DNA of 64,000 nt from Pseudomonadota bacterium (lineage in GTDB: Bacteria; Pseudomonadota; Alphaproteobacteria; Rhizobiales; JAKPQE01). The stretch lies in contig JAKPQE010000113.1 of NCBI GenBank assembly GCA_029572955.1, positions 124,001 through 188,000 on the forward strand, written 5' to 3'. This document shows, piece after piece, positions 1 to 64,000 of this stretch. The position numbers and the translations under genes were made by a program. The notes under the pieces are model-generated. The model searched no databases and was not told the DNA's origin. It saw nothing but the letters and a program-made list of their open reading frames with translations. Numbering within the stretch: the first letter of the stretch is position 1; each line of letters opens with the position of its first letter.

Positions 1-45
1 CCGGCGGCGGAGGCAGCATGCCCGGCGGCGGAGGCAGCATGCCCG
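1..45. repeat. 21-bp tandem repeat inside the Pro-rich gene
   Basis: Two complete copies of a 21-bp unit (1-21 and 22-42) and the start of a third are visible before the sequence diverges. On the minus strand each unit encodes a PPPPGML-type heptapeptide. The array continues beyond the left edge, so copy number is unknown. Confidence 0.7.
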
Positions 46-721
46 GCGGCGGCAGCGGCGCGCCAAAGCCGAAGGGACCGCCCGGCGGCGGCAGCATCCG
101 GTAGGCGCCGCGCGGCGGCAGCGGCGCACCATAGGCGGGCGCGCCCTGCGGTCCGGGGCCGCCCCAATAGGGCGCCCCACCCGGCCCGGCCGGCATCGCC
201 GGTCCGACCGGCATCACAGGTCCGACCGGCATCGCGGGCCCGACCGGCATCGCCGGTCCGGACGGCAGGGCCGGCGCCCCGGGCGCAGCCGGTCCGAACG
301 GCGCCGGCATTCCGTAACGCGGCCTCTCAGCCCATCTTGCCACCTCGGCCTGCCGTGCGGCGCGGCGCGCGGCGCGCTCGGCCGCATACCGGTCGGCACG
401 GGCAAAGCGGTCCGCACCGCCATAGCCCGCCTCGGCCGGGGCATAGCCGCCACGCGGCGTGTAGGGCGCGGCGAAACCACCCGGCGGCGGGCCCCAGGGA
501 TTGGTGGCAAAGGGAGCGGGCATCGCCGGTGGCGGAACCGGCGTTGCCGCCGGCCGGCCGCCGAGCGGACCGGGCAGGCCCGACACCGGCCCGGGGACCG
601 GACAGGCGATCGGCGGCGCGGCGGCGGCCGGAGCGCCCTCCGCGGCGATCGCGGTCGCGGACGCACCGGTGATCGCAAAAGTCAGCGCGGCCGCGCCGAG
701 CATCAGGGTTTCGCGTTTCAT
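1..721 (-). CDS. Secreted Pro/Gly/Ala-rich repeat protein, C-terminus cut by window edge
   Basis: The frame opens at 721 with [19 protein letters not shown], a typical signal peptide, and stays open to base 1, so the C-terminus lies outside the window. GGAGGA sits about 6 nt before the ATG, which favours this start over the overlapping frame at 725. The mature part is rich in Pro, Gly and Ala. It holds an Arg/Ala-rich stretch around residues 125-145, then four MPVGPA-like units, then PPPGML units at the truncated end. No catalytic motif is visible. It lies 79 nt downstream of the OmpA-family gene on the same strand and may be co-transcribed with it. The repeats suggest an extended periplasmic or surface protein; that role is inferred only. 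Confidence 0.6.
190..261. repeat. Four 18-bp coding repeats
   Basis: Four imperfect 18-bp units start at 190, 208, 226 and 244. On the minus strand they encode six-residue MPVGPA/V-like repeats of the truncated secreted protein. They are in frame, so copy-number change would not break the gene. Confidence 0.65.
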
Positions 722-800
722 TCATTCCTCCCCTTGCGGCTCCGGCGCCCTGCCCCGGTTGCCCCTGTCGACGGCGTGCCCTGTCGGCTCTTGTCGTCGC

Positions 801-2984
801 TCACTGTTCGATCCTGAATTCGGTGCGCCGGTTCTTCGCCTTGCCTTCTTCGGTTGCGTTGTCGGCGACCGGCTCTGCCTCGCCATAGCCGCGGGCATCG
901 AGACGATCGACGGCGACGCCGGCCCGCACGAGATAGTCGCGGACCGCCGCGGCGCGCGCCTCGCTCAGCGCGAGATTGGCATCCTCGGCACCGTCGGCGT
1001 CGGTATGGCCGCCGATCTCGATCCGGGCTGCCGGGCAGCGCTGGCTGGCGAAGGCGAGCGCGTCGAGGAGGCCGTAGCTCTCGACGGCGATCACCGACTG
1101 GGCGCTCTCGAAATGGATGGTGTTGTTGGAAAGAAGGCCGCTCAAGAGCTGCTGGCATTCGGTGGCGGCGACCTCGGCCGCCGGCGCGGCGACCCGCAGG
1201 CCGCCGGCGGTGGTGAAGCCTTGCGGCAGCGCCCGCTTAAGCCGGTCGAGGATCTCGTCGATCGCCCGCTCGTTATAGGCCTCGCCGGTCAGCTCGATGG
1301 TCCCGTCGAGGACCGCGGCGCGGCCGGTGACGAGGCGCCCGAGGGCGTCGATCGCCGCCTCGACCGCCGCGGCGAAACCCTGCGGCGCGCCGTCGGCGAC
1401 AACGAGCCGGTCGTCGATCGCCCGGTCCGGGAAAAGCCGCGAGACATGCGCGAGGATCGCGCTGCGCGCCGCTTCGTCGGGGACGCGGCCGACGAGCACG
1501 ATGCCGGTCTCGCCGAGCTCCATGGTCCAGCCGTCCGGCACGGTTGCCGGCGCCGGCGCAGCCTCCACCGCCGGCGTTTCGACCGGCTCCGGCTCCGGCG
1601 CGGGTGGCGGCGGCGGTCCCTCGATGTCGCGTCCGGCAAGCGTGACGCCGGCCGGCAAGCCGGTGTCGAGCGTCGCATTGACCTTGGCCAAGACCTCCGC
1701 ACTCGGCGCCTTGCCCGAGACGGACAGCGCCATGCCGGAAAGCTCCGCCCGGCCCGGGGCGAGCCCGGCAAGCGCCGAAAGCGCCGCCCGGGCCGCATCG
1801 AGGAAGCCCTCGGGGGCGCCGCCGGCGACGACCAGCCGGTCGTCGACCGCAAGGCCGAGGCCGGCGGCTGCGTCGCGGATCGCGGCCCGCGCCGCCTCGT
1901 CCGGCACGTAACCGGCAAGCCGCAAGGCGCCGTCGGCGGTTGCGGCCGAGAAGGTGAAGGGGGAGACGGCCGGCGGCGAGATGGCGAACTCAGTCACCGA
2001 AAAGCCGGGCGGCAGGCCGGTCGCGAGGGCCGCCCGAAGGTCCGCCTCGCTGTCGAAATGGCGCGCCCGGCCTCGGATCGACAATTCCTTGTCGGTGATC
2101 GTCACCGCGCCGTCCTCGAGACGGGACAGGGCGTCGAGCGCCATCGCGATGGCGATGTCGAACTCCTCCGGGGCGCCGCTCGCGGGCGTCGTTCCGTCGG
2201 CGATCCCAGAGCCCGGAAACGCCCGCGAGATGGCACCGGCGAGCGCTGCGCGCGCCGCATCATCCGGCATCGAACCGGCGAGCGCCAGAGCCTTGCCGTG
2301 GCGCTCGGCGGACCAGACATAAGGGCTCACGGGCGGCGGCGCGACCGTATCGGAAACGAGCGCGTAGCCGGCCGGCAGCTCGGCAAGGGCCGCCCGGTAG
2401 GCATCGTAGGACGCCGCATCGGCGGCCGCGCCGGAAAACGAGAGGCCGCTGCCGGAAAGCTCCGCCCGCCCGGCGGAAAGGTCGCCGAGACGCGCGGCGG
2501 CGAAGCGGATGGCATCAAGCCAGCCGTCAAGTTCCGGCGCCCCATTCGCCTCGGTCGTCGCGTCTTCGATCGCGGCGCCCGGCGCGGCCTCGCCGAGGAT
2601 GGCGGCGATCCGCTCGCGCGCCGGGCCGGGCGGGACCGAACCGGCGAGCGCCAGGCCCGATGCCGATTTCTCGATGCTCCACACGAAGGGATCGGCGGCC
2701 GCGAGGACATCGGCCGCGTCGGCGATGACCCGCACGCCCCACACCCGGTCGACCGACTGGAGGCCCATCAGCCGGTACCCCGGCGAGGGCGCCGTGCCGT
2801 GCAGCGTCAGGTCGCGACCATCGACGGTGACCGTGCCCCAGCCCTGGCCGTCGGACGCGAGCGCAGCGGTCGCCCGTTCGGCGAGATCGGCCTCGATGTG
2901 ACCCGAGCGGGTGGCGAGCGCCAAGATTGTGCCGACGACCACCGTCGCCAGACCCGACAAAACGCACATGCGCCAGTTATGCAT
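801..2984 (-). CDS. OmpA-family protein with four tandem BON-like repeats
   Basis: This 727-residue protein begins with a hydrophobic segment (about 7-25) that should anchor or export it. Four repeats of about 115-120 residues follow, roughly 98-217, 219-338, 341-457 and 484-600. Each carries a G-x-VPDEAAR-like turn, a GAPE/Q-GF core and a closing ELSG or LTG strand, which resembles paired BON domains. A Pro/Glu-rich linker (about 456-483) precedes the last repeat. Residues 618-727 are an OmpA/MotB peptidoglycan-binding domain with the signature IEIGGHTDADG and a C-terminal NRRTEFRI. The expected role is tethering the outer membrane or a periplasmic assembly to peptidoglycan. The OmpA domain is certain; the BON assignment rests on pattern. 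Confidence 0.85.
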   Translation of the reverse strand: MHNWRMCVLSGLATVVVGTILALATRSGHIEADLAERATAALASDGQGWGTVTVDGRDLTLHGTAPSPGYRLMGLQSVDRVWGVRVIADAADVLAAADPFVWSIEKSASGLALAGSVPPGPARERIAAILGEAAPGAAIEDATTEANGAPELDGWLDAIRFAAARLGDLSAGRAELSGSGLSFSGAAADAASYDAYRAALAELPAGYALVSDTVAPPPVSPYVWSAERHGKALALAGSMPDDAARAALAGAISRAFPGSGIADGTTPASGAPEEFDIAIAMALDALSRLEDGAVTITDKELSIRGRARHFDSEADLRAALATGLPPGFSVTEFAISPPAVSPFTFSAATADGALRLAGYVPDEAARAAIRDAAAGLGLAVDDRLVVAGGAPEGFLDAARAALSALAGLAPGRAELSGMALSVSGKAPSAEVLAKVNATLDTGLPAGVTLAGRDIEGPPPPPAPEPEPVETPAVEAAPAPATVPDGWTMELGETGIVLVGRVPDEAARSAILAHVSRLFPDRAIDDRLVVADGAPQGFAAAVEAAIDALGRLVTGRAAVLDGTIELTGEAYNERAIDEILDRLKRALPQGFTTAGGLRVAAPAAEVAATECQQLLSGLLSNNTIHFESAQSVIAVESYGLLDALAFASQRCPAARIEIGGHTDADGAEDANLALSEARAAAVRDYLVRAGVAVDRLDARGYGEAEPVADNATEEGKAKNRRTEFRIEQ

Positions 2985-3290
2985 CGGTGCCCCCGTTGCC
3001 GAGGGGCTGGCGTCCGGAGCCGACCGGTTTCGCCCATGGCAAGGCCGGCGCCCGCGTCCGACGCACCAGCCTCGTCTCGCCCCTCATTCCCCTTCACGAC
3101 GAAGACTAGGGGAACAGAAGGCGGCGCCGCAAGCAGACGTTTCGACGGCAGGCCGACGGCAGGGCCACGAGGTGCCCGTCCGCGCCCGCGATCTTGCCGC
3201 AAATCATTGGCGCAAAAAGCAAAACCCGGCGGGATCGCTCCCGCCGGGAATTTTGACCGATTCGGTTGAAACGCTTGCGCGTTCGCCGGA
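2985..3290. other. Intergenic region between OmpA-family gene and porin
   Basis: This gap of 306 bp holds the porin terminator (3221-3254) at its right side. The rest presumably contains the promoter of the OmpA-family gene. I see no convincing -35/-10 pair and no small gene. Confidence 0.5.
3221..3254 (-). terminator. Rho-independent terminator of porin 1
   Basis: A perfect 10-bp stem (3225-3234 with 3239-3248) closes a 4-nt TCGC loop, with A-run and T-run on either side. It lies 36 nt beyond the porin stop codon and could stop transcription from both sides. Confidence 0.85.
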
Positions 3291-4505
3291 TCAGAAGTCG
3301 CGCTGGATGCGCAGCAGACCGGAGAAGTAATCCACGTCGCCGCCCGGAACGCCACCCACGCCGTGGATGTCGACGTTCTCATACGCCACTTCGGCGCCGA
3401 TGGTCAGGCCGTCGACCGGCATGTAGTTGTTGGTCAGGATGACGTTGTAGGCATCCCAATCGGCGACGACCGAGGTGTTCGCATGGTTGATGTCGAGATA
3501 CGAACCGGTCAGAGCGGTCGAGAACTGCGGGGTCCAGTTGTGGACGAAGCCAGCAGCGACGGACCAGCCCTTGGTCGCCTTGTAGTTGTTGCCAACCACG
3601 GTGCCGTCGACCTCGGTGCCGAGCCACATCGGCGAGTTCACGAACAGCGACTCGAAGGTACCGACATACTCGGTCGCGCCCTCGGAGTAGGCCGCATGGA
3701 CCGAGAACTGGTCGCCTTCGGCGATCATCGGCAGGTTGATCGAGACGCCACCCATGACGGCATAGCCGAACTCGGCGTCAGCGGTCGTCAGCGTGGTGAA
3801 GCGGTTCTGATGAAGCGCGCCGGCAACCTGAGCCGAGCCCCAGCCCTGATCGACGCGGAGAGCCGCGACGACGTCCGGAACGGTGTGACCGCCACGGCCG
3901 ACATTCTCGATGCCGGTGCCGATGTTGCGGAACGTGCCGTCTTCAACCGACAGCGTGGCCGAGAAGCCGTTGCCGAAGGCGAAGGTGTAGGCGAGGAGGT
4001 TGGTCGGCAGGTAGGAGTAGATCGTGTCGACGACCGGGCCCCAGGCATAGCCCGGCCAGAAGTCGAAGAACGATTCGGCGCGACCGGCGGTCAGGCCACC
4101 GAACTGGATGAAGGCGCGCTCGAACCGAACGCCACCCGCAGCGTCAACCGCAGTGAACGGCGCCGCAGAAGTGCCACGATAGCGAACGTCGATGAACGAA
4201 CGCAGCAGGCCGTACTCGGTCATGGTGCGGGCGTCGAACGTGGTCGCAGCCTCGGCGCGGGTCCAGGTGTGGTTCTCCGAGCGGGTGCCGGAGCCGACCG
4301 GCTCGAGATAGTTGAGGTCATAACGGACATAGCCGCCGACCTTGAGGCAGGTCTCGGTGCCCGGAATGTAGAAGAAACCGGTGCCGAAGGTGTCGCACAC
4401 CTTGACGTATTCGACCGGCTCAGCGGCCGGGAGATCAGCAGCCTGGGCGCCGGTGACCGCGAGGACGGCGGCGGCGGAGCCGAGGATGAGGCTCTTGATG
4501 GTCAT
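3291..4505 (-). CDS. Omp2b-type outer-membrane porin (copy 1)
   Basis: This encodes a 404-residue porin of the alphaproteobacterial Omp2 family, a trimeric outer-membrane channel for small hydrophilic solutes. The start at 4505 gives the signal peptide MTIKSLILGSAAAVLAVTGA and cleavage before ADLPAAEPVEYVKVCDTFGTG. An upstream in-frame ATG at 4520 would place the AAGGTAACGAG ribosome-binding site inside the gene. The two N-terminal cysteines (VCDTFG and ETCLKVGGY) and the final LLRIQRDF, ending in Phe, are family hallmarks. A close paralogue lies immediately upstream in the same direction, each copy with its own terminator. Confidence 0.93.
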   Translation of the reverse strand: MTIKSLILGSAAAVLAVTGAQAADLPAAEPVEYVKVCDTFGTGFFYIPGTETCLKVGGYVRYDLNYLEPVGSGTRSENHTWTRAEAATTFDARTMTEYGLLRSFIDVRYRGTSAAPFTAVDAAGGVRFERAFIQFGGLTAGRAESFFDFWPGYAWGPVVDTIYSYLPTNLLAYTFAFGNGFSATLSVEDGTFRNIGTGIENVGRGGHTVPDVVAALRVDQGWGSAQVAGALHQNRFTTLTTADAEFGYAVMGGVSINLPMIAEGDQFSVHAAYSEGATEYVGTFESLFVNSPMWLGTEVDGTVVGNNYKATKGWSVAAGFVHNWTPQFSTALTGSYLDINHANTSVVADWDAYNVILTNNYMPVDGLTIGAEVAYENVDIHGVGGVPGGDVDYFSGLLRIQRDF

Positions 4506-4954
4506 CTCGTTACCTTTCATCGCATCGCTACGAACGGGAGGACATCCGTTCGGCTTGTTCGGGACGACTTGCCACCGGCTCCGGCTCCGACACCCTACGC
4601 ATCAATTGGCGTCGGATGGCACTACTAAGACCGGCACGGCTGATTTGCGTCGCCTGGATGTCAGAATATCGAGAACACTTTCTCCCGCAATGAAGCTTCT
4701 GCCCAAAATCCAAGCAAACCAGACGTTCGAGAACCCAATGTGATATTTTGACAACAATTTTATGTCGCTACCGATGGCAGCAGATTTGTGCATTCGCGAC
4801 TGATCGATCGATCGCATGTCCAACCGAAACACCGTTTCGCGGACAGGCGATTGTCGCTTCATCCGGACCGGCAATCGCCGACGCGGCGCGACAACAAAAG
4901 AAATGCCCGGCGGGTTTCCCCGCCGGGCATCGATAGATCCGTCAGACGGATTTA
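4506..4954. other. Porin 1 leader and promoter region
   Basis: This gap of 449 bp separates the two porin genes. Its left two thirds should carry the porin 1 promoter and a long leader. The stretch near 4680-4790 is clearly more AT-rich than the surroundings. The right end holds the porin 2 terminator. I could not assign a -35/-10 pair with confidence and saw no small gene. Confidence 0.45.
4903..4930 (-). terminator. Rho-independent terminator of porin 2
   Basis: A perfect 12-bp stem (4903-4914 with 4919-4930) closes a TTTC loop. On the minus strand it is followed by a T-rich TTTCTTTTG. It lies 24 nt after the porin 2 stop. Confidence 0.88.
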
Positions 4955-6193
4955 TCAGAAGTCGCGCTGGATGCGGAGCAGGCCCGCCCAGTAGTCGCGA
5001 TCACCAACCGCAACGCCGATCGCCGAGCCGACGTTGTTGACGTCCACGTTCTCATAGGCGACTTCAGCCGAAATCGACAGGCCCGCGACCGGACGATAGG
5101 TGTTCGTCAGCATAATGGTGTAGGCGTCCCAATCGGCGAACGCTGTGACAGTGTTCGGATTGTTGACGTCGACATAGGTGCCGGTGATGGCGGTCGAGAT
5201 CTGCGGGGTCCAGTTGTGAACGAAACCAGCAGCAACCGACCAAGCCTTGGTCGACCGGAACGTCGTAGCGGAGGTGTCGCCGTTGAAGATATTGCCGACG
5301 CGAACGCCAGCGGCAGTGAAGGTATTGACACCCTCGAAGCGAGACCAACGAGTGCCAGTGTAGTAGGTGGCACCGTCGGCGTAGACCGCCTGAACCGACA
5401 GCTGATCGCCAGCAGCGATCATCGGCAGGTTAATGGTCACGCCACCCATAACCGCCCAGCCGAGCTCAGAGTCGGCAGTCGTGGCAGTGGTGAAGCGATT
5501 GTTGTGCAGAGCACCGGCGATCTGAGCCGAACCCCATCCCTGATCGACGCGCAACGAAGCGACGACGTCCGGGAGCGTATGACCACCGACGCCGGCGACG
5601 CCAGTGTAGCCGTAGCTGTAGAAGGTGGCGTCTTCAGCCGACAGCGTGGCGGAGAAGCCGTTGCCGAAGGCAAAAGTGTAGGCCAGAAGATTGGTCGGGA
5701 GGACCGGGAAGGCACCGCCCACGCCACTCAGACCGGCGAGGTTGTAACCGCCCCAGAACTCGAAGAACGAGCCGGCGCGACCGGCGGTCAGGCCGCCGAA
5801 CTGCACGAAAGCCCGCCAGAAACGGGTATTGCTGGTAGTGGTGAAACCAGCGCCGCTGTTGGCCTCAGGCCAGATATCGATGAACGAGCGCAGCAGACCA
5901 TATTCGGTCATGGTGCGGGCATCGAACGTCAGGCGAGCACGCGCGCGGGTGAAAGTATGATTCTCAATGCGGGACATGCCGTACTGCGGCTCGAGATAAG
6001 CGAGCTCGTAGCGGGCATAGCCGCCGATCTTGAGGCACGTCTCGGTACCCGGGATGTAGAAGAAACCGGTGCCGAAAGTGTCGCAAACCTTGACGTACTC
6101 GACCGGCTCAGCAGCCGGAAGGTCCGCCGCCTGGGCGCCGGTCACCGCGAGAACCGCAGCGGCGGAGCCGAGAATGAGGCTCTTCATAGTCAT
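4955..6193 (-). CDS. Omp2b-type outer-membrane porin (copy 2)
   Basis: This 412-residue porin is a paralogue of the neighbouring gene. The signal peptide and first 50 or so mature residues are almost identical, including VCDTFGTGFFYIPGTETCLK. The central segments differ: the loops around residues 85-150 and 260-300 have quite different sequence and length. The C-terminus GLLRIQRDF is shared. GGAGG lies about 10 nt before the ATG. Tandem near-identical ends with divergent loops point to duplication with loop diversification or gene conversion, as known for omp2a/omp2b in Brucella. Confidence 0.93.
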   Translation of the reverse strand: MTMKSLILGSAAAVLAVTGAQAADLPAAEPVEYVKVCDTFGTGFFYIPGTETCLKIGGYARYELAYLEPQYGMSRIENHTFTRARARLTFDARTMTEYGLLRSFIDIWPEANSGAGFTTTSNTRFWRAFVQFGGLTAGRAGSFFEFWGGYNLAGLSGVGGAFPVLPTNLLAYTFAFGNGFSATLSAEDATFYSYGYTGVAGVGGHTLPDVVASLRVDQGWGSAQIAGALHNNRFTTATTADSELGWAVMGGVTINLPMIAAGDQLSVQAVYADGATYYTGTRWSRFEGVNTFTAAGVRVGNIFNGDTSATTFRSTKAWSVAAGFVHNWTPQISTAITGTYVDVNNPNTVTAFADWDAYTIMLTNTYRPVAGLSISAEVAYENVDVNNVGSAIGVAVGDRDYWAGLLRIQRDF

Positions 6194-6840
6194 TTCCTGA
6201 CCTCCAATCGTCTAACCTGAGGGACTTGGCGTCTTCTGCAGCGTCGGTACGTCTTGGCGTTACCGCCGCCGACAACAAGGAAGCCTTCCGAGTTCCCCGC
6301 GAATTCGCCGTTTCGCCTTTCGGTCGACCACCCCAGGTCGGAGACGCTACGGCCAGCGACTTCGGTTTCCCGCCGTCGCAAGGCCACTTTTATCCCAGGC
6401 CCGTTACCAATCAACCTGCAAATGCCCATGGAATAGGCTTCGGGGCGTCTATTTCCCCGGGTGTTGCAGTAATGTCACGAGATGTGAAGGGGCCCTCGGG
6501 AAAACTGTCACGGGACTGCCACCCGTTCGTTTATTTCCGAGCCAACAGGCGGAAATCGTTGACGTTTTGTTAACCTTCGCGAAGCGGTCGGGAGACCCGG
6601 ACACGGACCGAATGGCGGGCCGCGCCGGCATTGCGGCGGCCCGGCAAGCCCTGTCGATTGCTGCATTGCACCCTTGCGGCGGCGATCCGCCGGGACGGCC
6701 GCCCCCTCGCGCGGCGACCACCGCACCCCGAATCGTCGGTGTCGCACCCGATCCGGAACGGCTGCGAGCTTCCTCGATCGACGGTATATATAAGGACGAG
6801 ATGTCCGCCACTCCTCGAGACGCCTGACAAGGAGACGACA
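6194..6840. other. Intergenic region between divergent porin 2 and LpxO-like gene
   Basis: This 647-bp gap must hold the porin 2 promoter and leader (minus strand) and the promoter of the hydroxylase gene (plus strand). A TATATATAAGG stretch near 6784-6794 may be a -10 element for the latter, but the -35 is unclear. No open frame here looks coding. A regulatory RNA in the porin leader is possible but not shown by the sequence. Confidence 0.4.
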
Positions 6841-7599
6841 ATGAGCGGCAGTTTCCGGGACCGGTTCGACAAGCTGTTCATGCGAATCGGCAAGAAGGTC
6901 GTCTTCGGCCTCGATTCCTTCTGCGTGCGCTGGTCGAAGGTGCCGAACAAGCCCTTCTTCGAAATCGACGAATTCCCCTGGGCCGTCGAGGTCGAGCGCG
7001 AGTACCCGGTGATTCGGGCCGAGATCGAGGAGCTGCTGAAATACCGCGAGCACCTGCCGAACTTCCAGGATCTGTCGCCCGACCAGCGCTACATGACCAA
7101 TGACGACGGCTGGAAGACGGTGGTCTTCTACGCCTATGGCCTGAAGGCGCCGGGCATGGAGGAACTCTGCCCGAAGACGGTGGCGGCGCTGCGCAAGATT
7201 CCCGGCATGACGACGGCGATGTTCTCGATTCTCGCGCCGCACAAGAAGGTGCCGCCGCATCGCGGCCCCTACAAGGGCGTGCTGCGCTACCATCTCGGCG
7301 TAGTCGTGCCCGAGCCGGCGGAGGCCTGCGGCATCCGCGTCGCCGAGGAGACGCGGCACTGGCAGGAGGGCAAAAGCCTCATCTTCGACGACGCCTTCGA
7401 CCACGAGGCCTGGAACGGCACCGACAAGGTGCGCGCGGTGCTGTTCGTCGACTTCGTCCGGCCGATGCGGTTCCCGGGCTCGCTCGGCAACCGCATCCTC
7501 ATCTGGGTGATCGCGCTGTCGCCGTTCGTGCTCGGCTCTGCGGGCCGGCTGCTCGCCTGGGAGCGCAAGTTCAAGCAGGTCGTGCGGGATCCCTCGTGA
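6841..7599 (+). CDS. Aspartyl/asparaginyl beta-hydroxylase family protein, LpxO-like
   Basis: This 252-residue protein belongs to the Fe(II)/2-oxoglutarate-dependent Asp/Asn beta-hydroxylase family. Bacterial LpxO members hydroxylate the secondary acyl chain of lipid A. Visible motifs are VPPHRGPYKG (H140), RYHLGVVVP (R149, H151), DDAFDHEAWN (H188) and R198 in KVRAVLF, which fits the iron- and co-substrate-binding set. Near the C-terminus a hydrophobic segment (about 217-232) could anchor it in the inner membrane, as in LpxO. The start at 6841 has AAGGAG 7 nt upstream; longer frames to the left lack this. The substrate is inferred from the family. Confidence 0.82.
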   Translation: MSGSFRDRFDKLFMRIGKKVVFGLDSFCVRWSKVPNKPFFEIDEFPWAVEVEREYPVIRAEIEELLKYREHLPNFQDLSPDQRYMTNDDGWKTVVFYAYGLKAPGMEELCPKTVAALRKIPGMTTAMFSILAPHKKVPPHRGPYKGVLRYHLGVVVPEPAEACGIRVAEETRHWQEGKSLIFDDAFDHEAWNGTDKVRAVLFVDFVRPMRFPGSLGNRILIWVIALSPFVLGSAGRLLAWERKFKQVVRDPS

Positions 7600-7748
7600 G
7601 TCGCCGTCCGGCGTCATTCGGATCCGCGTCACTTCTTCGTCACGTTTCGGGGCTAATGAGCGTCCGGGAGGACGATGGCATCGCACGACCGGCTCCGGCC
7701 GGGTGACGACGCCGCCCTCGACGAGATTTCACACAAGTCGGCCAACCG

Positions 7749-8462
7749 ATGACGAGACGCTACGCCATCTATTATGCCCCGGCGCCCGAGAGTCCCTTGT
7801 GGCGACTCGGCAGCGCGCTTCTCGGCCGCGATGCGGCGAGCGGGGAAATCCTGCCGACCCCCGAGATACCGGGCCTGCGCCCGGACGAAATCGCGGCGGC
7901 AACGCGCGGGCCGGGGCGCTATGGCTTCCATGCGACCCTGAAGCCGCCGTTCCGCCTCGCGAGTGGGACGACCGAAGGCGCGCTGCTCGCAGCCTTCGAG
8001 GACTTCGCCTATTTCACCCAGGCCGTCGCGCCGATTCGGCTGGAAGTCGACAGCCTCGACGGTTTCCTCGCGCTGCGTCCGGCGGCCGGCGGGGAGGCCC
8101 TGCGCGGTCTCGCCGGCGCCGCGGTCGAATCGTTCGATCGTTTCCGCGCCCCGGCCGACGACGCCGAAATGCGCCGGCGTGCCGGCAACGGCCTCACCCA
8201 GCGCCAGGCCGAGACCATGCGCCGTTGGGGCTACCCCTATCTCTTTGCCGATTTCCGCTTCCACATGACGCTCACCGAGCGCCTCGACGAGGTGACGCGG
8301 CGGCGGCTGAAACCGGCACTCGATGCCTATTTCGCGCCGGCGCTCGCCAGCCTTCACACGCTCGACCGCATCGCCCTCTTCGTCGAGCCGGCACCGGGCG
8401 AGCCGTTCTCGATCCTCGATTCCTACCCGCTCGCGGCACTGCGCCTGGCCGAGGCGCGCTGA
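7749..8462 (+). CDS. DUF1045 / phosphonate-operon-associated 2H phosphoesterase-like protein
   Basis: The 237-residue protein matches the DUF1045 family, annotated as putative phosphonate metabolism protein because members sit in phn operons. It begins RYAIYYAP and carries two HxTL-type motifs, HATLKPPF (about residue 59) and HMTLTERL (about 176), the pair that defines 2H phosphoesterases. The spacer contains a DAEMRRRAGNGLTQRQ segment common in the family. Its biochemical reaction is unproven. No phnGHIJKLM genes are adjacent, but a PhnZ-like HD gene lies 0.9 kb away on the same strand. The start has no strong ribosome-binding site. Confidence 0.8.
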   Translation: MTRRYAIYYAPAPESPLWRLGSALLGRDAASGEILPTPEIPGLRPDEIAAATRGPGRYGFHATLKPPFRLASGTTEGALLAAFEDFAYFTQAVAPIRLEVDSLDGFLALRPAAGGEALRGLAGAAVESFDRFRAPADDAEMRRRAGNGLTQRQAETMRRWGYPYLFADFRFHMTLTERLDEVTRRRLKPALDAYFAPALASLHTLDRIALFVEPAPGEPFSILDSYPLAALRLAEAR

Positions 8463-8480
8463 GCGCCTGCGATCGGGCGG

Positions 8481-8915
8481 TCAGAATCCCTCGTCGAGAA
8501 TCTGTGCGACCATTTCGGCCGCGCCCGCGGTGTAGCGGGCGCAGCGCACCGACATGTTCTCGGCCTGGAACCGCTTCCGGCCCTCCGGCGTGCCGAGATG
8601 GCAGCCGTCGAGAAGCCCGGGACAGGTGACGGCACCGAAAGTTTCCTCGAATCGCTCGCGCAGTTCCTGGACGGCGGCATAGGTGCGTTCGCGGTCGGTG
8701 CGCGGATCGTCGGGGGCGAGCGCCAGCGACAGGGCGAGGATGCCGCCGCTGAGGGCGCCGCACGGACCGGCCGTCCGCCCCTCTCCCGAGCCGAAGCCGG
8801 TCGCCAGCCGGGTGACGAGGCGGTCGTCGAGGCCGAGGCGCATCGCCGTCGCCTTCACCACCGCTTCGGCGCAGTAGTACCCGTCTTCCGCGAAGAGCCG
8901 GCCGGCGTCGGTCAT
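8481..8915 (-). CDS. C_GCAxxG_C_C family redox-type protein
   Basis: The 144-residue protein has the family layout: a first Cys in YYCAEAV, a glycine-rich GPCGALSGGILAL, then TCPGLLDGC and a last Cys in VRCARYT. The family is predicted to bind metal or undergo redox chemistry, but no reaction is known. The start at 8915 (MTDAGRLF) is preceded by AGAGGG; an in-frame extension to 9044 has no family similarity. It converges on the DUF1045 gene, with 18 nt between stops. Confidence 0.82.
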   Translation of the reverse strand: MTDAGRLFAEDGYYCAEAVVKATAMRLGLDDRLVTRLATGFGSGEGRTAGPCGALSGGILALSLALAPDDPRTDRERTYAAVQELRERFEETFGAVTCPGLLDGCHLGTPEGRKRFQAENMSVRCARYTAGAAEMVAQILDEGF

Positions 8916-9327
8916 GGTGCCCTCTCTCGGTTGCCCGCCCGTCCCCGCCTGCGGGCGCGAGCCGTCGGTCGCGTCGAACGCGATCGCCGGAAACACTAGG
9001 GCGCCGGCCGAGCGCCGGCAACACGCGCCGCCGCGGCCGGCCACGTCATCGATCCGTCATCGAGGCCGGCTAGTGATGGGCTCGGGTCCGGCCGGATCGG
9101 CATGATGCGCTCGGACCCTTGTTGCGGTGTACCTCGCGCGGCAAGCGGCAGACCGAGCCCTCGCCGGATACGCGGACACCACCCTGGTTGTCGCGCCCTC
9201 GGCTCGTTCGGAGACCGCCGGCGCCCCGGCAAACCGATCGCGACGCAAGGATGCGCGCGGCCGGAGCGGCGCCTGAAGGCACGACGACCGTCGACACACG
9301 ATCTGGCGTTTCGCCTGGAGAAAACGA
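8916..9327. other. Intergenic region, no gene seen
   Basis: This is a 412-bp divergent gap between the C_GCAxxG_C_C gene and the HD-domain gene. It must contain both promoters. Open frames here are fragments with unnatural Arg-rich composition. I see no clear repeat, terminator or operator. Confidence 0.4.
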
Positions 9328-9885
9328 ATGCGACTCATCGACGACATCATCTGCCGGCTGACCCGCGAGGGCGGCCGCATCTATGACGGCGAGGCCGTCA
9401 ACCAGCTCGAGCACGCGCTGCAGTGCGCCGCCCTCGCCCGCCGCGAGAGCGCCCCGGACGCGCTCGTCGTCGCCGCGCTGCTGCACGACTATGGCCATGT
9501 GCTTTCCGACGGCGGCAACACCACGGGTCGCCGCATCGCGCCGCGCCACGAGGATGTCGCCGCCCGGCATCTCGCCGCCGTCTTCCCGGCGGCGGTGACC
9601 GAGCCGATCCGCCTGCATGTCGCCGCCAAGCGCTATCTCTGCACCATCGATCCGGACTATCGCGACGCGCTGACGCCGGCCTCGCGCGCCTCGCTGAAGG
9701 CGCAGGGCGGCCCGTTCGACGAGGACGGGGTGCATATCTTCAAGCGCAGCCGTTTCTGGGGCGATGCCGTGCGCCTGCGCCAGTGGGACGACATGGCGAA
9801 GGTCGCGGGCCTGCGCACGCCGGGCCTCGCGACCTATCGCGGCGCGATGGTCGCACTTGCCGAGCGGGTCGCGGCGGTCGCCTGA
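9328..9885 (+). CDS. PhnZ-like HD-domain protein
   Basis: The 185-residue protein has a one-domain HD fold with the metal ligands in order: QLEHALQCAALA (His29), LLHDYGH (His-Asp about 52-53), APRHEDVAARHL and a later IRLHVAAKRYL. This arrangement matches the phosphonate-associated HDIG family that includes PhnZ. PhnZ is a mixed-valent di-iron oxygenase that cleaves 2-amino-1-hydroxyethylphosphonate to glycine and phosphate. PhnZ works with the 2-oxoglutarate oxygenase PhnY, and no PhnY is seen here. TGGAGAAAACGA precedes the ATG. The exact substrate cannot be read from the sequence; a plain phosphohydrolase is possible. Confidence 0.75.
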   Translation: MRLIDDIICRLTREGGRIYDGEAVNQLEHALQCAALARRESAPDALVVAALLHDYGHVLSDGGNTTGRRIAPRHEDVAARHLAAVFPAAVTEPIRLHVAAKRYLCTIDPDYRDALTPASRASLKAQGGPFDEDGVHIFKRSRFWGDAVRLRQWDDMAKVAGLRTPGLATYRGAMVALAERVAAVA

Positions 9886-9936
9886 GGGCGACTGCCCGAC
9901 CCGGCCTTGCCGCGGGATGGGCGGGCATCGCCGGGC

Positions 9937-10518
9937 TCAGTCTTTCCGGCCGGAACGCTTGCGAAACCTCGACGCCAAGACAAGAGCGACGAGCAAGGCG
10001 ACGACGCCGGCCGCCGCGAAGGGAAGGACGGCACTTCCGCCTTCGGGGCTCGCCAGGACGCTCCACGCGGACTTTCCCACCGCCCCGAGAACCGCGACGG
10101 CCCCGCCCCAAACGAGCGAGCGGCGCCAGAACGCGACGGCAAGCGCGACGAGAAACGCGGCGACGAAAACGATCGCGGCGATGTTCTGGAGGTCGAATCC
10201 GGCTTTCAGCCGCGCGCGCTCCATGGCGAGAAACTCGGCGACCCGAGGATCGACCTCCATCGGCGCCGGAAACCAGAACATCGACGTCAGGATGGCGAGG
10301 ATTGTCGCCAGCATGCCGTTGAGGCTCCGGCGGTAGGCAAAGAAGCAAAACGGCAGGATCAGCAATGGGCGCACGACCCAGGACAAGGTGTTCTGGTGGC
10401 GCCGGAAGGCCCATTCGAACACGCCGTCGTTCGTGAAGAAGACAAGGAGAAAAGCCGCCAGCGCGGCAGTCAGGACAACCGTCAGGACGCGGTCGAGGAC
10501 TGCCTTTGCGTTCGACAT
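9937..10518 (-). CDS. Hypothetical inner-membrane protein with about six TM segments
   Basis: This 193-residue protein is not recognised. Hydrophobic segments lie near residues 10-30, 45-60, 66-82, 112-130, 134-153 and 160-182, separated by short charged loops. The C-terminal tail is strongly basic (SRFRKRSGRKD), suggesting a cytoplasmic end. A loop containing VDPRVAEFLAMERARLKAGFD lies between segments three and four. GGGAGG precedes the ATG. It converges on the HD-domain gene but shares no obvious function with it. Confidence 0.7.
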   Translation of the reverse strand: MSNAKAVLDRVLTVVLTAALAAFLLVFFTNDGVFEWAFRRHQNTLSWVVRPLLILPFCFFAYRRSLNGMLATILAILTSMFWFPAPMEVDPRVAEFLAMERARLKAGFDLQNIAAIVFVAAFLVALAVAFWRRSLVWGGAVAVLGAVGKSAWSVLASPEGGSAVLPFAAAGVVALLVALVLASRFRKRSGRKD

Positions 10519-10756
10519 CTCGCCACCTCCCCGTCATTCCGCCTGCGCCCGCCGACCAGGGCGACCTTCTCGCCGGGCCGAAGAGGCTCCGGCGATCGCC
10601 GGTCCTGACCTGAGACTATGGTGACGCGCCGGGAGACGTTCCAGATAGTCCATTGGGCAATGACGGAGAGTCACGGACACGGTCCGGGCCGAAGCTGCGG
10701 GCGCAGGGCGGGTCGCGGCGGTCGCCCGAGCGCGGCCACCCTGCCCGGCCCCGCCG

Positions 10757-11515
10757 TCAGGCGTCGGCCACGTTGCGCCTGCCGTCGGCGCCGAATTCCC
10801 TCAGGTAGCCCTCGCGCACCCAGGGGTAGCGCGCCGCCATCTCGTCGTCGTAGCCGAGGTTCCTGGCCGTCGGCGAACGCGACTTGCCCTCGGTGGAGAT
10901 CAGCAGGGTGCCGACGAGGCGATCGACGAGATTGGAGCCGATGCCGAAATTGACCTGTTCGTCGAGGAAATGGTGCCGGAGATGGTTTTCCTTCTTCCGG
11001 CGAAGCCAGGCATTGCCGAAATCACCGGGTACATGCGCCACGGCATGCATGAACTCGTAATAGAGGAAGGCCGCGAAATTGGTCGCCACGAGCGGCAGGA
11101 ACAGATCGAGGTTGCCGACGACGCCCGCCATCACCAGCGACAGCAGCACGAGGAACGGCACCGAACTCGTCGGGTCGGCAAAGAGCACCGAGACGTCGCC
11201 GGGCGCCATGTGATGGTCGTAGTGGAGACGGCGCCAGAGCGTCGCCGTCCAGCGCGACCGGGCAAGGAAATTGGCATGCAGGATGTAGCGATGCAGACCG
11301 TATTCGATGAAGGAGAAGGCAGCGAACGAATAGACGCCGGCGATCGCCAGGCGCAGCGGGGCGGCGTCGGCAAATGCCACGTAGACCGCGGTCGTGATCG
11401 CGACCACCGCATAGATCTGAATGCCGAAATGCTGGAAAAGCGCGGCCAGGAACCCGGAAGCGTTCAACGGCGGGCAATGGGCGAATTTCCGTGCCCAAGC
11501 CTTGTCACCAAGCAT
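10757..11515 (-). CDS. Sterol desaturase / fatty acid hydroxylase family membrane protein
   Basis: This 252-residue integral membrane di-iron enzyme shows the histidine boxes HRYILH, HYDHH, HAVAH and HLRHHF between hydrophobic segments, as in the FA_hydroxylase family. Members hydroxylate or desaturate acyl chains, carotenoids or sterols; the substrate here is not evident. I chose ATG 11515, which has AAGGGGG 7-8 nt upstream, over the GTG at 11533, whose codons overlap that site. The tRNA-Ser gene begins 48 nt upstream on the same strand. Confidence 0.85.
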   Translation of the reverse strand: MLGDKAWARKFAHCPPLNASGFLAALFQHFGIQIYAVVAITTAVYVAFADAAPLRLAIAGVYSFAAFSFIEYGLHRYILHANFLARSRWTATLWRRLHYDHHMAPGDVSVLFADPTSSVPFLVLLSLVMAGVVGNLDLFLPLVATNFAAFLYYEFMHAVAHVPGDFGNAWLRRKKENHLRHHFLDEQVNFGIGSNLVDRLVGTLLISTEGKSRSPTARNLGYDDEMAARYPWVREGYLREFGADGRRNVADA

Positions 11516-11563
11516 GCCCGCCCCCTTTCGCACATTGCCGCGAAGCCTGCCGGATCGAAGGAA

Positions 11564-11656
11564 TGGCGGAGACGGAGGGATTCGAACCCTCGATACGGCT
11601 TTTGACCGTATAACGGTTTAGCAAACCGCCGCCTTCAGCCTCTCGGCCACGTCTCC
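11564..11656 (-). tRNA. tRNA-Ser(GCU)
   Basis: Read on the minus strand, the 93-nt gene starts GGAGACGTGGCCGAGAGG. It has anticodon loop TTTGCTAAA (GCU, reading AGC/AGU), a long variable arm typical of tRNA-Ser, the T-loop GGTTCGAATCC, the closing CGTCTCC and an encoded G-CCA end. Confidence 0.96.
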
Positions 11657-11750
11657 GTTGGGGCGAATTCCTACAGGGCGAACCGCCCTGCCGTCAACGC
11701 GCGATATGGAGATTTTCGCGCGCCGGACAAGTGCCGGCGCGCCGCTTCGC

Positions 11751-12335
11751 TCAGCCACCCGCCCCGGCGATGCGCCCGGCGATCGCCTCGACGAGACCGG
11801 GCCCCTTGTCGCGGCCGAGGACCGCCGTCTTCTCCGCCGTGCGGCCCCAGGCGACGACGCCGACGACAGCGAGCGGCGCGGTGTAGAACCAGGCGAGGGA
11901 CGAGAGCGCCGAGGCGACCGCCGAGAGCGCCGCGACATCGCCCGAGACGATGGCGACGACGATCGCGGCGACGAGGGCGATGCCGGTCGAGAACCACACG
12001 ACATTGGCGCCGATGCCCCAGAGCGGGCGCCAGTTGCGCTGCAGCGCCGAGTGCGCGGTCATCTCGCGCCACTGCGTCGCCGCCACGGTTTCGAGCGCCC
12101 GGCCCATGTGTTCGTAGACGATGCCCGGAACGGCCTCCTCGAGGCCGTTGATCGTGGCGACGGTCGCCGCCGGGTCCTTGCCGACCGCCATGTCGATGGC
12201 GTCGGGGTCGACGTCGGTGCCGAGTGCTGCGCCGATCGCCGCGCCGACGGCGGCGCCGGCCGGGCCGCCGAGGGCGCCGCCGACGACCGGCGCGCCGAGA
12301 CCGACGAGCTTCTTGCCGAGTTCCTTCCAGTCCAT
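11751..12335 (-). CDS. 3-TM holin of the gene-transfer-agent type
   Basis: The 194-residue protein begins with a conserved glycine/alanine-rich segment (LGAPVVGGALGGPAGAAVGAAIG). A DPEA-like region, KDPAATVATINGLEEA, follows, then two or three hydrophobic segments near 105-165 and a short basic tail. This layout matches the GTA_holin_3TM family, which makes holes in the inner membrane so that an endolysin can reach the wall. The gene starts 3 nt after the endolysin stop, and its ribosome-binding site GGCGGAGG lies inside the endolysin end. Translational coupling is therefore likely. No phage head or tail gene is nearby. Confidence 0.75.
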   Translation of the reverse strand: MDWKELGKKLVGLGAPVVGGALGGPAGAAVGAAIGAALGTDVDPDAIDMAVGKDPAATVATINGLEEAVPGIVYEHMGRALETVAATQWREMTAHSALQRNWRPLWGIGANVVWFSTGIALVAAIVVAIVSGDVAALSAVASALSSLAWFYTAPLAVVGVVAWGRTAEKTAVLGRDKGPGLVEAIAGRIAGAGG

Positions 12336-12338
12336 GGC

Positions 12339-12998
12339 TCACGCCTCCGCCTTGAGCTTGCCGCCGGAGCGGACGACGAGCCGCCAGGCCGCGAAGACGG
12401 CAAGGGCGGCGAGAACGACGACGCCGGCAACGACGAGGCCGCTGGAGACAGCGCCCTCGGTGTCCGGCTCGGTGGTCACGGCGACGGTTGCGGCGACCGG
12501 TGCGGCGGCGATCGCCGTCGCGGTGGCGATCTTCTCGGCCCCCGCCTTCGCCCTCGACCGGTAGCGGCCGCGGAAGATGAGGTCGGCCTCGGCGGCGCGG
12601 CGGCGGGCGAGACCCTTGACGACGCGGCCGCCGGCCTTGTTCCAGAGCATGAGCTGGCGCTCGGCCGCGGCCATGTCGCCGCGCCGGTAGGACCTCACCC
12701 AGCTCGCCCGGTGAATGGCGCCGGTGTTGTAGTCGAAGGAGACGGCACCGTCGAAAACGTGCTGCGGCACCTCCCCGAGAGCGGCCGCGACGCGCATCTC
12801 GAAGCGGCCGAGATCGCGGGCGAAGATCGCCAGCGCCTCTGCCCGGGTGATCGTCATGCCGGCCTTCGGCACCGGCGGGCCGGCATTGGCGGTGTGGCCG
12901 ACGCCGATGGTGAGAATGCCGGCAACGTCCCGGTAGGCCTTCAGCACCACGCCCTCGTGGCCGGCGATGTCGTCGCGTCCGCGCCCGGAAGTCTTCAT
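12339..12998 (-). CDS. GH24 lysozyme-type endolysin with C-terminal membrane anchor
   Basis: The 219-residue protein opens with a GH24 (T4-lysozyme-like) domain. Catalytic E15 (GHEG), D24 and T30 have the same spacing as the E11-D20-T26 triad of T4 lysozyme. YRDVAGILTIGVGHT and the later DGAVSFDYNTG are family motifs. After residue about 150 comes an Ala-rich linker and then a hydrophobic segment (SGLVVAGVVVLAALAVFAAW) with a basic tail, so the enzyme is probably membrane-tethered. That is unusual for GH24. The start at 12998 has AGAGG 6 nt upstream, and a transcription terminator lies directly in front of it. It cleaves peptidoglycan glycan strands. Confidence 0.88.
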   Translation of the reverse strand: MKTSGRGRDDIAGHEGVVLKAYRDVAGILTIGVGHTANAGPPVPKAGMTITRAEALAIFARDLGRFEMRVAAALGEVPQHVFDGAVSFDYNTGAIHRASWVRSYRRGDMAAAERQLMLWNKAGGRVVKGLARRRAAEADLIFRGRYRSRAKAGAEKIATATAIAAAPVAATVAVTTEPDTEGAVSSGLVVAGVVVLAALAVFAAWRLVVRSGGKLKAEA

Positions 12999-13010
12999 GG
13001 GGAACCTCTC

Positions 13011-13042
13011 GAAAGAAAAAGGGCCGCCCGGATGAGCGGCCC
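13011..13042 (-). terminator. Terminator/attenuator immediately before the endolysin ribosome-binding site
   Basis: On the minus strand a perfect 7-bp GGGCCGC/GCGGCCC stem (13036-13042 with 13021-13027, 8-nt loop) is followed by TTTTTCTTTC (13011-13020). The endolysin ribosome-binding site and ATG (12998) follow at once. It may end the Sel1 transcript or attenuate the lysis genes. Confidence 0.7.
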
Positions 13043-13068
13043 TGCTGGGAAGAAAACGGCTGTCGAAA

Positions 13069-13109
13069 CGACAAGTGCCCGGCGCCGTCACGGCACCGGG
13101 CACTTGTCG
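13069..13109. repeat. Long inverted repeat with perfect 14-bp arms
   Basis: The arms 13069-13082 and 13096-13109 (CGACAAGTGCCCGG and its complement) are perfect. The 13-nt centre is itself partly self-complementary. It stands between the Sel1 gene and the endolysin attenuator. It could act as a first terminator hairpin, an operator or part of an antiterminator. Confidence 0.75.
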
Positions 13110-13222
13110 AGAAGATAGGAATTTATACCTTCAGCAGCGTCGCGGTGTCAACGTCGCGCCCCTCCCCGCCCCACGGGGAGACATGCGTCGGTCGAGACCG
13201 GTCGGCGCCGAGGCCTGTCGGC

Positions 13223-13492
13223 TCAGTGAGTGCGCAGCCACTCGCGGGCTTCGCGCTGGGCGGCGGCGACGTCGGCCGAGGTCATCTCGCTGGCGACTTC
13301 CTGACGGTAGCGCGCGGCATCGCGGTTGCCCTTGGCGGCGGCGAGGTTGAACCACTTGTGCGCTTCGACGAGATCGGTCGAAACGTTGCGCCCGGTCGAA
13401 TACATCATGCCGAGCTGGAAAAACACGTCGCCGGGCGCGCTCTGCATGCCCATCGCGGCGAGATTGACTTCATTGACCTCAAAGCGAGCCAT
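13223..13492 (-). CDS. Small Sel1-repeat (TPR-like) protein
   Basis: The 89-residue protein contains one clear Sel1 repeat, FFQLGMMYSTGRNVSTDLVEAHKWFNLAAAKGN, and part of a second. It has no signal peptide, so it is probably cytosolic. Single-repeat Sel1 proteins of this size are common in Rhizobiales and likely mediate protein contacts. The start at 13492 (MARFEVNEVN) has GGGGAAG upstream; the in-frame extension to 13630 has unlike composition. Strong hairpins follow the stop within 160 nt. Confidence 0.8.
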   Translation of the reverse strand: MARFEVNEVNLAAMGMQSAPGDVFFQLGMMYSTGRNVSTDLVEAHKWFNLAAAKGNRDAARYRQEVASEMTSADVAAAQREAREWLRTH

Positions 13493-13793
13493 GTTACTTC
13501 CCCTGTCCCTTGCTTCCCGTAGTCGTCCGGAGTTCTTCCGGTCGCGTTGCTTTGGACTTTCCTGTCCGATGCTTCGAGGATGCCGGGCACCGCTGAATCC
13601 GTCGTTAAATGACGCGCTTAATTTTCTCAAAACGACTCAAAAACTATTGGTAAATTTCACGAGTCGTTAGCCTTGAAACGCCGGAAAGCCGAGGCTTTTC
13701 CAGCGCGTTGCGGTCGTAACCGCTTCTCAACCATCACCGTTCGGTAACCCTCTTGCGGAAAGTCCGGGAAATTTCCGCGCCGGGCCGGTGCCG
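13493..13793. other. Intergenic region with AT-rich segment
   Basis: This 301-bp gap between Sel1 and the FAD oxidoreductase is AT-rich at about 13600-13670. It includes an interrupted inverted repeat CGACTC...GAGTCG (about 13632-13667), which may belong to the Sel1 promoter. No gene is seen. Confidence 0.4.
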
Positions 13794-15197
13794 TCAGCGG
13801 GCGAGGAAACGGGCGAGAGCCGCCGGAAGGTTGATCCCCGGCAGGACGCCGCGATCGGTGGCGCCATACCAGAGATAGGCGAGCTGCAGGTATCTGCGGC
13901 GAAGCGCCGGCAGCGGCGGCACCGGTGGCGGCGCCCGCATGAAGTCCGGCAGGCCGGGATCGCCTGCCCCGGCCACGAGCCGGGCCAGCGCCTGCCCTGC
14001 CCGGGTCGCCATGGCGACGCCGTTGCCGTGATAGAGATGGGCGTACCAGACGCCGGGATCGCCGGGATCGCGCCAGACATGGGGCACGAGATCGAAGGCG
14101 AGCGCGACGAACCCGCCCCAGCGATAGTCGAAAGGCACTTCGGCCCAGGCCGGGAACATCGCCTCGAAATCGCGGCGCAGGCGCCGGAACCAGCCCTCGC
14201 GCGCCGCCTCGTCGAGCGACAGGCCGCCACGGCCGCCGAAGAGGAAGCGGCCGTCCGGCAGCAGGCGGAAATAGTGAAGAAGGTTGCGGCTGTCATAGGC
14301 GAGCGTCGTCGCGCGCCAGCCCGCGGCGGCGATCTCGGCCTCGGTCAGCGGCCGCGTCACGCCGATGCCCGACAGCGCCGGCAGGACCGCCGTCTCGGCG
14401 CGCGGGCGCAGCCCCCTCGGGTGATAGCCGTTGACGGCGACGACGATCGCGCCGGCATCGATGCGGCCGCGCGGCGTCGCGAGGAGGTGGCGGCCGCGAT
14501 CCTCGCGCCAGCCGAGGACCGGCGTCTCGCCATGGACGACGGCGCCGGCGGCGATCGCGGCGTCGGCAAGGCCGCGCGCATAGCGCAGCGGATGGAGGCC
14601 GAAGCCCTTTTCGACAAAGATGGCGCCGTGCGCGCCCTGCGCCCGGAGCCCGCGCGCGGCGAGGTCGTCGCGACCGAGCACTTCTGTGCGGCAGCCGAAG
14701 CGCCGGGCCGCGGCCTCGGCTTCGGCGCGCATCGCGGCGGGTTTCATCGACCGGTGCAGCAGTTCGATTTCGCCGTCCGCCGTCTGGCGGGCATCGATCG
14801 CCTCCTCCTCGAGGATCGCGGCGGCGAGATCGACGGCCTCGATCATCAGCCGGTCGAAGCGGCGGGCCGCGTCGGCGCCGTGGCGCGCCGCCATCGCGGC
14901 GGGGTCGAGCTTGCTGCCACCGAGACAGCAGAAGCCGCCATTGCGGCCCGAGGCGCCCCAGCCCGGCTCGCCGGCATCGAGGACGATGACGGTGCGGCCG
15001 TGGTCGCGGGCGAGATGGAGCGCCGCCGAGAGCCCGGTGAAGCCGGCGCCGATCACCGCGACATCGCAGCGGACCTCGCCGGCGAGCGGCGCCGCGGCAT
15101 GCGCCATCGGCGGCGCCGAGGCGCGCCACCAGGATTCGACCTCGCGCTCGCCGAAAACGGCGGGCCCATAGAGATGGTCGAGCTTGGCAGGGGGCAT
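13794..15197 (-). CDS. FAD-dependent amine/amino-acid oxidase (DAO family, PuuB-like)
   Basis: The 467-residue protein has the N-terminal dinucleotide-binding motif DVAVIGAGFTGLSAALHLA (about residues 44-62). GWGASGRNGGFCC follows, the segment where the DAO family contacts FAD. A later FGGRGG and RWGGFVALAFDLVPHV complete the fold. Closest in pattern are gamma-glutamylputrescine and related amine oxidoreductases, which release aldehyde, ammonia and H2O2. No putrescine-pathway partner is adjacent, so the substrate is open. The start at 15197 (MPPAKLDHLYGP) matches the family N-terminus, but its ribosome-binding site is weak. Confidence 0.82.
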   Translation of the reverse strand: MPPAKLDHLYGPAVFGEREVESWWRASAPPMAHAAAPLAGEVRCDVAVIGAGFTGLSAALHLARDHGRTVIVLDAGEPGWGASGRNGGFCCLGGSKLDPAAMAARHGADAARRFDRLMIEAVDLAAAILEEEAIDARQTADGEIELLHRSMKPAAMRAEAEAAARRFGCRTEVLGRDDLAARGLRAQGAHGAIFVEKGFGLHPLRYARGLADAAIAAGAVVHGETPVLGWREDRGRHLLATPRGRIDAGAIVVAVNGYHPRGLRPRAETAVLPALSGIGVTRPLTEAEIAAAGWRATTLAYDSRNLLHYFRLLPDGRFLFGGRGGLSLDEAAREGWFRRLRRDFEAMFPAWAEVPFDYRWGGFVALAFDLVPHVWRDPGDPGVWYAHLYHGNGVAMATRAGQALARLVAGAGDPGLPDFMRAPPPVPPLPALRRRYLQLAYLWYGATDRGVLPGINLPAALARFLAR

Positions 15198-15420
15198 GGG
15201 CGAGAGGGTCCGCGCCGCGGGGCGATGAGGAGTGCGCCCGGCATCTTCGGATGCCCGCGCCGGCGGGGCAAGAGGACAGGCGCACCATCGGCGCTCATGA
15301 ATTCGACTCGGATGACGTTGCGTCACAGCTTTTCAAACGACCACGCCCGGCCTTAGATTTCTTCCCGTAGCCGGGCGGCACCGCCAAGAGTTGCCGCCGG
15401 AGGAACCCGAGGTGAGGCGA

Positions 15421-15837
15421 ATGTCTGCAACGAAAATCCTGGCCGCGGCCGCGGTCCTTGCGTGTCTTTCCGGTGGGGCGGCGCTCGCCGCCGACGTGAC
15501 CGGCGTGTGGCTCTCGGCGAGCGGAGAGACCAAGGTGCGCATCGCGCCCTGCGGCGGCTCGCTATGCGGCACGGTGGTCTGGGCGAAGGGCGACCCGAAA
15601 GACACCGAGAACCCGGACGCCGGCAAGCAGTCCCGTCCGGTTCAGGGCATCCAGATGCTGTGGGGCCTGAAGCCGACCGGCAAGGCCGAGGAATATGGCG
15701 GCAAGCTCTACAACTACAAGGACGGCAAGACCTACGACGGCAAGATGAGCCTTTCGAGCGCCGACAAGCTGAAGCTTTCTGGCTGCGTGCTCGGCGGCGT
15801 CATATGCAAGAGCCAGAGCTGGTCGCGGTCGAAATAA
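15421..15837 (+). CDS. Secreted DUF2147 protein
   Basis: The 138-residue protein has a signal peptide (MSATKILAAAAVLACLSGGA, cleavage after ALAA). A DUF2147 domain follows: DVTGVWLSASGETKVRIAPCGGSLCGTVVW, then LWGLKP, YNYKDGKTYDGKM and a final CVLGGVICKSQSW. Four cysteines in two close pairs suggest disulfides. The family is periplasmic with a lipocalin-like fold and no known function. GAGG and GGAGG lie just upstream of the ATG. Confidence 0.88.
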   Translation: MSATKILAAAAVLACLSGGAALAADVTGVWLSASGETKVRIAPCGGSLCGTVVWAKGDPKDTENPDAGKQSRPVQGIQMLWGLKPTGKAEEYGGKLYNYKDGKTYDGKMSLSSADKLKLSGCVLGGVICKSQSWSRSK

Positions 15838-15864
15838 GCCGGTCGCCGTTCAGGACCCGTTCAG

Positions 15865-15899
15865 CCCGCCCGGGCAAAGCTCGGCTTTCCTCGGGCGGG
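15865..15899 (+). terminator. Two-tier hairpin before the SH3 gene
   Basis: An 8-bp outer stem (15865-15872 with 15892-15899) encloses an AAAGC/GCTTT inner stem. A short T-run (CTTTT) follows. The right arm includes the GGGAG ribosome-binding site of the gene that starts at 15911. It may terminate the DUF2147 transcript or control translation. Confidence 0.55.
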
Positions 15900-15910
15900 A
15901 GACGCTTTTC

Positions 15911-16261
15911 ATGTTCCGGACGATCCTTGCAGCCGTATTCCTGATGCTCGCGCCGACGTTGGCGCACGCGGTGGCGGACGGGCCCGATGCCTATCGGGTG
16001 GTCGGTGTCGCCGCCGACGACGTCCTCAATATCCGCAGCGGACCGTCGGTCCGCTTCGACATCGTCGGCACGGTGCCGCATGACGGGCGGGGCCTCGAGA
16101 ACCTTGCCGAATGCACGCCGAAACTGCCGGTCGACACGCTGGTGGAGATGTCCTCGAAGGACCTCAAGGCGCTCCGGCAGCGGACCTGGTGCCGGATCGG
16201 CTATCGCGGCGTGACGGGCTGGGTCGCCGCCCGCTTTCTGGCCGAGGACGGCGGCGAATAA
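15911..16261 (+). CDS. Secreted bacterial SH3-domain protein
   Basis: The 116-residue protein has a signal peptide (MFRTILAAVFLMLAPTLAHA). One bacterial SH3 domain follows, with the typical VLNIRSGPSVRFDIVGTVPHDGRG and the closing WCRIGYRGVTGWVAARFL. Such domains bind peptidoglycan peptides or other envelope partners. It lies 73 nt after the DUF2147 gene on the same strand, separated by a hairpin that overlaps its ribosome-binding site. It converges on the GST gene, 25 nt away. Confidence 0.87.
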   Translation: MFRTILAAVFLMLAPTLAHAVADGPDAYRVVGVAADDVLNIRSGPSVRFDIVGTVPHDGRGLENLAECTPKLPVDTLVEMSSKDLKALRQRTWCRIGYRGVTGWVAARFLAEDGGE

Positions 16262-16286
16262 CGCCGCCGACCCGGACCGGGCATCG

Positions 16287-16991
16287 TCAGCGCGCCTTCT
16301 GGCCGAAGAGGACCTTGCGCGCCTCCTCGTCCTTGGAGATGTCGCCGCGCAGTTCGCCGGCGACGGCGAGGCCGCGCCCGACCGCCGGACGCGCCATCAT
16401 CGTCTCGAACCAGCGCTTGAGACCGGGGAAATCGTCGAGGTTCTGGCCCTGGCGCTCGTGCGGCTTGATCCAGCCGATGCAGGCCATGTCGGCGATCGAA
16501 TACTCGCCGGCGAGGAAATCGCGGTCGGCGAGGCGCTTGTTCATGACGCCGTAGAGCCGGTTGACCTCGTTGGTGTAGCGCTCGATGGCGTAGGGCACCT
16601 TCTCGGGCGCGTACTGGCGGAAATGGTGGGCCTGGCCGCACATCGGCCCGAGCCCGCCCATCTGCCACATCAGCCACTGCTCGACCTCGACGCGGGCGCG
16701 CTCGTTCTCGACCGGGTAGAAGCGGGCGAACTTGCGGCCGAGATACATGAGGATCGCGCCCGATTCGAAGACCGAGATCGGCGCGCCGCCCGGCCCGTCC
16801 GGATCGACGATCGCCGGCATGCGGTTGTTCGGCGAGATGGCGAGGAATTCCGGCTTGAACTGCTCGCCCTTGCCGATGTTGACCGGGCGCACGTCGTAGG
16901 GGACGCCGAGCTCCTCGAGCATGATGGTGATCTTCCAGCCGTTCGGCGTCGGCCAGTAGTGGAGAACAATGGGCTTGTCGGCGTCGCTCAT
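16287..16991 (-). CDS. Glutathione S-transferase, YfcG/nu-class type
   Basis: The 234-residue protein has an N-terminal thioredoxin-like GST domain (YWPTPNGWKITIMLEELGVPY). SPNNRMPAIVDPDG and VFESGAILMYLG supply the cis-Pro and the Glu-Ser that bind glutathione. The helical domain ends DIACIGW-like (SIADMACIGW). The TPNGWK start and length match nu-class GSTs with disulfide-bond reductase activity. The natural substrate is unknown. Confidence 0.88.
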   Translation of the reverse strand: MSDADKPIVLHYWPTPNGWKITIMLEELGVPYDVRPVNIGKGEQFKPEFLAISPNNRMPAIVDPDGPGGAPISVFESGAILMYLGRKFARFYPVENERARVEVEQWLMWQMGGLGPMCGQAHHFRQYAPEKVPYAIERYTNEVNRLYGVMNKRLADRDFLAGEYSIADMACIGWIKPHERQGQNLDDFPGLKRWFETMMARPAVGRGLAVAGELRGDISKDEEARKVLFGQKAR

Positions 16992-17251
16992 CTGGTGCCT
17001 CGTGCTGGTTCGGGGGATGTCCCGACATAGTTAGGCGGCGGACCGGCGCGCGGCAATGCGCCGATCGCGCGAAGGGCCGCGACTTCAGAGGCCGGTGGAA
17101 CGACCTCGCGCATCGATTCAACGACTTCACAATCCGATTCAACGCCGCCGACGGGGCGATCGGCGCTTCGCGAGGTGATTCAAGCCGGCGGGAAAAGACG
17201 AGTCGACAGAATCGCTTGCCGGCAGGCGCAAAGGCACCGGGTCAACGCCGG

Positions 17252-19000
17252 TCAGCCGGCGCGGCGCTTGCGCTTGTCGAGGCCGGCGGGCTCGATGTCG
17301 ACGAAATCGAGATCGGGCGGCTCGACGAGCGATTCGTATTTCAGCGGCTCCATCGCGGTCGCCAGCTTGAGGAAGGCGGCGGCGGGCAGCGGCGGCGCGA
17401 AGACGTAGCCCTGCGCGGCCGAGATGCCGAGCGCCTTCAGATATTCGATCTGCTCGACCGTCTCGACGCCCTCGGCGATCACCGACATGTGGCAGTTGCG
17501 CGCGAGGCCGACGAGGGAATGAATGATCGGCGCGGCATAGCGATTGGTGCCGATGGCGTCGACGAACAGCTTGTCGATCTTCAAGACGTCCATCGCCAGT
17601 TCCTGCAGATAGGCAAGGCCGCTGTGGCCGGTGCCGGCGTCGTCGAGGGCGACGCGGCAGCCGAAGGATTGCAGGCGGCGGATCACCAGCTTGGCGGTGT
17701 CGAGGTCGGCGAGCGGCTCGCGCTCGGTGACCTCGAAGACGAGCTGGCGGTAGCGGATCTTCGACTTGCCGAAGATCTGCTCGACATCCTCGGTGATGTC
17801 GATCGAATCGAAGTGGTCGCGGAAGAGGTTGATCGAGACCTTGAGGTGCGGGCGCTCGTGATAGACCTGCTCGAGATCGTCACGGACCTTCTCCATCAGC
17901 AGGCGCGTCATCGGCACGGCGAGGCCGGTCGCCTCGGCAAGACCGATGAAGGCACCCGGCGAGAGCACCGTTCCGTCCGGCTTCTTCCAGCGGATCAGCG
18001 CCTCGCAACCCTCCAGTCGTCCGGTGCGGATATCGACGACTGGCTGGTAGTAAGGCAGGAATTCGCTGTTCTGGATGGCGTGCTCGATCTCGTTGATCGG
18101 CCCGTCGCCGGTGTTGCGGGCAATCAGCCCGGCAATGCTGATGACGAAGATGGCGAGCAGAACGCCACCCGCCTTGATGTAGGAATCGAGATCCTCGTAG
18201 TCCTTCCAGACGACCTCGAAGGGCACCGCGACGGTGACCTGGATCGGGTAGCGGTCCGAATGGACGTGGGATTCGACGATGCCCGAGCCGATCGCCGGGG
18301 GATGCTTGGCGTCGTCTTCGACCGCCGCCATGCCCGAGCCGGCCGAGGCGAGCAGCGTGCCGTCGTCGAGGCGGATGACCGCGGCGCCGACCGTGCGCCA
18401 GTCGTCGGGAAGGAGGTCGACGGCAAGCGCCCGGCCGAGCACGACGGCGCTGAAGATCGTGCCGTCGGACTGGTCCCAGGTCAGCATGGCGCCGCTGGCG
18501 CCGCCCTCGACCGAAACCACGGCGCGAAACCTGATTGCCGGATTGCGGCCTTCGAACGCGTCCGACACCGGCTGCATGTGCGGGGCGCCGCGCCCGAGAT
18601 GGTCGCAGTGAACCCCGCCCGCGGCCTCGGTGAGGCCGATCTCCTTGACGGCGTAGGCGGAATAGACGGCGCGACGGAGCTGGTCGATGTTGGCCTCGGT
18701 GCAGCGGTCGACCCCCTGCACGGCCAGGCCGGTCATCGCGGTCAGGGCCTCGTCGAAGGACTGCTCGGCGGAATCGACGACGCGCCGGCCGATATCGTCG
18801 AGCGTGCTCTGGGCGTTGTTGCGGGCGCTGTTGGCAAGGAGAACCTGGCCGCCGCCGACCATCAGCGCGGTGATCAGAAGGCCGATCACGACGACGACGA
18901 GAGACCACGCACTGACCTTGCCAAAGGCCATGATCCGACCCGCGGCCCGAAGGGCGCGGCGCAGATGACCCTCAGCTGTCTCGTCGCGTGGTGCAGTCAT
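17252..19000 (-). CDS. Membrane EAL-domain c-di-GMP phosphodiesterase with CSS-like periplasmic sensor
   Basis: The 582-residue protein has TM segments near 30-50 and 278-296 flanking a periplasmic domain with two cysteines (C100 in DRCTEAN, C132 in VHCDH). This is the layout of CSS-motif sensors, whose disulfide state controls the enzyme. The EAL domain (about 313-555) keeps the catalytic set: E333 in EALIR, N391, E423, D453-D454 in DDAGTG, K474, E510 and Q530. It should be active, hydrolysing c-di-GMP to pGpG. CTE replaces the usual CSS. It is divergent from the phosphofructokinase gene. Confidence 0.88.
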   Translation of the reverse strand: MTAPRDETAEGHLRRALRAAGRIMAFGKVSAWSLVVVVIGLLITALMVGGGQVLLANSARNNAQSTLDDIGRRVVDSAEQSFDEALTAMTGLAVQGVDRCTEANIDQLRRAVYSAYAVKEIGLTEAAGGVHCDHLGRGAPHMQPVSDAFEGRNPAIRFRAVVSVEGGASGAMLTWDQSDGTIFSAVVLGRALAVDLLPDDWRTVGAAVIRLDDGTLLASAGSGMAAVEDDAKHPPAIGSGIVESHVHSDRYPIQVTVAVPFEVVWKDYEDLDSYIKAGGVLLAIFVISIAGLIARNTGDGPINEIEHAIQNSEFLPYYQPVVDIRTGRLEGCEALIRWKKPDGTVLSPGAFIGLAEATGLAVPMTRLLMEKVRDDLEQVYHERPHLKVSINLFRDHFDSIDITEDVEQIFGKSKIRYRQLVFEVTEREPLADLDTAKLVIRRLQSFGCRVALDDAGTGHSGLAYLQELAMDVLKIDKLFVDAIGTNRYAAPIIHSLVGLARNCHMSVIAEGVETVEQIEYLKALGISAAQGYVFAPPLPAAAFLKLATAMEPLKYESLVEPPDLDFVDIEPAGLDKRKRRAG

Positions 19001-19340
19001 ACCTCATGATGCCGCGTCCAGTGTTAGCGCCGAGTAAATTCTGTTCGTTCAAAAAATTCCGGGTTTTCAACCACATAGGTAAAATCGACACGGGCTCCGT
19101 TAGGGCATGCGCGAGGAAATTGTGTGCGGCAAACTGTTGCGGCATCACCAAATTTCTCGAAACACTGGCATGGCGACCGGTTACCGGGATATCTTTCATG
19201 CTATCCGTTCGTCGAATGCGGGGCGAAACGCAAGATCGGCGTCGGAGTTATTCGTTTCCTGGCCCGCTCGGGGCCGGATCGGGCCGGCAGACCCGGATGC
19301 GAGGGATGAGGCCGGACCACGACAACAAGAGGGGAAAATC
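19001..19340. other. Divergent promoter region, EAL gene / PPi-PFK
   Basis: This 340-bp gap is more AT-rich at 19020-19090. Promoters for both divergent genes must lie here, but no -35/-10 pair is clear enough to call. Overlapping open frames upstream of 19341 look non-coding. Confidence 0.4.
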
Positions 19341-20498
19341 ATGCATCTGGGTATTCTGACCGGCGGCGGCGACGTCCCGGGCCTCAATCCGACGATCAAG
19401 GCGGTGGTCAACGAGGCGAGCGCTCGCGGCTGGAAAGTGACGGGTTTCCGCCGTGGCTGGGCCGGACCGCTCAACTACAACCCCGACGATCCGGAAGGCT
19501 CGCAGGAATGGCTGATGCCGCTCGATCCGCTGGTCGTGCGCACCATCGACCGCATGGGCGGCACCGTGCTGCGGACCTCGCGCACCAAGCCGTCGAAGGC
19601 GCGTCCGAAGGACATCCCCGATTTCCTGAAGTCGAAATACACCTTCGCCGAAGGCCAGGCCACGACCGACACCACGGACCACATCCTGCGCGTTCTGGAG
19701 TCGCTGAAGATGGACTGCCTCGTCGCCATCGGCGGTGACGACACGCTGTCCTATGCCTCGCGGCTGCACCAGGAAGGCGCGCCGACGATGTGCATTCCGA
19801 AGACCATGGACAACGACGTCTTCGGCACCGACTACTGCCTCGGCTTCTCGACCTGCATCACCCGTTCGGTCGAGTTCCTGACGCTGCTGCGCACCCCGGC
19901 GGGCAGCCACGAGCGCTTCCTCGTCGTCGAGCTGTTCGGCCGCAATTCCGGCGAATCGGCGCTGATCGCCGGCTATCTCGCCGACGCCGACCGCACCCTC
20001 ATCGCCGAGGTGCCGTTCGACATGGAGCGCGTCGCCGAGCTGATGATCAAGGATCGCGCGCGCAATCCGTCGAACTACGCCATGGTCCTCGTCTCGGAGG
20101 GCGCCATGATGGAAGGCGGTCGCATCATTCAGTCCGGCGAGGCCGACGCCTATGGTCACCAGAAGCTCGGCGGCATCGGCGAGATGGTCGGCGCCCAGCT
20201 CAAGGCGATCACCGGCGTCGACATCATGAACCAGAGCCTTGCCTATCTGGTTCGCGCCGGCGCGCCGGACTCGATCGATCTGATGGTCGGCCGCAATTTC
20301 GGCACCAAGACCATCCAGCTCATCGAAGAAGGCCGCATGGGCCTGATGGTCGCCATCCAGGACGGCAAGTACGTCACCCAGCCGGCCGATATCTCGACCA
20401 AGGGCGTGCGCCGGGTCGATATCGACGCGATGTACGACGTGGAGCAGTACCGGCCGCGGATCAAGAAGATCTCCGGCATGCCGATGTTCCTGAGATAA
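19341..20498 (+). CDS. pfp: PPi-dependent 6-phosphofructokinase
   Basis: The 386-residue cytosolic enzyme has the phosphofructokinase fold. Two residues that decide the phosphoryl donor are visible: the second Asp in GGDDT (131-135) where ATP enzymes have Gly, and Lys in PKTMDND (153-159) where ATP enzymes have Gly. Both point to pyrophosphate rather than ATP. It would interconvert fructose 6-phosphate and fructose 1,6-bisphosphate reversibly, consuming or making PPi. AGAGGGG precedes the ATG. A good terminator follows the stop, so it is transcribed alone. Confidence 0.9.
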   Translation: MHLGILTGGGDVPGLNPTIKAVVNEASARGWKVTGFRRGWAGPLNYNPDDPEGSQEWLMPLDPLVVRTIDRMGGTVLRTSRTKPSKARPKDIPDFLKSKYTFAEGQATTDTTDHILRVLESLKMDCLVAIGGDDTLSYASRLHQEGAPTMCIPKTMDNDVFGTDYCLGFSTCITRSVEFLTLLRTPAGSHERFLVVELFGRNSGESALIAGYLADADRTLIAEVPFDMERVAELMIKDRARNPSNYAMVLVSEGAMMEGGRIIQSGEADAYGHQKLGGIGEMVGAQLKAITGVDIMNQSLAYLVRAGAPDSIDLMVGRNFGTKTIQLIEEGRMGLMVAIQDGKYVTQPADISTKGVRRVDIDAMYDVEQYRPRIKKISGMPMFLR

Positions 20499-20506
20499 GA
20501 CGGATC

Positions 20507-20536
20507 GCCCGGCGCGCATCCGCACGCCGGGCTTTT
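20507..20536 (+). terminator. Rho-independent terminator of PPi-PFK
   Basis: An 8-bp stem GCCCGGCG/CGCCGGGC (20507-20514 with 20525-20532) with a 10-nt loop is followed by TTTT, 8 nt after the stop codon. Confidence 0.82.
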
Positions 20537-20620
20537 CGGTTAGACTGGTGCGGCCGGGCGGAATCGTCCGGCCGTTTCCGTTTGCGGTCGCGTTCCGGCG
20601 GCCGACCTCAGGAGGTTCCG

Positions 20621-21793
20621 ATGCCGAACGTCGCCGTGCGTGCCCTCGCCTTTCTCCTCTTCGCCTGCTTCGCCGCCGCCCTGCCGGCGACGAGCCGGGC
20701 CGACGCCGGCGCCACGGCGCTCGTCGAGGCATGGATGGCCAAGGCCTCGCAATCCGGCGCGTTCACCATCACCTATGGCCGCACCAACTATGACGAGACC
20801 CGCCAGGCGGTGGTCGTCGAGGACTTCGTCGCCACCAAGACCGGCGAGGGAGCGACGACCACGCGGGTCGCAACGCTCGTCCTCTTCGGGGTCGAGGAAG
20901 ACGCCGCCGGCGAAATCAGCGCGGCGCGTGCCGAGGCCGAAGGCTTCGTCGTCGACGATGCCGAGGCGCAGATCACGGCGGCCGAAGCGATCCTCGAGGA
21001 GGTGCCGCTGACCGTCACCGACCCGACCGGCGAGCCGGCGCCGTTCGGCATTCCCCATGCGGTCACCCTCAACGACGTGGTGATGCGGCCGAAGAACGGC
21101 GAGCCGCCGCTGCCGATCGACTCGATCCACATCGATGCCGACGCTTTCGAGGGCGACGTGCCGACCCACCTCACCTTCGCCATGGAGGGCATGGCGGTCT
21201 CGGTCGACACCATCGAGGAGGAAGAGCAGCGCCGGACGCTGAAGGAACTCGGCTACGAGACGCTGAAGATGACCATTCGCGGCGAGGGCCGCACCGCCCC
21301 GGCGGCCGGCGAGGTGACGGTCGATGGCCTGACCATCGCCGCCGAAGGCATGGGCGAGGTGACGCTGACGGCCGCCTTTACCGGGATCCCCGCGGAGATC
21401 CTGCGCGGCGAGGCCGATCCGGAGAGCGAGGAGACCGGGGCCAAGCTCATCGAGACGGCGGCGGTCAAGGCGCTCTCGCTGCGCTTCGACAACCACGCGA
21501 TCGTCGAGAAGCTGATCGCGCAGCAGGCCGGCAAGGTCGGCGTCGGCGAGGACGAGCTCGTCGCCCAGCTCATCGCGATGCTGCCCGGCGCGCTGAAGCC
21601 GCTGCAGAACCCGCCTTTCGAGGCCGTCGTCGCCGAGGCGATCGGAACGTTCCTCAAAAGCCCCGGCTCGCTCAGCGTCGTCGCGGCGCCGGCGAACCCG
21701 GTGCCGGTGTCGCAGCTGATCGGCGTCGCGATGATGGCGCCGCAGACGCTGATCCCGGTGCTCTCGCTCGACATCCGCGCCAACCGGGACTGA
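20621..21793 (+). CDS. Unrecognised secreted protein, 390 aa
   Basis: I do not recognise this family. It starts with a signal peptide (MPNVAVRALAFLLFACFAAALP, cleavage near SRADA), preceded by a perfect AGGAGG. The mature part has no cysteine and is acidic, with many short beta-like strands: ITYGRTNYDETRQAVVVEDF, ARAEAEGFVVDDAEAQI, MTIRGEGRTAPAAGEVTVDGLTI, LSLRFDNHAIVEKLI. It ends LSLDIRANRD. Repeated strand-turn segments of the type xVEGLxI recall AsmA- or DUF945-like periplasmic proteins, but this is only a resemblance. It follows the PPi-PFK terminator and likely has its own promoter. Confidence 0.7.
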   Translation: MPNVAVRALAFLLFACFAAALPATSRADAGATALVEAWMAKASQSGAFTITYGRTNYDETRQAVVVEDFVATKTGEGATTTRVATLVLFGVEEDAAGEISAARAEAEGFVVDDAEAQITAAEAILEEVPLTVTDPTGEPAPFGIPHAVTLNDVVMRPKNGEPPLPIDSIHIDADAFEGDVPTHLTFAMEGMAVSVDTIEEEEQRRTLKELGYETLKMTIRGEGRTAPAAGEVTVDGLTIAAEGMGEVTLTAAFTGIPAEILRGEADPESEETGAKLIETAAVKALSLRFDNHAIVEKLIAQQAGKVGVGEDELVAQLIAMLPGALKPLQNPPFEAVVAEAIGTFLKSPGSLSVVAAPANPVPVSQLIGVAMMAPQTLIPVLSLDIRANRD

Positions 21794-21854
21794 CGTCGAC
21801 ACGCCGCCGGGTCGGGGCGGGCGTCTCGCATCACCGCCCTGCCCGCGCCGCAGG

Positions 21855-22520
21855 TCAATGCAGGTATTTGGTCGCTTCGGTGCGGGCGACCGAGATCAGC
21901 CCGGCGCCGTGGCGGGTGAGGAAGGCACGCACCCGTTCCGGGTCGTGCTTGGACAGTTCGCGCAGCCACCAGCCGATCGCCTTTTGAATGAACCAGTCGC
22001 GATCGTCGACGAATTCGGCCAGCCAGCCGAGGATGCGGCCGGGATCGTGGCCCTGCTTGGCCCAGTCGAGGGTGAAGACGAGGGCGGCGCGGCGAACCCA
22101 CATGTTGCGATGGAAGGTCCAGGCCTCGAGGTCGTCGAGGCGGGCCGGATTGTCGCGGAGGCATCTGGCGCCGGCCTTGGCGACCGCGTCGGCGATCGCC
22201 CAGGAATCGAAGACTTCCTTCCAGCGGACGATCATCGCCCAGACGTCGGCGAGCCGGTCCTTCAGCACCGGGCGCTGGCAGATGCGGGCGGCCAGGATGC
22301 GCGCCTCGAAGACGTCCGACGCCCAGAGGTCGTCGGCGAGCGCGAGCGCCTTGGCCGGCTTCAGGCGCCGGGCCGTGGTCGTGGCAATACGGTCGATCGC
22401 GGGATAGGCAATGCCGAGATAGGGCCGCTCGGCCTTGTGGTAACGCGCAAAGATCGCGGCCTTTTCGGGGTCGGCGACGGATCTCAGCTCGGCCATGACA
22501 TCGGCAGCGGAAACGGCCAT
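21855..22520 (-). CDS. DNA alkylation repair protein, AlkD-like
   Basis: The 221-residue all-helical protein has the AlkD/HEAT-like pattern: LGIAYPAIDRIA, DLWASDVFEARILAARI, WAMIVRWKEVFDSWAIADAVA, WTFHRNMWVRRAALVF and DWFIQKAIGWWLRELSKHDPERV. AlkD removes N3- and N7-alkylpurines by capturing the lesion between HEAT repeats. The WD and RR motifs near residues 110-145 fit its DNA-contact surface. The ribosome-binding site is weak. It is downstream of aspS on the same strand but separated by 221 nt with a hairpin. Confidence 0.85.
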   Translation of the reverse strand: MAVSAADVMAELRSVADPEKAAIFARYHKAERPYLGIAYPAIDRIATTTARRLKPAKALALADDLWASDVFEARILAARICQRPVLKDRLADVWAMIVRWKEVFDSWAIADAVAKAGARCLRDNPARLDDLEAWTFHRNMWVRRAALVFTLDWAKQGHDPGRILGWLAEFVDDRDWFIQKAIGWWLRELSKHDPERVRAFLTRHGAGLISVARTEATKYLH

Positions 22521-22677
22521 GTCGATACGCTCGGAGTTGTTCGCCCCTGCCGCCCCTCGCGTCCCTGCACGGCAGAGCTATCATGTGATCATAGGCGCGC
22601 TTTCATTAGGATTCCACGCGACAAAACCGTTTATCGACCGAATGGCCAATATCGAGGGGCCCTTGCGACAACGAAGC

Positions 22678-22704
22678 GCGCCGCCCGCGAGCGGGAGGCG
22701 GCGC
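22678..22704 (-). terminator. Possible aspS terminator hairpin
   Basis: An 8-bp stem GCGCCGCC/GGCGGCGC (22678-22685 with 22697-22704) lies 38 nt after the aspS stop. It has no real T-run, so intrinsic termination is uncertain. Confidence 0.4.
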
Positions 22705-22741
22705 ACCGCAAAAAGCCGTCAGGTCGCTGCCGGTCCCGCCG

Positions 22742-24523
22742 TCACTGCGGCAGGTTCAGGCGAATATGAAGCTCGCGCAACTGCTTTTGGCCGACCGTCG
22801 AGGGCGCGCCCATCATCAGGTCCTCGGCCTTCTGGTTCATCGGGAAGAGGGTCACCTCGCGCAGGTTCTCCTCGCCGGCCAGCAGCATGACGATGCGATC
22901 GACGCCCGGCGCGATGCCGCCATGCGGCGGGGCGCCGTACTGGAAGGCGCGGTACATGCCGCCGAACTTCTCGAGCAGCACGTCCTCGCCATAGCCGGCG
23001 ATCTCGAAGGCCTTCTTCATGATCTCGGGCATGTGGTTTCGGATCGCGCCCGAGGACAGCTCCACGCCGTTGCAGACGATGTCGTACTGGTAGGCGAGGA
23101 TGTCGAGCGGGTCCCGCGTCTCCAGCGCCTCGAGGCCGCCCTGCGGCATCGAGAACGGATTGTGCGAGAAATCGACCTTCTTGTCGTCCTCGTTCCACTC
23201 GAACATCGGGAAGTCGACGATCCAGCAGAACTCGAAGCGGTCCTTGTCGACGAGTTCGAGGTCGGTGCCGGCCTTCTGGCGGGCCTGGCCGGCGAAGGCG
23301 TACATCTTCTTCGGATCGCCGGCGACGAAGAACACCGCGTCGCCCTCGGCAAGGCCGAGCTGGGTGCGGATCGCCTCGGTGCGCTCCTCGCCGATGTTCT
23401 TGGCGATCGGGCCGGCGCCCTCGAGCTTGCCGTTCTCGCTGCGGAAGAAGATGTAGCCGAGGCCGGGCTGGCCCTCGCCCTGCGCCCAGGCGTTCATGCG
23501 GTCGCAGAAGGCGCGGCTGCCACCGGTCCTGGCCGGGATCGCCCAGACCTCGGCCTTGGCATCGACGTCGAGCATGCGGGCAAAGACCTTGAAGCCGGAG
23601 CCGCGGAAATGCTCGCTGACGTCGGCCATCACGATCGGATTTCTGAGGTCCGGCTTGTCGCTGCCGTATTTGCGGATCGCGTCGGCATAGGCGATGTGCG
23701 GGAACTTCTGCGTCACCGGCTTGCCTTCGCCGAAATCCTCGAAGAGGCCGCGCAGCACCGGCTCGACGGCGCCGAAGACGTCTTCCTGGGTGACGAAGCT
23801 CATCTCGATATCGAGCTGGTAGAACTCGCCGGGCGAGCGGTCGGCGCGGGCGTCCTCGTCGCGGAAGCACGGCGCAATCTGGAAATAGCGATCGAAGCCG
23901 GCGACCATGATGAGCTGCTTGAACTGCTGCGGCGCCTGCGGCAGCGCATAGAACTTGCCGGGATGAAGACGCGACGGCACGAGGAAGTCGCGCGCGCCTT
24001 CCGGCGAGGACGCCGTCAGGATCGGCGTCTGGAACTCGGTGAAGCCCTCCTCGACCATGCGGGCGCGCAGCGAGGAGATGATCTTCGAGCGCAGCACGAT
24101 GTTCTGGTGCAGCTTGTCGCGGCGCAGATCGAGGAAGCGGTACTTGAGGCGGACGTCTTCGGGATAGTCCGGCTCGCCGAACACCGGCAGCGGCAGCTCG
24201 GCAGCGGCCGAGAGCACCTCGAGCTCGCGCACGAACACCTCGACATGGCCGGTCGGCAGCTTGTCGTTGATCGTCTCGGCGGTGCGGGCCTTGACCTCGC
24301 CGTCGATGCGGACGACCCACTCGGCGCGCACGCGCTCGGCCTCGGCAAAGGCCGGGGAATCCGGATCGGCGACGATCTGGGTGATGCCGTAATGGTCGCG
24401 CAGATCGATGAACAAGAGGCCGCCGTGATCGCGAACGCGGTGGACCCAGCCGGACAGGCGGGTCGTCTCGCCGACATGGGATGCGCGCAGCTCGCCGCAG
24501 GTGTGGCTCCGGTAACGATGCAT
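22742..24523 (-). CDS. aspS: Aspartyl-tRNA synthetase, bacterial type
   Basis: The 593-residue class II synthetase has, in order, the N-terminal OB-fold ([20 protein letters not shown]), motif 2 ([23 protein letters not shown]), a GAD insert and motif 3 ([15 protein letters not shown]). It charges tRNA-Asp. The His in RVRDHGG occupies the place where discriminating E. coli AspRS has Leu. This fits a non-discriminating enzyme that also charges tRNA-Asn, with GatCAB making Asn-tRNA; that is an inference. The start at 24523 ([12 protein letters not shown]) is the family start, and the extension to 24601 is not. Confidence 0.96.
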
Positions 24524-24707
24524 GTCTCTCAAAAGCCCTCGGAGATCGTCGAAAAGGGGCATGCCGAAACGGCCGCCCGCGTCAGCGCCGGAGAAGCGCA
24601 CGGGGGCGGCAGAATGTCAAGAACAGGGCGGCTTCGGCGCCGTGCAGAGAGACCGACGCCCCGACCGCGGACGGGCCGGGGCGTCGCGGCGAGCCGGCGC
24701 CGGGCTG

Positions 24708-25001
24708 CTACGGGCGATCCTGGGTATAGGTATCGCGGCAGGCCTGCTTGGCCTCCTCGTTGTTGCCGGCCTTCTTGATGCAGTCCTTGAAGGCCGTCAT
24801 CGCCGATTCCAGCGCGGCACAGCCGTCCATGCAGTCCTCGTAGGCGTTGACCGTCGCCCCGCTCTGGGTCGGGTGCTGGATACTGTCCTGGATTGCCTCG
24901 CAGCGTTTGCGGCAGGCCTCGGGGCTGTCGGCGAGCGCCGGCAATGCCCATGTCGCGGCAACGGCCATCAGCGCCGCCGCCATGATTGCGCGGGACTTCA
25001 T
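24708..25001 (-). CDS. Small secreted protein with twin CX3C motif
   Basis: The 97-residue precursor has a signal peptide (MKSRAIMAAALMAVAATWA, cleavage after ALA), preceded by a strong GGAGGT. The mature part of about 70 residues has six cysteines: CRKRC, then 22 residues, CMDGC, then 12 residues, then C-x13-C. CX3C pairs on two helices can form a disulfide-stapled helical hairpin, as in CHCH and small Tim proteins, though sequence kinship is not claimed. No function is recognised. It is probably periplasmic. It sits between aspS and rnd, divergent from rnd. Confidence 0.8.
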   Translation of the reverse strand: MKSRAIMAAALMAVAATWALPALADSPEACRKRCEAIQDSIQHPTQSGATVNAYEDCMDGCAALESAMTAFKDCIKKAGNNEEAKQACRDTYTQDRP

Positions 25002-25213
25002 TGCAATACCTCCATGCTTCGAAGGCGACCGGGAGGAGCCGCCTTCTCCACTTCCATGAGGGCAGACACACGCGCCGTTCCGTTGCGATTTTCCGCAGAC
25101 GGGGCAAAATGTTGGACGTCCGGCGAAACACTTCGCCGCAGTGACGCGGAAGCCGCATTTCCCCGCCAAAAGGTCAGGACAAAGCGCACATCCTGCGCTA
25201 TAGCTCGCCAGCC

Positions 25214-26437
25214 ATGAAGATGATCACCACGACCCAAGAACTCGCCTCGGCCTGCGCCGACCTCGCCGAGGCGCACTACGTCACCGTCGACACCGAGTTC
25301 CTGCGCGAGCACACGTTCTGGCCGAAGCTCTGCGTCATCCAGATGGCCGGGCCGGGCATCGCCGTCATCGTCGATGCGCTCGCCGACGGCCTCGACCTTC
25401 GGCCGTTCTTCGAGCTGATGGCCAACGAGGCGGTGATGAAGGTGTTCCACGCCGCCCGTCAGGACATCGAGATCGTCTTCCATCTCGGCGGCCTCATCCC
25501 GCAGCCGGTGTTCGACACGCAGGTGGCGGCGATGGTGTGCGGCTTCGGCGATTCGGTCTCCTACGACCAGCTCGTCTACAAGCTGACCGGCGAGCGCATC
25601 GACAAGTCGTCACGCTTTACCGACTGGAGCCGGCGCCCGCTCTCCGACAAGCAGCTCGCCTATGCGCTCGCCGACGTCACCCATCTGCGCGACGTCTATC
25701 ACGGCCTGAAGGCCAATCTCGACGAGCAGGACCGGGCCGAGTGGGTGCGCGAGGAAATGGAAGTGCTGACCTCGCCCGGCACCTACGAGACCCATCCGGA
25801 AAATGCCTGGCAGCGGCTGAAGCTCAGGGTACGCCGTCCGGTCGAGCTCGCCGTCCTCAAGGAGGTCGCCGCCTGGCGCGAGACCGAGGCGCAGACCCGC
25901 GACGTGCCGCGCAATCGCGTCATCAAGGACGACGCGATCTACGAGATCGCGGCGCAGGCGCCGACGACGCAGCAGGCGCTCGGGGGCCTTCGGACCATTC
26001 CGAAGGGCTATGAGCGCTCGCGCGCCGCCGAGGACATCCTCGGCGCCGTCAAGCGGGCCCTCGCGATCCCCGCCGACCAGTTGCCGCCGATCGTCCACAA
26101 CAGGCCGAACGCCGAAGGCTCGCCGGCCGCCGTCGACCTGATGAAGGTGCTCCTGAAGATGGTCAGCGAGCGCCATGGCGTCGCCGCCAAGGTCATCGCC
26201 ACGGTCGACGACCTGGAACGGATCGCCGCCGACGAGGAAGACGTGCAGGCACTGAAAGGCTGGCGCTTCGAACTTTTCGGCAAGCTCGCCCAGCAACTGA
26301 AGTCCGGCCAGCTGTCGCTCGCCGTCGAGGGGCGGCGCGTCATCGCCCTCGAGCGCGACGAGAACGGCGCCGAGACGGCGGTCGCGGTCGGCGGCAAGCG
26401 CCGCAACCGCCAGCGCCGACGCAACGCCGCCGAGTGA
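25214..26437 (+). CDS. rnd: Ribonuclease D
   Basis: The 407-residue 3'-5' exoribonuclease has a DEDDy catalytic domain, with D26 and E28 in VDTEFL, D84 in HAARQDIEIVF, and Y149 and D153 in YALADVTHLRDVY. An HRDC domain follows (about 210-290: RPVELAVLKEVAAWRETEAQ, VIKDDAIYEIA). It trims 3' ends of tRNA precursors. The C-terminus is very basic (GGKRRNRQRRRNAAE) and may bind RNA. The start has no obvious ribosome-binding site; the second Met two codons on is an alternative. Confidence 0.94.
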   Translation: MKMITTTQELASACADLAEAHYVTVDTEFLREHTFWPKLCVIQMAGPGIAVIVDALADGLDLRPFFELMANEAVMKVFHAARQDIEIVFHLGGLIPQPVFDTQVAAMVCGFGDSVSYDQLVYKLTGERIDKSSRFTDWSRRPLSDKQLAYALADVTHLRDVYHGLKANLDEQDRAEWVREEMEVLTSPGTYETHPENAWQRLKLRVRRPVELAVLKEVAAWRETEAQTRDVPRNRVIKDDAIYEIAAQAPTTQQALGGLRTIPKGYERSRAAEDILGAVKRALAIPADQLPPIVHNRPNAEGSPAAVDLMKVLLKMVSERHGVAAKVIATVDDLERIAADEEDVQALKGWRFELFGKLAQQLKSGQLSLAVEGRRVIALERDENGAETAVAVGGKRRNRQRRRNAAE

Positions 26438-26514
26438 CGGCGGCGCCGTTCCGCGCCCGCTTCCCGTAGGCCGGCGCCGGACCGACCGCCGGCGCGACAC
26501 CGGGAGGCCCGCAG

Positions 26515-27270
26515 ATGGACGATCTCGACCTTCTCATCGACCTGCATCGGGACGGCGAACGCCAGGGGCCCGGCGGCGACGCCGAAACGCGCCTCGCCAT
26601 TGCGCTTTCGGGTCTTGCCGCGAGGCAGGGCCTGAAGATCGCCGATATCGGCTGCGGCACCGGCGCATCGACGCTCGTGCTCGCGCGCGCGCTCGACGCC
26701 AGCATCACCGCCGTCGACTTCCTGCCGGCCTTTCTCGAGAAGCTCGACCGTGCCGCCGAGCGCGAGGGCCTTTCCGGACGGATCGAGACGCTTTCGGCCT
26801 CGATGGACGCCCTGCCTTTCGAAGAGCAATCGTTCGATGCGATCTGGTCCGAGGGCGCGATCTACAACATCGGCTTCGCGACCGGGGTCGCGGCCTGGCG
26901 ACGTTTCCTCAAGCCCGGCGGGATACTGGCGGTTTCCGAGCTGAGCTGGTTCACCGGCACGAGACCCGCCGAACTCGAGCGGCACTGGCTCGGCGAATAT
27001 CCCGGCATCGATACGGTCTCGGCGAAGATCGCCATCCTCGAAGCCGGCGGCTACGCGCCCGTCGGCTATTTCCCGCTTCCCGAACGGTGCTGGCTCGACA
27101 CCTATTATCGCCCGATGCAGGCCCGTTTCGCCGACTTCCTCGCGCGCAACGGCGATTCCGGGAGCGCCCGGGCAATCGTTGCGGCGGAAGAAGCGGAAAT
27201 CGCGCTCTACGAGCGTTTCTCCGTCTTCTATGGCTACGGCTACTACGTGGCGCGAAAGACGGCGGACTGA
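26515..27270 (+). CDS. Class I SAM-dependent methyltransferase
   Basis: The 251-residue protein has methyltransferase motif I IADIGCGTGAST (about 42-53) and the acidic end of strand 2 (ITAVDF). The motif DAIWSEGAIYNIGF follows, then WRRFLKPGGILAVSE. The EGAIYNIGF segment is seen in small-molecule methyltransferases, but no specific substrate is evident. GGGAGG precedes the ATG. It follows rnd by 77 nt on the same strand and converges on ppx, 21 nt away. Confidence 0.82.
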   Translation: MDDLDLLIDLHRDGERQGPGGDAETRLAIALSGLAARQGLKIADIGCGTGASTLVLARALDASITAVDFLPAFLEKLDRAAEREGLSGRIETLSASMDALPFEEQSFDAIWSEGAIYNIGFATGVAAWRRFLKPGGILAVSELSWFTGTRPAELERHWLGEYPGIDTVSAKIAILEAGGYAPVGYFPLPERCWLDTYYRPMQARFADFLARNGDSGSARAIVAAEEAEIALYERFSVFYGYGYYVARKTAD

Positions 27271-27291
27271 TCGGCCGCAGCGCCCCTCCCC

Positions 27292-28818
27292 TCACATCGC
27301 GATTTCGATCGCCGAGTCGAGGCCGACGAGCTTGCCGAGCTGGGCAAGGCGCTTCCTCAGCCGCTCGCCGTCGAGCGCGGCGAGGGTCGGCGGCAGGGTC
27401 AGCACGAGGCGGCCGCCGCTTTCGGCAAGGTGGGTCTGCGGGATCGTGCCCGGCATCGCCGCCGAGATGAGATAGGCGACGCGCAGGGCCGCGCCGAGCA
27501 GGCGCGAGCGCTCCATCAGCCGGGTCGAGACGAGTTCGCGCAGGCGCGGCGAGACCGCGTCGTCGACGAGGCCGACATGGCGGAAGAACACCGCCAGCGC
27601 CAGATAGGAGCGGCCGGGATGGTCGATGCCGATGAAGGCGGCATTGGCGAGGATGTTGACGCTCTGCTCGCCGCGATAGTCCGGATGGGCGCGCCAGCCG
27701 GTATCGGCCAGGAGGCAGGCGGCGGCGCGCAGGCGGCGCTCGTCGGCGGTCTCGTCGATGCCGATCGCGGCAAAGAGCTCGCGGGTCCACTCGACGAGCT
27801 CGGCGGCATGGGCCGGCGAGCGGGCGCGCAGCACGGCGAGTTCCTCGCAGGCGGCGATGAGCGGGTCGCGCTTCTTCGTCCTGGTGTCGAGCAGGTCGTA
27901 GAGATAGCCCTCGCGCACGCCGAGCGCCGACATGACGATGCGCGACGGCCGGGCCCGCTCGATGAGCTGGCCGAGCACCACCGCGCCATAGGGCAGCAGC
28001 GGCTGGCGCGCCTTGGAGACGATCTCGTTCGGCGAGACGGCGTCGGGCGCGCGGCGGGCCACGGCCCGGCAGAACTCCAGCGCCTCGTCCGGGGCGATCT
28101 CGTATTCGTGCATCACCCGCAGCGGATAGCCGGTCTCGTGCATGTGCAGCCGGGCGAGCGAGCGCCAGGTGCCGCCGATGGCGTAGAAGTCGCGGCGATT
28201 GCCGCGGTCGAGGATCTCGCACTCGTCGAACGCCTTGGCGACGATCTTCTCGGCCTTCTTCAGCGAATTGCCGGAGGTGTCCTGGAGGCGCAGGCCGCCG
28301 AGCGGCAGCGTCACGCCCTGGCCGACGCGGGTGCCGTGGACCTGCACGAGTTCGAGGCTGCCGCCGCCGAGATCGCCGACGAGGCCGTGCGGCCGGTGCA
28401 CGCTGGAGACGACGCCGAGGGCGGAGAAATGCGCCTCCTCGGCGCCGGAGAGAATGCGGATGCCGGTGCGGCAGACGGTGGCGGCGCGGGCGATGAATTC
28501 CGGCCCGTTCTCGGCCTCGCGCGCGGCTGCCGTGGCGATCACCTCGACCCGCTCGGCGCCGCACTGGTCGGCGAGCATGCGAAAGCGGGCGAGCGAGGCG
28601 ACGGCCCGCTCGACGGCGTCGTCGGCGAGCCGGTTGGTCGTGGCGAGGCCGCGGCCGAGGCCGCACAGCACCTTCTCGTTGAACAGCACCGTCGGCGAGC
28701 GCGACAGATGCTCGTAGACGACGAGACGGACCGAGTTCGAGCCGATATCGATGACCGCGACCGGCCGGCTGCCGGACACCCGCCCCTGCGGAGCGGCTTT
28801 CGACGTGGCCTCAGCCAC
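27292..28818 (-). CDS. ppx: Exopolyphosphatase, Ppx/GppA family
   Basis: The protein of about 508 residues belongs to the actin-like Ppx/GppA family. It has [15 protein letters not shown] (phosphate 1), [14 protein letters not shown], a [15 protein letters not shown] Walker-like loop (phosphate 2), and a C-terminal HD-like helical region ([17 protein letters not shown]). It releases phosphate from polyphosphate or hydrolyses pppGpp. I prefer GTG 28818: GGGGAGG lies 8 nt upstream, and the start overlaps the ppk1 stop by 8 nt, implying coupling. A GTG at 28872 would add 18 residues of low conservation. Synthesis and breakdown of polyphosphate are thus paired in one unit. Confidence 0.92.
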
Positions 28819-31033
28819 GCGCACGGCCTCCCCGGAAGTGGCGCGGCTGATCGCTCTTGATGGATTTTCCACGGCCGGACAAGCTCGGATTGGTCATGAA
28901 ATACTGGTGGGCGTTGAACGGCTCCTCGCCCTCGGGGGGCACTATGCGTTGGTGCCGTCCGTCGGACAAGACCCGCCAGCTCTGCTGGTTGTCCTTCATG
29001 TTGGCGACCATGATCTGCGAGAGAACCTGCTCGTGGACGGTCGGATTGATGATCGGCACCAGCGCCTCGACGCGGCGGTCGAGATTGCGCGGCATCATGT
29101 CGGCCGAGCCGATATAGACGGCGGCGCGCGGCGAGGGCAGCTCGGCGCCGTTGCCGAAGCAGAAAATGCGGCTGTGCTCTAGGAACCGTCCGACGATCGA
29201 CTTGACGCGGATGTTCTCCGAGAGGCCCGGCACGCCCGGCCGGAGGCAGCAGATGCCGCGGATCACGAGGTCGACGCTGACGCCGGCGCGGCTCGCCCTG
29301 TAGAGCGCGTCGATGATCCTGGAATCGACCAGCGAGTTCATCTTGAACCAAATCGCCGCAGGCTTGCCGGCGCTGGCGTTTTCGATCTCGAGGTCGATGT
29401 GGTCGAGGATGCGCTTGCGCATGGTGAGCGGCGAGATCGCCATGCGGTCGAGCTGGGCCGGCTCGGCATAGCCGGTGATGAAGTTGAAGATGCGGGCGAC
29501 GTCGCGGGCCGTCGTCTGGTCGGCGGTGAAGAGCGACAGGTCGGTGTAGATGCGCGCCGTGATCGGATGGTAGTTGCCGGTGCCGATGTGGACGTAGCTC
29601 ATCAGCTGGCCGGCCTCGCGGCGCACCACGAGCGACAGCTTGGCGTGGGTCTTCATCTCGATGAAGCCGAACACCACCTGGGCGCCGGCGCGCTCGAGGT
29701 CGCGGGCCCAGCGGATGTTGGCCTCCTCGTCGAAGCGCGCCTTCAGCTCGACGAGCGCCGTCACCGACTTGCCGGATTCGGCGGCCTCGACGAGGGCGCG
29801 CACGATCGGGGAATCGTTCGAGGTCCGGTAGAGCGTCTGCTTGATGGCGACGACGTCGGGATCGGCCGCCGCCTGGCGCAGGTACTGCAGCACCACGTCG
29901 AAGCTCTCGTAAGGGTGATGGACGATCAGGTCCTTGTCGCGGATCGCGGCGAACATGTCGCCGCCATGCTCGCGGATGCGCTCGGGGAAACGCGGCGCGA
30001 AGGCGACGAATTTCAGCTCCGGCCGGTCGAGGCCGACGAGCTGGGAGAGATCGGAGAGCACCAGCGCGCCGTCGACGAGGAAGGTCTCGTTGTCGCCGAC
30101 GCCGAGGGAGTCGGCAACGAAATGGCGCAGCCCCTCGGGCATCGCCGCGTCGGCCTCGAGCCGGATGACGACGCCGCGGCGGCGGCGCTTCAGCGCCGTC
30201 TCGAACAGGCGCACCAGATCCTCGGCCTCTTCCTCGATTTCCATGTCCGAATCGCGGATGACGCGGAAGCCGCCCCTGCCGCGCACCTCGTAGCCGGGAT
30301 AGAGCTTGGCGATGAACTCGCCGATGGCGTTCTCGATCGAGATGAAGCGGACGATGTCGGGCTCGCCCGGGCGCTCGGGCAGGCGCACGAAGCGGTCGAG
30401 CTTGTGCGGCACGGGAATGACGCCGGTCATGCCGGGGCCGCCGCCGGCGCGATGGAGATCGAGCGCCAGGGCAAAGCCGAGATTGGGAATGAAGGGGAAC
30501 GGGTGGGCCGGGTCGACGGCGAGCGGCGTCAGCGCCGGGAAGATGGCGTTGAGGAAATAGGTTTCCAGCCAGTCGCGCTCGGCGGCGTTGAGCTCGTTGC
30601 CCTCGATCAGCACGATGTTGTTCTCGGCCAGCTCGCTGCGCAGGGCCTTCCAGCGTTCCTGCTGCTTGGTCGTCAGTTCCGAGACGTGCTCGCCGATGCG
30701 CACCAGTTGCTCGGCCGGCGTCAGGCCGTCGTCGGAGCGGGTGGTGATGCCGGCGCGGCGCTGGCCGGCGAGACCGGCGACGCGCACCATGAAGAACTCG
30801 TCGAGGTTGTTGGCCGAGATCGACAGGAAGCGCACCCGCTCGAGCAGCGGATGGTGCGGGTTTTCCGATTCCTCGAGGACGCGCAGATTGAATTGCAGCC
30901 AGGAGATCTCGCGATTGATGAAGCGCTCGGGGCTCTCCATCAGATCGATCTCGGTCGGCTCGGCCGCCGGCTCCTTGTCGACGGTCTCGCCCGCCGCCGC
31001 ACGCCGTCCCCTGGTGCTTCCAGCCGTTGCCAT
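28811..31033 (-). CDS. ppk1: Polyphosphate kinase 1
   Basis: The 740-residue enzyme reversibly transfers the ATP gamma-phosphate to polyphosphate. The PPK N-domain starts at [19 protein letters not shown] (about 37-55). The catalytic C-domains hold the phosphohistidine H463 in MKTHAKL and the IGTGNYHP segment (483-490). Length is normal for the family. The start at 31033 (MATAGSTRG) has GGGAGAG about 12 nt upstream; the in-frame extension upstream is hda in another frame. The stop overlaps the preferred ppx start. Confidence 0.96.
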
Positions 31034-31146
31034 GGCGCTTGTCTCTCCCTGTGCGGGGCGTATCACCCGCCCCTGATTTCCGCCCCTTGCCGAGATGCAG
31101 TCTGACGCCGCATTCGGACAGATTTTCGACAGTCCAGCCGAGGCCT

Positions 31147-31848
31147 TCAATCCTGCGGCGGCGCCTCGCCCGCGAGCCCGGCCAGCACCGCGCTCGCCAT
31201 CGGCCGCGTGATGCGGCGACGCGCCGCCAGCGCCTCGGCGTCGAGCAGCTCGACGATGCGACTCGCCGCGTCGGGCGAACGCTCCATTCGTAGCACGATA
31301 TAGTCGATGACTTGAGGCTCCACCGACAGCTGCCGGTCGGCGAAAAGCTTGACCAGCAGCCGGCGCAGGAACTCCTCGTCGGGCTCGGCGAGCGCGACGG
31401 GCGTCGCCGCCCTGAGGCGCGAGCCGAGGTCGGCGATGGCGAGCGGCAAGGCTGCCGGCGCGACGCCGCTCGTCATCAGGAGCGCCATGCCGCGCTCGCG
31501 GGCGAGATTGAGGAGATGGAACAGCGCGACCTCGTCGACGGCGGGGTCGTCGATGTCCTCGACGACGAGCCCGACGGCCTCGGGCAGCGCCACCACGGCG
31601 GCGGCGGCGAGATCGCGGGCCGCGACGATCGCCGCGCCGGTGGCGGCCGACCAGATGGCGGCGAGATGGCTCTTGCCGGAGCGCGGCGGCCCGACGATGA
31701 CGACGTTCGGCGCCGGCCAGTCCGGCCAGCGCTCGACGAGCGCGAAGGCGGCCTCGTTGCCGGCATGGACGAGGAAATCGTCGCGCCCGAGAGCGGGCGC
31801 GTGGACGAGGCCGAGGGGCAGTTGCTTCGGGGTCGCCGCGCCGGTCAA
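31147..31848 (-). CDS. hda: Hda-type DnaA regulator (HdaA)
   Basis: The 233-residue DnaA-related AAA+ protein begins with QLPLGL (9-14), the beta-clamp-binding motif of Hda. The Walker [10 protein letters not shown] (53-61) and a Walker B-like VVEDIDD follow. With the clamp it promotes ATP hydrolysis on DnaA and prevents over-initiation. The start is TTG at 31848, overlapping the TGA of the upstream perM-like gene. GGAG sits 7 nt before it, and no ATG or GTG fits the family start. The gene is translationally coupled to its neighbour. Confidence 0.9.
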
Positions 31849-32957
31849 GCGACGTCTCCGCGGTCGCCGTCTTCCGCCGTTTCGTCCGGCAGGACGACGC
31901 CGACGCCGGCATAGAGCGGGCTCGCGAGGTAGCGCTCGAGGGCGAAGGCGGCCAGCACCCTGAGGGCCGCGGCGGTCGGCACGGCGACGAGCATGCCGAC
32001 GAAGCCGAACAGGGCGCCGAAGGCAAAGAGCGCGAACATCAGCACCACCGGATGGAGACCGATGTCGTGGCCGATGAATTTCGGCTGTAGCACATAGCCT
32101 TCGATGAACTGGCCGAGGAAGAAGATGCCGGCGATGAAGGCGATCCACGGCCAGTCCGGCCAGAACTGGACGAGGGCGACGCCGACCGAGGCGATCAGCC
32201 CGACCGTCGCGCCGACATAGGGAATGAAGCTGATGAGGCCGACGACGAGGCCGATCAGCAGGCCGAAATTCAGCCCCGCGAGCGTCAGCGTGCCCGCATA
32301 GTAGATGCCGAGCACGAGGCAGATCGAGCCCTGGCCGCGGACGAAGTCGGAGAGGGTGCCGTTGATCTCGCCGGCGAGGCGGCGCACCGTCGGCGCATGG
32401 TCGCGCGGCAGCCAGCTGTCGACCTTGGCGATCATGCGATCCCAGTCGTAGAGCAGGTAGAAGGCGACGACCGGGGTGATGACGATGAGCGCCAGCACGT
32501 CGGCGAGGGCCTGGCCGCCGGACCACAGCGAGGTGAGGATGCCGCCGGCCCATTTGGCGCCCTGGCTGACGAAATTGCCGAGGTTTTCCTTCAGCTGCTC
32601 CTGGCTGGCGTTGAAGAGCTGGCCGATGCGCCCCTCGGCGAGCCGGCCGACCAGATCCTGCAGCCGGGCGACATAGTCGGGCAGGCGCTCGGCGAAGCCG
32701 GCGAGCTGGTGGACGAGCGCCGGCACGACGATGAGCAGGGCAAGGACGAAGACGAGCACGAAGCCGACGAGGATCGTGACCGTCGCCCACATCCGGCTCA
32801 TGCCCCAGCGCTCGAGCCGGTCGGCGACCGGATCGAGGAAATAGGCGAGCGCCATGCCGGCGACGAACGGCAGGAGAATGCCGGAAAAGACATAGAGGAA
32901 CAGGATCGCCGCGACGAGCGCGCCAACCCAGAAGCCGATCTGTCGCCTGAGGCTCAC
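31845..32957 (-). CDS. AI-2E/PerM family membrane transporter
   Basis: The 370-residue protein has the AI-2E transporter pattern: N-terminal hairpin TMs ([39 protein letters not shown]), a long soluble helical section around 90-150, and C-terminal TMs with [12 protein letters not shown] and [15 protein letters not shown]. Members export small molecules or ions; the substrate is unknown here. The GTG start at 32957 overlaps the TGA of the CDP-alcohol transferase gene by 4 nt (GTGA), with GAGGGGAG upstream. It is the second gene of a tightly packed set with hda. Confidence 0.88.
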
Positions 32958-33523
32958 GCGCTCCCCTCTTTCCCGTCGTGTTCGGCCGAACCGTCGTCGG
33001 CCATGTGCCGCACCCACTGGACGAGATAGGCCCCGGCGGACGCGACCGTCAAGGCGGCGACGATCCAGACGAGGCCGGCGATCCAGAAATCGAGGCCGAG
33101 GGCATAGGCGTAGTCGGCGAGCACGGTGCCGACGAGCAGGATCTGGGCGAGGGTGTTGCCCTTGCTGACGGCGAGCGGATGGACGCGCACCGGCTGGGCC
33201 AGCATCCAGGACAGGATGATCGCGCCGACGATGAGGAGATCGCGCGAGACGACGAGGATGGTCAGCCAGACCGGCAGGTCGCCGCGCATCGCCAGCGTCA
33301 CATACATCGAGACGAGCAGCGCCTTGTCGGCGATCGGATCGAGCAGCGTGCCGAGTTCGCTGACCAGATCGAAGCGCTTGGCGATGAAGCCGTCGACGCC
33401 ATCCGAGACACCGGCGATGACGAATACCCAGAAGGCGCCGGCGAGATGGCCGTCGGAGACGAGCCAGACCGCCACCGGCACCAGGATGAGCCGGGCGATG
33501 GTGATGAGATTGGGAAGGGTCAC
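32954..33523 (-). CDS. CDP-alcohol phosphatidyltransferase, PgsA-like
   Basis: The 189-residue membrane enzyme shows the full CDP-alcohol motif: D41-x2-D44-G, A48-x-R50, G58, D62 and D66 ([14 protein letters not shown] then [12 protein letters not shown]). It likely joins CDP-diacylglycerol to glycerol 3-phosphate or another alcohol in phospholipid synthesis. Five or six TM segments are present. The GTG start at 33523 ([11 protein letters not shown]) is the family start; a frame extension to 33685 is Arg-rich and unlikely. It is the first gene of the unit with perM and hda, divergent from purM. Confidence 0.9.
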
Positions 33524-33788
33524 GGGCAGGACCGTCCTCCATCGATCACGCGGTTCCGTCTTTTCGGCGCGCGCCGAGCCTTGGCTCCTCGCGCCGACGA
33601 TCCGCGCCAGGGCGCACCGCCCTCTAGATTTGGCGACACCGGCGGGCCGCGCCAAGCCCTTTTTTTCGACGGGTCGCGGCGGCAAAGGGACCCGTTGGCG
33701 CGTTCGGTCGTTCGCCGGGCTTGCTTTCGGGCGGCGTTTTTGCTCAATCCGTCTATCATCTTCGGCAAACGGGAGGCGGAAAGGCGAG

Positions 33789-34871
33789 ATGGCAACGGGC
33801 GAGAGCGGCGACGGCCCCTACACATACGCTTCGGCCGGCGTCGACATCGATCGGGGCAACGCCCTCGTCGATCGCATCCGCGCGAGCGTGCGCTCGACCG
33901 CGCGCGCCGGGGCAGACGCCGAGATCGGCGGCTTCGGCGGGCTCTTCGACATCAAGGCGGCAGGCTTCAAGGACCCGGTGCTGGTCGCGGCCAATGACGG
34001 CGTCGGCACCAAGGTGAAGGTGGCGATCGACACCGGCCTCCACGACACCGTCGGCATCGACCTTGTCGCCATGAGCGTCAACGACCTCGTGGTGCAGGGC
34101 GCCGAGCCCTTGTTCTTCCTCGACTATTTCGCCTCCGGCAAGCTCGAGGTGGAGGTCGCGGCGAGCGTCGTCGAGGGCATCGCCGAAGGTTGCCGGCAGG
34201 CCGGCGCAGCCCTCATCGGCGGCGAGACGGCGGAGATGCCGGGGCTTTACGCCGATGGCGACTACGACCTTGCCGGCTTTGCCGTCGGCGCGGTCGAGCG
34301 GGCCGAGATCCTGCCGGCAAAGGACATCGGCGTCGGCGACGTGCTCCTCGGCCTTGCCTCGAGCGGCGTCCATTCCAACGGCTATTCGCTGGTGCGCCGG
34401 CTCGTTTCCGACCACCGCTTCACCTTCGAGGACCCGGCGCCCTACCAGCCGGGCCGCTCGCTCGGCCGGGCCCTGCTCGAGCCGACCCGCATCTATGTGA
34501 AGCCGCTGCTCGCCGCGATCCGCGAAACCAAGGCGGTCAAGGCGCTCGCCCACATCACCGGCGGCGGCATCACCGAGAACCTGCCGCGCGTGCTGCCGGC
34601 CGGCACGGCGGCGCGCATCGATCTTGCCGCCATCCCGGTGCTGCCGGTATTCCGCTGGCTCGCCGGCCTCGGCCGGATCGAGGAGGCCGAGATGCTGCGC
34701 ACCTTCAACTGCGGCATCGGCATGGTGGTCGTCGCATCGGCGGCGGACGCCGATCGCGTGGCCGCGGTCCTCGAAGGCGCCGGCGAGATCGTCGTCCGGC
34801 TCGGCGAGATCGTCGCCGGCGACGGCAGCGCCCACGTCGTCTACGACGGCGCGCTCGACCTTTCCTGGTGA
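33789..34871 (+). CDS. purM: Phosphoribosylformylglycinamidine cyclo-ligase
   Basis: The 360-residue enzyme makes aminoimidazole ribotide from FGAM with ATP, step five of purine synthesis. Motifs include [59 protein letters not shown] and [13 protein letters not shown]. The ATG at 33789 follows GGGAGGCGG and an AAGGCGAG. purN starts 11 nt after the stop, so the two form an operon. Confidence 0.97.
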
Positions 34872-34882
34872 GGCGCGGCACC

Positions 34883-35533
34883 ATGGCGAACAAGCAGGTC
34901 GGCATCCTGATTTCCGGGCGCGGCTCGAATATGTCGGCGCTGATCGCGGCGGCGAGCGCGGCGGACTTCCCGGCCGACATCCGCCTCGTCGTCTCCAACC
35001 GGCCGCATGCCGGCGGTCTTGCCAAGGCGGCGGAGGCGGGCATCGCGACCGCCGTCGTCGATCACAAGGACTATCCGAGCCGCGAAGCCTTCGACAAGGC
35101 GGTGACGGCGAAGCTGGAAGAGGCCGGCGTCGAGTTCGTCTGCCTTGCCGGTTTCATGCGTCTGCTGACGCCGTGGTTCGTCGAGCGCTGGCGCGACCGG
35201 CTGATCAACATCCACCCCTCGCTGCTGCCCTCCTTCAAGGGGCTCGACACCCATGAGCGCGCCCTCGAGGCCGGCGTCAAGGTGCATGGCTGCAGTGTCC
35301 ATTTCGTGCGCTCGGACGTCGATTCCGGGCCGATCATCGCGCAGGCCGCGGTCGCCGTCCTCGACGAGGACGACGCCGACAGCCTCGCCACCCGCGTGCT
35401 CGAGCAGGAGCACGTGATCTATCCGCTGGCGTTGCGGCTCGTCGCCTCGGGCCGGGTGCGGGTGATCGACGAGCGGGTCGAGATCGGCGGCGCGGGCGAC
35501 GCCCCCCCTGCCCTCGTCGTGCCGGCGGTGTGA
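34883..35533 (+). CDS. purN: Phosphoribosylglycinamide formyltransferase (folate-dependent)
   Basis: The 216-residue enzyme transfers formyl from 10-formyl-THF to GAR. Catalytic residues are N109 and H111 in NIHPSLLPSFKG and D147 in SDVDSGPI. The N-terminal ILISGRGSNMSALI loop binds phosphate. It is the second gene of a purMN operon. Confidence 0.97.
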   Translation: MANKQVGILISGRGSNMSALIAAASAADFPADIRLVVSNRPHAGGLAKAAEAGIATAVVDHKDYPSREAFDKAVTAKLEEAGVEFVCLAGFMRLLTPWFVERWRDRLINIHPSLLPSFKGLDTHERALEAGVKVHGCSVHFVRSDVDSGPIIAQAAVAVLDEDDADSLATRVLEQEHVIYPLALRLVASGRVRVIDERVEIGGAGDAPPALVVPAV

Positions 35534-35560
35534 CGCCATACGCCATTTCTGAAAATACAA

Positions 35561-35588
35561 ACGGCGCGGGCCTTGCGGTCCGCGCCGT
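35561..35588. terminator. Bidirectional terminator between purN and hdrB
   Basis: A 9-bp stem ACGGCGCGG/CCGCGCCGT (35561-35569 with 35580-35588) sits between convergent genes. On the minus strand it is followed by TTTGTATTTTC, a good T-tract ending the qmo-hdr operon. On the plus strand CGCGTTTC follows. Confidence 0.78.
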
Positions 35589-35613
35589 CGCGTTTCAGCC
35601 GTTGTCGGGCCGA

Positions 35614-36525
35614 TTACTTCTTGGCCATGCCCTCGAGCTTCTCGGAGCGGATGGTGTTGCGCTGCAGGCCGGCATCCTTGTGCGGATCCTGGCCGAAAGC
35701 GACCGACATCAGCTGGGTCGGGAAGATCACCGGGATGTGGAAGTTCGTGCCGAACTCCTTGTTGATCGCGTCCTGGTACATCTCGGCATTGGTCTGGCAG
35801 AGCGGGCACGGCGTCGAGATGACGTCGGCGCCGGCGTCCTGCGCCGCCTGAAGGATGTCCTTGATCAGGTGCAGGGTGCGATCCGGGCTCATCACCGCGA
35901 CCGAACCGCCGCAGCAGTTGGTCGGCGTCTCGTACTCGACCGCCTCGGCGCCGCAGGCGCGGGTGAAGTCGTCGAGGAAGTCCGGCCGGTCATGGGTGTC
36001 ATACTTGCCGCCCGCCTCGGTCGCCGCGAACGGGCGCACCGTCTGGCAGCCGACCCAGCCGGCGACCTTCAGGCCGGTCAGCGGGTTGGTCACCTTCTCG
36101 GCGATCTTGTCGACACCGACGTCGTTGACGAACACCTCGGCGACGTGACGGACGCGCAGGTTGTCGTCGTACTGCAGGCCGGCCTCCGAGAGCGCCTCGT
36201 TGACCGCGGCGCGCTTCTTGACGTCCGCCTTGATCTTCTCGTTGCCCGCATGGGTGTTGAGATAGCAGGCGGCGCAGCCGGTGATGACGTCCTGGGTGCC
36301 CTGCTCCACCGCCTTGGCGAGGTTGCGGCCGGTCAGCGTCAGGTTCGGCAGCTGGCCGCCGCCGATATGGCCGACGGAGGCGCCGCAGCAGTTCCAGTCG
36401 TCGATGTCGACGATTTCCATGTCGAGAACCGGCGCGACGGCGCGGATCGACTCGTCGAGATGCTTGCCGGTGCCCTGCGAGGAGCAGCCGGGATAGTAGG
36501 TGAACTTCTTCTTGTCGCCGCTCAT
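35614..36525 (-). CDS. hdrB: HdrB-like protein with two complete CCG domains
   Basis: The 303-residue protein resembles the B subunit of heterodisulfide reductase. Each CCG domain has a full cysteine set: C14, C46-C47, C84 and C87; and C160, C204-C205, C240 and C243. In HdrB such sets hold two noncubane [4Fe-4S] clusters that reduce disulfides. It is the last gene of the qmoA-qmoB-hdrC-hdrB unit, 4 nt after hdrC. It probably takes electrons from HdrC and passes them to, or receives them from, a disulfide or quinone-linked partner. The partner is inferred. Confidence 0.9.
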   Translation of the reverse strand: MSGDKKKFTYYPGCSSQGTGKHLDESIRAVAPVLDMEIVDIDDWNCCGASVGHIGGGQLPNLTLTGRNLAKAVEQGTQDVITGCAACYLNTHAGNEKIKADVKKRAAVNEALSEAGLQYDDNLRVRHVAEVFVNDVGVDKIAEKVTNPLTGLKVAGWVGCQTVRPFAATEAGGKYDTHDRPDFLDDFTRACGAEAVEYETPTNCCGGSVAVMSPDRTLHLIKDILQAAQDAGADVISTPCPLCQTNAEMYQDAINKEFGTNFHIPVIFPTQLMSVAFGQDPHKDAGLQRNTIRSEKLEGMAKK

Positions 36526-36529
36526 CTCG

Positions 36530-37135
36530 TCACACTCCGCTCTGCCGGGCCTCGATCTCGGCCGCCTTCTTCAGGGCGGCCTGCAGACCCTTGCGGCCCT
36601 TGACCGTGTGAGGCATGCCGATGTGCATACGGCCGGCCTTGATCATGCCCATGGCGATCTTGAGATTGTCGAGACCGCGCTTGATGCCTTCGGAGAGGCC
36701 GAAGGAGAAGTAGTACTTGGCCGTCACCAGCCGCTCGTCGGTCCGACCGAAGAGACGGGCGCTCCACCAGAAGCTGTCGGCGAAACGCTTGTTTTCCTTC
36801 TTCGGGGCATAGCCGAGCTCGGACGCCTTGGCGGCGAGGTCCTGAAGGATGTAGGTGACCGGAACGCTGCGCGGGCAGCGCACGACGCAGCGATAGCACG
36901 AGGTGCAGTTCCACAGCGTGTTGGAGGAAAGAACCTCCTCCTTCATGCCGGCGCGGATCATCATGAACAGCTTGCGCGGGCCGTAGTCCATCTGCACGCC
37001 GATCGGGCACGAGCCGGAGCACATGCCGCACTGCATGCACATGGACAGTTTGTCGCCGCCATTGACGTTCTTGTAGACCCACTTGGCGAAGGCGAGGTCG
37101 TACTTGCGAGTGGTGTCCGGAGCAGGTGCGGTCAT
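36530..37135 (-). CDS. hdrC: HdrC-like ferredoxin-type protein
   Basis: The 201-residue protein has two [4Fe-4S] motifs, CMQCGMCSGSCP (C33, C36, C39, C43) and CTSCYRCVVRCP (C77, C80, C83, C87). A helical C-terminal part follows. It lacks the membrane domain that QmoC has, so this organism uses soluble HdrC plus HdrB instead of QmoC. It starts 3 nt after the qmoB stop, with AAGGGG inside the end of qmoB. Its expected job is wiring QmoAB to HdrB. Confidence 0.9.
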   Translation of the reverse strand: MTAPAPDTTRKYDLAFAKWVYKNVNGGDKLSMCMQCGMCSGSCPIGVQMDYGPRKLFMMIRAGMKEEVLSSNTLWNCTSCYRCVVRCPRSVPVTYILQDLAAKASELGYAPKKENKRFADSFWWSARLFGRTDERLVTAKYYFSFGLSEGIKRGLDNLKIAMGMIKAGRMHIGMPHTVKGRKGLQAALKKAAEIEARQSGV

Positions 37136-37138
37136 GGC

Positions 37139-39415
37139 TCAGAACCCCTTGAACGGATTGAAGCCGATCTTGACGATCTCGTCCGAGAAGGCGTTCAGCA
37201 CTTCCGGGACACGGCTGGAATCGGCGATCGAGATTTCCTCGAGGCGGACGCGCTCGGCTTCGAGCATCAGGCTCTTCAGGGTGTCGCCGACCTTGGACAT
37301 GCGCTCCTTGGCGATGGCCGAACCCTTGACGAAGTGGCACTGATAGTCGTCGCCGGACTTGCAGCCCATCAGCATGACGCCGTCATAGCCCTTCTCGAGC
37401 GCGGTCGAGACCCAAAGCAGGGTGACCGAGCCGAGGCAGCGCACCGGGATGATGCGGACATAGGGGCTGATCTGGTGACGGTTGATGCCGGCCATGTCGA
37501 CCGCCGGATAGGCGTCGTTTTCGCAGGCGAAGACGAGGATGCGCGGCTTGCCCGAGAACTCGTCCGGGATCTCCACCGACGACAGCATGTCCGCGACGAT
37601 CTGCGGGCTGTAGTTGTCGAAGGAGATGGTGCGCACCGGGCAGGCACCCATGCAGGTGCCGCAGCGCCGGCAGCGGGCCGGATTGAGGATCGGGTAGTCC
37701 TTCTCGTCCTCGTCGATGGCGCCGAACGGGCACTCCACCGTGCAGCGACGGCACTTGGTGCAGATGTCGAGGCCGAACTTCGGGAACGAGAGGTCGCCGA
37801 CGCGCGGGTGCATGGAAACACCGCCCGAGGCGTTCTTCAGCGCCTGGATGGCCTTCAGCACGGCGCCGGCGGCATCCTCGGCGGTCTCGGCCATGTCCAT
37901 CGGACGGCGGACCGGGCCGCAGGTGTAGATGCCGGTACGACGGGTCTCGTACGGGAAGCAGATGTAGTGCGAGTCGGCAAAACCGTCGGCCAGCATCGGG
38001 ATGTGCGGGCCCTGGCGATACTGCAGATTGAGGATCGGACCGCCTTCCGGGATCGGCCGCTCGGGCCGCTCCGGCGCGGCCGGGGCCTCGCCGGCATAGC
38101 CGGCGATCGCGATCGCGGCTTCCGGATCGATGTCGTCCTTGAGCTGCAGGGCACTCTTTTCCGGCTCGATCGCCTCGGCGCTCGTGTCGGTCGAGTTCGG
38201 CACCATGCCGGTCGCCAGCACGACCATGTCGAGGCCGGAGAGCGGGATGTCGTTGCCGAGCAGGTCGTCGTCATAGGTGACGGTGAGGTCGGCGCCGACC
38301 GACTTGACCTTGCCCTTGACGAAGATGACGCCGGCTTCCTGGGCCTGGCGGTAATATTCCTCGGCGGTGCCGGGGGTGCGCAGCTCCTCGTAGACGATGT
38401 AGCAGCTGGCGTCCGGATCGGCCTTGGCGACCTGCAGGGCCTGCTTGATCGACACCTGGCAGCAGACGCTCGAGCAGTACGGCAGATGGTTCGGGTCGCG
38501 CGAGCCGGCGCACTGGACGAAGGCGACCGTCCTGGCGGCCTTGCCGTCCGACTTGCGCTTCAGGCCGCCATTGGCGAGCATCGCCTCCATCTCGACGTTG
38601 GTGACAACGTCCGGCGAGGCGCCGTAGCCGAGATGGCCGAGCTTGGTCGCGTCGTAGGGCCGCCAGCCGGTGGCCACGACGATGGCGCCGATGGTCTCGG
38701 TGACCTCGGTGCCGCCCTGATTGAAGGTCACGGCGAAGCGGCCGGGCATGCCGGCGGTCTTCGTCACGCGGGTGTTGGTCATCACCTTGATGCGGCCGTC
38801 GCCCTCGACGGCGGAGACGAGGCTCGCGACGTCGTTCTCGACCGGACCGCGGTAGGGCGGCCGGTGCGGGGTGCGCTCGGACCACTTCCTGGCCCAGCCG
38901 CCGAGCTGGTCGGTGCGCTCGACGAGGATGACGTCGTGGCCGGCCCGGGTCGCCTCGCGGGCGGCCGACATGCCGGCGACGCCACCACCGACGACGAGGA
39001 TCGTCTCGGAGAACTCGCCCTCGATCTTGGGCAGCGGCGGCTTGGTCTTGATCGACTGCGCGCAGGCCATGCGGATGTGGTCGTTGGCCAGCATCTGGGT
39101 GTCTTCCTCACCCGCCGGCTGCGACCAGACCACCTGTTCGCGCAGGTTGGCGCGAATGGTGACGGCACCGTCGAAATCGAAGCGATCGGTCATGACGCGC
39201 GGGCTGCACGCGCCGATGATCACCTGATTGACCTCGCCAGCGGCGACGTCGGCCTTGATCATGGCGACGCCTTCGTCGGCGCACAGGCAATCATGCGTCT
39301 TGCAGACCGGAATGCGGTTCTCGGTCGTGGCGACCTTCTCCATCGCGTCCATCGAGACGCTCTCGGCGATGCCGCAACCCTTGCAGAGGTAAACTCCGGG
39401 CTTTCTGTCTGTCAC
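37139..39415 (-). CDS. qmoB: QmoB-like FAD/iron-sulfur oxidoreductase with MvhD domain
   Basis: This 758-residue protein has an N-terminal part with several Cys (C11, C14, C38, C43, C45), a Rossmann FAD motif VVGGGVAGMSAAREA (141-155), and the HdrA-type CAGSRDPNHLPYCSSVCC (302-319). Two [4Fe-4S] motifs (C552/555/558/562 and C582/585/588/592) and a C-terminal MvhD-like domain with C631, C660, C685 and C693 follow. This is the QmoB architecture; methanogen HdrA lacks the MvhD fusion. It would move electrons between AprBA and the quinone pool. The start is GTG 39415, with GGGGGAA upstream. Confidence 0.92.
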   Translation of the reverse strand: MTDRKPGVYLCKGCGIAESVSMDAMEKVATTENRIPVCKTHDCLCADEGVAMIKADVAAGEVNQVIIGACSPRVMTDRFDFDGAVTIRANLREQVVWSQPAGEEDTQMLANDHIRMACAQSIKTKPPLPKIEGEFSETILVVGGGVAGMSAAREATRAGHDVILVERTDQLGGWARKWSERTPHRPPYRGPVENDVASLVSAVEGDGRIKVMTNTRVTKTAGMPGRFAVTFNQGGTEVTETIGAIVVATGWRPYDATKLGHLGYGASPDVVTNVEMEAMLANGGLKRKSDGKAARTVAFVQCAGSRDPNHLPYCSSVCCQVSIKQALQVAKADPDASCYIVYEELRTPGTAEEYYRQAQEAGVIFVKGKVKSVGADLTVTYDDDLLGNDIPLSGLDMVVLATGMVPNSTDTSAEAIEPEKSALQLKDDIDPEAAIAIAGYAGEAPAAPERPERPIPEGGPILNLQYRQGPHIPMLADGFADSHYICFPYETRRTGIYTCGPVRRPMDMAETAEDAAGAVLKAIQALKNASGGVSMHPRVGDLSFPKFGLDICTKCRRCTVECPFGAIDEDEKDYPILNPARCRRCGTCMGACPVRTISFDNYSPQIVADMLSSVEIPDEFSGKPRILVFACENDAYPAVDMAGINRHQISPYVRIIPVRCLGSVTLLWVSTALEKGYDGVMLMGCKSGDDYQCHFVKGSAIAKERMSKVGDTLKSLMLEAERVRLEEISIADSSRVPEVLNAFSDEIVKIGFNPFKGF

Positions 39416-39464
39416 AGTCGTTCCCCCTTGGACCCGTTCCCCTGGGTGTTCTCTTTGAGACCTG

Positions 39465-40736
39465 TCACGCGCCGTCGGCGCGGACGGCCTGAATGGCTTT
39501 CAGCGCAGCCGCGGTCGCCGACTGGGCCGACATCGACACGTCGAACGGACCACCGGCGACACCGGCCGAGAAGATGCCCTCGCCGTCGCCGATCTCGGGC
39601 AGGACGAAACCGTAGTCGTCGACCACGGCACCGACCGTCGGGGCGAAGCCGCCGACCACGCTCGGTTCCATGCCGGTCGCCAGCACGACGAGGTCGTACG
39701 GCTCCTTGTAGATCTCGCGGTCGATGGTGCGCTCGCCGCACAGGACCGGGCGGCCATCCTCGCCGACGATGATGTGGGCCGGCTTCGACTTGACGAAGTT
39801 GACCTGCGGATCGCGGCGCAGACGGTTGTAGAAGGCCTCGAGCTTATCGTGGGCGCGGATGTCGATGTAGTAGATGTCGACCGTCGCGTCGGCATACTGC
39901 TCGCGGACATAGGCGGCGTGCTTCAGCGAGCCGAGGCAGCAGATGCGCGAGCAATAGGGCAGATGGTTGAGGTCGCGCGAGCCGGCGCACTGGATCAGCG
40001 CCACCTTCTTGGCGGGCTCGCCGTTCGACGGACGCACGATCTTGCCGTGGGTCGGACCGTCGTGGGCGGCAAGGCGCTCCATCTCGACATTGGTGACGAT
40101 GTCCGGGCTCAGGTCGTAGGCGTAGGAGGTGAGCTTCTGCGGATCGTACGGCCGCCAGCCGGTCGCCCAGATGATCGCGCCGACATTGAGGTCGAAGGTC
40201 GCTTCCTTCTCGTCGAGGTCGACGGCGCCGTACTTGCAGGCGGCCTTGATCTTCTCGCCCTCGCCGGAGGCGACCGCCTCGGGCGCCACGACGTAGCGCA
40301 TCGGATAGGCGTGCTCGTGCGGCAGGTGGGCGGCCTTGACCTTGTCCAGCCCGTAGTTGAACGAGTTGGCCACTTCCATGTCCGTCGCCTTGGCGCAGTC
40401 GCCGCAGGCGGTGCACTTGGCGTTGACGTAGCGCGGCGTGGTCTTGACCGTCACCGTGTAATTGCCGCGCTCGCCGGAAATGCCGGCGACCTCGGCCATG
40501 GTCATCACCTGCAGGCGCGGGTTCTTCTTGATGCGCTGGTAGTTGATCTCCAGGCCGCAAGTCGGATGACACAGTTTCGGGAAGTAGCGATTGAAGCGGC
40601 TCACGCGACCGCCGAGCGTCGGCTCCTTCTCCAGAAGAACGACGTCGTAGCCGGTCTCGGCCGCCTCGAGCGCGGCCGTCACTCCGGCAATACCGCCACC
40701 AACAACGAGAATCGTCTGGCTCGTCACGCCGGCCAT
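39465..40736 (-). CDS. qmoA: QmoA-like FAD protein
   Basis: The 423-residue HdrA-related flavoprotein has the FAD-binding GGGIAG (13-18), C56 and C60 in KLCHPTCG, a CTACGDC motif (108-114), C167, and CAGSRDLNHLPYCSRICC (250-267). It is shorter than HdrA of methanogens and matches QmoA length. In the Qmo complex it exchanges electrons with adenylylsulfate reductase. It is the first gene of a minus-strand operon with a strong GGGGGAGGAG site and a putative promoter at 40951-40979. aprBA is absent from the window. Confidence 0.92.
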   Translation of the reverse strand: MAGVTSQTILVVGGGIAGVTAALEAAETGYDVVLLEKEPTLGGRVSRFNRYFPKLCHPTCGLEINYQRIKKNPRLQVMTMAEVAGISGERGNYTVTVKTTPRYVNAKCTACGDCAKATDMEVANSFNYGLDKVKAAHLPHEHAYPMRYVVAPEAVASGEGEKIKAACKYGAVDLDEKEATFDLNVGAIIWATGWRPYDPQKLTSYAYDLSPDIVTNVEMERLAAHDGPTHGKIVRPSNGEPAKKVALIQCAGSRDLNHLPYCSRICCLGSLKHAAYVREQYADATVDIYYIDIRAHDKLEAFYNRLRRDPQVNFVKSKPAHIIVGEDGRPVLCGERTIDREIYKEPYDLVVLATGMEPSVVGGFAPTVGAVVDDYGFVLPEIGDGEGIFSAGVAGGPFDVSMSAQSATAAALKAIQAVRADGA

Positions 40737-40950
40737 TCAGGCTCCTCCCCCAAAAACCTTCCGCGTCCTTCCCTCGGGCGCGCGGAGTTTCGTTGTTCTA
40801 TCCTCCCGCCGCCTCGGCAGCGGGATCGGCAGCTCTCTCGCTCCGGGGCCACCAGACGTGCGCCCTTCGGAGCAATCAGCGAACGGACTTACGCCGTCTT
40901 CATGCATCCGTCCGTCGCCCCATGTCGACACGGGACACGGCCGAAGGCGA

Positions 40951-40979
40951 GGTATAAGACAGAATGCCGCTCCATGCAA
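40951..40979 (-). promoter_or_regulatory. Putative sigma-70-type promoter of the qmo-hdr operon
   Basis: On the minus strand TTGCAT (40979-40974) is separated by exactly 17 nt from TATACC (40956-40951). Predicted transcripts would start near 40944, giving a qmoA leader of about 200 nt. Confidence 0.55.
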
Positions 40980-40999
40980 AAGCTCTTATATTCTTTTTT

Positions 41000-41028
41000 T
41001 TGAATGGAAAACACTGATAAGGTATATG
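41000..41028 (+). promoter_or_regulatory. Putative sigma-70-type promoter of sat
   Basis: TTGAAT (41000-41005) is separated by exactly 17 nt from TATATG (41023-41028). It lies 20 nt from the opposing qmoA -35 element, so a regulator bound between them could control both. The sat leader would be about 105 nt. Confidence 0.55.
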
Positions 41029-41140
41029 TCGTGCGCACCAAATCGGGCACCTGACGCGGGAGGGGGTATCCCGCGGGCCGTATTCGTACTCCGATCCGGC
41101 AATACCGAACGACCCGAAATTGTCACCAGGGGGGATCTCC

Positions 41141-42316
41141 ATGTCGCAGCTCGTACCGCCGCATGGCGGCGCTTCGCTCAAGCCGCTTCTGCTTCCGGAA
41201 ACCGAACGCGCCGAAGAACTGAAGCGCGCCGAGAAGCTGAAAAAAGTTCCGATGACCTCGCGCGAGGTCTCCGACGTTTTCATGTTCGCGATGGGTGCCT
41301 ATACGCCGCTCGACGGCTTCATGGGCTATGACGACTGGCGCGGTGTCTGCGTCGATATGAAGCTGGCCAACGGCATCTTCTGGCCGATTCCGATCACGCT
41401 CTCGGCCAGCAAGGAACTCGCCGACTCCATCCACGTCGAGGAAGAGGTCGCGCTGACCGACGCCGAGACCGGCGAGATCCTCGCCATCCTCGAGGTCAAG
41501 GAGAAGTATCGCATCGACAAGACCTTCGAGTGCGAGCACGTGTTCCGCACCGCCGACCCGGAGCATCCGGGCGTGCAGAAGGTCATGGCGCAGGGCGAGG
41601 TCAATCTGGCCGGCCGCGTGATGGCGCTCTCCGAGGGCGAGTATCCGACCAAGTACAAGGACCTCTACGTCCGTCCGGCCGAATCGCGCGCCATGTTCGC
41701 CCAGAAGGGCTGGTCGCGCGTCGCCGCCTTCCAGACCCGCAACCCGATGCATCGCAGCCACGAGCACCTCGCCAAGATCGCGGTCGAGGTGACCGACGGC
41801 GTGTTCATCCACCAGGTGCTCGGCAAGCTGAAGCCGGGCGACATCCCGGCGGAAGTGCGCACCGAGGCGATCCAGGCGATGATCGACAACTATTTCCGCC
41901 CGGGCACCGTCATCCAGGCCGGTTATCCGATCGAGATGCGCTATGCCGGTCCGCGCGAGGCGCTGATCCACGCCCTCATCCGCCAGAACTTCGGCTGCTC
42001 GCACCTCATCGTCGGTCGCGACCATGCCGGCGTCGGCGACTACTACGGCCCGTTCGATGCCCAGCACATCTTCGACGAGCTGTGGGACGGCGCGCTCGTC
42101 ACCCAGCCGCTGAAGATCGACATCACCTTCTACTGCAAGAAGTGCTACGGCATGGCGACCGCCCGCACCTGCCCGCACGGCAAGGAAGACCAGGTCAACA
42201 TCTCCGGCACCAAGCAGCGCGAGATGCTGGCGGCCGGTGCCGACATTCCGCCGGAGTTCTCGCGGCCGGAAGTGGTCAAGATCCTGCAGGCCTATTACGC
42301 CTCGCTCGCCAAGTGA
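41141..42316 (+). CDS. sat: Sulfate adenylyltransferase, dissimilatory type
   Basis: The 391-residue homo-oligomeric ATP sulfurylase has the catalytic [11 protein letters not shown] (198-208) and GRDHAG (292-297). A likely zinc site, C332-x2-C335-x8-C344, lies in [17 protein letters not shown], as in enzymes of sulfate reducers and sulfur oxidisers. In the oxidative direction it converts APS and PPi to sulfate and ATP. It is not the CysDN assimilatory enzyme. The ATG at 41141 has AGGGGGG 7 nt upstream. It diverges from qmoA and is followed by a strong terminator, so it is monocistronic. Confidence 0.95.
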
Positions 42317-42343
42317 GCCGGGGCCATCCCTGACGAAAAGCGA

Positions 42344-42380
42344 GGGCCGCGCCGGATCTCCGGCGCGGCCCTTTCCTTTT
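42344..42380 (+). terminator. Rho-independent terminator of sat
   Basis: A perfect 12-bp stem (42344-42355 with 42360-42371) closes an ATCT loop and is followed by TTTCCTTTT, 27 nt after the stop. Confidence 0.92.
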
Positions 42381-42489
42381 CAGGGCCGGCGCATCGGGTC
42401 CGAGGCCGGCGCATCGCGGCCCCCGACACGACAACGCCGCCGCCCCTTTCGGGGTCGGCGGCGCCGATCGTCGGTCGTCGTCCGGTCGG

Positions 42490-42828
42490 TCAGTCGCAGG
42501 CGTCCATCGCCGCGTCCCACTTTTCCTTGTGGACCGAGGTCAGCTTGCCGGCCTTGACGTAGGCGGCGAACTCCTCGTCGGACATCGACTTGACCATCTT
42601 GCCGGCGGCGCAGCCGCAACGTGCCGCGGCGGTGTCGCGCCGCTTCTCGTCCTTCCATTCGGTATAGACGCAAGCATCCAGAATGCGGGTCCGGGCGACC
42701 TCCCGCGTCATATCGCCCGCCGCCGCAGCCGGACCCGCCAAGGGCAGGCCCAGACAAACGAGCGCGAACGCCCCCGATACGATGCCGACGCGGCGCGCCT
42801 TCGCCGCCCTGGCAGACGCAAACATCAT
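42490..42828 (-). CDS. Small secreted protein with four cysteines
   Basis: The 112-residue precursor starts at 42828, with GAGGAGG 7 nt upstream. Its basic N-terminus and hydrophobic core (VGIVSGAFALVCLGLPLAG, cleavage after AAAA) form a signal peptide. The mature part of about 70 residues carries DACVY, RCGCAAG and a C-terminal DACD, so two disulfides or a metal site are possible. A helix SMSDEEFAAYVKAGKL follows the cysteine core. I do not recognise the family. It lies downstream of the molybdopterin enzyme on the same strand, 102 nt away, and may be co-transcribed with it. Confidence 0.72.
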   Translation of the reverse strand: MMFASARAAKARRVGIVSGAFALVCLGLPLAGPAAAAGDMTREVARTRILDACVYTEWKDEKRRDTAAARCGCAAGKMVKSMSDEEFAAYVKAGKLTSVHKEKWDAAMDACD

Positions 42829-42930
42829 GGATGGCCTCCTCATCCTACTCGATGCCCATTCCGTTGAACCCCCGCCCGATCCTTCGTCGCCGAAGCAGGC
42901 GCTCGTTGATAGCGCGGCCGACTGCCGCCG

Positions 42931-45006
42931 TCACGTGGCTTTGGCGAGCCACACAGAATTGTCGTGGACAGCCGCGCCGCCATAGGGCGCGACCGGATCG
43001 GCGCCGGTCAGAACGTTGATTCCCTCGCCGTCGACATGGGCGCCGTTCGGCCAGATCCCTTCCGCGACGAGCACCCCGCGGCGCAGCCCGTCGAAGAGGC
43101 GGGCATGCAGGCGCACCCGGCCGCGGTCGTTGCCGACGGCGACGAGATCGCCCTCGGCGATGCCGGTCGCGGCCGCATCGTCCGGGTGGATCATCAGCGA
43201 CGGCCGGCCCTCCTTGGCGAGCGAGGTCGGGGTGTTGTTGAAGGTGGTGTTGAGGAAGTTGCGGGCCGGCGAGACCGCGAGGCGATAGGGCCGGGCCTCG
43301 ACCGCCTCCTCGATCACCGCCCAGTGGTCGGGCAGCTCCGGCATATCGGCGAAGGGTCCCATCGGTCCGTTGTTGGCGAAGGCGACCTTCGTCCAGTCGG
43401 GCTTGAAATGATACTTGCCGTCCGGATAGGCGAAGCCCTTGCGGAAATGCGCCGTCTCGAAATCGGGCTGGCAGTCGAGCCAGCCGACCTCCTCGAGCTT
43501 CTCGAGCGAGCAGCGGCTGGAGCGGGCGAGCGTTGCCTCGACATGTTCGCGCGCCGTCAGTTCGAAGCCCCCGTGGGTGGCGCCGAGGCGCTTTGCCAGC
43601 GCGCAGATCACCTCGTGATTGGAGCGGCACTCGCCGGGCGGGTCGATCAGCTTCGGCCCGAACAGGATGTGCTGGTGGCCGCCGCCCTTGTAGACATCGT
43701 CGTGCTCGACGAACATCGTCGCCGGCAGCACGATATCGGCCATCTTGGCCGTCTCGGTCATGAACTGCTCGTGGACGCAGACGAAGAGGTCGTCACGGGC
43801 AAAGCCTTCCCTCACCTTGCGCTGGTCGGGCGCGACGACCATCGGATTGGTGTTCTGGATCAGCATCGCCGTCACCGGCGGGCCGTCGAACAGCGCCTCG
43901 GCGTCGCCGGTGAGGATGGCGCCGACGCGCGACTGGTCGAGCCGGCGGATCGCCGGATCGCAGAGATCGCGCCCGTCGATGAGGCTCGTGTCGAGGCCGA
44001 AGATGCCGCCATTGTTGTGGAAGGCGCCGCCGCCCTCGAGCGCCCAGGCGCCGGTTACCGCGGCGATCGAGGCGGCGGCGTGCATGTTGACGGCGCCGTT
44101 GCGCTGGCGCGAGAAACCATAGCCGAGGCGGAAGAAGGTGCGCTTCGTCGTGCCGACGAGGCGGGCGAATTCCTCGATCTCGGCGACGGGCACGCCACAG
44201 ATCGCGCTCGCCCATTCCGGCGTGCGGGTCTGCAAATGCGCCTCGAGTTCCTCCGGCGCATCGGTATAGGCGGCCAGGAACTCGCGGTCGGCGAGGTTTT
44301 TGCGAAAGAGCACGTGCATGACCGCGCAGGCGAAGGCACCGTCGGTGCCGGGCCGCAGGATGATCGGCAGGTCCGCCTGATCGAGGGTCGGCGTCCGGTA
44401 GATGTCGATCGCGACGATCTTGGCGCCGCGTTCCTTGCGGGCCCGGACCGCATGGGTCATCACGTTGACCTGGGTCGAGACGGCGTTGGTGCCCCAGATG
44501 ACGACGCAGTCGGATTTGGCCATCTCGCGCGGGTCGGGGCCGATCAGCCGGTTGGTGCCGGCGATGAAGCCGGTCCAGGCCATGTTGATGCAGATCGTGT
44601 CGTACTGGCCGGAATAGCGCTTGGCGTGGCGCAGGCGGTTGATGCCGTCGCGCTGCACGAGGCCCATGGTGCCGGCATAGAAATAGGGCCAGACGGTCTC
44701 GGAGCCGTATTTCGCCTCGGCCTTCTGGAACGCCTCGGCGACGCGGTCGAGCGCCGCGTCCCAGGAAATCGGCTCGAACCGCCCTTCCCCCTTGGCGCCG
44801 ACGCGGGCGAGCGGCCGGGTTAGGCGGTCGGGATGGTGCACGCGCTCGGCATAGCGCGCGACCTTGGCGCAGACGACGCCGGCCGTATAGGTGTTGGCCT
44901 TGGCGCCGTGGACGCGGCCGATCGTCCGTTCGTCGAGGACCTCGACCTCGAGGGCACAGGTCGACGGGCAATCGTGGGGACAGGCGGACCGGCGGATATC
45001 GGGCAT
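42931..45006 (-). CDS. Molybdopterin oxidoreductase of the DMSO-reductase family
   Basis: The 691-residue protein starts with a [4Fe-4S] site, CPHDCPSTC (C9, C13, C17) and a later VVCAKV. The MGD-binding domains follow (CVVIWGTNAVSTQVN, MLIQNTNPMVVAPDQ) and the C-terminal MopB cap (ARNFLNTTFNNTPTS, VRLHARLFDGLRRGVLVAEGIW). There is no TAT signal, so it is cytoplasmic. No iron-sulfur or membrane partner gene is adjacent. The reaction is unknown; formate, S-oxide and related substrates are all possible. GGAG lies 10 nt before the ATG. Confidence 0.85.
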   Translation of the reverse strand: MPDIRRSACPHDCPSTCALEVEVLDERTIGRVHGAKANTYTAGVVCAKVARYAERVHHPDRLTRPLARVGAKGEGRFEPISWDAALDRVAEAFQKAEAKYGSETVWPYFYAGTMGLVQRDGINRLRHAKRYSGQYDTICINMAWTGFIAGTNRLIGPDPREMAKSDCVVIWGTNAVSTQVNVMTHAVRARKERGAKIVAIDIYRTPTLDQADLPIILRPGTDGAFACAVMHVLFRKNLADREFLAAYTDAPEELEAHLQTRTPEWASAICGVPVAEIEEFARLVGTTKRTFFRLGYGFSRQRNGAVNMHAAASIAAVTGAWALEGGGAFHNNGGIFGLDTSLIDGRDLCDPAIRRLDQSRVGAILTGDAEALFDGPPVTAMLIQNTNPMVVAPDQRKVREGFARDDLFVCVHEQFMTETAKMADIVLPATMFVEHDDVYKGGGHQHILFGPKLIDPPGECRSNHEVICALAKRLGATHGGFELTAREHVEATLARSSRCSLEKLEEVGWLDCQPDFETAHFRKGFAYPDGKYHFKPDWTKVAFANNGPMGPFADMPELPDHWAVIEEAVEARPYRLAVSPARNFLNTTFNNTPTSLAKEGRPSLMIHPDDAAATGIAEGDLVAVGNDRGRVRLHARLFDGLRRGVLVAEGIWPNGAHVDGEGINVLTGADPVAPYGGAAVHDNSVWLAKAT

Positions 45007-45100
45007 CGGTTCTGCTCCGGCAGGCGGTGGGGCCGAGGAGACCGCGCCGAGGGCGGGCCGTCAAGGGCGACGATCACACGATCAGGCGATACGCTGAACG

Positions 45101-45129
45101 AAAAAACGGCATGCCCTCGGGGCACGCCG
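45101..45129 (-). terminator. Terminator on the minus strand, downstream of ndk and the repeats
   Basis: A 10-bp stem with one mismatch (45107-45116 with 45120-45129) is followed on the minus strand by TTTTTT (45106-45101). It should stop transcripts reading out of ndk before the molybdopterin gene. Confidence 0.75.
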
Positions 45130-45180
45130 CTCTCGAAGAACTCGTCGGGTCGTCGCGTCGGGCCTTGCGGCCCGCTCGAT

Positions 45181-45640
45181 ACCCGTCGCTGAGCGTTCGC
45201 TGCTCGCGACAATCCACTGGATCGTCGCGCCGAGCGCTCGAAAAAAGCCCTCCCCCGCCGGGGGAGGGTTGGGAGGGGGACCTGCCCGGCCCGCTCGACG
45301 GACCTGACGGTCCTTACCCGTCGCTGAGCGTTCAGACCTTCGATCGATCCACTGGATCGTCGCGCCGAGCGCTCGAAGAAGCCCTCCCCCGCCGGGGGAG
45401 GGTTGGGAGGGGGACCTGCCCGGCCCGCTCGACGGACCTGACGGTCCTTACCCTCGCTGAGCGTTCGCTGCTCGCGACGATTCACAGGATCGTCGCGCCG
45501 AGCGCTCGAAAAAAGCCCTCCCCCGCCGGGGGAGGATTGGGAGGGGGACCTGCCCGGCCCGCTCGACGGACCTGACGGTCCTTACCCGTCGCTGAGCGTT
45601 CAGACCTTCGATCGATCCACTGGATCGATCGACGCCGCCC
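45181..45640. repeat. Alternating A/B tandem repeat, 134-135 bp period
   Basis: Units start at 45181, 45316, 45450 and 45584; the last is partial. All share a core with CCCTCCCCCGCCGGGGGAGGG, a near-perfect hairpin, then a G-rich run and a GACGGACCTGACGGTCC palindrome. Units 1 and 3 share one left flank (CGCTGCTCGCGAC), while units 2 and 4 share another (CAGACCTTCGATCGATCCAC). The array therefore has a higher-order period of about 269 bp. Confidence 0.85.
45608..45630. repeat. 23-bp palindrome after ndk
   Basis: CGATCGATCCA and TGGATCGATCG are perfect 11-bp arms about a single C. It ends the last B unit of the array. A second perfect GC hairpin, CGCCGCCC/GGGCGGCG, lies at 45632-45649. Confidence 0.75.
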
Positions 45641-45657
45641 GAGGGCGGCGCCGGTCT

Positions 45658-46080
45658 TCACCCCACAATCTCGCATTCGGAGAAGAAGTAGGAGATCTCG
45701 ACCTTGGCGGTCTCCGGCGCGTCGGAGCCGTGCACCGAGTTGGCCTCGATCGACTCGGCGAAGTCCTTGCGGATGGTGCCGTCGGCGGCGTTGGCCGGAT
45801 TGGTGGCGCCCATGACTTCGCGGTTCTTGGCGATGGCGTTCTCGCCCTCGAGCACCTGCAGGACGACCGGACCGGAGGTCATGAAGGCGACGAGATCGTT
45901 GAAGAACGGGCGCTCCTTGTGGACCGCGTAGAAGCCCTCGGCTTCCTTCTTGCTCAACCAGACGCGCTTCGACGCGACGACGCGCAGGCCCGCGCTCTCC
46001 AGACGGTCGATGATCTTGCCGGTCAGGTTGCGCCGGGTCGCGTCCGGCTTGATGATCGAAAAGGTGCGTTCGAGCGCCAT
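45658..46080 (-). CDS. ndk: Nucleoside diphosphate kinase
   Basis: The 140-residue enzyme equalises NTP pools by phosphate transfer through a catalytic histidine, visible in [34 protein letters not shown] and RKDFAESI are conserved. Length is exactly typical. GAGGGAATGAA precedes the ATG. Downstream lie the A/B repeats and a terminator. Confidence 0.97.
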
Positions 46081-46199
46081 TTCATTCCCTCTCGTGTCAG
46101 ATGATGGTCGATGCCTCGGCGAATGCCGGAATTGGCCGGTTCTATAGCCGGCAGCCGGCAAGCCCGCAAGGGCGGCAAGACGCCCGGCGGCGCGACCGC

Positions 46200-46883
46200 T
46201 CAGCGCCTCAGCGCCATTCGGCCGAGGCCGTCGTGGAGATCGAGGCAGCGCTCGAACCACGCCGCTACCGCATCGCCCTCCGCGAGCATCGGGAAATCGG
46301 AGACCATGCGCGGCCATTGCAGGGTGCCGAACAGGATGTAGTCGGCGAAAAGCGGCGCCTCGCCGCCGATGAAGGGCTGCGCCTTCAGCATCAGCCGCAT
46401 CGGCAGGAGGCTGGCGCGGAATGCCTCGCGATGAGTCTCGCGGTCGGCCTGCAGCGCTTCCAGCGTCGTGCCGAAACGCTTCTCGCGGCTGTCGCGGAAA
46501 TAGGCCCGGTCGTCCGGCGCGAGGCGGTCGTGGATGTCGAGGATCACCGCCTTGAGGATGGGTCCGTGCAGCGAATTGGCCCAGCTCTCGACGAAGCGCG
46601 ACAGCGCCCGGCCGCCCGCGCCACCGAACAGGCTCGGCGCCTCAGGGTAGGTCTCCTCGAGGTGGAGGGCGATGGCGAAGCTGTCGGAAATGCGCGCGCC
46701 GTGGTCCTCGAGCACCGGCACGGTCCGGCTGAAGCCGCCGGTCATCTGGCCGATGCCGGTGAACGGCGTCGCCCGTGTCTCGACGTCGAGGCCTTTGTGG
46801 GCGAGCGCCATGCGGCTGCGCCAGCAATAGGGGCTGAAGCGCTCGTCGCCGGCGCCGCACAGATCGAACATCACTCGCGCCAT
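46200..46883 (-). CDS. Glutathione S-transferase family protein, LigE-like N-domain
   Basis: The 227-residue protein has a GST N-domain with [17 protein letters not shown], a sequence seen in beta-etherase-like GSTs. [24 protein letters not shown] binds glutathione. The C-domain is all-helical. The lignin beta-etherase function of LigE cannot be assumed from this. GGAGGAAAGG lies before the ATG. It is divergent from the DinB gene. Confidence 0.83.
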
Positions 46884-46981
46884 CTGACCTTTCCTCCTAT
46901 TGCGCCGGCCATTTCAAGCGTGTCCAATATGGCGGCAAACCGGGTTTGGAACACTCGAATTCCGCTGAGGAGGCACGTGCC

Positions 46982-47491
46982 GTGAAGGACTATTTCATGA
47001 TGTTCGCCCAGTACAATCGCTGGGCAAACGGCCGGCTCTACGATGCGGTGCGCCATCTCGGCGAAGAAGAGTTCCACCGCAATCTCGGCGCCTATTTCCG
47101 CTCGATGAACGGCACGCTCAACCACATCCTCGTCACCGACCGGATCTGGATGACGCGGTTCACCGGCGAGGGCGAGGCGCCGGATTCGCTCGACATCGTG
47201 CTCTTCGAGGACCTGCCCGAACTGCGCGAGGCGCGCATGGCCGAGGACGAGCGGATCGTCGGCTTCATCGAGCGGCTCGGCAAGGACGACTTCGGCAAGA
47301 GCATCCGCTACAAGGCCTATAATCGCACCGTCGTCTTCGAGCAGCCGCTCCATGCCGTGCTCGGCCACTTCTTCAATCACCAGACGCACCATCGCGGCCA
47401 GGCGCACTGCATGCTCACCCAGCTCGGCCGCGAGGCGCCGCCGCTCGATCTCGTCTACTTCCAGCGCGACTCCGGCGTCGGCATGGCCTGA
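46982..47491 (+). CDS. DinB/YfiT-like metal-binding protein
   Basis: The 169-residue four-helix protein has the DinB motifs MFAQYNRWANGRLYDAV, a first His in TLNHILVTDRIWM and the HxxxH pair in LGHFFNHQTHHRGQAHCML. Together these bind a divalent metal. Members act as thiol transferases or have unknown roles. The GTG start at 46982 has GAGGAGG 8-10 nt upstream. The ABC-F gene follows on the same strand after 68 nt. Confidence 0.87.
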   Translation: MKDYFMMFAQYNRWANGRLYDAVRHLGEEEFHRNLGAYFRSMNGTLNHILVTDRIWMTRFTGEGEAPDSLDIVLFEDLPELREARMAEDERIVGFIERLGKDDFGKSIRYKAYNRTVVFEQPLHAVLGHFFNHQTHHRGQAHCMLTQLGREAPPLDLVYFQRDSGVGMA

Positions 47492-47559
47492 GCCGGCGGC
47501 TCGGGCCCTCACCGCCATTCCTCTTGCATTCGGCGCGGCGGCAAGGCTAAGAGCCGCGC

Positions 47560-49455
47560 ATGATCTCGATCTCCGACCTCACCTACCGCATCGCCGGACG
47601 CACCCTCCTCGACGGCGCCAGCCTGCAGCTGCCGGACGGCGCGCGAGCCGGCTTCGTCGGGCGCAACGGCACCGGCAAGACCACCCTCTTTCGCCTGATG
47701 CTCGGCGAGATCGAGGCCGAGAGCGGCACGATCCAGCTGCCGCGCGGGGCGCGCATCGGCCATGTCGCGCAGGAAGCGCCGGGCGGGCCGGACAGCCTCA
47801 TCGACTTCGTGCTGCGCGCCGACACCGAGCGGGCCGAACTCTTCGCCGCCGCAGAGACCGAGACCGACGCGCACCGCATCGCCGACATCCAGGCCCGCCT
47901 CGTCGATATCGGCGCCCATGCGGCCGAGGGCCGGGCGGCGCGCATCCTTGCCGGCCTCGGCTTCGATGCGGCCGCGCAGCAGCGCCCCTGCGCCGACTTC
48001 TCCGGCGGCTGGCGCATGCGCGTCGCGCTCGCCGCCGTGCTCTTCTCCGAGCCCGACATCCTGCTCCTCGACGAGCCGACCAACTATCTCGACCTCGAGG
48101 GCACGCTCTGGCTGCAGACCTATCTCGCCCAGTATCCGAAGACGGCGATCGTCATCTCGCACGACCGCGACCTCCTCAACGAGGCGGTCGACACGATCGT
48201 CCACCTCGACAAGGGCAAGCTCACCTTCTATCGCGGCGGCTACGACCAGTTCGACCGGCAGCGGCGGGAGAAGCTGATCCTGCAGGCGAAGGCCAAGAAG
48301 AAGCAGGACGAGCAGAGGAAGCACCTGCAGTCCTTCGTCGACCGCTTCCGCGCCAAGGCGACCAAGGCGCGCCAGGCGCAGTCGCGCCTCAAGGCGCTGG
48401 CCAAGCTCGAGCCGATCGCGGCGATCATGGAGGAATACACCAAGCCGATCCGCATCCCCGATCCGATGAAGGAGCTCGCCCCGCCGATCCTGCGGTTCGA
48501 GGGCGTCTCGGTCGGCTACGAGGCCGACAGGCCGATCCTTGCCCGCCTCAACCTCCGCATCGATCCCGACGACCGGATCGCCCTCCTCGGCTCCAACGGC
48601 AACGGCAAGTCGACCTTCGCCAAGCTGGTGACGGGCCGGCTGCAGCCGATGGGCGGGCTGATGACCCGGGCCGAGAAGATGGAAATCGCCTATTTCGCCC
48701 AGCACCAGCTCGACGAGATCGACCCAAACCGCTCGGCGGTCGACCAGGTGCGGGCGCGCCTGCCGGGGCTCAAGGAAGCGGAAGTGCGGGCCCGGGTCGA
48801 CGGCATGGGCCTTGCGACGGAGAAGATGGAAACGCCGGCCGGCCAGCTCTCGGGCGGCGAGAAGGCGCGGCTGATGCTCGGCCTTGCCACCCTCGACAAG
48901 CCGCATCTCGTCGTCCTCGACGAGCCGACCAACCATCTCGACATCGAGGCGCGCGAGGCGCTGGTGCAGGCGCTCGCCGAATATTCCGGCGCGGTCCTCC
49001 TCATCTCGCACGACCGCCATCTCGTCGAGGCCGCCGCCGACCGGCTGTGGCTCGTCGCCGGCGGCACGGTCGCGGTCTATGACGGCGACATCGACGACTA
49101 TCGGGCCGAAGTGCTCGGCGGCGGCGACAAGCCGGCGGCCGGCAAGGCGTCGTCGTCCGACGCCGCGAGCGCCCAGAACCGCGGCAAGGAAGCGCGCCGG
49201 GCGGCGGCCGAGCGGCGGGCGCAGTTCGCGCCGCTGAAGCGCGAGATCGACAAGGCCGAGAAGGAAATGGAAAAGCTCAACGGGCTCATCGCCGAGCTCG
49301 ACGTGAAGCTCTCCGATCCGACCCTCTTCACCGCGAATGCGAGCGAAGGCGCGCGCCTCTCCAAGCAGCGCGCCGACGCCGAAAAGCGCCTCGCCGAGAC
49401 CGAGGAGAAGTGGCTCGAAATGAGCCACGAATACGAAGAGGGCGTCGGGGAGTAG
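47560..49455 (+). CDS. ABC-F ATPase (Uup/YheS-like)
   Basis: The 631-residue cytosolic protein has two ABC domains and no TM segments. Walker A sites are GRNGTGKTT (34-42) and GSNGNGKST; signatures are FSGGWRMR and LSGGEKAR; the Walker B sites end LLDEPTNYLD and VLDEPTNHLD. The long helical linker between domains (residues about 225-300) is the P-site tRNA interaction motif. A C-terminal coiled coil (about 540-625) follows an Ala/Ser-rich linker, as in Uup. It probably acts on stalled ribosomes. The stop lies 3 nt from the convergent HAD gene stop. Confidence 0.92.
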   Translation: MISISDLTYRIAGRTLLDGASLQLPDGARAGFVGRNGTGKTTLFRLMLGEIEAESGTIQLPRGARIGHVAQEAPGGPDSLIDFVLRADTERAELFAAAETETDAHRIADIQARLVDIGAHAAEGRAARILAGLGFDAAAQQRPCADFSGGWRMRVALAAVLFSEPDILLLDEPTNYLDLEGTLWLQTYLAQYPKTAIVISHDRDLLNEAVDTIVHLDKGKLTFYRGGYDQFDRQRREKLILQAKAKKKQDEQRKHLQSFVDRFRAKATKARQAQSRLKALAKLEPIAAIMEEYTKPIRIPDPMKELAPPILRFEGVSVGYEADRPILARLNLRIDPDDRIALLGSNGNGKSTFAKLVTGRLQPMGGLMTRAEKMEIAYFAQHQLDEIDPNRSAVDQVRARLPGLKEAEVRARVDGMGLATEKMETPAGQLSGGEKARLMLGLATLDKPHLVVLDEPTNHLDIEAREALVQALAEYSGAVLLISHDRHLVEAAADRLWLVAGGTVAVYDGDIDDYRAEVLGGGDKPAAGKASSSDAASAQNRGKEARRAAAERRAQFAPLKREIDKAEKEMEKLNGLIAELDVKLSDPTLFTANASEGARLSKQRADAEKRLAETEEKWLEMSHEYEEGVGE

Positions 49456-49458
49456 CCC

Positions 49459-50262
49459 CTACAGCACGCCGTAGAAATCGGCGCCTTCGAGGACGCCGCT
49501 GGTGTAGTAGCCCGAGAGGCCGCGATAGCCGCCTTTGGCGAAATAGGCCTTGAGGGCCGGATTTGCGGCCATCGCCTCGCGCACCTCGGCGACGAGCTGG
49601 TCGTCGGCATTGCGCACGAGGACGCCGCGGAAGCCGGCGGTCAGCGGGAAGATATCGTTGCCGCTGTCGCCGCAGAAGACGACCTCCCCGCGCGGCACGC
49701 CATATTCCTCGGCGACATATTCGAGCGAGGTGAGCTTCGTCGCGCTCGCCGGCAGGAAGTCGAGCAGGCCCTTGCCGTCGAGGGAATCGAAGCTGTAGAC
49801 GATCGCCTCGTCGAACCTGCCCTTCACCCGGGCATCGACCTCGGCAAGGATGCGCGCCCGGTCGCCGTGGTCGGTGTAGTAGCTCTGCTTGAAGGGGTTG
49901 AGGTGCTCGGCCTCCTGCAGGCGGATGCCCGCGATGTCGGCGACGAGCGCGTGGATCGCGGCGGCGTTCCAGCGCGGGCTCGCGCGGCGCACATGCTCGC
50001 TCCAACCCTCGTCGAAATGCCATTTCCCGTCGCGGTACTTGCGGATCGAGGTGCCGACGTCGCCGCAAAGGACGTCCGGCTCGCGCACGCCGAAATGGGC
50101 GATCGCCTCTTCGGTGAGGCGCAGATTGCGGCCGGTGACGTAGACGACGACGAGGTCGTCGCGGCGCGTCAGCTCGTTGAACAGCGGAATCGCCGCCGCG
50201 TCGGCGGGCCAGCTGCCGTTCGGCAGCAGGGTGCGGTCGAGGTCGGTCGCGAGAATCTTCAT
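49459..50262 (-). CDS. HAD-IIB sugar phosphatase, sucrose-phosphatase-like
   Basis: The 267-residue phosphatase starts ILATDLDRTLLPNG, which carries the HAD nucleophile Asp and its acid/base partner (DLDRT). VYVTGR supplies motif 2, and FCGDSGNDIFPLT supplies motif 4 with its metal-binding Asp pair. The cap region is of the sucrose-6-phosphate phosphatase type. It lies 23 nt downstream of the GH13 gene, so it likely dephosphorylates a glucosyl phosphate product or substrate of that pathway. The exact sugar is not shown. Confidence 0.85.
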   Translation of the reverse strand: MKILATDLDRTLLPNGSWPADAAAIPLFNELTRRDDLVVVYVTGRNLRLTEEAIAHFGVREPDVLCGDVGTSIRKYRDGKWHFDEGWSEHVRRASPRWNAAAIHALVADIAGIRLQEAEHLNPFKQSYYTDHGDRARILAEVDARVKGRFDEAIVYSFDSLDGKGLLDFLPASATKLTSLEYVAEEYGVPRGEVVFCGDSGNDIFPLTAGFRGVLVRNADDQLVAEVREAMAANPALKAYFAKGGYRGLSGYYTSGVLEGADFYGVL

Positions 50263-50285
50263 GATGCCTGCCCGTTCTGCGGTGA

Positions 50286-52010
50286 TCAGTTGTAGGCGAC
50301 GGTTTCGATGTCGCCGTCCTCGATGCCCGTCGTCACGGCGAAATGGTGATTGCAGAGATCGGCGTGAAGCTCGGCGAAGTGCCGGCCGTGGCGCCAGCGC
50401 AGTCGCAGCCGGCCTTCCGGCGCCTCGGCCTCGACGAGACTGCCGGCAAAGGCCGGTGCCGAATTGCGCAGGCGCATGAGGGCGAGTTGGTCCCGGACGA
50501 CGTCGGTCGCAAGACCGGCCTCGATGTCGGCCGTCGTCAGCGTCGTGCGATTGATCTCCTTGTGGCCGCCGGTGCCGCCGCGGTCGGCGGCGGCGTAGTC
50601 GTTCTTTCCGGCGAAGAGATCGAGATACCAGACCTGCGGGATGCCCGGCATGAAGAGCTGGATGGCGCGGGCGAGGCGCAGCTTCCTCTCGTCCTCGCCG
50701 AGGGCGCTGAAGAAGGTGGCGTTGACCTGGTAATAGGCGATCTTCCGGCCGTCCGGGCCGAACAGGTTCTTCACCCGGCCGCCACGCGCCATGATGCGCT
50801 CGACGACCGCTTCGATGTCGTCTTCGCCGAGGAGCTCCCTGCCCTCGCCGTTGCGGCCACCGAGGTCGAGGACCGGAATGCCGTCGTGGCAGCCGAGCAT
50901 GTTGACGGTGCGGATGCCCTTCTCCTCGATCTCGCCGACCCAGTCGAGCAGATGGGCGCCGGTGCAGCGGTCGAGAGCATCGATGACGAGGCCGGGAAAG
51001 AAGAAGTCGTAGACGGGGAAGCCCTCGGCGGCGACCTCCTCGTGCAGGCCCTCGCCGTAGCGGGCGTGGATCTCGGGCAGAAGCACGAGGCCGTGCTTTT
51101 CGGCGAGATCCTTCAGCCGGGCGAGATAGTCCCAGGTGCCCGGCTTGTTGAAGAAATTGCGCTGGCCCGGCTCCTTGTGGAGATAGGCGAAGGCGTCGAG
51201 GCGCACCATGCGGGCGCCATAGCCGGCGACGCGCTCGAGCGTCTCGTCGTAGAAGTCCCAGACCTTCTGCGAACCGGCGTTGAGGTCCATCTGGCCGAGA
51301 TAGCGACGCCGGCTCTCGACGATGTCGACGATCTCGTCGCGGTGGGCGCCGAAGACGCCGAAATCCGCCTCGCCGATCGGCACCCCGGCGGCGATGGCGC
51401 TGTTGACGGCGGCGGCCAGCCCCTCGCCCTCGCCGGCGCCGAGGAAGCTCGAGAAGTCGGCGGCCTCGAACTCCGGGTAGCCGACCTCCTGATAGAAGGT
51501 GTTCCAGTAGGGCCGCTCCGAGCCGTCCGGGAAGCGGACGTCGAGGATCGGCAGGCCGGGCTTTCGCATGAAGAGCTTTTCGAGGTCTTCCCCGTTCGGC
51601 ACGATGTGGCCGTCGGCGCCCATGGTCCCGCGCCCGGCCCAGAAGTCGTTCCAGTCGATGAAGAAGTCCTTGAAGGGCGAGGCATCGCCGTTGGCCAGCA
51701 TGTCCTGGAATTGCGGCGAGCCGACCGAGAGATGGTTCAGCACGAGATCAAACTTCAGGCCGATGCCGAGTTCGTCGAGGCCGGCGAGATCGTTGGCTGA
51801 GACGAGCTCTTCGTTGAGGCCGTAATCGATGACCGAAAAGCCCCGGTCGAGGTCGCTGTGGAAGATCGTCGGCAGGATGTAGAACAGCGAGAAAACCCCG
51901 TCGAATTCTGGCCGTTTCAGCATATCGACGATATCGGAAAGCTTTTCCCCGATGCTGTCGGGATAGGCGTTGAGCATCACGCCGTTCGGCAAATCGATTC
52001 TCGTCGTCAT
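50286..52010 (-). CDS. GH13 subfamily 18 sucrose-phosphorylase-like enzyme
   Basis: The 574-residue enzyme matches GH13_18 phosphorylases: DLVLNHLSV, the nucleophile D272 in RLDAFAYLHKEPG, the acid/base E313 in LLPEIHARYG, and D376 in CHDGIPVLD. GIPQVWYLDLFAGKNDYAA supplies the phosphate-side loop. Family members phosphorolyse sucrose, sucrose 6-phosphate, glucosylglycerol or glucosylglycerate. It is 70 or so residues longer than sucrose phosphorylase, and the extra length seems to lie between 120 and 240. The start at 52010 (MTTRIDLPNG) is the family start. It forms an operon with the HAD phosphatase. Confidence 0.85.
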   Translation of the reverse strand: MTTRIDLPNGVMLNAYPDSIGEKLSDIVDMLKRPEFDGVFSLFYILPTIFHSDLDRGFSVIDYGLNEELVSANDLAGLDELGIGLKFDLVLNHLSVGSPQFQDMLANGDASPFKDFFIDWNDFWAGRGTMGADGHIVPNGEDLEKLFMRKPGLPILDVRFPDGSERPYWNTFYQEVGYPEFEAADFSSFLGAGEGEGLAAAVNSAIAAGVPIGEADFGVFGAHRDEIVDIVESRRRYLGQMDLNAGSQKVWDFYDETLERVAGYGARMVRLDAFAYLHKEPGQRNFFNKPGTWDYLARLKDLAEKHGLVLLPEIHARYGEGLHEEVAAEGFPVYDFFFPGLVIDALDRCTGAHLLDWVGEIEEKGIRTVNMLGCHDGIPVLDLGGRNGEGRELLGEDDIEAVVERIMARGGRVKNLFGPDGRKIAYYQVNATFFSALGEDERKLRLARAIQLFMPGIPQVWYLDLFAGKNDYAAADRGGTGGHKEINRTTLTTADIEAGLATDVVRDQLALMRLRNSAPAFAGSLVEAEAPEGRLRLRWRHGRHFAELHADLCNHHFAVTTGIEDGDIETVAYN

Positions 52011-52264
52011 GAGCTGAAATCCCGCCTTCGGGGGTTTCGACACCTCTGTGCCAAGAGTCCGCAGACCCTTCGATGATCGGAAGGGCGCGACAGGCGCGCC
52101 GTTGAAAAAGCCTCGCACGATGCGCAGGACGCATCGACGATCTAGGGCTTTACAGTGAAACGACGAGCGATCCTACCCCGAAAACGGATTTCGACCGGGA
52201 CAAGGAGCCGCGCACCGGCATGGCGGGGCGAAGTCGGCGGACCGCATCGCCCGGGCGTCGGATG

Positions 52265-52699
52265 CTACGGGCGCTCCCGCGCCGGCAGGCCGGCGACGAC
52301 ACGCAGCGCGTCCCACAGCCCCTCGGCGGCGGGACCGAGGGCCGCGGCGAACTCGTCGTTGACCCGGTCCATGGCGGCGCCGGTGGGGGCTTCGAGGGCC
52401 GCGCCCTTGCCGGTGACATAGACCCGGCTCATGCGGCGATCGCCACCCGGGTCGGGACGCCGCTCGATCCAGCCGCCCGCCTCCATGCGGTCGACGAGGC
52501 CGGTCACGGTGGCACTGTCGAGAACGAGGCGGGCGCCGAGTTCGGCGCCATTGAGGCCATCGCGCTGCCAGAGCACCTTGAGAATGGCGAACTGCACCGG
52601 GGTCACGCCGAAGGGCGCCAGCGCATCGCGCGACGCCTTCGTCACCCGCTGCTGGGCCTTGCCGACGAGGAAACTCAGGCAGTCTTCGAGCGCTTCCAT
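52265..52699 (-). CDS. MarR-family transcriptional regulator
   Basis: The 144-residue winged-helix protein has the MarR core: ILKVLWQRDGLNGAELGARLVLDSATVTGLVDRMEAGGWIERRPDPGGDRRMSRVYVT. The recognition helix (SATVTGLVDRME) and the wing DPGGDRR are clear. It is divergent from the DUF2000 gene, with two matching palindromic operators between them. It therefore probably represses itself and that gene until a ligand, often an aromatic or oxidant, binds. The start at 52699 (MEALEDCLS) excludes the operator from the coding sequence. Confidence 0.92.
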   Translation of the reverse strand: MEALEDCLSFLVGKAQQRVTKASRDALAPFGVTPVQFAILKVLWQRDGLNGAELGARLVLDSATVTGLVDRMEAGGWIERRPDPGGDRRMSRVYVTGKGAALEAPTGAAMDRVNDEFAAALGPAAEGLWDALRVVAGLPARERP

Positions 52700-52722
52700 G
52701 GCAATCGCCTTCCACCGGAATG

Positions 52723-52754
52723 CTTGCATGCAAGGAATTTTGCTTGTATGCAAG
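52723..52754. promoter_or_regulatory. Two MarR-type operators, centres 20 bp apart
   Basis: CTTGCATGCAAG (52723-52734) is a perfect 12-bp palindrome. CTTGTATGCAAG (52743-52754) differs at one position. Their centres are 20 bp apart, about two helical turns. The second overlaps a candidate -35 (TTGCTT, 52740-52745), which is followed after 16 nt by TATATC (52762-52767), for the DUF2000 gene. Confidence 0.8.
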
Positions 52755-52794
52755 ATACTTATATATCAGTCATTCTCGCAGTCGGGGTCCGGCC

Positions 52795-53247
52795 ATGGCA
52801 ACCCAAATCGAAACACGACAGGTCGAGGAGATGCGCTGTGTCGCCGTGCTCGACGCGCGCCTGCCGATCGGCCATGCCGCCAATGCCGCGGCCGTCATGG
52901 CGCTGACCATGGGCTGCCGGCAGCCGCAGCTCGTCGGCGCACCGCTCGTCGATGGCTCGGGTGCCGAGCATCCGGGCCTCGTGCCGATCGGCATTCCGGT
53001 GCTCGGGGCGCCGGCCGCCGACCTGCCGGCGGTTCGGGCGAAGGCGCTGAAGGCTGGCCTCGAGGTGGTCGATTTCCCCGCCGAGGGCCAGGAGACCACC
53101 GACTACGACGAATTCCGCCGGCGCGTCGCTGGGGTCGAGACGCCGTCGCTGCGCTATGTCGGGGTCATGATCTTCGGGGGCCGCAAGCAGGTGTCGCGAA
53201 TCGTCGGGCGCTACCGCCTGCTGCGCGACGATCGCAGCACCGGCTAG
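52795..53247 (+). CDS. DUF2000 family protein
   Basis: The 150-residue cytosolic protein matches DUF2000 in pattern: RCVAVLDARLPIGHAANAAAVMALTMGCRQPQLVG, VPIGIPVLGAPAADLPAVRAKA and a final YVGVMIFGGRKQVSRIVGRYRLL. The family is related to peptidyl-tRNA hydrolase-like folds and has no assigned reaction. It is under the likely control of the divergent MarR regulator. The start at 52795 follows a weak GGGGTCC. Confidence 0.82.
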   Translation: MATQIETRQVEEMRCVAVLDARLPIGHAANAAAVMALTMGCRQPQLVGAPLVDGSGAEHPGLVPIGIPVLGAPAADLPAVRAKALKAGLEVVDFPAEGQETTDYDEFRRRVAGVETPSLRYVGVMIFGGRKQVSRIVGRYRLLRDDRSTG

Positions 53248-53271
53248 CTCGACCTTCCGGGCTTTCCGGTA

Positions 53272-54153
53272 TCAGCGCTGCCGCACCGTCACCCGCCCCT
53301 GCCAGGCGATGAGGAGGCCCGAGGCGACGATGACCGCGCAGCCGATCACCATCGGCGCGTCGATGCGCTCGCCGAACAGCACCACGCCGAGACCGATGCC
53401 GAAGAGCAGGCGCGTGTAGCGAAACGGCGTGACGGTCGCCACGTCGCCGCTGCGCATCGCCTTCATCAGCGAGGCATAGGCGAAAACGCCGACGACGACC
53501 GCGCCGGCGAGGCAGGCCGCGGCGATCCCGTTCGGCTGCACGAAGGCGCGGCCCTCCCAGGCGGCGTAGAGCATGCCGGCGAGCGCGACCGTCAGGAACC
53601 CGTAGAAGCCCAGGTGACGGGCCCCGAGCGAGGGCGGCGCGGCGCGGCTGGCGAGGTCGCGCCCGGCAAATCCGATCATGCCGACGACCGTCAGCATCGA
53701 CAGCGCGGAAAAATCGGCGGCCGACGGCCGCAGGACGATCAGGACGCCGATGAGGCCGGCGATCACCGCAAGCCAGCGGCGCCAGCCCACCCGCTCGCCG
53801 AAATAGAGGCCGGCGCCGAGAACGACGAGCACCGGCGTCGCCTGCAGGATGGCGGTGGCCGCCGACAGCGGCGTCAGCGCCACCGCGAGGAAGTAGAACA
53901 GCCGGCCGACGAGCTCGAAGACCATGCGCACCAGCATCAGCCGGGACAGCGACTGCAACCGCAGCAGCATGGCGGCGTCGCGGTAGGCCAGAACGAGGAA
54001 CGCCAATGCGCCGCCGAGGCCGAAGACGATCAGCACCTCGCCGATCGGCATTTCGCGCGCCGCGCGCTTGATCAGCGCGTCCTCGACGGCGAACGCGGCC
54101 ATCGCCGCGACCATCCACAGGATGCCCTGCAAATTGGCGCTGCGGGCGGACAT
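53272..54153 (-). CDS. EamA/DMT-family transporter
   Basis: The 293-residue inner-membrane protein has ten predicted TM segments in two EamA repeats. The first contains AAMAAFAVEDALIKRA, and both repeats end with the helix pattern ILQATPVLVVLGAGLYFGERV / LLFGIGLGVVLFGERID. Members export amino acids, nucleosides or other metabolites; the substrate is unknown. The start at 54153 (MSARSANLQG) is favoured over a GTG at 54174. It converges on the DUF2000 gene, 24 nt away. Confidence 0.87.
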   Translation of the reverse strand: MSARSANLQGILWMVAAMAAFAVEDALIKRAAREMPIGEVLIVFGLGGALAFLVLAYRDAAMLLRLQSLSRLMLVRMVFELVGRLFYFLAVALTPLSAATAILQATPVLVVLGAGLYFGERVGWRRWLAVIAGLIGVLIVLRPSAADFSALSMLTVVGMIGFAGRDLASRAAPPSLGARHLGFYGFLTVALAGMLYAAWEGRAFVQPNGIAAACLAGAVVVGVFAYASLMKAMRSGDVATVTPFRYTRLLFGIGLGVVLFGERIDAPMVIGCAVIVASGLLIAWQGRVTVRQR

Positions 54154-54294
54154 GCTAAAGGGTGCCCCCGCCACGCGTCGAAGCCGCCAAGGAACACCCG
54201 AACAAGCCCGCCATCCCGTCCCGATCCAAACCTGCCGGTCAGTCGCCGGATCGCCCGCGTATCCCGCTGGCGGCCGCCGGACGACCTGACGTCC

Positions 54295-55011
54295 TCACGC
54301 TTCCCTGCGATAGACGATGAACTTGTGCGGAATGACCCGGCCCGGGCGTTCGACGACGTAGTTGCGCGAGGCGACCTTGACGAGGCCGAGGGCGCCGAAA
54401 TGGGCGAGTTCGGAGGGCGTCAGCGGCCAGGGCGGCCCGGGCTGCGGCACGTAGTCTTCCTTGGTGCGGGCGACGACGAGGAGATGGCCGCCGGGCTTGA
54501 CGAGACGCGCCACCGCGGCGAACGCCGCCTCGCGGATCGCCCCGGTCAGCGACTGGATGGTGTAGCACTCGCTGACGAGATCGAAGGCACCGACCCAGTC
54601 GGCCGGCGGATTGAAGAGGTCGGCGACCCGGTAGTCGACCGGCGAATGGGGAAAGCGCGCCCTGGCCCATTCGACGGCGCTCGGCGCGACGTCGAAGCCG
54701 ACGGTCCGATAGCCCGCCGCGGCGATCGCCTCGGCGTTGTCGCCGAGGCCGCAGGCGATGTCGATGGCGCGCTGGCCGTGGCCGGGGTTCTTCCTCAGCC
54801 AGTTGACGAGCACGTCCTTGGGGCGCAGGTCCGCCCAGGGCACACCGGCGGCATCGCCGTCGGCGCCGGCATAGACCCGCTCGAACCAGTCGGCGCGCTC
54901 GGCCGCGTTGCCGGTCGTCGCCCCCGGCAGCGCGTCGATCTCCCTGGCGATCGCCACCCGGCGCGCATAGAAGCTCTCGTCGCCGGGACGGTCTTTCGGT
55001 TTCTCGCTCAT
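54295..55011 (-). CDS. SAM-dependent methyltransferase coupled to holC
   Basis: The 238-residue protein has motif I AIDIACGLGDNAEAIAAAGYRTVGFDVA and LVSECYTIQSL, then RLVKPGGHLLVVARTKED. The substrate is unknown; the tellurite/thiopurine-resistance-like fold is one possibility. The ATG at 55011 overlaps the holC stop (ATGA), so translation of the two is coupled. The in-frame extension to 55386 is holC in another frame. Confidence 0.83.
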   Translation of the reverse strand: MSEKPKDRPGDESFYARRVAIAREIDALPGATTGNAAERADWFERVYAGADGDAAGVPWADLRPKDVLVNWLRKNPGHGQRAIDIACGLGDNAEAIAAAGYRTVGFDVAPSAVEWARARFPHSPVDYRVADLFNPPADWVGAFDLVSECYTIQSLTGAIREAAFAAVARLVKPGGHLLVVARTKEDYVPQPGPPWPLTPSELAHFGALGLVKVASRNYVVERPGRVIPHKFIVYRREA

Positions 55012-55457
55012 GCCTTCTTTTCCCATCGCCCGCGTTCGTTCTGCTGGAAATACATGACCTCGTGGCCGGCCGACTTGGCTTCCTTCCAGCGGATGCGCGC
55101 CGCTGCGACCGCCTCCTCGTCGTTGCCGTCGAAGACGAGGACGATCCGGTCGTAGGGCGCAAAGTCCGGCGCCTCCGGGTCGTCGACGAGGAAGCGCACG
55201 ACGGCGCCGTTCGGGTTCTCCGGGCCGGTCGTCAGGAACACCGGCTGGGTCTCCGGCTCGCCGTCTTCGATCGTGCCGTGCGGCAGGAAGGACTCGTCCG
55301 AATAGCTCCACAGATGCGCGTCGAGCGCCCTCAGCCGCTCGGGCGAACCGACCTGGACGACCGTCGGCCAGTCGCGCGCGAGGCACATCTCGAGCAGTTC
55401 CGGCAAGGCCCGCTCGAGGGTGGTGCTCTGCAGATGATAGAAGCGCACTTCGGTCAT
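55008..55457 (-). CDS. holC: DNA polymerase III chi subunit
   Basis: The 149-residue protein begins EVRFYHLQSTTLERALPELLEMCLARDWPTVV and contains ALDAHLWSYSDESFLPHG and PVFLTT, all typical of HolC. Chi links the clamp loader to SSB. It is the first gene of a two-gene unit with a methyltransferase. Confidence 0.93.
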   Translation of the reverse strand: MTEVRFYHLQSTTLERALPELLEMCLARDWPTVVQVGSPERLRALDAHLWSYSDESFLPHGTIEDGEPETQPVFLTTGPENPNGAVVRFLVDDPEAPDFAPYDRIVLVFDGNDEEAVAAARIRWKEAKSAGHEVMYFQQNERGRWEKKA

Positions 55458-55637
55458 GCGGGGATTTCTCTTCGCCTCCGGGGCCGGCCGGTCAGCCCTG
55501 TTATAGCGGCTCGCGGCGGATTGAACAGAAAGGCCCGGCAGGTTTCCACCACACCCTTGAAAGCGATCGGTTCACCCGGTCGGGAGCCGTCCTCGAAAAC
55601 CGGCTCCATGGCGATCTCTCGAAGGGAGGGAGACCTC

Positions 55638-56027
55638 ATGAAACCCTTGAACAAAAAGGCCATCTCGACGATCGTCGCGGGAGCGCTGGCGCTCGGCCTC
55701 GTCGCCGGCGAGGCATTTGCCGACCGCCTGACGGTGAGCGGCAAGATCTCCAGCGCCTGCCGCCCGGCGCCGGGCAAATTCGTCGTTCCGCCCGGCAAGA
55801 CGGCGAGCAATTTCAGCCTCCAGGGGCTGACGGCGGGCAACACCTGCACGACCAACCAGATCATCAAGCAGAAGGGCTTCGGCATCCAGAATGCCGGCTA
55901 CAACATCATCTACCGCTATAGCGGAGATGCTTCGCTGCGCGCCCTCAGCCTCGGACCGGGCACCTACTACGTCTATGTCGACGGCGGCATCGGCGCCGGT
56001 GTCACCGTCTCCTTCGACGTGCAGTGA
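55638..56027 (+). CDS. Small secreted protein, unrecognised
   Basis: The 129-residue precursor starts at 55638 after GGGAGG. A signal peptide (KKAISTIVAGALALGLVAGE, cleavage after AFA) leads a mature part of about 100 residues with two cysteines (SACRPAP and NTCTTNQ) that may form a disulfide. Strands such as LTVSGKISSACRPAP, GYNIIYRYSGD, GTYYVYVDGGIGAGVTVSFDV suggest a small beta sandwich. No family is recognised. It is followed by a terminator shared with convergent pepA. Confidence 0.75.
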   Translation: MKPLNKKAISTIVAGALALGLVAGEAFADRLTVSGKISSACRPAPGKFVVPPGKTASNFSLQGLTAGNTCTTNQIIKQKGFGIQNAGYNIIYRYSGDASLRALSLGPGTYYVYVDGGIGAGVTVSFDVQ

Positions 56028-56036
56028 GGCACGATG

Positions 56037-56067
56037 GCGAGCCCCGGCGACGAGCGTCGGGGCTCGC
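56037..56067. terminator. Terminator between convergent genes
   Basis: A perfect 10-bp stem GCGAGCCCCG/CGGGGCTCGC (56037-56046 with 56058-56067) with an 11-nt loop lies between the stops at 56027 and 56074. The T-run is weak. Confidence 0.65.
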
Positions 56068-56073
56068 TTCCCG

Positions 56074-57576
56074 TCACTTCTCGTAGTTGTCGGCGACGAA
56101 GCGGTCGAGCAGCCTGACGCCGAAGCCGGAACTCCAGCTCTGGCTGATCTCGGTCTTCGGCGAGCCCATGGCGGTGCCGGCGACGTCGAGGTGGGCCCAG
56201 GGCGTGCCGTCCTTGACGAAGCGCTTGAGGAACTGGGCGGCGGTGATCGAACCGGCCCAGCGGCCGCCGGTGTTCTTCATGTCGGCGAACTTGGAATCGA
56301 TCAGCTTGTCGTAGTCCTTGCCGAGCGGCATGCGCCACACCGCCTCGCCGGTCGCCTCGCCCGCCCTGGCAAGCTGGCCGGCGAGATCGTCGTCATTGGC
56401 GAACAGGCCGGCATGGTGGTGGCCGAGGGCGATCATGATGGCGCCGGTCAGGGTCGCGAGATCGACGACGAGGCGCGGCTCGAAGCGCTCCTGGGCGTAC
56501 CAGAGGGCGTCGCAGAGCACGAGGCGGCCCTCGGCGTCGGTGTTGATGATCTCGATGGTCTGGCCGGACATCGAGGTGACGATGTCGCCGGGGCGCTGGG
56601 CCTTGCCGTCGGGCATGTTCTCGACGAGGCCGATGATACCGATGACGTCGACCCTGGCCTTGCGCGCGGCGAGCGCGTGCATCAGACCGGTGACGGCGGC
56701 GGCACCGCCCATGTCGCCCTTCATGTCTTCCATGCCGGCGCCGGGCTTCAGCGAGATGCCGCCCGAATCGAAGCAGACGCCCTTGCCGACGAAGACGAGC
56801 GGCTTGTCCTTGCCCTTCGCGCCGTTCCAGCGCATCACGACGAGGCGCGGCGGACGGGCCGAGCCGAGGGCGACGCCGAGCAGCGCGTCCATCTTCAGCT
56901 TGCGCATCTCCTTCTCGCCGAGCACCTCGACCTCGACGCCGAGCTTCTCGAGCTTTTTGGCGCGGTCGGCGAACTCCTCGGGGCCGAGGACGTTGCCGGG
57001 CTCGTTGACGAGGTCGCGGGCGACGATCACGCCGTCGCAGACGCCGCCGAGCAGCTTGTAGGCGCTCTTGGCCTTGCTCGCCTTGTCGACGACGATGGTG
57101 ACGTCGACGGCGTCGCCGCCATTCTCCTCGTCATCGGACTTCCTGGTCTTGTAGCGATCGAAGTCGTAAGCGCGAAGGCGCATGCCGGCGGCGAAGGCCG
57201 CGGCTTCCTCGCCCTCGATGTCGGCGCCGTCGGGGCGCTCCAGCACGACCGTGACGGCGGTCGCCTTCAATCCGCCGATCTTGGCCATGATCGTGCCGCC
57301 GAGCTTCATCCAGTCCGACTCGCCGCGGCCCTCGGCCTTGCCGATGCCGGCGACGAGGAGGCGGTCGAGCGCGAGGCCGGCGGGCAGGACGAGATCGAGG
57401 CTGGAGCCTTCCTTGCCCTTGAAGTTGCCGGCGGCCGCGGCGCGGGCGACGAGCCCGCCGGCGGTCTGGTCGAGAGCGCCGGCGATCGCACCGAGCGCGA
57501 GCTTGTCGTCGCAAAGGACGACGGCGACGCCGTCGGCGGGCATTTGCGGCTTGGCGAAGGAGAGGTTCAGCTTCAT
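56074..57576 (-). CDS. pepA: Cytosol (leucyl) aminopeptidase
   Basis: The 500-residue M17 peptidase has the metal-binding [16 protein letters not shown], the catalytic [11 protein letters not shown] and the signature [14 protein letters not shown]. The C-terminal domain ends [15 protein letters not shown]. It removes N-terminal residues using two metal ions, acts as a hexamer, and in some bacteria also binds DNA. It is divergent from lptF, a common arrangement. Confidence 0.95.
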
Positions 57577-57737
57577 GTCTCGGTTTTCCGTTCCTGTCCG
57601 GATGAGGTATGGCCAGCGTGCGGGGCGGCGCCGCGCCGCCGGGGCGCGCGTCGTGTCGAATCCCGCGCTAAGATGGAGCGGGCCGGCGGCAAAATCGAGC
57701 CCGGAGGCGGGGCTTACGGAAAATTCACCATGAATCT

Positions 57738-57766
57738 TTGCCGAGTTTTTGCCATTCCCGTATGGA
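57738..57766 (+). promoter_or_regulatory. Putative promoter of the lptF-lptG-lptD cluster
   Basis: TTGCCG (57738-57743) and TATGGA (57761-57766) are separated by 17 nt, about 108 nt before the lptF ATG. Confidence 0.4.
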
Positions 57767-57874
57767 ATTCATTCACGACGTGCACCGTGCGGCACGGTGG
57801 GCGGGATGCCCGCCGGGTCTTCGGCGCGCGGCGGTACGCCCACGCGAGGGCGGGGGAACGGCCGGTCTGATCTG

Positions 57875-59062
57875 ATGAAACTCGTCGAGCGCTACATTTT
57901 CCGACAAACCCTGGCCGCGTTCGTGATGGGTCTCGTCGCGCTCGCCGGCGTGCTTTACGTCACCCAGGCGCTGCGCGAACTCGACCTCGTCACCTCGAAG
58001 GGCCAGACGCTCGCCATCTTTTTCTCGATGACCGCGCTGTGGATGCCGATGCTGGTGATGATCATCGCGCCGGTGGCGCTGCTCATCGCGGCGATCTACA
58101 CGCTCAACCGCCTCAACAGCGACAGCGAACTGGTGGTGATGACGGCCGCCGGCATGAACCAGTGGCGGCTGATGCGCCCGCTGCTGGCGCTCGCCCTCAT
58201 CGTCTCGCTGGTGATCGCCGGGATCAGCCTCTACGTCTCGCCGCGCAGCCTCAAGGCGATGCGCGAATACATCAACGCGGTGCGTACCGATCTCGTCGCC
58301 AACATCCTCAAGGAAGGCCGCTTCACCGAGATCGAGAAGGGCCTCGTCTTCCACATCCGCGAGCGCACGACGACGGGACAGCTCAGGGGCATCCTCGTCA
58401 GCGACGACCGCGACCCGCAGTTCTCCTATACCTACATCGCCGAGGACGGCCTGCTCGTCGACGTGCCGACCGGCAGCTACCTCGTGCTCCAGGACGGCAA
58501 CATCCAGCGCCGCAACAAGGCCGAAGGCTCGCTCAACATCGTCAAGTTCGAGCGCTACGCCTTCGACCTCTCGCAGTTCTCCGGCGAGAAGGACGTCGTC
58601 TATTTCAAGCCGCGCGAGCAGCTGACGAGCGAGCTTTTCGACCACACCACCCTCGCCTACCAGAACTCGCCGGGCCGGGTGATCGTCGAGCTCAACGAGC
58701 GCCTGTCGAGCCCGCTCTATCCGATCGCCTTCGCGGCGATCGCCATGGCGGCGCTCGGCCGTGCCCGCACCACCCGCCAGTCGCGCGGCGGCGCGGTCTT
58801 CGTGACCATCCTGCTCTCGGGCGCCACCCGCCTCATCGGCTTTGCCGGGGCGAGCATCGGCGTCAAATACATGCCGGCGATCGCGCTCATGTATGTCGCG
58901 CCGATCGGCGCGACGCTGCTGGCGCTCGTCCACATCGCCAGTTCGGTGACGTTCAGGTTGCCGAGATTCATCGCGGACCCGGCGAATCGCCTCGGCGAGG
59001 CCATTCGCCTCGCGACCGACAGGCTGACGCGGCGCCTCGGGCTCGCCGCCGAGCCGAGTTGA
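57875..59062 (+). CDS. lptF: LPS export permease LptF
   Basis: The 395-residue inner-membrane protein starts KLVERYIFRQTLAAFVMGLVAL and has three N-terminal TMs, a periplasmic beta-jellyroll (about 130-270) and three C-terminal TMs. LNRLNSDSELVVMTAAGMNQWRLMRPLL is the LptF coupling helix for LptB. It forms the LptB2FG extractor with LptG, encoded 7 nt downstream. Confidence 0.94.
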   Translation: MKLVERYIFRQTLAAFVMGLVALAGVLYVTQALRELDLVTSKGQTLAIFFSMTALWMPMLVMIIAPVALLIAAIYTLNRLNSDSELVVMTAAGMNQWRLMRPLLALALIVSLVIAGISLYVSPRSLKAMREYINAVRTDLVANILKEGRFTEIEKGLVFHIRERTTTGQLRGILVSDDRDPQFSYTYIAEDGLLVDVPTGSYLVLQDGNIQRRNKAEGSLNIVKFERYAFDLSQFSGEKDVVYFKPREQLTSELFDHTTLAYQNSPGRVIVELNERLSSPLYPIAFAAIAMAALGRARTTRQSRGGAVFVTILLSGATRLIGFAGASIGVKYMPAIALMYVAPIGATLLALVHIASSVTFRLPRFIADPANRLGEAIRLATDRLTRRLGLAAEPS

Positions 59063-59069
59063 GGGCGCG

Positions 59070-60167
59070 ATGATCGGCGGCGGCACCACTTTCGGACTCT
59101 ATGTCGCAGGGCGCTTCGCGCGCTCCGTGCTCGTCGTCTTCGCGGTCTGCGTGGCGCTGCTGTTCCTGCTCGATTTCGTCGAGCTGATGCGCCGGGCCGG
59201 CGAGAAGGAATCGATCGACACCGCCTCGGTGGCGCTGATTTCGCTCTACCGGGTGCCGGCGCTCTCGGAGCGCCTCCTGCCGTTCGCGGTGCTGTTCGGG
59301 GCGATGTCGTCGCTCCTGATGCTCAGCCGCAAGCTCGAGCTCGTCGTCGCGCGGGCCGCCGGCATCTCGGTCTGGCAGTTCCTGACGCCGCCGCTGCTCT
59401 TTGCGGTCCTGCTCGGGGTGTTCACCACCGCCGTCTACAATCCGGTCTCGGCGCAGCTCAAGGTGAAGTCGGAACGGCTGGAGGTCGCGCTCTTCTCGGG
59501 CACCGGCGGCGGTCTCGGCGGAGCCGGCGAGGAAGCCTGGCTGCGCCAGGACGGCGAGGACGGCCAGTCGGTGCTCCATGCCCGCAAGAGCGCCGACCAG
59601 GGCCTCACGCTCGGCGACGTGACGGTCTACTCGTTCGACCGCGACGGCAATTTCCAGGAACGGATCGAGGCGCGCACGGCGACGCTGAAGAACGGCCGCT
59701 GGGAACTCGCCGACGCCGAGGTCGGCAATGCCGAGGGCGCGATCCAGCACTTCGATTCCTACTTCGTCGCGACCTACCTCACGCCGACCCAGGTGCGCGA
59801 GAGCTTCGCCTCGGCCGATACCGTCTCGATCTGGCAGCTGCCGGACTATATCGCACTTGCGGAACGGGCCGGCCTGTCAGCCACGAAGTTCCGCCTGCAG
59901 TTCCAGAGCCTGCTCGCCCGGCCGGCCCTGCTCGCCGCTATGGTATTGATCGCGGCCACAGTTTCTTTGCGAGTGTTCCGTTTCGGCAACATCGGACGGA
60001 TGATTCTGGGTGGCGTCGCAGCCGGCTTTCTGCTTTATGTTCTCTCCGAGCTCGCAGAGGATTTCGGCAGCGCGGGAATCGTTCATCCGGCGATTGCGGC
60101 GTGGGCGCCTGCGATCGTAGCGGCATTGTTCGGGGCGACAGTCCTATTGTACCAGGAAGACGGATGA
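59070..60167 (+). CDS. lptG: LPS export permease LptG
   Basis: The 365-residue partner of LptF has the same 3 + 3 TM layout around a periplasmic domain. MLSRKLELVVARAAGISVWQFLTP is the coupling helix, and LTPTQVRESFASADTVSIWQLPDYI is the conserved C-terminal periplasmic part. Its stop overlaps the lptD ATG by 4 nt (ATGA). Confidence 0.94.
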   Translation: MIGGGTTFGLYVAGRFARSVLVVFAVCVALLFLLDFVELMRRAGEKESIDTASVALISLYRVPALSERLLPFAVLFGAMSSLLMLSRKLELVVARAAGISVWQFLTPPLLFAVLLGVFTTAVYNPVSAQLKVKSERLEVALFSGTGGGLGGAGEEAWLRQDGEDGQSVLHARKSADQGLTLGDVTVYSFDRDGNFQERIEARTATLKNGRWELADAEVGNAEGAIQHFDSYFVATYLTPTQVRESFASADTVSIWQLPDYIALAERAGLSATKFRLQFQSLLARPALLAAMVLIAATVSLRVFRFGNIGRMILGGVAAGFLLYVLSELAEDFGSAGIVHPAIAAWAPAIVAALFGATVLLYQEDG

Positions 60168-62608
60168 GAGGACGCTTCGGAAACTGTACGGGTCCCAAGC
60201 GGGCCGAGACGCACGGCATCGGCCGGGCGCGTTCGGCTTTGCTTGCCGCCGTCAGCCCGATCGGGCTTGTCCTCGGCACGCCGGCGCTGTTTGCCGCCGC
60301 CGTGGCGGGGATGCTCGCCTGCGCCTCGCCCGCACTTTCCCAGAGCATCGGCGCCGACCTGCTGCGCAGCCGCGCCACCGATACCGACGCCGACACGCCG
60401 ATGCTCGTCGAGGCCGACGAGCTGATCTACGACTACGACGCCAACACCGTCACGGCCCGCGGCGCGGTTCAGATCTACTACGGCAACTACACGCTCGAAG
60501 CGAAGCGGGTGACCTACAACCGCGGCACCTCGCGGGTGCTCGCCGAGGGCGACGTCCGGGTCACCGAACCGGACGGCAACGTCATCCATGCCGAGAGCGC
60601 CGACCTCACCGACACGTTCGGCGAGGGCTTCGTGAAGTCGCTGCAGGTCGAGACCGCCGACAATGCCCGCTTCGCCGCGGAGACCGCCGAGCGCGCGGAC
60701 GGCGAGACGACCTTCAACAAGGGCGTCTACACGGCCTGCGCGCCCTGCGAGGAGAACCCGGAGCGGCCGCCGCTCTGGCAGGTCAAGGCGACGCAGATCA
60801 TCCACAACCAGACCAAGAAGATGGTCTACTACAAGCAGGCGCGGCTCGAGTTCTTCGGCATTCCGATCGCCTATGTGCCGATGTTCTGGCATCCGGACCC
60901 GACGGTGAAGCGGCGCTCCGGCTTCCTGACCCCGCGCGCCAGCTATTCCAAGACCCGCGGCGCCGGCTTCAGCCTGCCCTATTTCTGGGAAGTGGCGCCG
61001 AACGCCGACGTGACCTTCGCGCCCGTCGCCTACACCAACCAGGGCGTGCTCGGCGTCGGCGAATGGCGCCATCGCCTGATCAACGGTTCCTATTCGATCC
61101 GCGCCGCCGGCATCCAGCAGCAGGCGCCGGAGAAATACGCCTATCTGCCGGGCGACACCGAGTGGCGCGGCGCGATCAACACGACCGGCAAGTTCGACCT
61201 CAACGAATGGTGGACCGCCGGCTGGGACGTGACCGGCACGACCGACCGCACGTTCATCAAGGACTACCAGCCCTGGGCCGCCAGCGACGACGTGCTCGTC
61301 TCGACGATCTACCTCAACGGCCAGAGCCTGAAGAACTACTTCGACGCCCGCTTCTACTATTTCCGCGTCGCCACCCACGACGTGTCGCTGGTGCCGACCG
61401 CGCAGAACGCCGGCACCACCTTCGTCGACCGGCAGTCGAAGCAGGCGGTGGTCTATCCGGTCGTCGACTACTCCTATGTGTTCTCGCCGTCGGTGGTCGG
61501 TGGCGAGTTCAATTTCGACTTCAACTTCGTCAACCTGTCGCGCGATCTCTCCGACACGCAGCGGGTCAACAGCGTCGATTTCTATCGCGGCCTCGAGGGC
61601 AATTTCGCTCGCGCCAGCGTCGACGCCGAGTGGCGGCGAACCTTCATCAACAGCCTCGGCCTCGTGTTCACGCCGTTCGCCTCGGTGCGCGGCGACGTCT
61701 TCTGGCTCGACACCAACGAGACGCAGCTCTTGCCGGGCAATTACGACGTCACCCGCGACGTGGTCTTCCGCGGCATGCCGGCGGCCGGCATGGAAGCGCG
61801 CTGGCCGATCCTGGTTTCCGACAGCTGGGGCGCCCAGGTGTTCGAGCCGATCCTGCAGGTGGTGGCGCGACCGAACGAGAAATATGCCGGCGACCTGCCG
61901 AACGAGGACGCGCAGAGCCTCGTCTTCGACGATTCGAACCTGTTCAGCGTCGACAAGTTCTCCGGCTTCGACCGGGTCGAGGGCGGCGGCCGCCTGAATT
62001 ACGGCCTCGCCTATACCGCGACCCTCGATCGCGGCGTCTCGGTCAGCGCGATGATCGGCCAGTCCTACCACCTGTTCGGAACCAATCCGTACAAGGAGGA
62101 CGACCTGACCCGCGTCGGCAAGGATTCCGGCCTCGAGACGCGGCTTTCGGACTACGTGGCGCGCTTCAACGTCCAGGCCAACGACTGGGTCGGCGTCGGC
62201 GTGCGAGCCCGGTTCGACAACGCCAATTTCGACGTCAAGCGCCTGGAAGCCGGCGCCCGCATCGACCACAAGCCGATCGTCTCGCAGGTCAGCTACGCCT
62301 ATCTCGACAAGCAGCCCAATCTCGGCATCGACAAGGAGCGCCACGAGATCGGCTCGAGCCTCACCTATCGCTTCGCCGAGCATTGGCGGGCGCTGCTCGG
62401 CTCGCGCTACGACCTGACCAACCGGTCGATGGTCAATGGCAGCATCGGCATGGCCTATGACGACGAGTGCTTCGACATGTCCCTGCTCTATGCCGAGACG
62501 CGCGACCGCTACACCGACACCAAGGCCGACAAGTCGGTGATGTTCCGCGTCCAGCTGCGCACCATCGGCGACGGCCAGCTGTCGACGCAGGCCGAGAAGC
62601 TTTTCTGA
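60164..62608 (+). CDS. lptD: LPS-assembly outer-membrane protein LptD
   Basis: The 814-residue protein begins with a long signal peptide (hydrophobic part GLVLGTPALFAAAVAGMLAC, cleavage near ALSQ). The N-terminal OstA/LptA-like domain follows (PMLVEADELIYDYDANTVTARGAVQIYYGNYTLEAKRV). The barrel begins around RRSGFLTP and ends in strands such as GDGQLSTQAEKLF. A cysteine pair in CAPCEENP may form the stabilising disulfide. ATG 60164 is coupled to lptG, with AGGAAG upstream. Confidence 0.94.
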   Translation: MRGRFGNCTGPKRAETHGIGRARSALLAAVSPIGLVLGTPALFAAAVAGMLACASPALSQSIGADLLRSRATDTDADTPMLVEADELIYDYDANTVTARGAVQIYYGNYTLEAKRVTYNRGTSRVLAEGDVRVTEPDGNVIHAESADLTDTFGEGFVKSLQVETADNARFAAETAERADGETTFNKGVYTACAPCEENPERPPLWQVKATQIIHNQTKKMVYYKQARLEFFGIPIAYVPMFWHPDPTVKRRSGFLTPRASYSKTRGAGFSLPYFWEVAPNADVTFAPVAYTNQGVLGVGEWRHRLINGSYSIRAAGIQQQAPEKYAYLPGDTEWRGAINTTGKFDLNEWWTAGWDVTGTTDRTFIKDYQPWAASDDVLVSTIYLNGQSLKNYFDARFYYFRVATHDVSLVPTAQNAGTTFVDRQSKQAVVYPVVDYSYVFSPSVVGGEFNFDFNFVNLSRDLSDTQRVNSVDFYRGLEGNFARASVDAEWRRTFINSLGLVFTPFASVRGDVFWLDTNETQLLPGNYDVTRDVVFRGMPAAGMEARWPILVSDSWGAQVFEPILQVVARPNEKYAGDLPNEDAQSLVFDDSNLFSVDKFSGFDRVEGGGRLNYGLAYTATLDRGVSVSAMIGQSYHLFGTNPYKEDDLTRVGKDSGLETRLSDYVARFNVQANDWVGVGVRARFDNANFDVKRLEAGARIDHKPIVSQVSYAYLDKQPNLGIDKERHEIGSSLTYRFAEHWRALLGSRYDLTNRSMVNGSIGMAYDDECFDMSLLYAETRDRYTDTKADKSVMFRVQLRTIGDGQLSTQAEKLF

Positions 62609-62829
62609 CAAGTCGGCGGTTTCCGGCGTCTTTCGCCACGTTCCTGCCAAGGTCGCAGCCGATAGGAGCCGGGTGGAAGGCGATCGGGCGGACCGGCGGC
62701 GCTCGGGACGGGCATGGCGAGAGCCCGCCGCATCCCGGTCGGCGAGATTGCGCGAACGTCCGCAATCACTATCCTAGCGAGCCGAAATCCGGTCGCCACC
62801 GCCGCGTCGAAAGAAGAGGTCAGTCACAT

Positions 62830-63777
62830 ATGGCACGGTTCATCGTCACCGCCCGGCTCGCAGCCACCATCCGGCTCGCTGCCGCCGCCTGCCTCGCCGT
62901 CGCCGCGGTCGCCCTTCTGCCCGCATCGGCGAGCGCCCAGGTGACGATCAAGGCGCTCGTCAACGACGAGCCGATCACCAGTTTCGACGTCGGCCAGCGC
63001 AAGCGGCTGCTCGCCCTTTCCGGCGAGAGCGCCACCGACAAGAAGGCGCTCGACGAGCTGATCGACGAGCGGCTGCAACTGCAGGAAGCCACGCGCCGCA
63101 ACGTCGCCATCTCCGATGCCGAGGTCGAGGGTGCCTACAACAGCATCGCCCAGCGCTCCAAGATCTCCGCCGCGCAGCTGTCGCAGGCGCTGCGCTCGCG
63201 CGGCATCGACCCCTCGACGCTGAAGGACCGCATCCGCGCCTCGGTCGCCTGGCGCCAGGTGGTGCAGATGCGCTTCCGCGCCACCATCCAGGTGCGCGAG
63301 CAGGACATCGTGGCCGAGCTGCAGAAAAAGGGTGACGAGACCAAGGTCAAGACCACCGAGTTCACGCTGAAGCAGGTGATCTTCGTCTTCCCCGACAAGG
63401 CCAGCAACGGCGTCAAGGAGCAGCGGCGGCGCGAGGCCGAGGCGCTGCGCTCGCGCTTCACCTCCTGCGCCAACAGCCTCGAGATCGTCAAGGGCCTCCG
63501 GGACGTCGCGGTGCGCGACCTCGGCAAGCGCAACGGCAGCGAACTCACCCCGGAACTCGCCAAGTCGCTCGAGGAGACGGCGATCGGCCATCTCACCAAG
63601 CCGCAGGTCGAAGCCGGCGGCGTCAACCTGATCGCCGTCTGCGACAAGCGCGAGATCGTCAGCGAGGCCGCCGCGCAGGACGAGGTGAAGAGCGAGATGC
63701 TCACCGAGCAGGGCGAGATCCTCGCCCGCCGCTATATTCGCGACCTGCGCCAGGACGCGGTCATCGAATATCGCTGA
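62830..63777 (+). CDS. surA: SurA-like periplasmic chaperone
   Basis: The 315-residue protein has a signal peptide (LAAAACLAVAAVALLPASAS, cleavage after ASA). The SurA N-domain follows: ALVNDEPITSFDVGQRKRLLALSG, LIDERLQLQEATRRNVAISDAEVEGAYN. The C-terminal region resembles a parvulin-like domain without obvious catalytic residues. It should guide outer-membrane proteins such as LptD. pdxA starts 12 nt downstream. Confidence 0.9.
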   Translation: MARFIVTARLAATIRLAAAACLAVAAVALLPASASAQVTIKALVNDEPITSFDVGQRKRLLALSGESATDKKALDELIDERLQLQEATRRNVAISDAEVEGAYNSIAQRSKISAAQLSQALRSRGIDPSTLKDRIRASVAWRQVVQMRFRATIQVREQDIVAELQKKGDETKVKTTEFTLKQVIFVFPDKASNGVKEQRRREAEALRSRFTSCANSLEIVKGLRDVAVRDLGKRNGSELTPELAKSLEETAIGHLTKPQVEAGGVNLIAVCDKREIVSEAAAQDEVKSEMLTEQGEILARRYIRDLRQDAVIEYR

Positions 63778-63789
63778 GCGGCCGTCGCG

Positions 63790-64000
63790 ATGGCCGGGAT
63801 CGACGCCATGCCGCCGCTCGCGCTGACCCTCGGCGAGCCGGCCGGCATCGGGCCGGACATCACGCTCGCCGCCTTTTCCGAAAGGCGGGCGCTCTCTCTC
63901 CCCGTCTTCCACGTCACCGGCGACGCCGCGTTCCTCGCCCGCCGCGCCGCGCTGCTCGGGATCGCCGTCGACATCGTCGAATGCCAGCCGGAGGAGGCGG
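63790..64000 (+). CDS. pdxA: 4-hydroxythreonine-4-phosphate dehydrogenase, N-terminal part
   Basis: The first 70 residues are visible before the window ends. PLALTLGEPAGIGPDITLAAFSE is the PdxA N-terminal signature. The full enzyme oxidises 4-phosphohydroxy-L-threonine in pyridoxal phosphate synthesis. Position after surA matches the conserved surA-pdxA-ksgA order, so ksgA is expected next. Confidence 0.92.
   Translation, partial: MAGIDAMPPLALTLGEPAGIGPDITLAAFSERRALSLPVFHVTGDAAFLARRAALLGIAVDIVECQPEEA

Follow-up and report, generated by a model that had tools for sequence, protein, structure and literature searches.

In Rhodobacter capsulatus the endolysin and holin genes of the gene transfer agent (GTA) RcGTA, rcc00555 and rcc00556, are located apart from the GTA cluster. 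GafA binds to the lysis promoter in this organism (PMC6363796), and CtrA sites in the same promoter were reported as putative half-sites. The gafA gene of Hyphomicrobiales is divided into two (PMC9638019). In Caulobacter, GafZ lets the polymerase pass the terminators of the GTA cluster (PMC11150451). Lysis in the Caulobacter GTA system was described to take place without holin and endolysin.

Endolysins in which the enzyme domain comes first and the membrane domain last are known from the phages Enc34, BSPM4 (M4Lys) and Siskin. M4Lys lyses E. coli without its holin. The catalytic family of the Enc34 type is PHA02564, and the C-terminal-anchor arrangement was assumed in the Enc34 paper to occur in Chivirus-like phages only.

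The stretch of DNA analysed here, 64 kb in length and referred to as the window, harbours an endolysin gene and a holin-like gene that, like the RcGTA lysis genes, stand apart from the GTA cluster of their genome. Control by GafA was established by experiment in R. capsulatus; for the window pair the tie to GTA release is one of sequence. With a probability of roughly 0.7, this pair would be the lysis operon of the RcGTA-type GTA of this bacterium, located apart from the GTA locus.

Endolysin and holin-like protein

The initial annotation described a GH24 enzyme followed at 3 nt by a holin gene. Both open reading frames were found intact on the minus strand with the 3-nt gap between them (Table 1). 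The enzyme matches PF00959 (Phage_lysozyme; E 2e-30, 106.1 bits at a cut-off of 22.3) in Pfam as well as the PHROG endolysin family (E 4.7e-46), and its Pfam score, catalytic Glu and fold place it in GH24. In the structure model residues 1-147 are confident and resemble solved GH24 endolysins (Foldseek); the tail is a helix at low confidence. The Glu15-Asp24-Thr30 triad is spaced as in T4 lysozyme, of which the catalytic positions are presumably 11-20-26. This spacing had been noted before, and it can be added that E15 and T30 are invariant across 7 aligned proteins while D24 varies (Cys in L137 and L138).

Table 1 Features of the lysis gene pair and its surroundings in the window
Feature	Position	Strand	Basis or remark
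tRNA-Ser(GCT), downstream border of the interval of the pair	11564..11656	minus	complete gene
Holin-like protein, 194 aa	11751..12335	minus	PHROG; some relatives pass PF11351
GH24 endolysin, 219 aa, predicted C-terminal membrane anchor	12339..12998	minus	PF00959, PHROG, Foldseek
Endolysin C-terminal transmembrane stretch, residues 186-204, then basic tail	12387..12443	minus	hydropathy
Endolysin catalytic domain, residues 14-137, with E15, D24, T30	12588..12959	minus	Pfam match range, alignments
Terminator-like hairpin with T run	13020..13043	minus	stem ends 21 nt before endolysin start codon
Long hairpin in leader	13069..13109	minus	leader folding
-10 hexamer TATAAA, 18 nt from -35	13122..13127	minus	read by eye
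GTA-type promoter element TTGACACCGCGACGCT, including -35 hexamer 13151-13146	13136..13151	minus	matrix score 21.12
Sel1-repeat gene, upstream border	13223..13630	minus	next gene upstream of the pair

The C-terminal membrane segment proposed in the initial annotation is borne out by a Kyte-Doolittle hydropathy of 2.56, and a linker separates this stretch from the catalytic domain. The basic tail behind it, common to M4Lys and the window enzyme, favours a C-in orientation with the enzyme directed toward the periplasm, as argued for M4Lys. Identity as a SAR endolysin was rejected, as the protein has no N-terminal signal-arrest-release segment (highest hydropathy in residues 1-60, 1.13).

The membrane anchor was initially expected to make the release mechanism of the endolysin unusual; among related enzymes, the anchor itself is not rare. 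A C-terminal hydrophobic segment is present in 9/9 measured enzymes of a collection scan and in 8/13 GTA-linked enzymes of an order survey (5/13 are without it), and C-terminal anchors have been described for Enc34, BSPM4 and Siskin. C-terminally anchored endolysins are therefore already known and not unique to the window enzyme. In Alphaproteobacteria the predicted anchor is found in another enzyme family, GH24 instead of PHA02564, and occurs in GTA clusters as well as in prophages and phages. The phage isolate RcWaterboi (RcapMu group) also has a GH24 enzyme with a hydrophobic C-terminal segment, 45% identical to the window enzyme; its holin start overlaps the endolysin stop, and in the enzyme tree it is placed in a neighbouring group together with a Kaistia GTA enzyme. 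The window enzyme, a GH24 protein with a C-terminal anchor, differs in type from rcc00555, which we take to be a GH108-type enzyme. Among the Foldseek matches of the endolysin is the muramidase domain of SpmX of Caulobacterales (6h9d, rank 13), with phage endolysins ranking higher. SpmX has C-terminal membrane segments; to our knowledge it is a polar cell-cycle protein without a holin partner.

The second gene had been annotated as a GTA-type 3-TM holin, and this name can be kept in part only. The protein matches phrog_3427 (holin) at E 1.6e-4 and more strongly phrog_1544 (E 1.4e-7), a family without known function. No match to PF11351 (GTA_holin_3TM) was obtained at 0.001, and hydropathy indicates two clear hydrophobic segments (112-130 and 144-162), not three. 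The fold model is poor (pLDDT 50). A paralogue in a prophage of the same genome, on C40, scores 22.0 against PF11351 (cut-off 24.8), and 3 of 5 other relatives pass (L137 38.7, L059 32.6, L130 30.5), L136 (24.6) and L109 (18.5) staying below. The assignment rests on these relatives and not on a Pfam match of its own, and the protein is therefore referred to only as holin-like, related to PF11351.

Locus of the pair

Among ten neighbouring genes no phage family was detected with Pfam, nine having cellular or uncharacterised families and one being without match, in agreement with the earlier remark that no other phage gene is near. The pair is thus neither inside nor beside other phage genes, as a prophage lysis module would be. 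Around the same tRNA-Ser in 29 loci of relatives, Sel1 was clearly matched at a distance of at most 0.9 kb in seven (more weakly in L043), and no match to the pair was found in any of the 29. A same-family genome has a response-regulator-like gene at this position. Because the tRNA-Sel1 interval of the relatives is without the pair, its position seems to reflect local acquisition in this lineage. The interval between Sel1 and tRNA-Ser(GCT) (window 11656-13223 and L040:187-1040) varies among genomes in length as well as content. The possibility that the pair is a remnant of an element integrated at tRNA-Ser was discarded in view of the complete tRNA, the position of the pair on its 5' side and the fact that relatives share only the Sel1 border.

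GTA cluster and prophages of the same genome

The initial annotation advised a search for a GTA cluster elsewhere and made its reading dependent on the presence of a GTA or prophage in the genome. Such a search revealed a GTA cluster and two further regions, one a prophage and one prophage-like, and the genome harbours three GH24 genes in total. The RcGTA-type cluster, on C150, comprises terminase, portal, prohead protease, capsid, tail tube, DUF2460, hub, NlpC/P60 and GTA_TIM genes and includes the sole Phage_capsid match of the genome. Numbers of GTA genes (g15 and the like) are used here on the assumption that they follow gene order.

A podovirus-like prophage is located on C40 (within 56000-75999) and includes genes for a terminase, head-tail adaptor, tail, internal virion protein, anti-repressor and tail fibre. 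Behind the tail fibre gene stands a lysis pair of which the enzyme (C40:66980-67636) is 84% identical to the window endolysin and the holin 67% identical to the window holin-like protein, with an extra small ORF between the two genes. Near the edge of this prophage a partial tRNA-like stretch was read, where ARAGORN calls no tRNA. The window pair could, in view of this close copy and of the interval of the relatives being without the pair, derive from the lysis cassette of a C40-like prophage, left behind or transplanted, and be unconnected with the GTA, having been kept by chance or acting in trans for the prophage. Such an origin is considered unlikely. The likeness to C40 is confined to the coding sequences, the flanks being different, and no other phage family is present near the window pair.

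C136 (1-19000) carries an RcGTA-like tail module (g11-g15 like) with a GH24 gene, lacking an anchor, between g12 and g13. Its g15-like gene is shortened, and the region is a second, prophage-like relative of the GTA.

A stand-alone protein on C125 (19493-21163) joins M15 peptidase, GH108 and PG_binding_3 domains; its C-terminal stretch is weakly hydrophobic (1.69). This protein is a possible second GTA endolysin. The GTA might even be released by it, with the window pair serving another programmed lysis, for example one that releases protein or DNA in the manner of type 10 secretion. The joined domains, together with homologues of the GH108 part behind GTA_TIM in 7/40 relatives, speak for this division of tasks. 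It is nevertheless rated very unlikely, as none of the genes next to the window pair is an evident cargo gene and the best sites of the C125 locus include no GTA-type promoter box.

Lysis slot behind GTA clusters of relatives

Gene order was surveyed in 199 genomes of the order. GTA_TIM was found in at least 142 of these and a GH24 match at 1e-12 in 44, the own genome included. At least 14 of 52 non-self GH24 matches (counted by eye) lie behind GTA_TIM, within 6 kb and on the same strand and contig, and G150, with g15 at the contig edge, is a fifteenth case. An even spread over 4-Mb genomes would by estimate give ~0.1 such matches.

A pattern-based scan of a named genome collection yielded 10 loci. 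The order g15, DUF2793, GH24 enzyme with transmembrane segment, response regulator is present in 6/10, with PepSY before the regulator in 5; DUF2793 is a GTA tail fibre (PMC10883770). L138, L139 and L142 have no GTA match at the locus. The own GTA cluster shows g15, PepSY and regulator directly following each other, so that its lysis slot is empty. Likewise, no lysis gene match was found between DUF2793 and PepSY in G011, where the slot seems empty. For the same-family genome G001 the contig with the GTA stops shortly after the DUF2793 match.

Breoghania corrubedonensis (L136) and Prosthecomicrobium pneumaticum (L137) have GTA-slot cassettes similar in make-up to the window pair, in which a GH24 endolysin with transmembrane segment is likewise followed by a related holin. 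Their catalytic domains are 65-66% identical to that of the window enzyme. Unlike the window pair, both cassettes lie before PepSY and regulator genes. The g15 gene is seen in L136 only, L137 consisting of enzyme, holin, PepSY and regulator at a contig end. The Breoghania enzyme has an added PG_binding_1 domain, which was not found in the window endolysin by Pfam. In G060 a related endolysin and holin stand behind the GTA cluster, with a gene of opposite orientation in between.

Descent of the endolysin

In a tree of 43 enzymes, including L081 (the enzyme of G149) and L138, the window and C40 enzymes are sisters (support 100/99). They belong to a clade of eight (support 96/84), in which they are joined by five GTA-slot enzymes and by the prophage enzyme of G149. 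Four of the GTA-slot enzymes were seen behind g15 and L137 was assigned by its downstream genes. G149 carries a second C40-like prophage, related in its large virion protein at 27% identity.

Several alternative groupings were compared. Not rejected were a clade of the window, C40 and L081 enzymes (p 0.07), a clade of the five GTA-slot enzymes (p 0.14) and a clade of window, C40 and the five GTA-slot enzymes without L081 (p 0.14). With the tree leaving out L081, a rejection at p 0.006 concerned L130, L138 and L139 only, and a group of six enzymes with Kaistia was rejected (p 0.008). GTA-linked GH24 enzymes as a whole are not one clade, the tree requiring 8 label changes of which at least 5 are forced by well-supported branches. 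Judged from these sequences, GTAs and phages seem to have exchanged GH24 endolysin genes.

The direct donor of the window pair may have been a phage, because the nearest copy and the G149 enzyme are both prophage enzymes and their union with the window enzyme was unrejected. The presence of the enzyme of the G149 podoprophage in this clade also speaks for the prophage-cassette origin considered above; 5 of the 8 clade members being GTA-slot enzymes speaks against it, as do dN/dS values of the pair versus C40 that are below 1 (0.22 and 0.41). GC3 is weak evidence, since the values of the pair (0.91 and 0.93) fit the own GTA genes (0.89-0.92) but also host neighbours (six genes, 0.72-0.94); the C40 pair has 0.85-0.89 and seven other C40 genes 0.64-0.87.

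GTA-type promoter element

The initial annotation recommended a search for GafA- or CtrA-like sites upstream of the pair. A GTA-type promoter is present there, its spacer exceeding that of most GTA promoters compared by 1 nt. The best 16-mer shared by the leader of the pair and the own GTA leader is TTGACACCGCGACGCT / TTGACAGCGTGACGGT, a likeness that alone is no better than in some shuffles. The element was found at 10 to 12 of 12 fixed positions in 9/16 GTA upstream regions of relatives in which the terminase could be placed.

A 16-nt matrix was built from nine GTA clusters of relatives, none of its sites coming from the own genome. When loci of the own genome were scanned with it (392,418 positions), the own GTA promoter ranked first (24.4) and the leader of the pair second (21.1, on the coding strand), the third site scoring far lower (15.0). 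The pair thus shares its promoter element with the GTA cluster. Shuffling the 224-nt leader gave a score of 21.1 in 0/20,000 cases; when the 64-kb window was shuffled, 5/1000 reached this score at some position. The training site L163 scores just 8.5 when left out of the matrix. Among 123 partly overlapping loci from other sources (1,511,310 positions) only two sites score 18 or higher. One of these, L110:1097, sits before the capsid gene of the GTA cluster of Bauldia litoralis (G016), and the other, L117:15284, is inside an ORF near another GTA cluster and is probably due to chance. Bauldia litoralis has two GTA-type elements, L110:1097 (25.8) and L148:1271 (19.6), and its GTA cluster may be transcribed as two units.

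The nine training regions had been chosen from the 16 by their similarity to the pattern suggested by the window and the own GTA, and fresh GTA clusters were therefore tested. Of 20 fresh regions, 4 were set aside because they did not extend over the upstream side of the terminase or gave no terminase match. A site of at least 20.7 is present in 10 of the 16 usable clusters (10/20 overall), in all cases on the strand of the cluster and 524-1849 nt before the terminase match. The remaining usable clusters gave 16.5 (one) and at most 15.5 (five). At the C40, C136 and C125 loci no site scores above 13.3; a promoter at C136 may be missing because that stretch begins at a contig end. The box at the window pair, with none at the C40 loci, is a further argument against a prophage cassette.

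In a free motif search in the GTA upstream regions of relatives, an AT-rich box preceding the -35 made up most of the top motif; the own GTA promoter ranked 11th and the window pair was absent among the 16 matches listed. A box of this kind, starting with ATAGGAA, stands before the -35 in the GTA upstream regions L146, L147, L155, L157, L161 and L010. At the pair a similar AT-rich box, ATAGGAATTTATACC, is found in reverse orientation over the -10 (window 13115-13129, plus strand). A sigma-70 promoter scan of the region upstream of the pair reported 0 promoters, because it accepts only T as the last base of the second hexamer. No CtrA site is present in the leader, the one degenerate match being inside the Sel1 coding region, and CtrA-type control of the pair was rejected on this ground. 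A CtrA site was not taken as defining in Hyphomicrobiales, since the sites in R. capsulatus are putative half-sites. No description of the promoter element or of the lysis slot was met in the literature consulted.

Leader and terminator

The leader of the pair folds with z = -5.3. Its 3' end resembles that of the own GTA leader (47 columns, 79%, E 0.001). T-run hairpins of -12 kcal/mol or lower occur in the GTA leaders of 6/13 relatives and in the own GTA leader, versus 22/200 control pieces. A terminator within 25 nt before the start codon was found for the window endolysin and for 6/40 other located endolysin genes, one of these from a phage. As a general sign of lysis genes it is unspecific and was dismissed. 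The terminator at the window pair separates the promoter from the endolysin gene, which by analogy with the Caulobacter GTA suggests antitermination.

Just before the endolysin (13006-13079, minus strand) the suhB/mmgR small RNA family is matched below threshold, with 24.9 bits at a gathering score of 41. On the strength of this Rfam match, promoter and hairpin could be taken for a suhB/mmgR-type small RNA gene that ends at the terminator, with the lysis genes merely behind it. This is extremely unlikely: such a gene was not found in the tRNA-Ser loci of 13 relatives (E 0.1), T-run hairpins are also a feature of GTA leaders, and the box is nearly confined to GTA loci.

Proposed role in GTA release

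The detached GTA lysis cassette envisaged by the initial annotation is thus supported at the level of sequence. The genome has a GTA cluster with an empty slot behind it, the clade of the enzyme consists mostly of GTA-slot enzymes, and a GTA promoter element and a terminator precede the pair. As pair and own GTA cluster have a promoter type in common, the pair most likely opens the cell for GTA particles. Counting against this role are the 5/1000 window shuffles, the weak held-out clusters and the free motif search that missed the pair, as well as the lack of a CtrA site, the rival C125 endolysin, the C40 prophage copy, the G149 prophage enzyme of the same clade, the local acquisition and the precedent of the Caulobacter GTA, for which lysis needs neither holin nor endolysin.

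In the proposed mechanism, an activator of the GTA, the split GafA of Hyphomicrobiales or a like protein, would act at TTGACA-NCGNNACGNT when GTA production starts. The polymerase would then pass the leader terminator by antitermination, and endolysin and holin would be made. The holin would open or depolarise the inner membrane, allowing the tail-anchored lysozyme to get to the wall. The cell would burst and GTA particles would be released.

It was further hypothesized, with odds only a little better than even, that TTGACA-NCGNNACGNT is a recognition element of the GTA regulon in Hyphomicrobiales which overlies the -35 and is followed by an antitermination leader, that the pair is a detached second operon of this regulon, and that tail-anchored GH24 enzymes have repeatedly been exchanged between GTAs and phages of the order at one lysis slot. 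Outside Rhodobacter and Caulobacter, GTA release would in some genomes involve a lysis slot behind the cluster with a GH108-type or a tail-anchored GH24 enzyme. If the hypothesis is true, the unlinked GTA genes of hundreds of genomes could be listed with a single short pattern, the element predicting which genes are switched on with the GTA and the leader predicting antitermination.
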